Of a stretch of 40,311 nt of DNA, positions 1 to 40,311 are shown piece by piece. The position numbers and the translations under genes were made by a program. Position 1 is the first letter of the stretch. Every line of letters starts with the position of its first letter. The notes beneath the pieces were generated by a model that worked only from the letters and a program-made list of their open reading frames with translations, did not search any database and was not told the origin of the DNA. This DNA is from Coriobacteriia bacterium (lineage in GTDB: Bacteria; Actinomycetota; Coriobacteriia; Anaerosomatales; PALSA-660): positions 1 to 40,311 of the forward strand of contig JANYKZ010000074.1 of NCBI GenBank assembly GCA_025361505.1, written 5' to 3'.

Positions 1-1045
1 CCGAGCCGCGCACCGATGCCTGGTTGCGCGGCTCGGCGTTGGCCTTGCGCAGTTCCGAGACCATCTCGGTGAGCACGCTCTTGGCGTCGCCGACGATGGG
101 CACGTCCACGGCCTTGTTCTTGCCGATCTCGGCCGGGTCGATGTCGACGTGGATGACTTTGGCCTTGGACGCGAAAGCAGCCAGCTTGCCCGTCACCCGG
201 TCGTCGAAGCGGACGCCGACCGCGATGAGCAGGTCGGTCTCGGTGATCGCGTAGTTCGCGTACTTGGCGCCGTGCATGCCCGGCATGCCGAGTGAGAGGT
301 GGTGGTCCTCCGGGAAGACGCCCTTGCCCATCAGCGTCGCGACGACCGGGAGCTGCATCAACTCGGCGAGCTCCTTGAGCTCCTTCCAGGCACCCGAACC
401 CAGTACGCCGCCGCCGGCGTAGAGCAGCGGCTTGCGCGCCTTCGCGATCAGCTGGACCGCCTGCTTGATCTGCTTGGCGTGGCCGCGGTAGGTCGGCTTG
501 TATCCGGGCAGGTTGACGCTCTCGGGCCAGTGGTACTCGACGTCGCCCTTGCTCACGTCCGCCGGCACGTCGATCAGCACCGGGCCGGGACGGCCGGTCG
601 TCGCGATGTGGAAGGCCTCGGCGATCGTCTCGACGAGCTCGTTGGGGTCCTTGACCAGGTAGTTGTGCTTCGTGATCGGCAGCGTGATCCCCGTGATGTC
701 CGACTCCTGGAACGCGTCCGTCCCGATGACGGGCGTGGCGACCTGGGCCGTGAACACCACCATCGGGATCGAGTCCATGTACGCGTTGGCGATGCCGGTG
801 ATCGTGTTCGTCGCGCCGGGCCCGCTCGTGACGATCACAGCCGCCGCCTTGCCCGTGACGCGCGCGTAGCCGTCGGCCATGTGAACGGCGGCCTGCTCGT
901 GCCGCGGCAGCACGCTGCGGATCTTCGTGCTCTGGTCGAGCGCGTCGAAGATGTGGAGCGCAACGCCGCCGGGATAGCCGAACACCACCTCGACGCCCGC
1001 GTCCTCGAGCGCGCGGACGAGCGCCTGTCCTCCGTTCATCTTCAT
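1..1045 (-). CDS. ilvB: Acetolactate synthase large subunit, N-terminal part (runs off left edge)
   Basis: Catalytic subunit of acetolactate synthase, the ThDP enzyme that condenses pyruvate with pyruvate or 2-oxobutyrate in valine, leucine and isoleucine synthesis. The translation from ATG 1045 starts MKMNGGQALVRALEDAG and contains VVFGYPGGVALHIFDAL, the conserved LPRHEQAAVHMADGYAR with the catalytic Glu that activates ThDP, then TSGPGATNTITGIANAY and GTDAFQESDITGIT. The central domain begins with KPLLYAGGGV and VGVRFDDRVTGK follows. About 348 residues are present, roughly 60% of the usual 560-600; the ThDP/Mg binding C-terminus lies to the left of the window. A GGAGG ribosome site sits 7 nt before the ATG. 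It follows ilvD after 70 nt on the same strand, so it probably belongs to the same T-box-controlled transcript. The frame is open to base 2 without interruption. Confidence 0.95.
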   Translation of the reverse strand, partial: MKMNGGQALVRALEDAGVEVVFGYPGGVALHIFDALDQSTKIRSVLPRHEQAAVHMADGYARVTGKAAAVIVTSGPGATNTITGIANAYMDSIPMVVFTAQVATPVIGTDAFQESDITGITLPITKHNYLVKDPNELVETIAEAFHIATTGRPGPVLIDVPADVSKGDVEYHWPESVNLPGYKPTYRGHAKQIKQAVQLIAKARKPLLYAGGGVLGSGAWKELKELAELMQLPVVATLMGKGVFPEDHHLSLGMPGMHGAKYANYAITETDLLIAVGVRFDDRVTGKLAAFASKAKVIHVDIDPAEIGKNKAVDVPIVGDAKSVLTEMVSELRKANAEPRNQASVRGS

Positions 1046-1115
1046 GCCGTCACCTCCCTGGTCTGGTCGTACGCGCGGAAGCGCGCTGATGCGTGCGTGT
1101 GGTCGCCCGTCGGGC

Positions 1116-2780
1116 TCATCCGAGGATCGCCCCCCTGTCGGCACTGGAGACCTGCGCCGCGTAGCGGGCAAGGTACCCGGTCGTGACACGGGGCGCAGGC
1201 GCCGCCCAGGCCGCGCGCCGCGCCGCCAGCTCTTCCTCGCAGCGGAGCAGGTTCAGCGTGCCGGCGTCGATGTCGAGTTCGATGGGGTCACCTTCGTGGA
1301 CCAGCCCGATCGTGCCGCCCAGGGCCGCCTCGGGAGAGACGTGGCCGATCGCGGGGCCCTTGGTCGCCCCGGAGAAGCGGCCGTCGGTGATGAGCGCGAC
1401 GCTGGTCGACAGCCCCATCCCGGAGATGGCGCTCGTGGGGGTGAGCATCTCGCGCATGCCGGGACCGCCGCTCGGGCCCTCGTAGCGTATGACCACCACG
1501 TCGCCGGAGACGATCCTCCCGCCGAGGATGGCCGCGACGGCGTCCTCCTCGCAGTCGAAGACACGCGCGGGACCGGTGTGCTGCCGCATCTCAGCGGAGA
1601 CCGCCGACTGCTTCACGACAGCGCCGTCGGGGGCCAGGTTGCCGCGCATGACGCGCAGGCCGCCCGCGGCCGCGTACGGGGAGGAGATCGGATGGATGAC
1701 CGCGGCGTCGCGCACGGACGCCTTCGCGAGCGTGGCGGAGAGCGGCTGCCCGGTCACCGTAAGGACGTCGCCGTCGACGAGCCCGGCCTCGGCCAGCTCG
1801 GCCATGATCGCGGGGATGCCTCCGGCCGCGTGCAGGTCCTGCATGTGGTAGTCGCTGGCGGGCGAGATCCGAACCAAATTCGGGGTGTGGGCGCTGACGG
1901 CGGCCCAGTCGTCGAGCGTGATGTCCGCGCCCGCCTCGTGTGCGATCGCGGTGAGGTGGAGCACGGTGTTCGACGAGCCGCCGAAGGCCATGTCGAGTGC
2001 CATGGCGTTGCGCACGGCGGCGGGCGTCATGATCTGTCGCGCGGTGATGCCGCGCTCGAGAAGCTCCATGATCCTCATGCCCGCGTGCTTGGCGAGGCGC
2101 AGGCGCTCGGAGTAGACGGCGGGGATCGTGCCGTTGCCCGGCAGGGCCATGCCGATCGCCTCGGTCAGGCAGTTCATGGAGTTGGCGGTGAACAGACCCG
2201 CGCACGACCCGCAGGTCGGGCAGGCGTCGTTCTCCAGCTCGCAGAGCTGCTCGTCGGTCATCTGACCGGCGGCGTGCTTCCCGACCGCGGTGAAGACGGT
2301 GTCGAGGTCGACGTCCTTGCCGCCATGCCGACCCGCGAGCATCGGCCCGCCCGACACGACGATCGCCGGGATGTCGAGGCGCGCCGCGGCCATGAGCATA
2401 CCCGGCACGACCTTGTCGCAGTTCGGGATCAGCACCATCGCGTCGAAGGCGTGCGCCTGGACGACCAGCTCGACGGAGTCGGCGATGACCTCGCGGCTCG
2501 CCAGCGAGTAGCGCATGCCGGCGTGGTTCATGGCGATGCCGTCGCAGATGCCGATCGTGGAGAACTCGAGCGGCGTGCCGCCGGCCATGCGGATGCCCGC
2601 CTTGACGGCGTCGGCCACGTTGCGCAGGCCGAGATGGCCCGGGATGACCTCATTGGCGGAGTTGACCACGGCGACGAGCGGCCGCGCGATCTCCTCGTCG
2701 GTGAGGCCGTCAGCCTTCAGGAGGCTGCGATGAGGAGCCTGTGAAGGCCCCGTCTTCATGCGGTCGCTGCGCAGTTCCAT
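1116..2780 (-). CDS. ilvD: Dihydroxy-acid dehydratase
   Basis: Iron-sulfur dehydratase that converts 2,3-dihydroxy-isovalerate and dihydroxy-methylvalerate to the 2-oxo acids, the penultimate step to valine and isoleucine. The 554-residue product is of normal family length. It shows the ilvD/edd signatures: [11 protein letters not shown] and the cluster-binding [19 protein letters not shown], followed by [12 protein letters not shown], and the C-terminal [16 protein letters not shown] and [16 protein letters not shown]. The ATG at 2780 ([11 protein letters not shown]) is favoured because AAGGG lies 7 nt upstream; a second in-frame ATG is seven codons on. The long leader in front (2781 to about 3270) carries a T-box, so expression should respond to aminoacylation of a branched-chain tRNA. 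ilvB follows downstream. Confidence 0.97.
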
Positions 2781-2792
2781 CCCACAACCCTT

Positions 2793-2924
2793 CGCCTGTA
2801 GGCGTCAGGGTGTGACAGGAGCGCCACCACCGCACGAGGGTGTGAGTCGAGAAGAGTGGAGCCGATGGGCTCCGGGGTTCGGCCGACGGCTTGGGAGTCA
2901 GGCCGCGGAACGCAAAAACCGCGG
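2793..2924 (-). other. Hairpin-rich untranslated segment between T-box terminator and ilvD
   Basis: Between the T-box terminator and the ilvD start are three further inverted repeats and no plausible gene: CCGCGG at 2903-2908 and 2919-2924, GGAGCC/GGCTCC at 2858-2873, and CGCC/GGCG at 2793-2804 immediately before the ribosome site. They could affect mRNA stability or translation. Nothing in the sequence shows a specific function. Confidence 0.4.
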
Positions 2925-3262
2925 AAAAGGACAGACTCCGTCCCCGGCCAGGGACGAGAGATCATGCCTCCCGCGGTACCACCCCGATTGGCGCCCCGCG
3001 TCGCCGCTCCCGTCGCGAGCATCGCGAAGGAAGCGGACCTGAGAAGCGCCCACTCGTGCGGCTGGTAACGGTGCCACACCGATCCGGCGTACTTGTCGCT
3101 GCCCCGGGCGAAGATCGTCCGCCGACTCGGGTCAGTCCCGTTCTTCCGGATGGCTCAGGGGCCAGATTCGAAGCGTCCCGCACCGGGTTCCCACTGTCCC
3201 CGGCTCTCTGTTGCTGGGATTTGCCTCTACTACTCCCCGTCATAGCCTGATGCCATGTTCGA
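2920..3262 (-). promoter_or_regulatory. T-box leader upstream of ilvD
   Basis: The minus strand carries the T-box core GGGGTGGTACCGCG (2972-2985), which pairs with the CCA end of uncharged tRNA. Upstream lies a stem I-like region with AGAGAGCCGGGG and GTGGGAACCCGGT (about 3180-3210), then GAATCTGGCCCCTGAGCC, where the specifier loop is expected (about 3151-3168). ATC (Ile) or CTG (Leu) can be read there; I cannot decide without folding. Just after the T-box a competing terminator fits: CGTCCC (2951-2956) against GGGACG (2939-2944), flanked by CTC/GAG, then TCTGTCCTTTT. T-boxes in front of ilv genes usually sense Ile or Leu tRNA. Confidence 0.9.
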
Positions 3263-3271
3263 TTGGGCGAG

Positions 3272-3301
3272 AGTATAGACGACGCCGGCGGCGCCACACA
3301 A
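3272..3301 (-). promoter_or_regulatory. Promoter of the ilvD T-box transcript
   Basis: On the minus strand TTGTGT (3296-3301) and TATACT (3272-3277) are 18 bp apart, close to the housekeeping sigma consensus. Transcription would start near 3265, just before the T-box stem I. The site lies in the gap to the divergent GGDEF gene. Confidence 0.6.
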
Positions 3302-3332
3302 CCACGAAGGTCGCGTTCCGAAGGGCCGCCCG

Positions 3333-4304
3333 GTGGCATACACTCCCACCAACCCGGGAATCCTCCCGACGCGATGCCCCGACGGGACGCAGATGGCACC
3401 GAACCGCCTCGCCGATCTCGATATCGACGATCTGATCGAGCCGATCACCGCGACGCTCGAGGCCCACCCCTCGGTGGTCCTCGTGATCTCCGTCGCCGCT
3501 ACGCTGGGGGCCGCCTGGATCGACCGGGCAAGCGGCTCCGAGCTGTCGCTCGCCGCGCTCTATCTGGGTCCGGTCGCCCTCATCGCGTGGTTCTTCGGCC
3601 GGACGCCGGGGCGGGCCTGGTGCCTGCTGGTCGGGGCCGCGAGCCTGCTCGCCGAGATGACCACGCCCGGCACGGCGACCGCTCCGACCGTCGTCGCTTG
3701 GAACACTGCGGCCGTCATGATGCTGTCCCTTGTGGTCGTCGAGGTCCTCACGCGTCTCCACCGGTCGCTTGAGATCGAACGCGACCTCGCGCGCACCGAC
3801 ACGCTGACGGGCGTGGCGAACACGCGCAGCTTCAAGGAACTCGCGGAGGCGGAGCTGGAGCGCGCGCGCCGCTACGGCAGGACGTTCACCTTGGCCTCGC
3901 TGGACCTCGACCACTTCAAGAGCGTGAACGACACCCTCGGCCATGCGGCCGGAGACCGCCTGCTCCACGACGTGGGCCAGGCCGTCCGCCGGAGGCTGCG
4001 CAAGGTCGACATCGTGGCGCGCGTCGGCGGTGACGAGTTCGTCGTGCTCCTTCCCGAGACCGACGCGGCAGCGGCAGGCGTCGCCCTCGACCACGTCCGG
4101 GAGGCCCTGCGTACCGTCACCGACGGCTACGGCTCCGAGGTCACCGCGTCGTTCGGCGCGGTGACCTTCGTCTCGCCCCCGAACTCGGTGGAGGAGATGC
4201 TGCAGCTCGCCGACGTGGCGATGTACCAGGCGAAGAACGCCGGCCGCGACCGCATCGAGTCGATGACGATCTCGCGGGAGCCGAAGCCCCCTTCGATCGA
4301 CTAG
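3333..4304 (+). CDS. Membrane-associated diguanylate cyclase (GGDEF)
   Basis: Predicted to make cyclic di-GMP from two GTP. After a soluble N-terminus there are hydrophobic stretches at about residues 48-62, 73-90, 96-108 and 121-139, then a short linker and a GGDEF domain from about residue 151 to 315. Visible motifs are [10 protein letters not shown] (156-165), [10 protein letters not shown] (191-200) and an intact GGDEF (232-236). RKVD (223-226) lies five residues before it, exactly where the inhibitory I-site RxxD sits, so product inhibition is likely. The chosen GTG start has AAGGG 7 nt upstream; ATG 3393 is an alternative that would drop 20 residues. It is transcribed away from ilvD and converges on the isocitrate-dehydrogenase-like gene, overlapping it by 4 nt at the stops. 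No EAL domain is present. The sensor input is unknown. Confidence 0.93.
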
Positions 4305-5392
4305 AACTCTGCGATCAGCGCGTCCGCGTAGGCCTGCGTCCCTACGGAGCCCGCCGTGCTGCCGGTGACGGAGCGCCTGATGTCGTAGGTGACCTTCTCG
4401 CCGGCGCCGATGACCTTCCGCACGGCCGAGAGGATGCTGTCGGCCGCGTCCTTCTCTCCGAGGTGCTTGAGCATCAGCGTGGCCGAGAGGATCTCGGCGG
4501 TGGGGTTGGCCATGTCCTTCCCCGCGTACTTGGGCGCCGAGCCGTGGGTGGGCTCGAACACCGCGCAGTCGACGCCGATGTTGGCTCCCATCGCGATGCC
4601 CAGCCCGCCGATGAGCCCGGCGGCGAGGTCGGAGACTATGTCACCGTAGAGGTTCGGGAGCACGAGCACATCCCACCACTCGGGGTGCAGCACGAGCTGC
4701 ATGCAGGTGGCGTCCACGATGTAGTCCTCGAACTCGATCCCGCTGTCCGCGTACTCCGCGGCGACCTCACGGGCGACCCTGAGGAACAGCCCGTCGGAGT
4801 GCTTGAGGATGTTCGCCTTATGCACCGCCGTGACCTTCTTGCGGCCGTTCGCGATCGCGTAGTCGAAGGCGTAGCGCACGATGCGCTGCGTCCCGGAGAT
4901 CGAGATAGGCTTCAGCGAGATGCCGGAGTCGGGTTTGATGATGCCGGCGCCCTTGGCGGCCGCGAACTCGATCAGCTCGCGGGCCGCGTCGCTGCCCTCG
5001 GCGAACTCGATGCCTGCGTAGAGGTCCTCGGTGTTCTCGCGAACGATGACGATGTCGATGTCGTCGTAGCGCGCTCCGCTTCCCTTGATCGAGAACGCGG
5101 GACGCAGACACACGTAGAGATCGAGTTCCTTGCGGATCGCGACGTTGACCGAGCGGAAGCCGCCGCCGACGGGCGTGGTGATCGGACCCTTGATCGCGAC
5201 CTTGTTACGGCGGATCGACTCGAGCACGTGCCCGGGCAGCGGCGTGCCGTACTTCTCGACCACACCCGCGCCGGCATCCACGACGTCCCACTCGATGTCG
5301 ACGCCGGTAGCCTCGACGACACGGCGCATTGCGCTCGTCAGTTCGGGACCGATGCCGTCGCCGGGGATGAGGGTCACGGTGTGCTTGGCCAT
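4301..5392 (-). CDS. Isocitrate dehydrogenase-like beta-decarboxylating dehydrogenase
   Basis: Member of the isocitrate/isopropylmalate dehydrogenase family, 363 residues, the short form. It has [11 protein letters not shown] at the N-terminus, [17 protein letters not shown] for the metal and [15 protein letters not shown] near the cofactor. The substrate helix reads [20 protein letters not shown] (79-98), with Ser81, Asn83, Arg87 and Arg97 in the positions that bind isocitrate in E. coli Icd (Ser113, Asn115, Arg119, Arg129). Isopropylmalate dehydrogenases have a different helix there, so isocitrate is the better guess. The Lys-Tyr in APKYAG and Tyr/Arg in VTYDIRR match NADP-type determinants of E. 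coli Icd. ATG 5392 has GAGGAG 8 nt before it, inside a small palindrome. Together with the synthase and aconitase-like genes at 13.8-16.8 kb it could form an oxidative route to 2-oxoglutarate. Homoisocitrate or isopropylmalate activity is not excluded. Confidence 0.88.
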
Positions 5393-5462
5393 GGAGGAGG
5401 CTCCTCGAGTCGGATGCGTTCAGGAAGCGGATGCGCGCGTACACGCGCGGATACGCATTGTA
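5393..5462 (-). promoter_or_regulatory. 5' region of the isocitrate dehydrogenase-like gene
   Basis: A good -10 hexamer TACAAT lies at 5457-5462 on the minus strand, without a convincing -35. Downstream of it is the inverted repeat CGCGCGT-AC-ACGCGCG (5434-5449), and the ribosome site GAGGAG (5401-5406) faces complementary CTCCTC (5393-5399 region). These could be an operator and a translation-limiting hairpin; this is inference. Confidence 0.35.
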
Positions 5463-5481
5463 GAACACCATCCGGTGCGCG

Positions 5482-5832
5482 CTAGCGGATCACCCAGGCG
5501 GGCCCGTCCGTCGCGGCCAACCGGGCACGCCACAGCTCCTCGAGAAGGCGAGTCTCCTCAGCGGCGTCCGCGGCAGGGTCGTCCGACGGCTCGAGCGTGT
5601 CGAGCACCTCGAACACGAACGCCTCGGGACCGTCCTCGGACCATGCGCGCTGCAGGTCGCGACAACGCTCGCGCCCGAGTTCAAGGCTGAAACGATGGCG
5701 GTTGAGGATGCCGGGCAGGTTGAGGCTCGATCCGAGGAAGTAGCCACCCGTGACCGTGTCGAGGACGCGGTAGACACCCGCGGGCGGAGGAGTCTGCTTG
5801 TACGCGCGCAGAAGTTGCTTGCGATCAGTCAC
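5482..5832 (-). CDS. GIY-YIG nuclease family protein
   Basis: Small protein of 116 residues with the motif GVYRVLDTVTGGYFLGSSLN, which is the GIY-YIG core in the diverged form GVY...YFLG. It continues with LPGILNRHRFSLELG and FEVLDTLEP, as in the stand-alone GIY-YIG proteins common in bacterial genomes whose substrates are mostly unknown. The GTG start at 5832 overlaps the TGA stop of the upstream dus gene (GTGA), so translation is probably coupled and the long N-terminal extension of the open frame into dus is not used. No second domain or HNH motif is present. Whether it cuts DNA is not known. Confidence 0.8.
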   Translation of the reverse strand: MTDRKQLLRAYKQTPPPAGVYRVLDTVTGGYFLGSSLNLPGILNRHRFSLELGRERCRDLQRAWSEDGPEAFVFEVLDTLEPSDDPAADAAEETRLLEELWRARLAATDGPAWVIR

Positions 5833-6860
5833 AGCGACGCCCCCTCGAGCCAGGCCGGATCGTCCCCGCGCTCCAGGCAGGCGCGGTACTCGAGCAGCAT
5901 GTCGTCCATCTCGCGGTGGCTCGCCACCTCGTTGGCGCGGCGGCGGACCGTGGTCGCACCGGGCATGCCCGTGATGTACCACGCGACGTGCTTCCTCATC
6001 CGCGCGAAGGCGTTCTCGCCGCCGAACGCGACGAGCGCGGCGGCGTGCTCGCGCGCCATGTCGATCCGCTCGAAGGCGGTGGGAGGATCGAGCTCCTCAC
6101 CACGGTCGAGGAGAGCGCGGGCCTCCCGGAAGATCCATGGATTCCCCTGCGCCCCGCGCGCGACCATCACGGCGTCCACCCCGCATCGATCGAGCATCGC
6201 CTGGGCGTCGGCGGCGCAGAAGACGTCCCCGCTGCCGATCACCGGGACTCCCACGGCCGCCTTCACCTCGGCTATGACCTTCCAGTCGGCCGGCCCGCGG
6301 TAGAACTGGTCCCGTGTGCGGCCGTGGACCGTGATGGCCCCGGCGCCCGCATCCTCCATCGCCTGCGCGAACGCGACGGCGTTGAGTTCACCGTCGCTCC
6401 ATCCCTTGCGGAACTTCACGGTCACCGGCACGCCTGATGCGCCGGCGACGCGCCGCACGATCTCGGCTGCCAGCACCGGCGTGCGCATCAGCGCGCTGCC
6501 CTCCCCTTTCGAGACCACCTTCGTCACCGGGCAGCCCATGTTGATGTCGATGCACGCGACGTCCGCTCCGTGACGCTCGACGATGCCGCGCGCCTGCTCG
6601 GCCATGATGTCGGGGTCCGCTCCGAAGAGCTGGACGGCGCACGGCACCTCTTCAGGAGCGAAGGTCAGCAGCGCCTTCGACACGTGGCCGTCGGGGTTGT
6701 AGTGCAGGCCCTTCGCGCTGACCATCTCGGTGAAGGTCAGCCCCGCGCCCATCCGCTTGCAGATCGCGCGGAAGGGGGCTTCCGTGATGCCGGCCATGGG
6801 GCCGAGCACGACGTTGCCGGCGGCGAGGATCGCACGCATGTCCGCCTGAGGTGTTGTCAT
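5829..6860 (-). CDS. dusB: tRNA-dihydrouridine synthase, DusB-like
   Basis: FMN-dependent reductase that converts uridine to dihydrouridine in tRNA. From ATG 6860 the product is 343 residues, normal for the family. It shows GPMAGITEAPFR at the N-terminus of the barrel, CAVQLFGADP, then DINMGCPVTKVVSKGEGSAL with the catalytic Cys, VTVKFRKGW, the FMN-phosphate region ITVHGRTRDQFYRG, PVIGSGDV and VMVARGAQGNPWIF. These fit the bacterial DusB group. The open frame continues upstream to 7181, but that part is in another gene's territory and has no domain. The stop codon overlaps the start of the GIY-YIG gene by 4 nt. dusB is adjacent to fis or lysS in some genomes, which is not the case here. Confidence 0.93.
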   Translation of the reverse strand: MTTPQADMRAILAAGNVVLGPMAGITEAPFRAICKRMGAGLTFTEMVSAKGLHYNPDGHVSKALLTFAPEEVPCAVQLFGADPDIMAEQARGIVERHGADVACIDINMGCPVTKVVSKGEGSALMRTPVLAAEIVRRVAGASGVPVTVKFRKGWSDGELNAVAFAQAMEDAGAGAITVHGRTRDQFYRGPADWKVIAEVKAAVGVPVIGSGDVFCAADAQAMLDRCGVDAVMVARGAQGNPWIFREARALLDRGEELDPPTAFERIDMAREHAAALVAFGGENAFARMRKHVAWYITGMPGATTVRRRANEVASHREMDDMLLEYRACLERGDDPAWLEGASL

Positions 6861-6898
6861 GCCCCGATGATAGTCCGCGACGACACGCGAGGTCGCCG

Positions 6899-7201
6899 TC
6901 AGACCTCGTAGTCGCACATCGTCCGGTCGATGCGCAGCGCCACCGTGGACTCGGCGACCGCGACGTGATCGGGGTGCGCCATGTAGGCGTCGAGCGCCTG
7001 GCGGTCGGCGAACTCCGAGTAGAGCGCGACGTCGGCCGAGGCGGACGTTCGGCTGAAGTCGATGCCGACCTCGAGCCTGAGGAGCCCGGGAACCAGGCCC
7101 TCGAGCGCCTCGAGGCGCCTCTTGATCTCGGCGGCGTTCTCCGCGGCTGTCCGACCCTCCGCGAACGGCTGGAGCTTCCATACGACGATGTGCCTGATCA
7201 C
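6899..7201 (-). CDS. Dabb (stress-responsive A/B barrel) domain protein
   Basis: Protein of 100 residues with the pattern of the dimeric alpha/beta barrel Dabb family: IRHIVVWKL at the start, a helix with IKRRLEALEGLVPGL, LEVGIDF, then DVALYSEFADRQALDAYMAHPDH. The function of most such bacterial proteins is unknown; they often behave as small dimers. The GTG start at 7201 is preceded by AAGGAG with 6 nt spacing, which decides against the longer open frame that begins at 7303. It lies upstream of dusB on the same strand with a 38 nt gap. Confidence 0.85.
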   Translation of the reverse strand: MIRHIVVWKLQPFAEGRTAAENAAEIKRRLEALEGLVPGLLRLEVGIDFSRTSASADVALYSEFADRQALDAYMAHPDHVAVAESTVALRIDRTMCDYEV

Positions 7202-7235
7202 GTGCGCTCCTTCGGATCGGGGGCGCCGCAGGATC

Positions 7236-7697
7236 CTAGATCCACCTGCGGACGCGCGTCTTGTAGTCGGTGTACGGGGTGCCGAACAGGTCGCCGAGAA
7301 CATGCTCTTCCGGTTCGATCTGGAACCGATCGATGTAGAGGACGAACAGCGGCGTGAGAGCCAGCGCCACGGGGTTCCACAGATACACCGCCCATGCGAG
7401 CAGGACCAGAAGGTCGCCCAGATAGATCGGGTTGCGCGTGACGCGGTAGACGCCCGTCGAGACGAACCTGCACGCCCGGCCGGGGTGGATAGGATCGACG
7501 GTCGTCCTCGCGCGGATCAACGACGCCGCGCCCGCGAGCTCGACGACGAGACCGGCGGCGGCGAGCATGAGCGCCGCGCCGGTCCGAACCATGCCGGGAG
7601 CGTGCGGAACGGGGACCAGCCGGACCGCCCCGTACATCACCGCGGCCAGGACCAGCGTCACGATCGGGGGCGGGACCCTAGTCTCGAGGAAACTCAT
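7236..7697 (-). CDS. Isoprenylcysteine carboxyl methyltransferase/PEMT-family membrane protein
   Basis: Membrane protein of 153 residues with hydrophobic helices at about 10-27, 38-60, 92-110 and 112-122. The signature GVYRVTRNPIYLGDLL (83-98) and the C-terminal EPEEHVLGDLFG and YTDYKTRVRRWI are those of the ICMT/phospholipid methyltransferase superfamily, which binds S-adenosylmethionine near the RNP-Y and E-E motifs. The acceptor in bacteria of this type is unknown; prenylated cysteine is not expected. A GGAGG ribosome site precedes ATG 7697. The 35 nt gap to the next gene suggests co-transcription with the Dabb gene. Confidence 0.85.
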   Translation of the reverse strand: MSFLETRVPPPIVTLVLAAVMYGAVRLVPVPHAPGMVRTGAALMLAAAGLVVELAGAASLIRARTTVDPIHPGRACRFVSTGVYRVTRNPIYLGDLLVLLAWAVYLWNPVALALTPLFVLYIDRFQIEPEEHVLGDLFGTPYTDYKTRVRRWI

Positions 7698-7786
7698 CGT
7701 CCTCCTGCGGGCAAGCGGGGAACGTTCAGCGGATGAAGCGTAGCCGCCCGCGCGCCGTTTGTCAGGTTCCGCCTCGGACGACGAAC

Positions 7787-7810
7787 AGGGCGACCCCGAA
7801 GGGCCGCCCT
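7787..7810 (-). terminator. Hairpin after the cold-shock gene
   Basis: AGGGCGACCC and GGGCCGCCCT form a near-perfect stem with one mismatch and a CGAA tetraloop, 33 nt after the cold-shock stop. No long T tract follows on either strand, so termination efficiency is uncertain. Confidence 0.55.
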
Positions 7811-7843
7811 GATCTCAATCAGTCACGCGAGTGCAAGTGCGAA

Positions 7844-8047
7844 CTAAAGTGCGCGCACCTGGGTCGCCTGCTGCTTGCCGTTCTGGCCAGTGGCTTCCGT
7901 GAAGGAAACGGCCTGACCCTCGTCGAGGGTCTTGAAGCCCTCGGTCTGGATCTCGCTGAAGTGGACGAACAGATCGTCGCCACCCTCGCGCTCGATGAAG
8001 CCGTAACCCTTGTCGGCGTTAAACCACTTGACTTTGCCTTCTGCCAT
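7844..8047 (-). CDS. Cold-shock protein (CspA family)
   Basis: Single OB-fold nucleic-acid-binding protein of 67 residues, an RNA chaperone. It starts [19 protein letters not shown] and contains both RNP motifs, KGYGFIER (RNP1) and DLFVHFSEI (RNP2), followed by [19 protein letters not shown]. An in-frame ATG four codons earlier sits directly against the purine-rich AAGAGG, too close for use, so ATG 8047 is chosen with AGAGG 12 nt upstream, somewhat long. The gene has its own promoter and a 5' untranslated region of about 110 nt, as is usual for cold-shock genes, and a hairpin downstream, so it is likely monocistronic. Confidence 0.95.
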
Positions 8048-8161
8048 GAAAATAACCATCCTCTTCTTGTCCCCGAGGGGACAAAACAAACGGCGTGACT
8101 GCTCCGCATGAATGCGGCTTGTCACGTCGCAATCCCGAGCCCCTATGGCTCGCGTGGTGGA

Positions 8162-8191
8162 AGTATAGCACGCGTCCACGCTACGTGCCGA
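8162..8191 (-). promoter_or_regulatory. Promoter of the cold-shock gene
   Basis: TATACT (8162-8167) is a strong -10; TCGGCA (8186-8191), 18 bp upstream, is a moderate -35. Transcription would begin near 8155 and give a long untranslated leader before the ATG at 8047. Confidence 0.55.
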
Positions 8192-8210
8192 AACCCGCAA
8201 CAGGGCCCGT

Positions 8211-8522
8211 TCAGTCGCGCCGGTCGGGCTCCGGGATTGCGAACCTGCTCTCCATCCACCTGTCGAACGGGATGACGACAAGGAGCCCTCCGACCACGCC
8301 GAGGACGGCCCCAAGGGGCAGTCCCTGCAGCCTGAAGCCGAGCAACACGAGCGGGACGACGACGATCGCGGCCGCCCCCGGGACCGCGACCCAGTAGAAC
8401 CAGCGGTGCGCGAACCGGAGCTTCGCGCCGCACAGCGGGCAGGACAGCTTGCCGAGTGGCGCCTGGAAGTACAGGCGCCACGTCAGCGCGAACCGACCGC
8501 CACATTCAGGACAGGTGATCAC
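8211..8522 (-). CDS. Zinc-ribbon, two-helix membrane protein of unknown function
   Basis: Protein of 103 residues. Near the N-terminus are two CxxC knuckles, CPECGG and CPLCGA, about 25 residues apart, a typical four-Cys zinc ribbon. Two hydrophobic helices follow (about 43-62 and 67-85), then a charged tail IPEPDRRD. The GTG start at 8522 has GGGAGG about 9 nt upstream; a TTG 30 nt earlier has no ribosome site. I do not recognise a family with known function. Similar small ribbon-plus-helices proteins are common and poorly characterised. Confidence 0.7.
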
Positions 8523-8604
8523 AGCCCCGCTCCCTCCCCTACGGCCCGACAACGGCCCTTGGCCTCTCGGGCGACCCGACCTTGGCGCGACAGACGCTCA
8601 CGTA

Positions 8605-9159
8605 TCAGTTCCTCCTGCGCGTATCGGAAACCAGCGCAGCCAGCTTGAGCACCGTCGACCAGTTCCGAGCGGTGACCACGTCCGCCATCGCGGATCCGAC
8701 CGCACGGGAGACGCGGCTCGTGGCGATGCCCGCGGGACACCACAGGTAGGCGACGCGGGTCCCGACCGCCAGCGCCTCCGGCGCCCAGTCCTGCTGCGCG
8801 AGCGGCAGCAGCCGAGCGCGGTCGGCGGGATCGGCGAGGAAGACCACCTGCAAGCGTGACGGCTCGCCGGCCCGGTCCGGGAACGGGTTCTCGGCGATAG
8901 CGGCGGCGAGGTCCGCGGCCGTGACCGCCACGACGCGCGCCTCCACGTGCAGCCGTGCCGCAAGTCCGTGCCGGATGCTGGCCGCGATCTCCGTGGCTGT
9001 CTTCCCCGACGCCGAGAGGGCCGCGTTGCCGCTGTTGAGGAGCGTGCGCACGTCGAGATAGCCGAGGTCGGCGAGCAGGGCACGCAGGTCCGCCATTGCG
9101 ACCCGGTTCGCCCGGCCCACGTTGATCCCCCGGATGAGTACGACGAACGATTCTTCCAC
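8605..9159 (-). CDS. DUF1697 family protein
   Basis: Protein of 184 residues beginning with the DUF1697 hallmark VVLIRGINVGRANRVAMADL, then LGYLDVRTLLNSGNAALSAS, ENPFPDR and a C-terminal TARNWSTVLKLAAL, all conserved in the family. The biochemical role is unknown. The GTG start at 9159 is preceded by GGGAG. It is one of a series of small accessory genes that all point left from 13.6 to 8.2 kb. Confidence 0.88.
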   Translation of the reverse strand: MEESFVVLIRGINVGRANRVAMADLRALLADLGYLDVRTLLNSGNAALSASGKTATEIAASIRHGLAARLHVEARVVAVTAADLAAAIAENPFPDRAGEPSRLQVVFLADPADRARLLPLAQQDWAPEALAVGTRVAYLWCPAGIATSRVSRAVGSAMADVVTARNWSTVLKLAALVSDTRRRN

Positions 9160-9228
9160 CCTCGACTCCCTGCTCGATCGGACATCCCCGCCCCACTCTA
9201 CCGCTCTCCGACCGGCGCCGGTCCGCGC

Positions 9229-9771
9229 TCAGCGCTTCACCTCACTCACCGGCGCGTAGCGGGACTGCACCAGGCCGCTGGGATACGCGACCGTCTCGAG
9301 ACGCCGGAGCCGTTGCCGGGAGCCGGGTGCGCCGAACAGCGGTATGCCGTCCCCCAGGATGACGGGGATCGTCGAGACGATGTACTCGGTGATCAGCCCC
9401 GCGGAACGGAAGGAGGAGGCGAGCATCCCGCCGCCGACCAGCCAAGCGCGCCGGATCCCGCGCGCCGAGAGCTCCGCGACGACGTTGGCCGGGTTCTCGC
9501 CCGTCACCGTGAGATCCGGTCCGGCCACCGAGAGCATCGTGCGGGAGAAGACCCACGTGGGCTTCCCGGGGTACGGCCACTCGCCGAAGCCCACAGCGGT
9601 GTCGTAGGTGCGACGTCCCAGGAGTACGGCGTCGACCGACGCGTAGAACTCCGCGTACCCGTAGTCCTCCTCCCCTCCCTCGAACGGGGCCAGCCACTCC
9701 AGGCCGCCGACGGCGGTGGCGATATAGCCGTCCAGGCTCGAGGCGACGTAGTAGACGACCTCCGGCATCAT
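9229..9771 (-). CDS. Dihydrofolate reductase/RibD C-terminal family protein
   Basis: Protein of 180 residues with VVYYVASSLDGYIA at the start, VLLGRRTYDTAVGFG, TWVFSRT and AWLVGGGMLASSF, the NADP-binding pattern of the RibD C-terminal reductase fold. Stand-alone members of this kind are not part of riboflavin synthesis and their substrates are unknown. The stop of the upstream GNAT fusion gene lies 6 nt before the ATG, so both are likely translated from one message. No fused deaminase domain is present. Confidence 0.85.
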   Translation of the reverse strand: MMPEVVYYVASSLDGYIATAVGGLEWLAPFEGGEEDYGYAEFYASVDAVLLGRRTYDTAVGFGEWPYPGKPTWVFSRTMLSVAGPDLTVTGENPANVVAELSARGIRRAWLVGGGMLASSFRSAGLITEYIVSTIPVILGDGIPLFGAPGSRQRLRRLETVAYPSGLVQSRYAPVSEVKR

Positions 9772-9777
9772 CGGCTC

Positions 9778-10767
9778 CTATGCCTCAGCGGCTTCGAGAT
9801 CCCGAAGCACCCCCACGGCCCACTCCGCGACGCGCTCGGCGTAGCCTTCGACGCCGCCGTCCAGGACCTCGGAGACGTTCACGCTCCATTCGGTCACCGT
9901 CCGGACCGGGACCACGTCGCCTTCGCACCGCGTTACCCGCCCGGCCGCCGTCGCTCCCCGCTGCGCCCGTTCGCGAAGGTCCGGGATCCCAACGGCGCCG
10001 TCCAACGCGTCGGACACCGCGGCACGCAGGCCGGCGAGGGCGGAGACCGTCAGCCGCATCGACTCCGGGTGCTGCAGCTGGTAGGTCGCGACCGCGTAGA
10101 AGTGCGGCAACCTGCCCGGCCCGCCGGGGACGAGGGACTCGAGCGCGAGCAGCGCGTGGAAGGTGTCCCGACACACCGCGCCTTTGGCGACGGGGGCTCC
10201 ACACTCGGGGCATCGCGCGGCCGCTACTTCCCCGTCAGCGAGCAGGTCGATCCGCCAGTCGTTGCTGCGCATCATCGTCCCCTTGGGGTACTCGACCTCG
10301 ACCTCGCCCCTCTTCTCGAAACCGAGCCGCTCGCACAGTGCGTTCGACGCCGGGTTGCCGACCGAAGGGAATGCGTGGAGGAATCGGTGGCGGCGACGCC
10401 GCCACCTGACCCGCTCCAGCATGAGAACGGTCGCCGCGGTGGCGACGCCGCGGTGCTGGAACCCGGGGAGCACGTGCCACCCGCATTCCCACACGGCGTC
10501 GTCGCTCCACCTCGATTCCCAGTAGCCCACCCAGCCGACCGCGGTCCGCCCGGGGCCGGCCACGACCGCGAACAGGCCGCCATCCGCGTCGCCCGAGCGA
10601 AGATAGCGCTCGTGGCGAACGCGGATCGCCTCGAGGGACTCGGGACCCCCGAGATGGACCATCGTCTCGGGATCGCCCAGAAGGCGCTCGAGCAGTTCGA
10701 GGTCGCCCGCGGCCCAGGGACGGATGCTGACTTCATCTCGGTCGCGGCGATCCACGTTGCTCCTCAT
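9778..10767 (-). CDS. GNAT acetyltransferase fused to a DUF5946-like Cys domain
   Basis: Protein of 329 residues with two parts. Residues 13-175 are a GNAT fold of the RimJ/RimL type: SIRPWAAGDLELLERLLGD, GWVGYWES, acetyl-CoA site QHRGVATAA (104-112) and GNPASNALCERLGFEKRG. From residue 185 comes a second domain with CPECGAPV (186-193), Cys199, DTFHALLALE (201-210) and LPHFYAVATYQLQHPE, which I recognise as the DUF5946 pattern, normally a separate protein. The link may make a modifying enzyme with a metal-bound accessory domain. ATG 10767 has no good ribosome site; GTG 10755, with GAGGAG just before it, is an alternative. It overlaps neither neighbour and is followed by the RibD-like gene after 6 nt. 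Confidence 0.82.
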   Translation of the reverse strand: MRSNVDRRDRDEVSIRPWAAGDLELLERLLGDPETMVHLGGPESLEAIRVRHERYLRSGDADGGLFAVVAGPGRTAVGWVGYWESRWSDDAVWECGWHVLPGFQHRGVATAATVLMLERVRWRRRRHRFLHAFPSVGNPASNALCERLGFEKRGEVEVEYPKGTMMRSNDWRIDLLADGEVAAARCPECGAPVAKGAVCRDTFHALLALESLVPGGPGRLPHFYAVATYQLQHPESMRLTVSALAGLRAAVSDALDGAVGIPDLRERAQRGATAAGRVTRCEGDVVPVRTVTEWSVNVSEVLDGGVEGYAERVAEWAVGVLRDLEAAEA

Positions 10768-10785
10768 GGTGCGGCGAGCCGCTCG

Positions 10786-11460
10786 TCAGCCCACGCGGTG
10801 GAGACGCAACGGCGTGACGCGCTCCCGCTCGATGAGACCCTTCGCCTCGAGGTCCAGCTGCACGGCCTTCGTATACCACCCGGCCTTGGCTCCCTCGGGG
10901 AAGAGGGCCTCCGGCAACAGCGGCCGGACCTGGTCGGCCATGTCGGCCAGCGTCATACCGGGCGACCGGCGGGGCAGCACCTGAAGGATCGCCTCGCGGA
11001 CGGCGTCGTACATCGACACGTCCACGAGCGTCGAGCTTCCCGGGTGGTTCACGTTCTCGATGGCGACACTGCCGGATGTCCTCGGGGCCCGCGCGCCCCG
11101 GAAGCGCTCGGTGTCCTCGACGCGCGATTCCACGATCCGGCGGATGAGATCGACGGGCAGCGGCGTGCCGATGGGGAACCGGACCGAACCCTTTCCGCCG
11201 GCGTACGGCTCGAGCTCCTCCTTGAACGCCGCGACCCCACGCCCCGTCGGATAGAACCCGATATGGTTCGCGAACCCCGCGAAGTGCACGAGATGCCGCC
11301 CGTTGCGATCGAAGGTCGGAATCGCATAGCTGATCGTCTCCTGAGCGTCAGGAGCGGACGCCCGGATCAGCGCTCTCATCTGCGCGAGCAGCTTCCGATG
11401 CTCGGGAGGGAAGCCGGCGATGTACTCGTCGATGGAGCCGGCAGTCGTCCTGTTCGCCAT
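10786..11460 (-). CDS. DUF1801 protein fused to a winged-helix-like C-terminal domain
   Basis: Protein of 224 residues. Residues 8-118 match the DUF1801/YdhG (iron chaperone-like) fold: SIDEYIAGFPPEHRKLLAQM, AQETISYAIPTF, HLVHFAGFANHIGFYP and KGSVRFPIGTPLP, the last two being hallmark strands. After a linker, residues 137-224 form a second domain with DVSMYDAVREAILQVLP, SPGMTLADMADQV and QLDLEAKGLIERE, which looks like a small winged helix (DUF6958-like, from memory). The fusion suggests DNA- or protein-binding partnered with the DUF1801 pocket, but no function is known. ATG 11460 has AGGTGG upstream; the open frame from 11520 adds a basic stretch without support. Confidence 0.78.
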   Translation of the reverse strand: MANRTTAGSIDEYIAGFPPEHRKLLAQMRALIRASAPDAQETISYAIPTFDRNGRHLVHFAGFANHIGFYPTGRGVAAFKEELEPYAGGKGSVRFPIGTPLPVDLIRRIVESRVEDTERFRGARAPRTSGSVAIENVNHPGSSTLVDVSMYDAVREAILQVLPRRSPGMTLADMADQVRPLLPEALFPEGAKAGWYTKAVQLDLEAKGLIERERVTPLRLHRVG

Positions 11461-11552
11461 CTTGCCACCTGCCTGTCGGGATCGTGTTCTCGCCCTATTC
11501 TCCGCCCTCGACCGGGCCATCGCGGCCCTCTACCTGCTGCCGCGCGTACGGA

Positions 11553-11720
11553 TCAGCGGATGAGCACGTGGACCAACCAGGCGGTCGCAGCCACGATCAC
11601 GACGCCGAGGAGGACCCACGCCTGCCTCCGTGCGAACCCGACCGGCGGGACGTCATGGACCCGCGGGTGACGCGCGTCGAGCTCCATCTGGGCCTCAAGA
11701 TGCGGATCGTTGCAGCTCAT
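11553..11720 (-). CDS. Small single-pass membrane protein, unknown
   Basis: Protein of 55 residues: a polar N-terminus MSCNDPHLEAQMELDARHPR and one hydrophobic helix (WVLLGVVIVAATAWLVHVLI) at the C-terminus. ATG 11720 is preceded by GGGAGG, 6 nt away, and overlaps the stop of the upstream gene as ATGA, a strong sign that it is real and co-translated. No family is recognised. Confidence 0.65.
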   Translation of the reverse strand: MSCNDPHLEAQMELDARHPRVHDVPPVGFARRQAWVLLGVVIVAATAWLVHVLIR

Positions 11721-12001
11721 CCGTTCCCTCCCCGTGAATCGACGGGTCGCTCCGACGGCGCTGCTATCTCTTCCCACTGCTTGATCGCGATCCCGACGTC
11801 CCACCAGTGGAGCTTCTTGTCGGCCGCCTGCCGCAACTTGGGAGAAAGGCTGACCTTGACCATCTCACACACCCTCTCCGCGGCCTCGAGGCGAGCCAGG
11901 ATGCGGTCCAGGGCGGCGCGCTGCTCGTCCGACAGCAGCGCGACGGCCTCCCCGGTGAGGGTCCGCACGATCTCCTCGTCGCTCATACGCCCACTCGCCA
12001 T
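11717..12001 (-). CDS. Small soluble protein of unknown function
   Basis: Protein of 94 residues, rich in charged helix: MSDEEIVRTLTGEAVALL, EQRAALDRILARLEAAERV, VSLSPKLRQAADKKLHWWDV. Several heptad-like stretches suggest a helical hairpin or coiled coil. ATG 12001 has GAGGGAG 7 nt upstream; ATG 11986 (MSDEE) is an internal alternative. The stop overlaps the start of the 55-residue membrane protein, so the two may act as a soluble and a membrane partner. No family is recognised. Confidence 0.65.
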   Translation of the reverse strand: MASGRMSDEEIVRTLTGEAVALLSDEQRAALDRILARLEAAERVCEMVKVSLSPKLRQAADKKLHWWDVGIAIKQWEEIAAPSERPVDSRGGNG

Positions 12002-12036
12002 GATCCAACTCCCTCGTTCGGTGACCCGGCGGAATC

Positions 12037-12405
12037 CTACCGCCTCGCGATGGCGAGGAACATGGGGCTCAGATACGGGACGAGCCAGACCACCCACACG
12101 AAGATGCTGAAGCGGTGGAACCGCGTGATCCACCGCTCGTCCTTCCTCACCAGCACCACTGCTGCCCACACCGCATGCACCAGCATGAGGATGATCGCGA
12201 GCATGCCGGTGACGCCGTGGACGTCGAAGGTCAGCCCTCCGACGAACGCGAACATCATGCCGGTGCCGACGGTGTCGCACACGAGGCCAAGCAGGAAGAA
12301 CACGAGATGCCAGGGCTTCAGCCTGCCGGCGATCCGCTCACTCCAGACCCCGACCGAGTAGAAGACGAGCGCCATGGTGATGACGATGCTGACGGTCGGC
12401 GGCAT
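12037..12405 (-). CDS. HsmA/TIGR03987-like membrane protein
   Basis: Membrane protein of 122 residues with four predicted helices. VFYSVGVWSERIAGRLKPWH and GLVCDTVGTGMMF, with a following HGVTGMLAIILMLVHAVWA, are the conserved segments I associate with the HsmA family (TIGR03987), small membrane proteins of unsettled function. Two His (in GRLKPWH and the HG/VH segment) lie at membrane boundaries. ATG 12405 has GGAGG 5 nt upstream. It is 35 nt upstream of the 94-residue gene. Confidence 0.75.
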   Translation of the reverse strand: MPPTVSIVITMALVFYSVGVWSERIAGRLKPWHLVFFLLGLVCDTVGTGMMFAFVGGLTFDVHGVTGMLAIILMLVHAVWAAVVLVRKDERWITRFHRFSIFVWVVWLVPYLSPMFLAIARR

Positions 12406-12439
12406 TCGGACCTCCGGTGTTGTTCGGGGTCGGGCGGGG

Positions 12440-12742
12440 TCACGCGGGCAGGTTCACCCAGAGCCATGCGAACACCGCGAGGCTGGTGACCGCGGTACAC
12501 CAGAACACGGCCCGGAACGGCTGCTTCCTGGTCTTGTGGCGGAAGACGCGCTGCCCGACGAGGCCGCCCGGCCAGCCTCCGGCCAGGGACACCAGGTGGA
12601 GGGTCGCCTCCGGCACGCGCCGTGACCCCCGCCGCGCCGCCGCCTTGTCCCAGCCGTACATGACGAACGATGTCACGCTCAGCACGGCACAGGCGCCCAG
12701 CAGCGCCAGGCGAGCCGGACCGAGCGCGATCAGGGTCGGCAC
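12440..12742 (-). CDS. DUF1294 family membrane protein
   Basis: Protein of 100 residues with three hydrophobic helices. SFVMYGWDKAAARRGSRRVP, then LHLVSLAGGWPGGLVGQRVF and RHKTRKQPFRAVFW are the DUF1294 consensus, often found alone or after a cold-shock domain. Here it is stand-alone. The start is GTG 12742 with GGAGGAG about 8 nt upstream. Function unknown. Confidence 0.88.
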   Translation of the reverse strand: MPTLIALGPARLALLGACAVLSVTSFVMYGWDKAAARRGSRRVPEATLHLVSLAGGWPGGLVGQRVFRHKTRKQPFRAVFWCTAVTSLAVFAWLWVNLPA

Positions 12743-12880
12743 TGTCGTCTCTCCTCCGGATCCGGTGCGGTGCCCGAGCGGTCAACGACCCCATTGTGCA
12801 TGAACCTCCCACTACGCGACGCCTTGGGTACACACAGCGGAAGACGGGCGTAAGAAGGGACACCCCGGCTGAAGGTTCCC

Positions 12881-13204
12881 TTACTTCGGCGGGAGCGACT
12901 CCGCATACGCCTTCGCGTCGCTCAGCCACAGGACGAGTTCGTCGTCGTCGATGGCCTCGGAGGCGACCATGACCCAACCCCGCATCGGCCGACCCGTGAT
13001 GTCGAAGACACGCGCGCGGCGGTCCAGCAGCAGCGGCGCCGCTGCCTCCTCCCCCAGGCGCAGGATGAGCGAGTCCTTGTAGACTCCGGTGAGCATAGTG
13101 CCGCCGAGCAGGTATCCCGTGCCGCCGAACATCCGCTTGCGCACGGTGCCCCACGGGCCGACGATCTCGGACACCCGGGCGTCGAGATCCTCGTCGTACG
13201 CCAC
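12881..13204 (-). CDS. TfoX N-terminal domain protein
   Basis: Protein of 107 residues with the TfoX N-terminal pattern: VRKRMFGGTGYLLGGTMLTG, DSLILRLGEE, RPMRGWVMV and a helical C-terminus with LWLSDAKAYAESLPPK. It lacks the helix-hairpin-helix C-terminal domain of full TfoX/Sxy, so it is not a bona fide competence regulator; these short forms are of unknown role. GTG 13204 begins 2 nt after the stop of the upstream gene, so the pair is translationally close-coupled. Confidence 0.85.
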   Translation of the reverse strand: MAYDEDLDARVSEIVGPWGTVRKRMFGGTGYLLGGTMLTGVYKDSLILRLGEEAAAPLLLDRRARVFDITGRPMRGWVMVASEAIDDDELVLWLSDAKAYAESLPPK

Positions 13205-13206
13205 CG

Positions 13207-13623
13207 CTACAGCGCCCGCATGCGGTTGTTGCGCGGATTGTGCTCGACCTCGGCGAGCCCGAGAGCCTCGAGCAGAGGCGGCATGTACATGCCGAAGCGG
13301 CCACGCAGGCCCTTCTTGAGCCCGTACCAGCCGCCGACGGGATTGTCGGATGAGCGGCCCCACGCCTCGACGGTGCCGTCGGCTGCGGACTTCTGCTCGT
13401 CGGCGCTTCCGAGCGGCACCCAGTCACCGCGCTCCTCGAGCCAGGCGTGCAGGTCTTCGATGGCGCGAAGCCGATAGCCGAGTGCCGTCTTCCCCACGAC
13501 GCACACGATCGCCGGGGGATCCGCGGTCTCGTCGCGGTACATGAGGTACTCCGACGATCCGCTCGGTGTGGTCAGCATCCACGGGTCTTCCTTCGTCCCG
13601 GAACCCTTCACGCCAGCAGCCAT
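13207..13623 (-). CDS. DUF6855-like conserved protein
   Basis: Protein of 138 residues beginning MAAGVKGSGTKEDPW, followed by SSEYLMYRDETADPPAIVC, IEDLHAWLEERGDWVPLG, GTVEAWGRSSDNPVGGWYG and ending in NNRMRAL. This pattern is widely conserved among bacterial proteins of unknown function; I link it to DUF6855 from memory. ATG 13623 has GGGAGG 6 nt upstream. It is the first gene of a small operon with the TfoX-like gene. Confidence 0.75.
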   Translation of the reverse strand: MAAGVKGSGTKEDPWMLTTPSGSSEYLMYRDETADPPAIVCVVGKTALGYRLRAIEDLHAWLEERGDWVPLGSADEQKSAADGTVEAWGRSSDNPVGGWYGLKKGLRGRFGMYMPPLLEALGLAEVEHNPRNNRMRAL

Positions 13624-13696
13624 GCCGCGCCTCCCGTTGTCGCCGTCTCCTGAATGGATACCCGTTGACGACCCGAGGCGATGCCGTGACGCACAA

Positions 13697-13728
13697 GGGC
13701 CGCTCCCGGGCTTCCCCCGGAGCGACCC
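13697..13728. repeat. Inverted repeat
   Basis: GGGCCGCTCC and GGAGCGACCC form a 10-bp stem with one mismatch. It lies between the DUF6855-like gene start and the leuD-like gene end. There is no T tract; it may help terminate the upstream operon. Confidence 0.5.
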
Positions 13729-13738
13729 TGATACGTAG

Positions 13739-13806
13739 GCGGAGCGGCGATGCCGTTCAGGTCGACTGTGTAGCCCTTGGAGGCGTGAACGGCATCGCCG
13801 CTCCGC
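13739..13806 (-). terminator. Perfect 21-bp inverted repeat after the leuD-like gene
   Basis: GCGGAGCGGCGATGCCGTTCA (13739-13759) is followed 26 nt later by its exact complement (13786-13806). The repeat starts 9 nt after the leuD-like stop. Position fits a transcription terminator or 3' stability element, but the arms are longer than usual and no T tract follows. Confidence 0.6.
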
Positions 13807-13814
13807 GCCCGCTG

Positions 13815-14318
13815 CTAGTCGAGAGCGAACCCGCCGTGCTTCTTGAAGTGCTCCACGAGCCCGCCGTCCGCGAGCAGCTGCGCCATCACAGGCGGCAGGG
13901 GCGGGAACGGGATCGTGATCCCTTTCGTCACGTCGACGAGCACGCCGCCCTCGAGGTCGAGCGTCAGCTCGTCACCGTCGTCGATGAGGTCGGTGTCGCA
14001 CTCGACCACCGGCAGACCGGTGTTGATCGCGTTGCGGTAGAAGATGCGCGCGAAGCTCTTCGCGAGCACCGCCTTCGTGTTCGAGTGGATGAGCACGAGC
14101 GGCGCCTGCTCCCGGCTCGAACCCATGCCGAAGTTGCTCCCCGCCACGAGGAAGGCACCCTCCGGCTTGGCCTTCTCGTAGTAGTGCGGATCGACGTCCT
14201 CCATGGCGTGGACGGCCATGGCCACCATGTCGTTGGACTTGAACTTGTGCTTGCCGGAGATGATGTAGTCGGTGTTGATGTCGTCACCGAACTTGATGGC
14301 GCGCGCCGCGATGGTCAT
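13815..14318 (-). CDS. leuD: Aconitase/3-isopropylmalate dehydratase-type small subunit
   Basis: Swivel-domain subunit of 167 residues that pairs with the large subunit to isomerise a hydroxy acid such as isopropylmalate, homocitrate or citrate. It shows KFGDDINTDYII (9-20), the AGSNFGMGSSREQAPLVL loop with substrate-binding Ser-Ser-Arg, and SFARIFYRNAINTGLPVVE. The loop after INTDYIISG reads KHKFKSND (23-30), whereas isopropylmalate isomerases and homoaconitases usually have YLRM- or YLRT-like residues here, so the substrate cannot be read off. ATG 14318 begins 2 nt after the stop of the large subunit gene, so both are translated together. The gene symbol leuD is by family only; a role in citrate conversion is discussed in the findings. 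Confidence 0.88.
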   Translation of the reverse strand: MTIAARAIKFGDDINTDYIISGKHKFKSNDMVAMAVHAMEDVDPHYYEKAKPEGAFLVAGSNFGMGSSREQAPLVLIHSNTKAVLAKSFARIFYRNAINTGLPVVECDTDLIDDGDELTLDLEGGVLVDVTKGITIPFPPLPPVMAQLLADGGLVEHFKKHGGFALD

Positions 14319-14320
14319 CT

Positions 14321-15598
14321 CTACCGCCCCTCTCCGAAGTACTTCCGCGGGTCGGTGATGGCGCCCTCGATCACGCTGGCCGCCACCGTGGCCGGGCTGC
14401 CGAGGTAGATGAACGCGTTCCCGTTGCCCATCCGCCCCTTGAAGTTGCGGTTGGCGGTGGAGATGACGTTCTCACCGTCGGAGGGCACGCCGTTGTGGGT
14501 GCCGACGCACGGGCCGCACCCGGGGGTCACGAGCACGGCGCCGGCCTCGACGAGCGTCTGGATGTAGCCGGCCGCGATGGCGTCGAGCAGGATCTGCTTG
14601 CTCGCCGGCGCGATGATGAACCGGACGTCGGAGTGGACCTTCCGGCCCTTCAGGATTCCGGCCGCGACCGCGAAGTCCTCGAGCCGTCCGTTGGTGCAGG
14701 TGCCGAGGTAGCCCTGCGCTATCGGCGTACCGGCGACCTCCTCGATCGGCGACACGTTGTCGACGCTGTGCGGCTTGGCGACCTGGGGACCGACGGCGCC
14801 CGCGTCGTAGACGAGCTCGCAGCAGTAGGAGGCGTCGGCGTCGCCTTCGACCGGCGCGGGAACGCGCTCTCCCCTGCCCTCGAACCACTCGAGCGTCTTG
14901 GCGTCGGCCTTCATCAGACCCGCTTTCGCTCCCACCTCGATCGCCATGTTGGAGATCGTCATGCGGGCATCGACCGACAGAGCGTCGATGACGGGGCCGC
15001 CGATCTCGAGCGCCTTGTAGGTCGCGCCGTCGGCGCCGATCTGCCCGGCGAGGAACAGGACGAGGTCCTTGGAGAAGACCCCGGGAGCGAGCTCGCCGGT
15101 GTAGGTGACCTTCATGGTCTCGGGCACCTTGAACCACAGCTTGCCCGCGGCCATCGCGGCCGCGCCGTCGGTGGAGCCCACGCCCGTCGAGAAGACGTTG
15201 AGGGCGCCGTAGGTACAGGTGTGACTGTCACAGCCGACCATGAGGTCTCCGGGCACCACGTGGCCGTTCTCGGGTATCAGCTGGTGGCACACGCCGCAGC
15301 CGACGTCGTAGACCTTTACGCCGGTGCGCTTGCCGAACTCGCGCATCTGGGTGTGCAGGGCGCTCACGCCCTCGATGGGCGAGGGCGAGCTGTGGTCCAT
15401 GACCACGGCGACCTTCTTCGGGTCGAACACCTGCGTGACGCCCATGCGCTCGAGCGCCTTGATGGCGAGCGGCGAGGTGCCGTCCTGCCCCATCACGAAG
15501 TCGACGTCCGCCACGACGATGTCGCCGGCGTGCGCGTCGGTGCCTGAATGTGCCGAGAAGATCTTCTCGGCGATCGTCTTACCGGGTATCGGACCCAC
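14321..15598 (-). CDS. leuC: Aconitase/3-isopropylmalate dehydratase-type large subunit
   Basis: Fe-S subunit of 425 residues, of the HACN/LeuC2 type rather than the 470-residue LeuC of proteobacteria. It begins GPIPGKTIAEKIFSAHSG, contains VMGQDGTSPLAIKAL, DHSSPSPIEGVS, VGCDSHTCTYGAL, LGTCTNGRLEDF and GCGPCVGTHNG; the Cys of SHTC, GCGPC and the CTNGR segment supply the [4Fe-4S] ligands. Several HACN-type enzymes act on homocitrate, isopropylmalate or citrate. The start is GTG 15598, where the ribosome site (GAAGGGAT) is oddly close; an upstream ATG at 15600 is out of frame. It lies 46 nt after the synthase gene, and its stop is 2 nt before the small subunit start. Confidence 0.93.
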   Translation of the reverse strand: MGPIPGKTIAEKIFSAHSGTDAHAGDIVVADVDFVMGQDGTSPLAIKALERMGVTQVFDPKKVAVVMDHSSPSPIEGVSALHTQMREFGKRTGVKVYDVGCGVCHQLIPENGHVVPGDLMVGCDSHTCTYGALNVFSTGVGSTDGAAAMAAGKLWFKVPETMKVTYTGELAPGVFSKDLVLFLAGQIGADGATYKALEIGGPVIDALSVDARMTISNMAIEVGAKAGLMKADAKTLEWFEGRGERVPAPVEGDADASYCCELVYDAGAVGPQVAKPHSVDNVSPIEEVAGTPIAQGYLGTCTNGRLEDFAVAAGILKGRKVHSDVRFIIAPASKQILLDAIAAGYIQTLVEAGAVLVTPGCGPCVGTHNGVPSDGENVISTANRNFKGRMGNGNAFIYLGSPATVAASVIEGAITDPRKYFGEGR

Positions 15599-15644
15599 AT
15601 CCCTTCGCGAGTGGAGGCGCTGTGAAGACGGTGTGCGGCGGCTT

Positions 15645-16844
15645 CTACGAGCCGTTCCCGATGCCCAGCGACTTCTGGTAGTCCTTGTAGATGTAGAGCA
15701 GCTCCTTGTCGTAGAGGGAGCGCTTCAACTCGATCGACATCGTGCGCACCAGCGGCAACATCGCGTTGGCCTGCTCCTGCGTCAGGTCGATCCCGTACTC
15801 GTCGAACTTGAGCAGGATCGCCTTGCTGCCGGAGTGCTTGCCGATGACGATCTGCCGGGACAGACCCACCTCTTCGGGAGCGAAGACCTCGTAGGTCTTG
15901 GGGTTCTTGATGACGCCGTCCGCGTGGATGCCGCTCTCGTGGGCGAACATGTTCGTCCCGATGATCGACTTCCACACCGGGATCGTGCGGCCCGCGGCCT
16001 GCGCCACGTACTCGCCCAGCTCCCGGAAACGCTTGGTGTCGAACTGGAGCTGCTCGAAGCCCTCGACATACTTCAGCGCCATGACGACCTCTTCGAGCGC
16101 GGCGTTGCCCGCACGCTCGCCCAGGCCGCCGACGGTCACGTTGACCCAGGTCGCGCCCGCGTGGATGCCGGCGATCGCGTTGGCGACGGCCATGCCGAAG
16201 TCGTTGTGGGTGTGCATCTCGATCTCGAGGCCCGACTCCTCACGGAGCGCCTTGATGACCTGGTAGGTGCGGAACGGCTCCATGAGCCCGATGGTGTCGC
16301 AGAAGCGGAGGCGGTCGGCGCCCTCCTCTTTGGCGGCCTTCGCGTACTCCACCAGGAAGCCGAGCTCGGTGCGCGAGGCATCCTCGGCGTTCACCGAGAC
16401 GTACGCGTCCGGGTTCATGTCCTTGGCGAATGCGACGGCCTCACGGATGGTCGACAGGACCCACGGGCGGTCCTTCTGGAGCTTGGTCTCGATGTGGATG
16501 TCCGAGGTCGCCAGCGAGATGGCGAGGGCGTCCACGCCCGTCTCGAGGGTGACCTTGATGTCCTTCGTGTTCGCGCGGCTCCAGCCCAGCACCGACGCAC
16601 GCAGGCCGAGGTGCGCGATCTCCTCGATCACGTCGCGCTCGTCGCCGCCCATTGCGGGGATCCCGGCCTCGATCTGGTCGATGCCGATCTCGTCGAGCAG
16701 CTTCGCGATTCGGACCTTCTCTTTGTTGGCGAACACCACGCCGGCGGTCTGCTCGCCGTCGCGCAGCGTCGTGTCGTCGATCTTGACCTGATGCATGCCG
16801 AGCTGGCTGTCGACCGGCATGCCGAGCGGCACAACGTGCTCCAC
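15645..16844 (-). CDS. Homocitrate synthase/2-isopropylmalate synthase family enzyme
   Basis: Claisen-condensing DRE-TIM enzyme that joins acetyl-CoA to a 2-oxo acid. The GTG start at 16844 is chosen because AAGGAGG lies exactly 9 nt upstream; the ATG at 16883 has no such site. The product is then 399 residues, without the regulatory C-terminal domain of normal LeuA (over 500 residues). It shows KIDDTTLRDGEQTAGVVF, the metal His in EMHTHNDFGMAV, NVTVGGLGERAGNA and HESGIHADG. IDQIEAGIPAMGGDERD resembles NifV-like homocitrate synthases and Re-citrate synthase. So the oxo acid may be oxaloacetate (citrate), 2-oxoglutarate (homocitrate) or 2-oxoisovalerate; sequence alone does not decide. It is first in the operon with the two dehydratase subunits. 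Confidence 0.9.
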   Translation of the reverse strand: MEHVVPLGMPVDSQLGMHQVKIDDTTLRDGEQTAGVVFANKEKVRIAKLLDEIGIDQIEAGIPAMGGDERDVIEEIAHLGLRASVLGWSRANTKDIKVTLETGVDALAISLATSDIHIETKLQKDRPWVLSTIREAVAFAKDMNPDAYVSVNAEDASRTELGFLVEYAKAAKEEGADRLRFCDTIGLMEPFRTYQVIKALREESGLEIEMHTHNDFGMAVANAIAGIHAGATWVNVTVGGLGERAGNAALEEVVMALKYVEGFEQLQFDTKRFRELGEYVAQAAGRTIPVWKSIIGTNMFAHESGIHADGVIKNPKTYEVFAPEEVGLSRQIVIGKHSGSKAILLKFDEYGIDLTQEQANAMLPLVRTMSIELKRSLYDKELLYIYKDYQKSLGIGNGS

Positions 16845-16902
16845 GGGATCGAACCTCCTTCGGGAAACCGGAAGCGAACGCATGCCCGCCTCGGAATCTC
16901 AC

Positions 16903-16931
16903 AGTTTAGCGTGAGCGCCCTCGGAGCGGAA
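16903..16931 (-). promoter_or_regulatory. Promoter of the synthase-dehydratase operon
   Basis: TAAACT (16903-16908) with TTCCGC (16926-16931) 17 bp upstream on the minus strand. The start would be near 16896, giving a 50 nt leader to the GTG at 16844. The -35 is weak. Confidence 0.45.
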
Positions 16932-16940
16932 GGGAAAGAG

Positions 16941-16971
16941 CAGGGCCCGTCTCGTATCGAGACGGGCCCTG
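16941..16971 (-). terminator. Rho-independent-type terminator after the giant gene
   Basis: A perfect 14-bp stem, CAGGGCCCGTCTCG (16941-16954) and its complement (16958-16971), with a three-base loop. On the minus strand it is followed by CTCTTTCCCTT. It lies 30 nt beyond the stop of the giant gene and upstream of the next promoter, so it separates the two operons. Confidence 0.85.
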
Positions 16972-17000
16972 CGTACACCTTGCCGCATATCCCGGGGCTT

Positions 17001-20000
17001 CTAGTAGCTCCAGTAGTAGGTGCCGTTGGTCGGCATCACGCCGGTCCAGACTCCGTAGGGGCCGCCGTAGCCGTCCGAGTCCCAGTCCTCGTAGTAGTCG
17101 CAGGACATGTAGTAGTTCTGACCTGCGGGGACGGTCACGTCCCAGCTCAGGCCCGACCCCGAGCCCTGCACCCTGGTCGAGGCGATGACGGCTCCCGCCG
17201 CGTTGTGCACGCTCAGGTCGGCGAGGCCGTAGCCGGGCCACCGGAACGACAGCGTGGCGGTGCCGGTCGCTGCGGCGGTCACGGTGAAGCTCCACGCGTG
17301 GGGCGCCTCGATGTTGCCGGCCTTGTCGACCGACCAGAAATCGATGTGGTGGGAGACCGTGCCCGATGCGGGGGCGGCGACGACGACCGAGGTCCCCGCC
17401 TGCTCGACACCGTCGTCGACGCGGTAGTAGGTGACGTTGACGCCCGACCCGTTGACGTTGTCCGTCGCGCTCAGCGCGATCGTCGCCTGGCCGGTGTAGG
17501 ACGCTACGCCGTTCGACGTGGTGGTCGGGGCGATCGTGTCGGGCAGAGGCGCCACCGTGAACGTCACCTGCTTCTCGACCTCGGCGTTGCCCGCGTTGTC
17601 GACGGACCAGAACACGATGGTGTGAGACACGATCCCCGTTGCGGGCGGCGCGATCACGATCGTCAGCCCGGACTGGACGGTGCCGCCGTCGACCTTGTAC
17701 CAGGTGGCCCGCACGCCGGCGCCGCCGGCGTTGTCCGTCGGAGTCAGCACGACGGTCGCGGTCCCCGTGTAGGAGGCCAGGGCGTTAGAGACCGTCGTCG
17801 GAGCGGTCAGGTCCGGCGCGGTCACCACGAACGTGGCCGTCTTCGGAGCCTCGATGTTGCCCGCCCAGTCGACGGACCAGTAGTCGATGTGGTGCGTGCC
17901 GGCGCCGGTGACCCCGATCAGGGTGCTCTCGACCTGGGGACCGTCATCCCACGTGTAGTAGGTGTGCGCGACGCCGGAGCCGCCCACGTTGTCGGTGGCG
18001 GTCAGCCTGATCTGGCCGGTCCCCAGCGGGTAGGTCGCGGAGGCGTCGGACGAGGTCGTCGGCGCGATCGTGTCGTTGCCCGCGACGGTGTAGCTGACCG
18101 TCTTGTGCGGCGTCTCCTCGTTGCCTGCGCCGTCGACCGACCAGAACTCGAGTGAATGCGCACCCGGTCCGCCGGTCGGCACCTGGAGTCCGACCGTCGC
18201 CACGCCGCCGTCGAGACGGTAGTAGGTGCTGGCCACGCCCCAGCCGCCGGCGTTGTCAGTAGCCGTCAGTTGGATCACGCCCGGCACCGCATAGGTGGAC
18301 GACGCGTTGGACGTGGTCGTCGGCGCGATGGTGTCGGGAACCGGCCACGACTTGAAGGTCGCGGACCTCTGGGACTCGACGTTGCCCGCGTTGTCGACGG
18401 ACCAGAAGTAGATCGTGTGCCACACGCCGGAGCCGGAGGCGGGCGCCGGGACGGAGACCTGTGTGCCGGTCTGGATGAGTCCGGTGTCGACCTTGTAGTA
18501 GGTGACCCTCACGCCCGAGCCACCCGTGTTGTCGGTCGGGCTCAGCGTGATCTCGGCGGTGGGGGTGTTGTACGCGGTCTGAGCGTTCGACAGCGTCGTC
18601 GGGGGTGTCAGGTCGACGTTGAACGTGACCGTCTTGTGCGGCCACTCCTGGTTGTTCGCGAGGTCGACCGACCAGAACTCGATCGTGTGCGACCCGGCCG
18701 CGGCCACGGAGACCGTGGTGTTCGGCGCCGTGCCGGTCAGCTGAACGCCGCCGTCGAGCTTGTAGTAGGTGTAAGCGACGCCCAGGCCACCGGCCTCGTC
18801 GGAGGCCGACAGTGAGATGACTGCGGTGCCCGCGTAGGCCGAAACGCCGTTGGACGTGGTGACCGGCGCGGTCACGTCGGCTGGCGCCGCCACCGTGAAG
18901 TTCCACGTCTTGGTAGAGGATGCGCCGAGGGCGTCGGTGAAGGTCGCCGCGACCGTGTGCTGGCCGTCGGCCAATCCGTATGCCGAGACCGCGGCCGAGG
19001 CGAGCGTGTTGTTCAGGATCACGCTGGTGGTCTGCGCGACATTGTCGATCACGATGACCGCGTCGGTGATGGCCTGCGTGTCCTGCGCCGTGACGGTGAT
19101 GCCCGGGTTGCGGACGTTGACCGTCTGGCCGTCGCCGGGCGTCATGCCCGTGAAGACCATGTTGGCCGGGACCGCCGTGATGGTGAACGTCTTGGTGTTG
19201 GCGACCTCGACGTTGCCGTTGATGTCGACCGACCAGAAGTAGATGGTGTGCGACACCGTCCCGCCGCGAGGCGGCGCCACGACGATCAGGCTGCCCGTGG
19301 TCTCCGCGCCCGAGTCGATCCGGAAGAACGTCGTGGGAGGCACTCCGCAGTTGTCGGTCGCCGTCAGCGAGATCCTGGCCTGGCCCGTGTAGGCGCTCAG
19401 GGCGTTCGAGGTCGTCACCGGCTTCGTCGTGTCGTTCGCGGTCACGCTGTAGGAGATCGACTTGTGCGGCGTCTCGGTGTTGTCCGCGCGGTCGATCGAC
19501 CAGAACTCGAGGGTGTGAGCGCCCGGACCGCCGGTGCGGATCGCCGTGCCCGTCGCGACGGTGGCGCCGTCGAGCCGGTAGTAGGTCGTGGCGACGCCCC
19601 ATCCGCCGTAGTTGTCCGTGGCGGTGAGGGTGATGAGCCCCGGGACCGCGTAGACGGACTTGTAGTCGGAGATGGTCGAGGGAGCGGTCGTGTCCGCCGG
19701 TGCGGCGATCGTGAACGTCGCGCTCTTGGTGGTCTCGATGTTGCCCGCGTTGTCGATGGACCAGAAGTAGATGGTGTGCTGGACCGATGAGAACGTCGGC
19801 GGCGCGACGCTGATCGACGTACCGGAGGTCTGTCCACCGGTGTCGACCTTGTAGTAGGTGTACTTGACGCCCGAGCCGCCCGCTTCGTCCGTCGGGGTCA
19901 GGGTGATGTTGGCCGGGCCCGTGTAGGAGAGCTGGGCGTTCGAGGTGGTGACGGGGGCGGTCGAGTCCACCTTGTAGGTGAGGTTCTTGTGCGGCGACTC

Positions 20001-23000
20001 GATGTTGCCCGCGTTGTCGACGGACCAGAACTCGAGCATGTGCGTGCCCACGCCGCCGGTGCCGAGGAGCGTGCCCTCGGTCGTCGTGCCGCCGTCAAGC
20101 CGGTAGTAGGTGTGAGCCACGCCGGATCCGCCGTCGTTGTCCGACGCCGTCAACTGGATGGTGCTCGCGGCGACGTACGCCGAGAGGGCGTTGGACGTCG
20201 TCGTCGGTGCGATGACGTCCTTGATCGCGACCGTGAACGACTTGCTGTTCGCGATCTCGATGTTGCCCGCGTTGTCGATGGACCAGAATGTGATCGTGTG
20301 CGTGACAGGCCCGCCCGCCAGCGGTGCGGCGACGGAGATCGACGTACCGGTCGTCTGGGCACCACCGTCGAGGGTGAAGTAGGTGGCCTTCACGCCGGTG
20401 CCGCCCGGGTTGTCGGAGGGGAACAGCGTGACGACCGCGTCGCCGAAGTACTGGTTCACCGCGTCCGACAGGGTGGTCGGCGGCGTGAAGTCACTCTGGA
20501 TCGACACGTTGAAGGTCCACGTCTTGGAGGCCTGCGCCCCGACCGAGTTCGTGACGGTGAAGACGACGGTGTGCGTCCCGTTGGTGAGGCCGGTGGCCGT
20601 GAACGTCGAGACCGCGGTGGTGGATGTGATCGAGTTCGTCGGGGTCTTGGTCACCCCGTCGAGGGTCGCCGTGACGTTGGTGATGTTCTTGTCGGCGACC
20701 GCCTTGACCGAGACGACCGTCGTGCCCGTCCCGACGGACGAGCCGGCGACAGGCGTCAGGTTGCTGAACGCGACGACGGCCGGGATCGAGTCCACGGTGA
20801 ACGTGGCGTTGTTGGCGGTCTCGACGTTGCCGGCCTTGTCCACGGACCAGAACGCGATGGTGTGAACGACAGAGCCGGCGATCGGCGCGGCGATCGAGAT
20901 GGCAGTGCCGGTCTGCTGCGCGCCTCCGTCAACCTTGTAGTAGGTGCCCGCGACGCCCCAGCCGGTGTCACTCGCCGACAGGGTGATGGTCGCGGAGCCG
21001 ATGTAGTAGCCCGTCGCGTTGGACGTCGTGATCGGAGGCGTCGTGTCCGGCGTGACGTAGTAGGTGACGGACTTGTGTGGCGTCTCGGTGTTGTTGGCCC
21101 GGTCGACGGACCAGAACTCGAGGGTATGCGAGCCACCGCCGCCCGTGCCGACCTGGCAGGTGGAAGCCGACACGGACGTCGCGCCCGCGCCGTCAAGGTT
21201 GTAGTAGACCGCGCTGACGCCCCAGCCGCCCGAGTTGTCGGTGGCGGTCAGGGTGATGGTCGCCGGAGCGGAGTAGGTCGCCGAAGCGTTCGACACCGTC
21301 GTCGGGGCGATCGAGTCGGGCTGCGCGCTGACCGTGAAGGTCGCGCCCTTCGCTGTCTCCGTGTTGTTCATGTTGTCGACCGAGTAGAAGTCGATGTGGT
21401 GTACGGCCGATGCGTAGACGGGCGGAGCGACGAGGATGGTGGTCCCCACGACCTGCGTGCCCCCGTCGACCTTGTAGTACGTGTACTTGAGGCCCGACCC
21501 GGGAACGTTGTCCGCCGCGGTCAGCGTGATGGTCGCGGTACCGGTGTAGGACGACAGCGCGTTGCTGGTCGTGGTCGGCGCGGTCATGTCGACGTTGTAG
21601 GAAGCGGTCTTGGTCGCCTCCTTGTTACCGGCAAGATCCGTGGACCAGAACTGGAGCGTGTGCACGCCCGAGCCGCCGGTCGGGACCGCGGTGCCGACAC
21701 CCGCTGCTGCGCCATCGACGCTGTAGTAGGTCTTGTCCACGCCCCAGCCGCCCGTGTTGTCGACCGCCGTCAGCGTGATCGTCGAGGGACCGGCATAGAA
21801 GGCGACCGCGTTCGACGTGGTGGTCGGCGGCGTGGTGTCCGCAGGCGGAGACACGGTGAACGTGGCGCTCTTGGCGACCTCCGTGTTGCCGGCGACGTCG
21901 ACGGACCAGAACGTGATGGTGTGTGACACGGGCAGGCCCGTGGCCGGTCCGGCGACCGTGATGGTGATCCCGGACAGCTGCGCTCCCGCGTCGATCGTGT
22001 AGTAGGTGTACTTGATGCCCGACCCACCGACGTTGTCGACCGGGGAAAGGGTGATGCTGGCGCTGCCCGCATACGCGGCCAGCGCGTTCGACGTCGTCGT
22101 CGGGGCGGTCATGTCGACCTTGTAGGTCACCGTCTTGGTCGCCTCGGAGTTGCCCGCCTTGTCGACGGACCAGTACAGCAGGGTGTGGGAACCCTCCCCT
22201 CCCGTGGCGACGGTGGTCCCGGTGGTCACGGCGCCGGTGTCGAGCTTCCAGAACGTGTTGGCGATGCCCCAGCCGCCCGTGTTGTCGACCGGCGACAGCG
22301 TGATCGTCGACGGAGCCGGGTAGACCGACAGCGCGTTGTGGCCGGTGGTCGGGGCGGTCGTGTCCGGCAGCGCGTTCACGGTGATGGTCGCTGTCTTGGC
22401 GACCTCCGTGTTGCCCGCGCGGTCGACCGACCAGAAGGAGATGGTGTGCACCGCCGAGAACGCGGTCGGCGCCGGGACCGAGATCGCGGTGCCGGACACC
22501 TGCGTGCCGCCATCGATACGGTAGTTCGTACTCGCCACGCCCCAGCCGCCGAGGTTGTCGGTCGCGGTCAGGGTGATGTTCGCGGTGCCCGTGTAGGTCG
22601 CGAGCGCGTTCGACACCGTTGTCGGTGCGATCGAGTCGGGCATCGGCGCCACCGTGAAGCTGCCCGTCTTGTGAGGCGTCTCGACGTTGTTGAGGTTGTC
22701 CACCGACCAGAACTCGATCGTGTGGGCCACAGCCGCGCCGTACGCCGGAGGCGCGACGGTGACCACGGTACCCGTCGTCTGGGCGCCGGAGTCGAGCTTG
22801 TAGTACGTGGACTTGACGCCCGATCCGCCGGGGTTGTCCGTCGCGGTCAGCGTGATGGTGGCCGTACCAATGTAGGCAGGCTGCAGGTTCGAGGTCGTCG
22901 TCGGGGGCGTGCCGTCAGGACCGCCCACGTTGAACGTCCACGAGGACAGCGCCTGCCCCTGACCGGTGACGGCGAACGAGAAGACCACGGTGTAGGTGCC

Positions 23001-26000
23001 GTCGGGCAGCCCGCTGGTCGCGAACGTCGCGAGGGCCTTGGTGTTGTCGGTGACCCAGTAGGACGTGTCGACCCAGTAGGGCGGCACGTAGACGGTGTTG
23101 CCGCACCCGTCGTCCTGGTAGTAGTCGCCGGCCCAGTAGCCCTGGCTGACGAGGTAGGTGTTGGGATACGTGACCGTGACCGGATAGGTGATCCCGTTCA
23201 GCGTCGCCGTGACTCCGGCTATGTTCGCGGTCGCCTGACCCATCACGGAGACGGTCGGGTTGCGCACGACGATCGTCGAGTTCGGCGTCGGCGTCTGGTT
23301 CGTGAACACCACGTTGGCCAGCGCCGGAGCGATCGTGAAGGTCCTGCTGTTGGTGACCTCGACGTTGCCGGCGTTGTCCCCGGACCAGTAGTAGACGGTG
23401 TGCAACACGGGGGCGCCTGACAGCGGACCGGCGACCGATATCGAGGTCCCCGTCATCTGCGCGCCGGAGTCGATCCGGTAGCGGGTGTACGCGATACCGG
23501 AACTCGGCGCCTTGTCGGTCACCGTGAGATTGATGTTCGCCGAGCTCGTGTAGGTCGCCGTCGCATCGGAGCTGGTGACCGGCGCGGTGAGGTCGACGAT
23601 CCAGTACACGAACTGGTGCGCGCTCACGTTGCCGGCGAAGTCGACGGCCCAGAACTCGAGCTTGTGCTGGCCTTCCGCGCCCGTTCCGATGATCGTGAAC
23701 GGCACCGTACCCGTCGTGACGGGCCCGTCGTCGAGACGGTAGAAGATGTACTGGACGCCCCATCCGGTGTCGGTCGCGGTGATCGAGAATGTCGCGGTCG
23801 TGCTTCCGTAGTAGGGGTTGCCGTTCCACCCGGTGGTCGGCGGCGTGGTGTCCGCGAGGGCGTTGATCGTGAACGTCTTGGTCTGCGTCGTCTCGACGTT
23901 GCCCGCGTTGTCCGTGGAGTAGAACGAGATGGTGTGCGCGGCCGACCCGCCCACAGGAGCCGGTACGGCGAGCGAGGTGCCCGCCACGTACGCGGCTGAG
24001 TCGAGCTTGTAGTAGGTGTTCGCGACGCCCGACCCGCCCGTGTTGTCCGTGGCGGAGAACGTGATCCCGGCCGCCCCCGTGTACGTCGGGACGATGCTCG
24101 ACGTCGTGGTCGGGGCGATCGTGTCGACCGTGAACGTCCACGTCTTCGTTGCCTGGCGTCCGCCGGTCACGGTGAAGGTCACGGTGACCGTGTGCGAACC
24201 GCCGGCCATGCCGGTCCTCGGCATCGACACGGCACCGTTGGTGTTGCTGACGGTGTATACGACCGTCGGAGTGACGGCGACGCCGTCGATGGTGGCCACG
24301 ACGGAGCTGATGGCCAGGGACGCCTGACCGGTCACCGTGATGGTCGGGTTGTTCACCTTGATGTAGGTGGTCGACGGATAGACGTTGGACCACGTGACCG
24401 TGGCCGGGGTGGCGATGACGGTGAAGTCCGCGGTCTTGTGCGGCGTCTCCTCGTTGTTCGCGCGGTCGACCGACCAGAACTCGAGATGGTGCGCGACGCT
24501 CCCGGTGAGCGGATCCGGAACGACGATGACCGTGCCCGCGGTCTGTGCTCCACCGTCGAGCTTGTAGTAGGTGTTCGCAACTCCCCAACCGCCGCTGTTG
24601 TCGGTGGCGGTCAGCGTGATCGTGGCGGGTCCGGTGTAGGACGCGACCGCGTTCGACGTCGTGGTCGGCGCCGTGATGTCGACGGAGACCGTGTAGGACG
24701 CCGACTTGACCGGCGACTCCGTGTTGCCCGCCCGGTCCTGCGCGTAGAACCTCAGCGTATGGACGCCTCCGCCGCCGGTCGGGACCGACGCGGTGGAGGA
24801 TTCGACCGACTGGTAGGCCGCGTTGTCGAGCGAGTAGAAGATCCGGGCCACGCCCCAGCCGCCCACGTTGTCCACGGCGGTGAGGGTGATGTTCGCCGGA
24901 GAGGCGTACGCGGCCAGCGCGTTTGAGGTGGTGGTCGGCGCGATCGTGTCAGGCAGCGGGTTGGACACGAACGACGCCGACTTCTGCGCCTCGACGTTGC
25001 CGACCGCGTCGACGGACCAGTAGTAGAGCGTGTGGTTCAGGGGTCCCGTGAACGGGTTCGGGACGATGACCGTGGTGCCCGTCGCCGTGACGCCGCTGTC
25101 GAGCTTGTAGTACGTCGTCTGCACGCCCGAGCCGCCGAAGTTGTCGGTGGCGACCAGCGAGATCGTCGCCGTGCCCGTGTAGGAAGGCAGCACGGAAGCG
25201 GTCGTGGTCGGCGCCGCGACGTCGGTGGTGAACGTCCACGTCTTGGTCGTGCGCTCGGTGGTGCCGAGGATGAAGGTCACCGAGACCGTATGAGAGCCGC
25301 TCGCAAGACCCGACGTCGGGAACGTCGCCGTCGCCTGGTTGGGGTTCGACGCGACCCAGTACGAGGTGTCGACCCAGAACGGGGCGACCCACACCGTTCC
25401 GCCGCACCCGTCGTCCGTGTAGTACCCGCCGTCCCAGTAGCCCTGGACGACGGTGTAGCCGCCGCCGGGGGTGACGGTCGGCGTGTAGGCGACGCCGTCG
25501 ACCTTGGCCGTGACGCTCGTGATCGGCGCGAGCGCCAGCGCGGTGATCGACACCGTCGGGTTCGACACGCCGAGCATCGCGCCGGGGGCGGGGCTCATGG
25601 CGGAGAACGTCATGGGCACCGGGGCGCCCTCGACGCTGAAGGTCGCGGTCTTGGCGGGCGACTCGACGTTGCCGGCGAGGTCGACCGACCAGAAGGTGAT
25701 CGTATGGTCGACGGGCGTGCCCAGAGGCGGCGCGACGACGATGGTGTTGCCGGTCTGCTGGACCCCCGCGTCCACCTTGAAGTAGGTGTACGCGACGCCC
25801 CAGCCGTTCGCGGTGTCCGTGGCGGTCAGCGTGATCGTGGCCTGGCCCGTGTAGAAGGGCACCGCGTTCGAGGTGGTCGTGGGGGGTGTCGTGTCGGCGG
25901 CGACAGTGTACGACACGAACTTGTGCGGGGTCTCGATGTTCGCCGCCGCGTCGACAGACCAGAACTCGAGGGTGTGCGCGCCGGCGCCGCCGGTCGACGG

Positions 26001-29000
26001 GTTGTTGCCCGTCAGCTGTGCTCCCCCGTCGAGCTTGGAGAACGTGTTCGCGACGCCCCAGCCACCGGGGTTGTCAACGGCGGTGAGGGCGATTGTCGAC
26101 GGACGCAGGTAGGACGCCACGGCGTTCGACGTCGTCGTCGGCGCGATGGTGTCGGGCGGGATCGACACGGAGAACGTCGCGGTCTTGACGACCTCGGTGT
26201 TGCCCGCGTTGTCGACGGACCAGAACTTGATGGTGTGCTGGACAGGCGCACCGACGAGCGGAGGCGCGATCACGATCGAGGTCCCGGCGGTCTGCGCACC
26301 CGCGTCGACCTGGTAGTAGGTGTACTTGAGGCCCGAACCGCCGGTGTTGTCGGCCGGGGTCAGCGTGACCGTGGCCGTCCCGGCGTAGCTCGACAGGACG
26401 TTGGATGCGGTCGTCGGCGCGGTCCAGTCGACCATGAACGAGGCCGTCTTGGTGGTCTCCTTGTTGCCGGCCTTGTCGGTCGACCAGAACAGCAGCGTGT
26501 GCTGGCCCTGGGTCGCGACACCGACGCTGGTGGTCGGGACGGTGCCCGTCTGCTGCGTTCCGTCGAGCTTGTAGAAGGTGTTGGCGAGACCCATGCCGCC
26601 CACCTCGTCGGACGCGGTCAGGGTGATGGTGGTCGCCGCCGAGTACATCGCGACCGCGTTCGAGGTCGTGACGGGAGCGGTGACGTCGGCGGGCGCGTTG
26701 ACCGTGAACGTCCACGACTTGGTCTTCGAGGCGCCGCTCGCGTTCATGAAGGTCACCGAGGCGACGTGGGTGCCGTTGGCGAGGCCCGACGTCGAGTAGG
26801 TGGCGATCGCCGAGTTCGGGTCGGCCGGCACCCAGTACGACGTGTCCACCCAGAACGGGGCGACCCACACCGTTCCGCCGCACCCGTCGTCGGTGTAGTA
26901 GCCACCGTCCCAGTAGCCCTGGGTGACCATGTAGCCGCCGGGATTGGTCAGGGTGACGGGCCGCGAGATGCCGTCGATCGTCGCGCTGGCACTCAGGATG
27001 ACCTGGTCCGCCACGGCCTTGACGGAGACGTCGGGATTACGTACCCCGACCGTCGAGAACTCCGCCGGAGTCATCAGCGAGAAGGTCATGTTCGCGACCG
27101 CAGCGACCTGGAAGGTGGCGCTCGTCTGCGCTTCCGTGTTGCCGGCGTTGTCGACGGACCAGAAGTACAGGGTGTGCCACACCGCGCCCGCTGTCGGCGC
27201 CGGCACGGTCAGCGAGGTCCCCGTCATGCGGGCGCCCGTGTCGAGCTTGTAGTAGGTGTAGGCGACGCCCGACCCGCCCGTGTCATCGATCGCGCTGAGG
27301 TTGATGACGGCCGGGCCCGCGTAGGTACCCACGATGTCGGAGGTCGTGGTCGGGGCGACCATGTCGATCTTGAACGACGCCATCTTGTGCGGCGCCTCGA
27401 CGTTTCCCGCCAGGTCGGAGGACCAGAACTCGAGCGTGTGCTGTCCGCTCCCGCTCACGCTGAAGCTGGTGATCGGCGCCGTGCCGGTCGTCACGGAGCC
27501 GCCGTCGATGCGGTAGAGCGTCGCTGCGACGCCCGATCCGTTCGCATTGTCGGTGGCGGTGAGCTTGATGACAGCGGGCGCGTTGTAGACCGAGCGCACG
27601 TCGGAGACCGTCGTAGGCGGCACGCCGTCGACGTTGAAGGTCATCGACTTGTGGACCTCGATGTTGCCGGCGTAGTCGGTCGACCAGTATTCCAACGTGT
27701 GCGCGCCGGTGCCGTTGATGGTGACGATGTGGCCGTCGGTCTGCGGGCCCGAATCGATACGGAAGTAGGTGTGCTCGACACCCGAGCCGCCAAGGTTGTC
27801 GAACGCGCTCAGGTACAGAGATATCGAGTCAGCGGTCGTCGAGACGGTGCGCGCGTACGTGGTCGGCGCGTCCGTGTCCGACGGCTTGCTGACGAACGAG
27901 ACGACCTTCGCCGGATACTCGACGTTGCCCGCATAGTCCGCCGCCCAGTACTGGATGACGTGCGCGTGCGAGTAGCCGTCGGTCGGGGCGGCGACGTAGA
28001 CCTGCGTGCCCTTGACGGTCGGGGCACCGTCGAGCGAGTAGTAGATGCCCTTGATCCCCGAGCCCGGGTCGATCGACGACAACACGAAGGTCTGGGTCGA
28101 CCAGTACGTGCCGCCCGCTCGGGCTGTGATCGAGGTGACCGGAAGGATCGTGTCGACCTTGAAGGTCTTGGTCGTGTGCGTCGACTCGACGTTGCCGGCG
28201 TTGTCTTCCGCCCAGTACTCGAGCGTGTGCGTCGCGTCGCCGGAAACCGTGATGGCGTAGCTGTCCGGGGGGTTGCCCTTGCCGGTCAGCGTGCTCTCCA
28301 CGCCGTCGACCTTGTAGTGCATGGTCTTGACGCCGGACTGCACGTCCCACGAGTAGAGGTGGATGATCGCGGGCGACACGGACCGGTTGTAGTACGGCAC
28401 GACGTCGTCGTACGAGGTCGGCGCGGCATTGTCGGGAAGCGCGGTGACCGTGCACTGGAACGTCTTGAAGTCCTCGACGTTGCCCGCCTTGTCGACGGCC
28501 CAGTAGTCGACCGTCCACGAGCCGGCTCCCAGCATGATCGGGTTCGAGACCTGCTCGAAACCGTCAGCCTGGTTGCGCCAGTGGATCTCCCGCACGCCCG
28601 AGCCGTCCACATCCGTCGCCGTCAGGTGGACGACCGCTTGCCCGGCGTAGCTCCCCGTGTTGTCGGTCGTCGTGACCGGGGGCGTCGTGTCGATCCGCAG
28701 CGTCGTGGTCTTGGGTTCCTCGGCGTTGTCGGCGTTGTCCACCGAGTAGTAGCTGATCGTGTGCAGCCCGTCGCCCGTGACCGTTACCCACGTGAGCCCC
28801 ATGAGCGTCGTGCCGGCCTGATACGGGCCGTCGTCGATCTTGAACCAGGTCGACTTGAGCCCCGAGCCGCCCGCGTTGTCCTCGGCGGTCAGCTGGAACA
28901 CGGCCGGACCGTTGTAAAGGTCGTTGTTGTGCGCCGCGGTGATCGGAGCGATCCGCTCCGGAGTGATCGTGAACGACTGCGACTTCGCGATCTCGACGTT

Positions 29001-31940
29001 GCCCGCCTTGTCGACGGCGCCATAGGTGATCGTGTGGGATGCGGTGCCCGACAGCGGGTCCGCCACGTCGATGCGCGTACCGATCTGCTGGGGACCTCCA
29101 TCGAGGGTCCAGAAGATGTGGTCGACGCCGCCCTCGTCGTACGACGACAGACGGATGACGGCCGGCCCGACGTACGAGTCCTTGGCGTCCGACGTCGTGA
29201 ACGGCGGGGTGACGTCGTTGTTCAGCGGCGGCAGGACGGTGAACATGACCGTCTGCGTCGGCTCCTGGTTCATCTTCGGCGACGCGTCACGAGAGTAGAA
29301 GCTCAGGGTGTGAGCGACGCCCGCGCTCCCCCTCGCCGGGGCGACGACCGTGAGTGTGGTCGGATTCGACTTGCTCTGCTTCCAGTCTCCGCCGTCGATC
29401 TGGTACCACGTGTCCCTCATGCCCTGGCCCTCGACGTCGTCGACGCCGGTCAGGTGTATGACCGCGTCCCCGACGTATGTCGGCTGCGCGTCGAAGAAGG
29501 TCGTCGGCGGCATGATGTCGGGAGCGTGCTGCTTGATGGTGAGCGTGCGCGACTGCTCGCGGTTTCCCGCCTTGTCGATGCCGTAGTACTCGAGGAACCG
29601 CGTCACGAACCCTGCGGGCGGGTACGGGATCGTCATCGTCGGGCTGGGGTCGTCCCATCCCTGCGCGGTCGAGTTGTCGTTGTCCTGGATGACCCACACC
29701 ATCTGCGGACCCAGACCGTCGGTCGTGTCGACCGAGGTGAACTTCGGCTTGAAGTCGCCGTAGACCACGTAGTCCGGGTCGCCGATCTGCGGATAGCCGT
29801 CAGGAAGCGCCTTGCTCGGGTTCAGCGAGTCGATGACCGTCGTGACCGGCGGCATCGTGTCCCGGCCGACCATCCTGAACGTGGCGCTCTGCGTGGTCTC
29901 GGTGTTGCCCGCCTGGTCCATCGACCAGAAGTCGACGGTGCGGGTGGCGGCCGTGTTCGGCGGCAAGGAAGCCAAGACCACCGTGTCGCCCTGGAACACC
30001 TTCGGCTTGCCGTCAGGGCCCAGCTGATTGTCGACCGTGTACCAGGTCTTCCACACGCCGGCGCCGCCCGGGTTGTCCGCGGCGGCGAGCGATATGACGG
30101 CCTCTCCGTTGTAGACCGGCACGGCGTTGTCGACGGTCCTCGGCGCGATGGTGTCGCCGCCCGGAGGAACGACGACGATCAGGCTCGATCCGTCATCCTG
30201 GGTGGGACCGTTGTCGTTGGGCACACCGGGAGGCGGGAAGTAGAGCCCCTCGTTCGGGTCCGTGTTCGTCGTGTACTCGTCCCAGCGGATGACCTTCAGC
30301 GCCCCGGCGCCGATCTGCGGGTACAGGGGCGGCGGGGTCTCCTGGAGCTGCGGGTCGAACGAGATCTCCGTGCGGCCGAATCCGCCGTAGGTCGCGTTGT
30401 ACTCGTTCGCGAAGTTCGGGCCCTGGAGGCCCTGCTTGGCGACGATCGAGCCCCTGATCTTGAGGGTGGCGTTGCGCTTGGCCGGCTGGGTCGTGGGTTC
30501 CGTGACGTCCGGGTCCATGACCACGGCGCCGTTCACGGCCATCATCGCCGCCTGGATCTTCAGCACCGTCGGGCTGCTCGGTGACATGAGCGTCTCGCCG
30601 TGCATCAGACGGTTCGCGTCGGCCCTGGTGTACGACTTCCCGCTGTAGCCGTTGGTCTCGCCGTTGGGAAGCGTGTAGACCGCGGTGCCCGCAGAGTCCG
30701 GCATGTTGCCGCAGATGATGATGTTGCGCTTGGCGACGAGGCCCAAGGTGGCGGTCGGAGCGTCGCTCGCCCGCGTCACGTCTCCGATGATGTAGATGTC
30801 GCGCTCCGAGACGATCGTCACAGACCGGGCGTACTCGCCCTTCACGTAGACGTCCAGGTCCCCGCCCACGTAGATGACGTTGTTGCCGTTGGGGTTCAGG
30901 CCTCGCGGCGTGATCCCGAACGAGCGGCCCGGCGCTTCGATGTCGCCGTACACGCCGATGTTCCAGGTGGGGTCCTTGTGCGCGAAGTCGAGGAACTGCT
31001 GCCGCGACACGGCCGCCTTGTTGCCCGTCGTCACGTTGGCCGGCCAGACCGACCGGATGTAGAACAGGCCGGTCGAGTGATCGGACCCGTTGCTGAAGTC
31101 GACACCGACGCCTGCGAGGTCCGTCTCGTTGCCGGAGCCGACCTGCGAGAGATGGTTCGAGTCGGTGCCCCAGTAGTTGCGGGCCGCGTTGTTGGGGTCT
31201 CGGTAGAAGACGAGCGACTTCTCGAGCTGCCCGGCGGTGGGATCCCCGGTCAGGTTCGTCGCGCCCCAGGCCGGACGCGACCGGGCCGCGGTGTAGAGAC
31301 CGGGGAACAGTCCCTCGACGCGGCCGAAGTCGACCGGCGCGACTCGGGCCGTCACGTCGGCGTTCTGCGGAGGTATGACTCCGCCGACCGCATAGTAGGC
31401 GTTCAGATTGGTGAACTTCTGCTTGAGGGTTATGGTTGAGTTGCTGCGGACGTTGCCGCTGATGTTGATGTCGCCCATGCCGTTGCCGAGGGTGAGCGGG
31501 TCCCCCGACACGATCGTGTAGTCGGAGAAGCTCTCGAGCCGCACCTCGGCTCTGATGACGTGCAGGATGCCGGTGGACGTATCGCGTCCGACCGCGGTGA
31601 TCGTGTTCGGCGTCACGTGCACGTTGGCCGCGACGGTCCACGTACCGTCACGCCCCACGCCCTGGATCGTGGGCGTCGTGTTCCAGTAATCGGGGTCGGT
31701 GCGGAGCGCGGTGAGGTAGGCCTCCATGCCCTGCTGGGCCAGCGCGGTCGAGCGGGTCACGGCCTGGGCGTGGTTCTGCTGCGTCGTCTGGAATACGACG
31801 ATGCCGACCACGGACGCGGCGATCACGAAGAGGATGGCGGCGGCGGCCATGACCACGAGCAGCGCGCTGCCCAGGTCTCCCCGTGTCTCGCGTCGCGGCC
31901 CCGTGCGCCCGACTCGATCTGTGCCCCGGCGGTCGAGCAT
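17001..31940 (-). CDS. Giant pilin-like surface adhesin with about 40 Ig-like repeats (about 4,980 residues)
   Basis: Predicted secreted, pilus-associated adhesin. ATG 31940 is chosen over 31961 because AAGGAG lies 5 nt before it. Residues 1-24 are a basic leader ending in Gly24, followed by the hydrophobic helix SALLVVMAAAAILFV, as in prepilins of the PilX/GspK kind, but mature position +5 is Val29 and not Glu. Residues up to about 595 form a beta-rich domain with NVIYVGGDLDVYVKG, RDIYIIGDVT and RNIIICGNM, like pilus-associated PilX-type proteins. From residue 596 about 40 repeats of 83-115 residues follow the pattern DxTxPTTTSNA...DNxGGSGV...YYKVDGG...HTIxFWSVDNAGNxE, broken by six Big-like domains. 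It ends in an aromatic-rich domain (from about 17280 down) finishing YYWSY. There are only about eight Cys. No LPXTG or second membrane segment is seen. Two prepilin genes lie directly upstream. What it binds is unknown. Confidence 0.9.
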   Translation of the reverse strand: MLDRRGTDRVGRTGPRRETRGDLGSALLVVMAAAAILFVIAASVVGIVVFQTTQQNHAQAVTRSTALAQQGMEAYLTALRTDPDYWNTTPTIQGVGRDGTWTVAANVHVTPNTITAVGRDTSTGILHVIRAEVRLESFSDYTIVSGDPLTLGNGMGDINISGNVRSNSTITLKQKFTNLNAYYAVGGVIPPQNADVTARVAPVDFGRVEGLFPGLYTAARSRPAWGATNLTGDPTAGQLEKSLVFYRDPNNAARNYWGTDSNHLSQVGSGNETDLAGVGVDFSNGSDHSTGLFYIRSVWPANVTTGNKAAVSRQQFLDFAHKDPTWNIGVYGDIEAPGRSFGITPRGLNPNGNNVIYVGGDLDVYVKGEYARSVTIVSERDIYIIGDVTRASDAPTATLGLVAKRNIIICGNMPDSAGTAVYTLPNGETNGYSGKSYTRADANRLMHGETLMSPSSPTVLKIQAAMMAVNGAVVMDPDVTEPTTQPAKRNATLKIRGSIVAKQGLQGPNFANEYNATYGGFGRTEISFDPQLQETPPPLYPQIGAGALKVIRWDEYTTNTDPNEGLYFPPPGVPNDNGPTQDDGSSLIVVVPPGGDTIAPRTVDNAVPVYNGEAVISLAAADNPGGAGVWKTWYTVDNQLGPDGKPKVFQGDTVVLASLPPNTAATRTVDFWSMDQAGNTETTQSATFRMVGRDTMPPVTTVIDSLNPSKALPDGYPQIGDPDYVVYGDFKPKFTSVDTTDGLGPQMVWVIQDNDNSTAQGWDDPSPTMTIPYPPAGFVTRFLEYYGIDKAGNREQSRTLTIKQHAPDIMPPTTFFDAQPTYVGDAVIHLTGVDDVEGQGMRDTWYQIDGGDWKQSKSNPTTLTVVAPARGSAGVAHTLSFYSRDASPKMNQEPTQTVMFTVLPPLNNDVTPPFTTSDAKDSYVGPAVIRLSSYDEGGVDHIFWTLDGGPQQIGTRIDVADPLSGTASHTITYGAVDKAGNVEIAKSQSFTITPERIAPITAAHNNDLYNGPAVFQLTAEDNAGGSGLKSTWFKIDDGPYQAGTTLMGLTWVTVTGDGLHTISYYSVDNADNAEEPKTTTLRIDTTPPVTTTDNTGSYAGQAVVHLTATDVDGSGVREIHWRNQADGFEQVSNPIMLGAGSWTVDYWAVDKAGNVEDFKTFQCTVTALPDNAAPTSYDDVVPYYNRSVSPAIIHLYSWDVQSGVKTMHYKVDGVESTLTGKGNPPDSYAITVSGDATHTLEYWAEDNAGNVESTHTTKTFKVDTILPVTSITARAGGTYWSTQTFVLSSIDPGSGIKGIYYSLDGAPTVKGTQVYVAAPTDGYSHAHVIQYWAADYAGNVEYPAKVVSFVSKPSDTDAPTTYARTVSTTADSISLYLSAFDNLGGSGVEHTYFRIDSGPQTDGHIVTINGTGAHTLEYWSTDYAGNIEVHKSMTFNVDGVPPTTVSDVRSVYNAPAVIKLTATDNANGSGVAATLYRIDGGSVTTGTAPITSFSVSGSGQHTLEFWSSDLAGNVEAPHKMASFKIDMVAPTTTSDIVGTYAGPAVINLSAIDDTGGSGVAYTYYKLDTGARMTGTSLTVPAPTAGAVWHTLYFWSVDNAGNTEAQTSATFQVAAVANMTFSLMTPAEFSTVGVRNPDVSVKAVADQVILSASATIDGISRPVTLTNPGGYMVTQGYWDGGYYTDDGCGGTVWVAPFWVDTSYWVPADPNSAIATYSTSGLANGTHVASVTFMNASGASKTKSWTFTVNAPADVTAPVTTSNAVAMYSAATTITLTASDEVGGMGLANTFYKLDGTQQTGTVPTTSVGVATQGQHTLLFWSTDKAGNKETTKTASFMVDWTAPTTASNVLSSYAGTATVTLTPADNTGGSGLKYTYYQVDAGAQTAGTSIVIAPPLVGAPVQHTIKFWSVDNAGNTEVVKTATFSVSIPPDTIAPTTTSNAVASYLRPSTIALTAVDNPGGWGVANTFSKLDGGAQLTGNNPSTGGAGAHTLEFWSVDAAANIETPHKFVSYTVAADTTPPTTTSNAVPFYTGQATITLTATDTANGWGVAYTYFKVDAGVQQTGNTIVVAPPLGTPVDHTITFWSVDLAGNVESPAKTATFSVEGAPVPMTFSAMSPAPGAMLGVSNPTVSITALALAPITSVTAKVDGVAYTPTVTPGGGYTVVQGYWDGGYYTDDGCGGTVWVAPFWVDTSYWVASNPNQATATFPTSGLASGSHTVSVTFILGTTERTTKTWTFTTDVAAPTTTASVLPSYTGTATISLVATDNFGGSGVQTTYYKLDSGVTATGTTVIVPNPFTGPLNHTLYYWSVDAVGNVEAQKSASFVSNPLPDTIAPTTTSNALAAYASPANITLTAVDNVGGWGVARIFYSLDNAAYQSVESSTASVPTGGGGVHTLRFYAQDRAGNTESPVKSASYTVSVDITAPTTTSNAVASYTGPATITLTATDNSGGWGVANTYYKLDGGAQTAGTVIVVPDPLTGSVAHHLEFWSVDRANNEETPHKTADFTVIATPATVTWSNVYPSTTYIKVNNPTITVTGQASLAISSVVATIDGVAVTPTVVYTVSNTNGAVSMPRTGMAGGSHTVTVTFTVTGGRQATKTWTFTVDTIAPTTTSSIVPTYTGAAGITFSATDNTGGSGVANTYYKLDSAAYVAGTSLAVPAPVGGSAAHTISFYSTDNAGNVETTQTKTFTINALADTTPPTTGWNGNPYYGSTTATFSITATDTGWGVQYIFYRLDDGPVTTGTVPFTIIGTGAEGQHKLEFWAVDFAGNVSAHQFVYWIVDLTAPVTSSDATATYTSSANINLTVTDKAPSSGIAYTRYRIDSGAQMTGTSISVAGPLSGAPVLHTVYYWSGDNAGNVEVTNSRTFTIAPALANVVFTNQTPTPNSTIVVRNPTVSVMGQATANIAGVTATLNGITYPVTVTYPNTYLVSQGYWAGDYYQDDGCGNTVYVPPYWVDTSYWVTDNTKALATFATSGLPDGTYTVVFSFAVTGQGQALSSWTFNVGGPDGTPPTTTSNLQPAYIGTATITLTATDNPGGSGVKSTYYKLDSGAQTTGTVVTVAPPAYGAAVAHTIEFWSVDNLNNVETPHKTGSFTVAPMPDSIAPTTVSNALATYTGTANITLTATDNLGGWGVASTNYRIDGGTQVSGTAISVPAPTAFSAVHTISFWSVDRAGNTEVAKTATITVNALPDTTAPTTGHNALSVYPAPSTITLSPVDNTGGWGIANTFWKLDTGAVTTGTTVATGGEGSHTLLYWSVDKAGNSEATKTVTYKVDMTAPTTTSNALAAYAGSASITLSPVDNVGGSGIKYTYYTIDAGAQLSGITITVAGPATGLPVSHTITFWSVDVAGNTEVAKSATFTVSPPADTTPPTTTSNAVAFYAGPSTITLTAVDNTGGWGVDKTYYSVDGAAAGVGTAVPTGGSGVHTLQFWSTDLAGNKEATKTASYNVDMTAPTTTSNALSSYTGTATITLTAADNVPGSGLKYTYYKVDGGTQVVGTTILVAPPVYASAVHHIDFYSVDNMNNTETAKGATFTVSAQPDSIAPTTVSNASATYSAPATITLTATDNSGGWGVSAVYYNLDGAGATSVSASTCQVGTGGGGSHTLEFWSVDRANNTETPHKSVTYYVTPDTTPPITTSNATGYYIGSATITLSASDTGWGVAGTYYKVDGGAQQTGTAISIAAPIAGSVVHTIAFWSVDKAGNVETANNATFTVDSIPAVVAFSNLTPVAGSSVGTGTTVVSVKAVADKNITNVTATLDGVTKTPTNSITSTTAVSTFTATGLTNGTHTVVFTVTNSVGAQASKTWTFNVSIQSDFTPPTTLSDAVNQYFGDAVVTLFPSDNPGGTGVKATYFTLDGGAQTTGTSISVAAPLAGGPVTHTITFWSIDNAGNIEIANSKSFTVAIKDVIAPTTTSNALSAYVAASTIQLTASDNDGGSGVAHTYYRLDGGTTTEGTLLGTGGVGTHMLEFWSVDNAGNIESPHKNLTYKVDSTAPVTTSNAQLSYTGPANITLTPTDEAGGSGVKYTYYKVDTGGQTSGTSISVAPPTFSSVQHTIYFWSIDNAGNIETTKSATFTIAAPADTTAPSTISDYKSVYAVPGLITLTATDNYGGWGVATTYYRLDGATVATGTAIRTGGPGAHTLEFWSIDRADNTETPHKSISYSVTANDTTKPVTTSNALSAYTGQARISLTATDNCGVPPTTFFRIDSGAETTGSLIVVAPPRGGTVSHTIYFWSVDINGNVEVANTKTFTITAVPANMVFTGMTPGDGQTVNVRNPGITVTAQDTQAITDAVIVIDNVAQTTSVILNNTLASAAVSAYGLADGQHTVAATFTDALGASSTKTWNFTVAAPADVTAPVTTSNGVSAYAGTAVISLSASDEAGGLGVAYTYYKLDGGVQLTGTAPNTTVSVAAAGSHTIEFWSVDLANNQEWPHKTVTFNVDLTPPTTLSNAQTAYNTPTAEITLSPTDNTGGSGVRVTYYKVDTGLIQTGTQVSVPAPASGSGVWHTIYFWSVDNAGNVESQRSATFKSWPVPDTIAPTTTSNASSTYAVPGVIQLTATDNAGGWGVASTYYRLDGGVATVGLQVPTGGPGAHSLEFWSVDGAGNEETPHKTVSYTVAGNDTIAPTTSSDASATYPLGTGQIRLTATDNVGGSGVAHTYYTWDDGPQVESTLIGVTGAGTHHIDYWSVDWAGNIEAPKTATFVVTAPDLTAPTTVSNALASYTGTATVVLTPTDNAGGAGVRATWYKVDGGTVQSGLTIVIAPPATGIVSHTIVFWSVDNAGNAEVEKQVTFTVAPLPDTIAPTTTSNGVASYTGQATIALSATDNVNGSGVNVTYYRVDDGVEQAGTSVVVAAPASGTVSHHIDFWSVDKAGNIEAPHAWSFTVTAAATGTATLSFRWPGYGLADLSVHNAAGAVIASTRVQGSGSGLSWDVTVPAGQNYYMSCDYYEDWDSDGYGGPYGVWTGVMPTNGTYYWSY
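23052..23141 (-). repeat. Aromatic hairpin insert, copy 3 (diverged)
   Basis: Thirty residues inserted in the fourth Big-like domain, reading GYWAGDYYQDDGCGNT then VYVPPYWVDTSYWV, with one Cys and eleven Trp or Tyr (two of them replacing residues of the other copies). It keeps the spacing of copies 1 and 2. Confidence 0.8.
25353..25442 (-). repeat. Aromatic hairpin insert, copy 2
   Basis: Thirty residues in the second Big-like domain, GYWDGGYYTDDGCGGT then VWVAPFWVDTSYWV. Identical in protein sequence to copy 1 despite six base differences, all at third codon positions. Confidence 0.85.
26829..26918 (-). repeat. Aromatic hairpin insert, copy 1
   Basis: Thirty residues in the first Big-like domain, identical in protein sequence to copy 2. 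It contains one Cys and nine Trp or Tyr in thirty residues, far more than the flanking Ser/Thr/Gly-rich repeats. Confidence 0.85.
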
Positions 31941-31971
31941 GGTGACTCCTTCGTTGCGCATGTGTCGGCCC

Positions 31972-32655
31972 TCAGTAGCCGTTGATGACGAGAGCGATGA
32001 CGCGGAATGCTGCGGTGCGGTCGACGACGTTCATGGTCTGGTCTGGCATGCCGTTGCGCAGGTGGAGCGTGACGAGCCCGACCTCCGACACGGTCTTGAA
32101 CCCGGTCGTCGCGTCGGTCGCGTAGGTGAAGAGAGGCGCGCCGGTCATCTGGTCCTCGGAGGCGAGTCCCGTCAGCACCGTCGAAGTCGTGGTGATCCCG
32201 GTGGCGAAGTCGGCCTCGGTCGCCAGCGTCTGGGTGTTCTCGATGGCGCGCGTGACCGTGCGAAGGAGCTTGTGCTGGGTGTCGTCCGCGCTCCACACGA
32301 TCAGCTCGGGGACCTTGTCGCCGTTGTCGTCGGCGAGGATCGCGCAGCGACGCGCCGAGGCGCCGATGATCGAGCTCTGGTCGTCGTGCGGCAGGACCGA
32401 GTGGCCCAGATCGCGCTCGAACGAGGCCATCGCGGCACGGTTGGCCTCCGAGGCCTGGCCACCGTAATCGATCCGGTTGAGGTTGTCGTTGGAGACCGTC
32501 AGCAGCATCCACGCTGCTGTCATGACCACGAGGAGCACGCCGACCGACGTGGACATCTCGACCAGGGTGAACCCCCGGTCGGAGGTCGAACGCCGACGCG
32601 GGGCGCCGTCGGGTGCGGCCCCGAACATGTTCTTGATCGCTCGCATCGCCCTCAT
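31972..32655 (-). CDS. Type IV prepilin-like minor pilin (second of three)
   Basis: Protein of 227 residues with the class III signal SDRGFTLVEMS: the leader ends at Gly28 and the mature protein starts FTLVE with Glu at +5, followed by the hydrophobic helix VGVLLVVMTAAWMLLTV. The soluble part has the pattern of PilW-like minor pilins, with repeated strands such as IIGASARRCAILADDNGDKVPELIVWSA, LVTLHLRNGMPDQ, and ends FRVIALVINGY. It lies 31 nt before the giant gene's ATG and 71 nt after the first prepilin. GAGGGGG precedes ATG 32655; ATG 32646 is an alternative. Probably a minor pilin priming or capping a type IV pilus or type II pseudopilus. Confidence 0.85.
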   Translation of the reverse strand: MRAMRAIKNMFGAAPDGAPRRRSTSDRGFTLVEMSTSVGVLLVVMTAAWMLLTVSNDNLNRIDYGGQASEANRAAMASFERDLGHSVLPHDDQSSIIGASARRCAILADDNGDKVPELIVWSADDTQHKLLRTVTRAIENTQTLATEADFATGITTTSTVLTGLASEDQMTGAPLFTYATDATTGFKTVSEVGLVTLHLRNGMPDQTMNVVDRTAAFRVIALVINGY

Positions 32656-32720
32656 CTGCCCCGCCCCCTCTCTCTACCTCAGGTCGAACTTGATATCATT
32701 ACCGTGCCCCGGACGCGCCG

Positions 32721-32745
32721 GACTCCTCAGGGAGTCTGAGGAGTC
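32721..32745 (-). repeat. Perfect 10-bp hairpin at the end of the first prepilin gene
   Basis: GACTCCTCAG (32721-32730) and CTGAGGAGTC (32736-32745) with a 5-base loop. The hairpin covers the stop codon at 32727-32729 and sits in the middle of the operon. No T tract follows on the minus strand. It could partly attenuate transcription or protect the upstream message. Confidence 0.55.
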
Positions 32746-34031
32746 GGGTCGTCGTATGGTGTCACCGCGTCGCCGAGGTGTTCCCACTGCGGGGCCTCGG
32801 TGTAGGCGCCCGTCGATGGCAGGTCGGGGATCTTGACGTCGGCGTTCCACCCGCCGGTGGCCTGGTCGATCTTGACGTGGCGACTGAGACTCCCGTCGGC
32901 CTCTTGGGTCGTGGTCCAGATCGTCCAGTACTGCCCCTCGGAGGGGTCGGTCGTCCACGGGATCTCGATGGTGGCGACTCCGTACGCATTGACGGTGCCC
33001 TTGTAGACCATGTTCGTGTTGTCGGGGTACCGGGACAGGTCGCCGAGGCCGTAGATCCCGTTGTCGGTCGTGGTGTTGAGCGTCGGCTTCGCGTACACGG
33101 TCAGTCCATAGACCGGACGGTACGGGATGTCCGTGCTGACCCAGTTCATCGTGCCGTTCGCCTCGTTGAGGAAGCGCCAGCCCGCACGCCGGTAGGCGCC
33201 GACCCGCAGGATGGCGGGTGTTGAACTGTTCACGACCTCGAGGGTGTAGGTGTTGATCGACAGGATCGGGTTGTTCGCCGAACCGCCGTGGGTCGGGAAG
33301 ATGCGTGTGGGGAAGTGGACCGGCCGGACGTCGATGCCCGCGGCGCCCGTCAGTCCGGTGCGGGGGTCGGACGTCAGGAAGTAGCCCTCCGGGCGCTCGA
33401 CGACGTCGGTGAAGACCGCGAGACCGGTGGGATCCGTGATCGCGTAGCGCGCCTCGGTCATGGTCCCCGCATCGAGGAGCTCCACGCGGATACCCTGCTT
33501 GGCGACGCTGCACTGCACGTGGACCGGGACCTTGAAGACCCCGGTGTCCGAGGCCATCCCTTGCCAGCCGCTCGCATACCGGATGATCGACACAGGGGTA
33601 TCGAGCGCGTTGCGCACCGGATTGACCATGACGGTGATGCGCTTCATCTCGAGGCCGGTCGCGGGGTCCGTCGTCGGCGTCAGGCTCGTCTCGACCGAGA
33701 AGTCGCCGATGGTCGTCGGCCAGACCATCTCCTGGGGGATGATGGCCGGCCACTTCTTGTTGGCGTTGAGCTCTTCGGTGGTGGCGTAGTGCAGGTCGCC
33801 GTAGTTGCGCGAGAGGATGATCGACATCACCTGGTTGGCGACGGTCGCGGCCTGTGTGCGCACGGTCGCCTTGGCGTACCAGCCCCCGGTCGTGATCAGC
33901 ACGCTCACGATGACGACCGAGATGATCAGCAGGATCGTGGCAGCGGTGAGCGACTCGATGATCGTGAAGCCGCGGTCGTCACGCGCGGAGCGCGTGCGAA
34001 GCGGTTGCGTCTGAGCCCCTCTGCGGTCCAC
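32727..34031 (-). CDS. Large type IV prepilin-like minor pilin (first of three)
   Basis: Protein of about 434 residues with the class III leader ending SARDDRG, cleavage before FTIIES (Glu at +5), and the helix LLIISVVIVSVLIT. The mature domain of about 410 residues is larger than most pilins and contains IRVELLDAGTMTEARYAITDP, an SH3- or carboxypeptidase-regulatory-like segment, and many Thr-rich strands. I choose GTG 34031: it gives a 21-residue leader beginning VDRRG, like the MLDRRG of the giant protein, with GGGGGG 10 nt upstream. In-frame ATG 34133 and ATG 34208 (the latter overlapping the stop of the gene before it) would add basic, low-confidence sequence. It starts the minor-pilin operon with the giant gene. 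Confidence 0.85.
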   Translation of the reverse strand: MDRRGAQTQPLRTRSARDDRGFTIIESLTAATILLIISVVIVSVLITTGGWYAKATVRTQAATVANQVMSIILSRNYGDLHYATTEELNANKKWPAIIPQEMVWPTTIGDFSVETSLTPTTDPATGLEMKRITVMVNPVRNALDTPVSIIRYASGWQGMASDTGVFKVPVHVQCSVAKQGIRVELLDAGTMTEARYAITDPTGLAVFTDVVERPEGYFLTSDPRTGLTGAAGIDVRPVHFPTRIFPTHGGSANNPILSINTYTLEVVNSSTPAILRVGAYRRAGWRFLNEANGTMNWVSTDIPYRPVYGLTVYAKPTLNTTTDNGIYGLGDLSRYPDNTNMVYKGTVNAYGVATIEIPWTTDPSEGQYWTIWTTTQEADGSLSRHVKIDQATGGWNADVKIPDLPSTGAYTEAPQWEHLGDAVTPYDDPTPQTP

Positions 34032-34204
34032 TGCGGTCCGTCCCCCCGTGTCGGAGCTTGCGCGCCGAACCGGGGTGTCCCCCGGACGATGCGTGCCCCT
34101 CCTGCCGTACGCCCACGCGACCGCGTGGCTCATATTGGTAAGTATCGTCGCGGAACGGTCCCGCGTTGAGTGCCTATGCGACGGGCGGCGCGAATCCGCC
34201 GTCC

Positions 34205-34507
34205 TCATCGACGGCCCCCGTCTGCGGCGTCAGGACGGCGCACGAGGATGTCGAAGAGCGTTCCGTGCCCGTAGCGCAGTCCCGAAAGCCCGCCGAACCC
34301 CAGGCCGAGCGCGACGCCCCACCACACCCCGCCGCCGACCGACAAGCCCCACCAGGCCAGCGCCGTGGCGAACACGACGATCGCGACGCCCCCGGCTATC
34401 AGCGCCCACGTGCCCTTCCGCGTCAGGAAGCGTCCCAGGGGACGAGCCGACCACGCCGACGCCACCAGCGCGACGACGCCTGCGATTACGGTGATCACGG
34501 GAGACAT
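34205..34507 (-). CDS. Small multi-pass membrane protein upstream of the pilin operon
   Basis: Protein of 100 residues with three hydrophobic segments (about 4-18, 33-53 and 58-74), a basic stretch ARPLGRFLTRKG between the first two, and a charged tail ending DAADGGRR. It reads toward the pilin genes. ATG 34507 is preceded by GAGGT. Its stop overlaps an in-frame ATG of the prepilin frame (ATGA), which may be chance because the better prepilin start is 174 nt further on. I do not recognise it as a known pilus assembly protein. Confidence 0.6.
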   Translation of the reverse strand: MSPVITVIAGVVALVASAWSARPLGRFLTRKGTWALIAGGVAIVVFATALAWWGLSVGGGVWWGVALGLGFGGLSGLRYGHGTLFDILVRRPDAADGGRR

Positions 34508-34670
34508 CCGACCTCACACCCTGTACGGTTGAAATATGAGGAGGAGCGTAGCATTTCCTGTGTAGAAACCTTGTATATCGGGCGACGAACGGCGACCCGC
34601 GGTCGCGCGCGCGGAGATGGTCGTTCGTGGGGAGCCGACGGTTCGCGCGACCAGCAGGGCAGGGCGGACG

Positions 34671-36221
34671 CTACGGAGCGAGCCTGCGTCCCAGCACCTC
34701 GTTGACGACAGCGGGGTTCGCCTGCCCCTGTGTTTCGCGCATGACCGCGCCCACGAAGAAACCGATCAGCCCCGCCTTGCCCGCACGGTACTGCTCGACC
34801 TGAGCCGCGTTGGCGGCCAGGACGCGGTCCACGATCGCCTCGAGTTCAGAGACGTCCGACACCTGCTTCATGCCGAGGCGGTCGACGACCTGCAGCGGCC
34901 TCTCATCGGTGAGAACGATCTCCGCGAAGACCTCTTTGGCCTGCTTGCCGGAGATCGTGCCGTCGGCGACGAGCTGGACGATGCGGGCCAGCTTGCGCGG
35001 AGTCACGTTCGACCCCCACGCCGGGATGCCCTCGGCGTTGAGCTGCGCGGACAGCTCCCCGAGCACCCAGTTCGCGAGAGGCTTGGCGAACTCGATGCCC
35101 GCGTCCTCGACCGCTTCGGCGTAGAAGGCCTCCAGGTCGCGGTCCTCGCCGAGAATCCGCGCGTCGTGCGCCGGGAGGCCGTAGCGCTCAGCGATGCGCG
35201 CCTTGCGGGCGTCCGGCAGCTCGGGCAGGCGCTCGCGCATCCGCTCGACGTACGCGTCGTCGAACGTGAACGGCACCATGTCGGGCTCGGGGAAGTAGCG
35301 GTAGTCGTGCGCCTCCTCCTTGGAGCGGAGCGAAGAGGTGCGTTTGGCTCCGACGTCCCAGTGGCGGGTCTCCTGCACGACCGTGCCGCCGGCCTCGAGC
35401 AGCTCGACCTGCCGGACGATCTCGAAGGCGAGCGCGTCATGGAGCGCCTTGAAGGAGTTCATGTTCTTGACCTCGGCCTTGACGCCGAGCTCCTCCTGGC
35501 CGCGCGGGCGGACGGACACGTTGGCGTCGACCCGCATCGACCCCTCCTCCATGTTGCAGTCGCTCACGGCGAGTGACAGGAAGACGAGACGGAGCTTCTG
35601 GGCGAACCTGCGCGCCTCCTCCGGCGTGCGGATGTCGGGCTCGCTGACGAGCTCCATGAGCGCCGTGCCGGCGCGGTTGAAGTCCACGAGCGAGTGCGTG
35701 GCGCCCGCGATACGGCCCTCGGAACCGCCGACGTGGATCATCTTGCCGGTGTCCTCTTCGAGGTGGATGCGGGTGATCCCGATGCGGGTCGTGTAACCGG
35801 CATCGCCCTCGTCGGAGAGCACGCCCTCGCGGACGACGCGCTGCTCGGCCGGGGAACCGTCGAGCTCCACGTCCATGTGCCCGCCGATGCAGAACGGCAC
35901 GTCGTACTGCGAGATCTGATAGTCCTTCGGCATGTCGGGATAGAAGTAGTTCTTCCGGTGGAACTGCGCGTCACGCGCGATCCCGCAGTGGAGCGCGAGC
36001 CCGGCGAGGATGGTCGACTCGATGGCCTTCTCGTTGGGCACCGGAAGGGCCCCGGGCAGGCCCAGACACACGGGACACACGCGGGTGTTGACCTCACCGC
36101 CGAACGCGACGGGACAGCCGCAGAACATCTTCGTCTTGAGCGAGGTCAGCTCGGTGTGGATCTCGAGGCCGATGACGGCCTCCCACTCGACGAGCACCTC
36201 GGCGAGGCGGTCCTTGCCCAC
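34671..36221 (-). CDS. gatB: Aspartyl/glutamyl-tRNA(Asn/Gln) amidotransferase subunit B
   Basis: GatB activates misacylated Glu-tRNA(Gln) or Asp-tRNA(Asn) for transamidation with GatA and GatC. The 516-residue protein (family about 470-490, slightly long) has EAVIGLEIHTELTSLKTKMF, the zinc-binding FCGCP and RVCPVCLGLPGALPVPN, HRKNYFYPDMPKDYQISQYD, FNRAGTALMELVSEPD and MEEGSMRVDANVSVRPRG. The helical and YqeY-like tail ends in LIGFFVGAVMRETQGQANPAVVNEVL. GTG 36221 with GAAAGGA 6 nt before it is preferred to longer reading. gatA and gatC are not in this window. It follows carbamate kinase after a strong hairpin, so it probably has its own promoter. Confidence 0.96.
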   Translation of the reverse strand: MGKDRLAEVLVEWEAVIGLEIHTELTSLKTKMFCGCPVAFGGEVNTRVCPVCLGLPGALPVPNEKAIESTILAGLALHCGIARDAQFHRKNYFYPDMPKDYQISQYDVPFCIGGHMDVELDGSPAEQRVVREGVLSDEGDAGYTTRIGITRIHLEEDTGKMIHVGGSEGRIAGATHSLVDFNRAGTALMELVSEPDIRTPEEARRFAQKLRLVFLSLAVSDCNMEEGSMRVDANVSVRPRGQEELGVKAEVKNMNSFKALHDALAFEIVRQVELLEAGGTVVQETRHWDVGAKRTSSLRSKEEAHDYRYFPEPDMVPFTFDDAYVERMRERLPELPDARKARIAERYGLPAHDARILGEDRDLEAFYAEAVEDAGIEFAKPLANWVLGELSAQLNAEGIPAWGSNVTPRKLARIVQLVADGTISGKQAKEVFAEIVLTDERPLQVVDRLGMKQVSDVSELEAIVDRVLAANAAQVEQYRAGKAGLIGFFVGAVMRETQGQANPAVVNEVLGRRLAP

Positions 36222-36250
36222 GTCCGGTCCTTTCCACAGATGCGAGCGAA

Positions 36251-36277
36251 GCGGCGCCGGGGTGTGCCCGGCGCCGC
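36251..36277 (-). terminator. Hairpin between arcC and gatB
   Basis: A perfect 11-bp stem GCGGCGCCGGG/CCCGGCGCCGC with a 5-base loop, 50 nt after the arcC stop. It is followed by TTCGCTCGCATCT on the minus strand. A terminator is likely. Confidence 0.65.
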
Positions 36278-36327
36278 GCGTGTGCGCTTCTGCGGATTGT
36301 AGCCGAACGACGGTCGACGTCCCTCCG

Positions 36328-37257
36328 CTACGCGGGGTCGGGCACCACGCTCGTGCCGGCACGTCCGGCGGCGATCTCGGTGATGTCCTCGAGGCGCCCG
36401 ATCGCCGCGCGGTTGCCGGTCGAGGTGACGAACCTGATCGCGGCCTCGACCTTCGGACCCATCGATCCGGCCGCGAACTCGTGCGCCGCCAGCTCGGAAG
36501 GTGTCACGGTCGTCAGCAGGCGCTGCGACGGCGTGCCCCAGTCGACGTAGACGCCCTCGGCGTCGGTCGCGAGCACGAGCAGGTCGGCCCCGATCTCACG
36601 CGCGAGCAACTCCGCCGCGAGGTCCTTGTCGATGACGGCCTCGATGCCGACAAGCGTCCGGGTCCCATCGGGCAGGTACACCGTCGGGATGCCGCCGCCG
36701 CCCGCGCAGATCACGACGGTGCCGTGCTCGATGAGCCACTTGATCGGCCGCAGCTCGAAGATGCGCTTGGGTTCGGGCGAGGCGACGACGCGCCGCCACG
36801 AGTCCCCATCCGGCTTGACGACCCAGCCCTTCTCGGCCGCGAGGCGGTCGGCGGCGGTCTTGTCGTAGCACGGGCCGACGAACTTCGTGGGGTTCCGGAA
36901 CGCGGGGTCGTTCGCGTCCACCTCGGTCATCGTCAGCACGGTGGCCAGAGGCTTCTCGAACGGCAGCACGTTGCCGAGCTCCTGCTCCACCATGTAGGCG
37001 ATCATGCCCTGCGTGCCCGCGCCAAGGACGTCGAGCGGATAGGGCTCGACGGCGGTGTAGGCGGCGGCCTGAAGGGCCAAGAGACCCACCTGAGGGCCGT
37101 TCCCGTGTGCGAGCACCAGGTCGTACTCCTCGGCGAGCGGCGCGAGCGCCTTCGCCGCGATCTTCACATTGGCGCGCTGGGCCTCGGCGGTCATCGGGTC
37201 GGTGCGCTTGAGGAGCGCGTTCCCGCCGAGCGCGACGACCACGATCTGCTTGGTCAT
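36328..37257 (-). CDS. arcC: Carbamate kinase
   Basis: Transfers phosphate between carbamoyl phosphate and ADP; in fermenting bacteria it makes ATP at the end of arginine or other carbamoyl-yielding catabolism. The 309-residue protein shows [95 protein letters not shown] 37257 is chosen because AAGGGAG lies 10 nt before it; the much longer open frame to 38214 runs into the opposite-strand gene. No arcA or arcB neighbour is visible, so the source of carbamoyl phosphate is unknown. Confidence 0.95.
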
Positions 37258-37295
37258 GTGGGTGTGACTCCCTTTGGATACTCTCCGGCCGGTTT

Positions 37296-37301
37296 TGTAT
37301 A
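37296..37301 (-). promoter_or_regulatory. Possible -10 element for arcC
   Basis: TATACA on the minus strand, about 39 nt before the arcC ATG, with only weak -35 candidates (TGAATT, 18 bp upstream). Confidence 0.35.
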
Positions 37302-37438
37302 CGCGTCCCAGCGTAGAGCAATTCACCTGCCCAGTCAGGTATGCCCGCGAACCCGTGGTGTTCCCGCGGAGCCGGGCGACCGGACGTGCCTGTGCGCGGA
37401 GTGCGGGTACATACCTCTGCGAGCGACACCGCCGACTC

Positions 37439-37471
37439 GACGTCACGCGACGCGTACAGCGCCGTGACGTC
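37439..37471. promoter_or_regulatory. Inverted repeat in front of the 37495 gene
   Basis: GACGTCACG (37439-37447) and CGTGACGTC (37463-37471) form a perfect 9-bp inverted repeat spaced by 15 nt, 9 nt before the AGGAG ribosome site. It could be an operator or a translation-modulating hairpin. Confidence 0.4.
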
Positions 37472-37494
37472 TCGAACATGAGGAGATGACCGAG

Positions 37495-38211
37495 ATGTCC
37501 GACGATGACTTCGCGCTCGACACGGGTGAGACCGGCGAGCGGCCGGAGGACTTCAGCGCCGAGGATGAGGCGATGCTCGAGGACGACTTCGTTGACGTGG
37601 ACATCATGGAGGCTTCGATGACCGCGTTCGCAAGCGTGAGCTGCGACGAGTTCAGCGCGCGGGCAAGCGCGATCGCCAGCGCCTCCGTGTCCGGTGACGC
37701 CGAGATCACAGCGTCGGTGGTCGCCGCACTGAGTACCGAGAGCGTCGCGATGCGGCAGAGCGGCGCCGTCGCGATGGTCGTGTCGGGCGACGCGGCGATC
37801 TCGCAGAGCGCAGCCCAGGTGGTCGTGGCGAGGCACGTCGAGCTCGAGAGCACGGGGGCCTGCGTGGTGGTGGCCGGCGACGCGGCGGTGGCGCGCAGCT
37901 GGGTCGGTTTCATGGCTGCTCGCAACGCCGAGATCTCGGACGACTCGCGCGTCATCATCGACACGCGGGCCGGGCTGATCATCGGAGGCCTGCTCTTCGG
38001 AGGCCTCGGCCTGCTGGCCGTCGCGGTCTACCTGGGCGCTCGCCGGATCTCCGAGCGCATGCCGCATCTCCCCCACCTCCCCGGGATGCGTCCGATGCAC
38101 GGACACGCTCACCCGCATCGGCCCGGCATGCCCGCCATGCCCGATCTCTCCAAGCTGTCCGAGTTCCCACAGGTCGCGGAGATGATCGCGAAGCTGCGGC
38201 GCGCCGGATAG
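37495..38211 (+). CDS. Solenoid-like single-pass membrane protein with acidic head and His/Pro-rich tail
   Basis: Protein of 238 residues, not recognised. The N-terminus is very acidic ([18 protein letters not shown]). From about residue 45 to 150 runs a pattern of Ser/Ala/Val/Gly strands repeating about every 16-19 residues, as in [20 protein letters not shown] and [20 protein letters not shown], which suggests a small beta-solenoid, as in bactofilin-like or other strand-helix proteins. A hydrophobic helix [20 protein letters not shown] follows, then a tail with [20 protein letters not shown], and a helical end [23 protein letters not shown] 37495 is chosen because AGGAG lies 9 nt before it; ATG 37486 is directly against that site. 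The His cluster may bind metal. It is transcribed away from arcC and converges on the ECF gene. Confidence 0.75.
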
Positions 38212-38236
38212 CACGCCGACCCGCTCGCGCGCTCGG

Positions 38237-38268
38237 CACGAAGGTCGCCTCCCGGGGCTGCCTTCGTG
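38237..38268. terminator. Hairpin between convergent genes
   Basis: CACGAAGG (38237-38244) and CCTTCGTG (38261-38268) can form an 8-bp stem around a GC-rich 16 nt centre. Placed between two converging genes, it may end both transcripts. Confidence 0.5.
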
Positions 38269-38280
38269 GTTCCCCGGCGG

Positions 38281-40254
38281 TCACCGAGCGACGACGAGGC
38301 CGTCCTCGATGCGCACCGTGCGATCGGCCCAGCCGGACGCCACCCGGGGATCGTGGGTGACGACCACGACGGCAGTCCCGGCCACGCGACGCCGCTCGAC
38401 CGCGGCCAGTGCGAGCGCCGTCGTCGGCTCGTCCAGCGCGGTGGTCGGCTCGTCCAGGAACAGGACCTGCGGCTCCGTCACCAACGCGGAGGCAAGTGCC
38501 ACCAGCTGACGTGTCGATCGCGACAGCTCGTGCGGATGCGTCGACGCGTGGCGCGACAGACCGAGTTCGGCCATGACGGCGTCGACGCGTGCGGAGTTCT
38601 CGTCGGGCGATACGCCGCGGATCTTCAGCGCCCATCCGATCTCGTCGTCCACGCGCGGGTTGAAGATCTGGTCGTCGGGGTCCTGGAACAGCAGCGCCGC
38701 GCGCCGCGAGACGCCCTGCGGACCGAGCCGCGAGGGAGCCTCGCCACGGAGCAGGACCGTGCCGCTTTCGGGAGTGAGCAGCCCGACGCACAGCCTGAGC
38801 GCGGTGGTCTTGCCGGCGCCGTTCCTCCCGAGCAGCGCAACGGTCTCCCCCTCGCGGACCGACATCGACAGGCAGTCGACTCCTCCACCCTGCGGATAGC
38901 GGAAGCGCACGGAATCCAGGGCGAGTACCACGGCGCCCGGCACGACATCGAGCCGATCGCCCCGCTGCACGGCGGCCAGTGCCGATGCGGCGTCGACCAC
39001 CGTGCCGTCGGACAGGCCGACCCTCGTGTCACAGGTGGCGGCCAGGTCCCGGGACCTCGTGGCGAGCAGGACCGCGCGCCCGCCGTCCGCGAACGCGCGC
39101 AACCGGGCGATCACGTCCGCCGCGCCCTCCGCGTCCAGCTGCTCGAGCGGCTCGTCGAGCAGCAGCGCGGCCGGAGCCGTCGCCAGGGCCGCCGCGAGCG
39201 CGACGCGCTGGCGCTCCCCTCCCGACAGCGTCCTCAGCGGGCGCTCGGCGAGGTGACCCACACCCGAGGAGGTCAACGCGGCGAGCGCCGCGATCTCGGC
39301 CGGCTCCCGCCTCAGGCCCCGACACTCGAACGAGAAGCCGACCTCCGCGATCGGCGTCTCGAACAGGTGGACCCCCGGGTTCTGCAGTGTGATGGCCGCG
39401 AACGGGCGACCCGCCGAGTGCGCCTGACCGCCCACGAGCGCGCTGCCGCGCACGAAGCCGGAGGGCGTCTCGGGAGGGTCACCCGCCAGGCACGCGAGCA
39501 GGGTCGACTTGCCGGACCCGCTGCCGCCTACGATCGCGGTCATCGAACCGGCAGGCGCCACCAGGTCGACGTCCATCAGACTCCACGTCGCGGACCCGCG
39601 GTACGCGAAGCCGAACCCCCGCGCCTCGACACCCACTCCGCCCTCGTCCGGCAGGGTCTCGCCGGCCGGCGGGGTCGGCCGCTCGTAGCCGCGCGCGAGC
39701 AGAAGGAGCGACATCTGCTCCGCGCGTGTCAGCGCCTTGACCACGACCGGGATGAGCACCTGCGTGTAGGCGCGGACCTTGGTGGCGAGCCCGGGACCGA
39801 TCGGCATCCCGCGCACCTGCTGAGCCTCGAGCGTGACGGTCATCTGCTCGCTCAGGATCGGCGTCACGGTGAACGCCATCGAGACCATCAGACCGAGATC
39901 GCGGTTGCGCTCGCGCGTCCAGCGCACGAGTTCCGGCGTCGGCGTCGCGAGCAGGAAGATGTTCGCCACGGTCAGGAAGCACAGCAGCCGCAACGCGGTG
40001 GCGGTCCCGTAGGTCAGGCCCTCGACGCCGAACCAGCCGACCCAGTGGACGTTCGCCGGGTTGGCCCAACCATGTATCAGGATCATCGATGCGACGATCG
40101 GCAGGACCGGGACCGCTCTCCGAGCCAGGGCCCGCACGTCGACGCGGGTCACAGCGGCGAGGACCGCGAGCGCGACCAGCAGGGCTGCAAGCCACACGAC
40201 GGACTGGAGCGCCACGCTGATCACGATCCCGGCGAGCACGGCCAGGAGCCGCAT
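38281..40254 (-). CDS. Fused ECF transporter module: EcfT plus two EcfA ATPase domains (start possibly beyond the right edge)
   Basis: One polypeptide with the parts normally made by three genes. Residues 1-190 are EcfT-like with several membrane helices, the coupling motifs QVRGM (146-150) and LLARGYE (186-191), and a stretch LVRWTRERNRDLG. The first ATPase (about 206-430) has GGSGSGKST (243-251), Q291, LSGGE (343-347), LLLDEP (364-369) with Glu368, but ATRSRD where the switch His belongs. The second (445-657) has GRNGAGKTT (476-484), Q524, LSRST in place of LSGGQ (577-581), FLDEPTTALD and THD with His634. The frame stays open upstream of the ATG at 40254 to the end of the window, and the usual EcfT start lies further out, so the true start is probably to the right. 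No EcfS is visible. Confidence 0.85.
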   Translation of the reverse strand: MRLLAVLAGIVISVALQSVVWLAALLVALAVLAAVTRVDVRALARRAVPVLPIVASMILIHGWANPANVHWVGWFGVEGLTYGTATALRLLCFLTVANIFLLATPTPELVRWTRERNRDLGLMVSMAFTVTPILSEQMTVTLEAQQVRGMPIGPGLATKVRAYTQVLIPVVVKALTRAEQMSLLLLARGYERPTPPAGETLPDEGGVGVEARGFGFAYRGSATWSLMDVDLVAPAGSMTAIVGGSGSGKSTLLACLAGDPPETPSGFVRGSALVGGQAHSAGRPFAAITLQNPGVHLFETPIAEVGFSFECRGLRREPAEIAALAALTSSGVGHLAERPLRTLSGGERQRVALAAALATAPAALLLDEPLEQLDAEGAADVIARLRAFADGGRAVLLATRSRDLAATCDTRVGLSDGTVVDAASALAAVQRGDRLDVVPGAVVLALDSVRFRYPQGGGVDCLSMSVREGETVALLGRNGAGKTTALRLCVGLLTPESGTVLLRGEAPSRLGPQGVSRRAALLFQDPDDQIFNPRVDDEIGWALKIRGVSPDENSARVDAVMAELGLSRHASTHPHELSRSTRQLVALASALVTEPQVLFLDEPTTALDEPTTALALAAVERRRVAGTAVVVVTHDPRVASGWADRTVRIEDGLVVAR

Positions 40255-40311
40255 CCCGATCCGGAGTCCGGGCGCACGCTCGGGGCCGGGCGCGCTCGGC
40301 GCCCGGCCCCG

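Follow-up and report, generated by a model that had tools for sequence, protein, structure and literature searches.

A fused gene at the end of a 40,311-nucleotide contig of a Coriobacteriia bacterium (assembly GCA_025361505.1, contig JANYKZ010000074.1; the entire contig, analysed at its full length, is called the window) encodes an EcfT domain and two EcfA-type ATPase domains (NBD1 and NBD2) in a single polypeptide. It probably constitutes the complete one-chain motor (T + A + A') of an ECF importer of the vitamin type, in which one composite nucleotide site (site 2) hydrolyses ATP and the other (site 1), altered both in its H-loop and in the signature that completes it, holds ATP.

Domain organization and composite ATP sites

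By domain content and gene context, the protein is assigned to the ECF modules. The original prediction, made from the DNA sequence, that EcfT and both ATPases are fused was confirmed by a CbiQ match (PF02361) and two ABC_tran matches (PF00005) within 657 residues; the ATPase stretches also matched the cbiO profile TIGR01166 above its cut-off, and ECF_ATPase_1/2 below their own cut-offs. The features and their positions are listed in Table 1. The reading frame is still open at the contig end (position 40311), and two orthologues (loci L005 and L006) carry about 28 extra residues ahead of the first Met of the window protein; as the window stops at the contig end, the protein is N-terminally incomplete and the S-component gene expected upstream is missing. 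The latter was not found elsewhere in the assembly. Two X-Arg-X-type motifs, as described for EcfT (PMC10368641), were found by sequence at the predicted ends of the EcfT coupling helices, with the contacts themselves being unreliable in the structural model. On the opposite side, the fused gene is adjoined by an open reading frame of 241 residues (window 37486-38208, + strand) with no Pfam or NCBIfam match, which is conserved beside the ECF gene in L006 (7048-7767, - strand).

Table 1. Positions of the fused ECF module, its domains and motifs (window numbering), and of a neighbouring gene in related loci
Feature	Position	Strand	Residues	Remarks
EcfT-EcfA-EcfA fused ECF module	38281..40254	-	657 aa	counted from first Met in window
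EcfT (CbiQ) domain	39655..40254	-	1-200	PF02361 at 4-192, E 1.4e-15, above cut-off; helical in model
VRG, X-Arg-X-type motif	39808..39816	-	147-149	end of predicted coupling helix 118-147
ARG, second X-Arg-X-type motif	39688..39696	-	187-189	end of predicted helix 156-188
NBD1	38998..39621	-	212-419	ABC_tran (PF00005)
NBD1 Walker A GGSGSGKST	39502..39528	-	243-251	site 1, intact
NBD1 signature LSGGE	39214..39228	-	343-347	intact, serves site 2
NBD1 catalytic Glu	39151..39153	-	368	site 1, retained
Arg at NBD1 H-loop His position	39055..39057	-	400	site 1, altered
NBD2	38296..38922	-	445-653	ABC_tran (PF00005)
NBD2 Walker A GRNGAGKTT	38803..38829	-	476-484	site 2, intact
LSRST replacing LSGGQ in NBD2	38512..38526	-	577-581	serves site 1, both Gly altered
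NBD2 catalytic Glu	38449..38451	-	602	site 2; FLDEP starts at residue 599
NBD2 H-loop His	38353..38355	-	634	site 2, intact
PF04463-like gene	L005:3668-4189	-		below cut-off
PF04463-like gene	L006:3706-4230	-		below cut-off
PF04463-like gene	L140:7887-8498	+
PF04463-like gene	L142:3253-3840	-

In an ABC-type ATP site, one domain contributes Walker A/B, the Q-loop and the H-loop, and its partner the signature (PMC12422388, PMC12038006). Site 1 thus combines the Walker A/B motifs of NBD1 with the signature of NBD2, and site 2 those of NBD2 with the signature of NBD1, the respective Q-loop glutamines being Gln291 and Gln524. The predicted motifs, a good signature but an H-loop Arg in NBD1, and an H-loop His but LSRST in NBD2, are all present; the numbering of Glu368 was right, and the second catalytic Glu, left unnumbered earlier, is Glu602. 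With NBD1 pairing head-to-tail with NBD2, Arg400 and LSRST both fall into site 1 and site 2 is complete, so that motif positions and site arithmetic support the claim of one complete and one degenerate site with the defects together. The likeness to asymmetric exporters that had been drawn from this holds in part: signature and H-loop defects share one composite site, but the replacement of the catalytic Glu, which is frequent in the degenerate sites of exporters, was not found, Glu being kept in both domains.

Fused orthologues, unfused relatives and neighbouring genes

Among the genomes searched, the T-A-A fusion was found in three only: that of the window, L005/L084 (62%) and L006/L085 (80%). 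L005 has Arg in the NBD1 H-loop and LSRSV in NBD2; L006 has LSRST in NBD2 and no His at the NBD1 H-loop in either frame. A frameshift lies exactly at this H-loop (L006:6200-6260, with the same sequence in L085 and L091) and separates T-NBD1 from NBD2; it may be an assembly error in the MAG, or real. At 62-80% identity, Walker A, Walker B, the Q-loop and every site 2 motif are preserved among the fused orthologues. Some genomes of the window's family lack the module.

Within the same order, the nearest relatives from other families are unfused; their gene order is S-T-(A-A), their NBD1 H-loop has Arg, and their NBD2 carries ITASQ or ITASE. In two genomes reached via a Clostridia locus, a tandem A-A gene comes after the T gene, beside an S-component above the CD3073-family cut-off, and these tandems combine an NBD1 H-loop Arg with LPYSL in NBD2. 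In a tree calculated without the motif columns, the unfused relatives with Arg group with the window protein at an SH-aLRT of 99. No close homologue with an intact His or signature, as would speak against the prediction, was found. The Arg400/LSRST pattern is not due to chance, as the other fused orthologues, and relatives without the fusion, depart from the consensus at these very residues. In the remaining ECF ATPases read from the genome of the window, the His is retained; one of them, on contig C45, has LSEGQ.

An S-component gene (PF12822) lies directly upstream of the fused gene in L005 and L006. The S-components of the two orthologous loci reach 158 and 170 bits against NF045596 (CD3073 family), for which the cut-off is 180; this cut-off is exceeded by the S-component in four Clostridia-side genomes, two of which carry a tandem of the Arg type. 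A literature search returned no paper naming CD3073, and NF045596 itself states no substrate. Beside the S-component gene, and divergent from it, the orthologous loci examined carry a gene weakly similar to 2-thiouracil desulfurase (PF04463), which may hint at the substrate. In CD3073-type modules of Bacillota (L344-L352, with A genes separate or fused), the second signature is mostly without the fourth-position Gly (LGLAQ, LNFSE, LSFSL, LSFPL, LSLSD and LPYSL, the first three noted in separate-A modules).

Survey of tandem ECF ATPases

With the original prediction, a survey of fused proteins for the same pairing had been proposed. It was carried out on 187 distinct ECF ATPases of the tandem type, which came from Bacillota, Coriobacteriia and further Actinomycetota as well as one archaeal phylum, and it bore the prediction out. 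The matches were drawn by a profile with the pattern in about half its rows; as the search profile thus already contained the pattern, the following counts give a direction, not population rates. A signature starting with LSGG is present in NBD1 of 175 and in NBD2 of 25 of the 187 tandems (12 and 162 departing, respectively). The H-loop His is found in all 187 NBD2 but in only 119 NBD1, where it is replaced by Gln (63) or Arg (5). The Q-loop Gln is retained in 163 NBD1 and 186 NBD2, and the catalytic Glu of Walker B in every one of the 187 tandems, in both domains. All 68 losses of the H-loop His are thus in NBD1, and 67 of these 68 tandems have an altered NBD2 signature (Fisher test, p 5e-5, ignoring kinship of the sequences). 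His, Q-loop and signature losses all fall in the same composite site.

For some tandems, site 1 is degraded in three motifs, with NBD1 having lost both the Q-loop Gln (Asp/Gly) and the H-loop His (Gln) and NBD2 carrying LSRGE, MSRGE, LGNGE, LTKGE or LSKGE as signature; these are archaeal (L304, L306-L309, L312, L314, L318, L319, L324) or from Bacillota (L280, L287, L303).

On a tree of 127 rows with the motif columns removed, parsimony yields eight changes for loss of the H-loop His in NBD1 and none in NBD2; for loss of the fourth-position signature Gly it yields none in NBD1 and three in NBD2. As deep branches are weakly supported, the eight His changes are an estimate, and the at least four separate clades with His loss in NBD1 are the safer figure. 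Unfused neighbouring A genes with the same pairing were found in L015, L176, L179, L268 and L298, so fusion is not the cause of the asymmetry. In the canonical EcfA1/EcfA2 pairs sampled as a control, LSGG is present on both sides in 29 of 29, with a single His loss. Judged from these motif patterns, the one-sided asymmetry is a more widespread feature of dedicated ECF ATPase pairs, whether or not they are fused, rather than one confined to proteins that include T.

Structural model

The fused protein was modelled with AlphaFold2 using an alignment of 45 rows (window and related loci), and the closeness of the model to an ATP-closed state was judged by fold matches to PDB entries. At a pLDDT of 81.6 and a pTM of 0.72, both NBDs are mostly well modelled and the T domain is largely poor, with pLDDT below 50 at residues 105-130 and 176-194, which include stretches of the coupling helices. 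No tandem ECF ATPase was among the best PDB sequence matches. The best PDB match of the model is ATP-bound DppD (8wdb_D; TMt 0.75 over 501 columns), with apo DppD (8wd9_D) at 0.64; outward-facing, NBD-dimerised ABCB1 scored about 0.56 on the query, as against about 0.29-0.36 for many entries in an inward-facing state. In the model, the NBD arrangement is thus most like a closed head-to-tail pair within one chain, which is compatible with the pairing on which the site assignment relies. Closed-like NBD packing is, however, a common AlphaFold default and weak evidence when taken alone.

Proposed mechanism and alternatives

In the canonical ECF cycle (PMC10368641), the dimer closes once both ATPases have bound ATP; the ends of the coupling helices are thereby drawn towards each other and the S-component is expelled. 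For the fused motor, which would work with the S-component encoded directly upstream, we propose that NBD1 and NBD2 pair head-to-tail inside one chain. Site 2 (NBD2 Walker A/B and Q-loop, His634, and the LSGGE of NBD1) would be the consensus site and hydrolyse ATP; site 1 would bind ATP via its intact Walker A and Glu368, with slow or no hydrolysis because it has lost the gamma-phosphate contacts that an H-loop His and a consensus partner signature would make. With ATP at both sites, the dimer would close, the ends of the EcfT coupling helices would be drawn towards each other and the S-component would be expelled; the dimer would then be reopened by hydrolysis at site 2 only, the ATP of site 1 staying in place. 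We infer this retention of ATP at site 1, the single hydrolysis per cycle and the coupling.

The main alternative, which we regard as unlikely, is that site 1 is altered but catalytic, its Glu368 allowing slower or regulated hydrolysis so that both sites turn over. Since Glu368 is retained, site 1 may indeed still hydrolyse ATP slowly. The invariance of the catalytic Glu across the surveyed tandems, unlike in MsRv1273c (PMC12038006), favours this reading, as do the many relatives in which only one signature Gly is altered (LSxGQ) and the His is kept. It also agrees with canonical ECF motors needing both catalytic Glu: in L. delbrueckii ECF-CbrT, a Glu-to-Gln exchange in just one ATPase subunit, whichever of the two, is enough to impair uptake-dependent growth severely (PMC10368641). 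Against it, the window's group has lost the His, both signature Gly and the trans contacts (LSRST, ITASQ, LPYSL), and some other groups are also without the Q-loop Gln.

It is very improbable that the ATPase domains instead pair between two T-A-A chains, as NBD1:NBD1' plus NBD2:NBD2' or as NBD1:NBD2', in which case the deduced sites would not be the real ones. Homodimeric CbiO ATPases do exist (5x40), and the linker between the matched NBD1 and NBD2 domains is short, with about 25 residues. Yet same-type pairing would put one defect into each site, whereas in evolution all defects have repeatedly come to lie in a single heterotypic site; the relatives have one T gene for each tandem ATPase, and the single-chain model is already in a closed arrangement. 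An NBD1:NBD2' swap would moreover leave the site assignment as it is.

Least probable of all is a decaying, pseudogene-like module with motif losses by drift, to which the frameshift in the 80% orthologue and the patchy presence within the family could be taken to point: this reading was set aside, as the reading frame of the window gene is unbroken and the pattern conserved, with the nucleotide-binding and site 2 motifs preserved in the orthologues, the same pattern retained in a different phylum next to an S-component of probably the same family, and the frameshift possibly an assembly error.

Comparison with known systems

With canonical group II ECF transporters (EcfA1/EcfA2/EcfT, e.g. of L. 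delbrueckii; PMC10368641, PMC4820897), the fused motor shares the EcfT/CbiQ scaffold, two EcfA-type ATPases, the X-Arg-X-type EcfT motifs and a predicted S-component partner; however, these have separate subunits and two consensus sites and need both Glu in vivo, whereas the window encodes one chain with one degraded site. The dedicated tandem A-A ATPases of Actinomycetota, Bacillota and archaea likewise have two EcfA domains per chain, a mostly altered NBD2 signature and, in several clades, an altered NBD1 His; in these T is a separate neighbouring gene, whereas the window protein includes T and has lost both signature Gly.

Among asymmetric exporters, TAP1/TAP2 has the same layout, its consensus site being formed by the Walker motifs of TAP2 and the signature of TAP1 (PMC12422388), and in both TAP1/TAP2 and MsRv1273c/72c (PMC12038006) the defects are gathered opposite the consensus site, as in the window; the degenerate site of MsRv1273c has Asp497 and Gln528 (switch region). 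These exporters have another membrane fold, and their degenerate site is often without the catalytic Glu, whereas the window protein belongs to an ECF importer and keeps it; because Glu is retained in both domains, the comparison is only partial. OppD/DppD of M. tuberculosis (8j5q, 8wdb) also carry two NBDs in one chain, but are Type I peptide importers, and in the OppD alignment neither a signature nor an H-loop His is altered, unlike in the window.

Implications

The fused motor would thus resemble an asymmetric ABC transporter in its working, without the Glu replacement frequent in exporters. A limited literature search found no paper describing degenerate ATP sites in ECF transporters. For the family at large, we consider it an evenly balanced proposition that dedicated bacterial and archaeal ECF modules repeatedly evolved single-hydrolysis motors, with site 1 degenerating in several independent events, in every case on the same side and without loss of its Glu, in parallel to asymmetric exporters and in contrast to the shared group II systems, which need both sites. 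At stake is how much ATP is spent per substrate and how labour is divided between the ECF ATPases, and a family in which one chosen site would be disabled, in one polypeptide of fixed stoichiometry, makes this question directly testable. The pattern suggests convergent evolution of importers towards the design with one good site that TAP-like exporters have.
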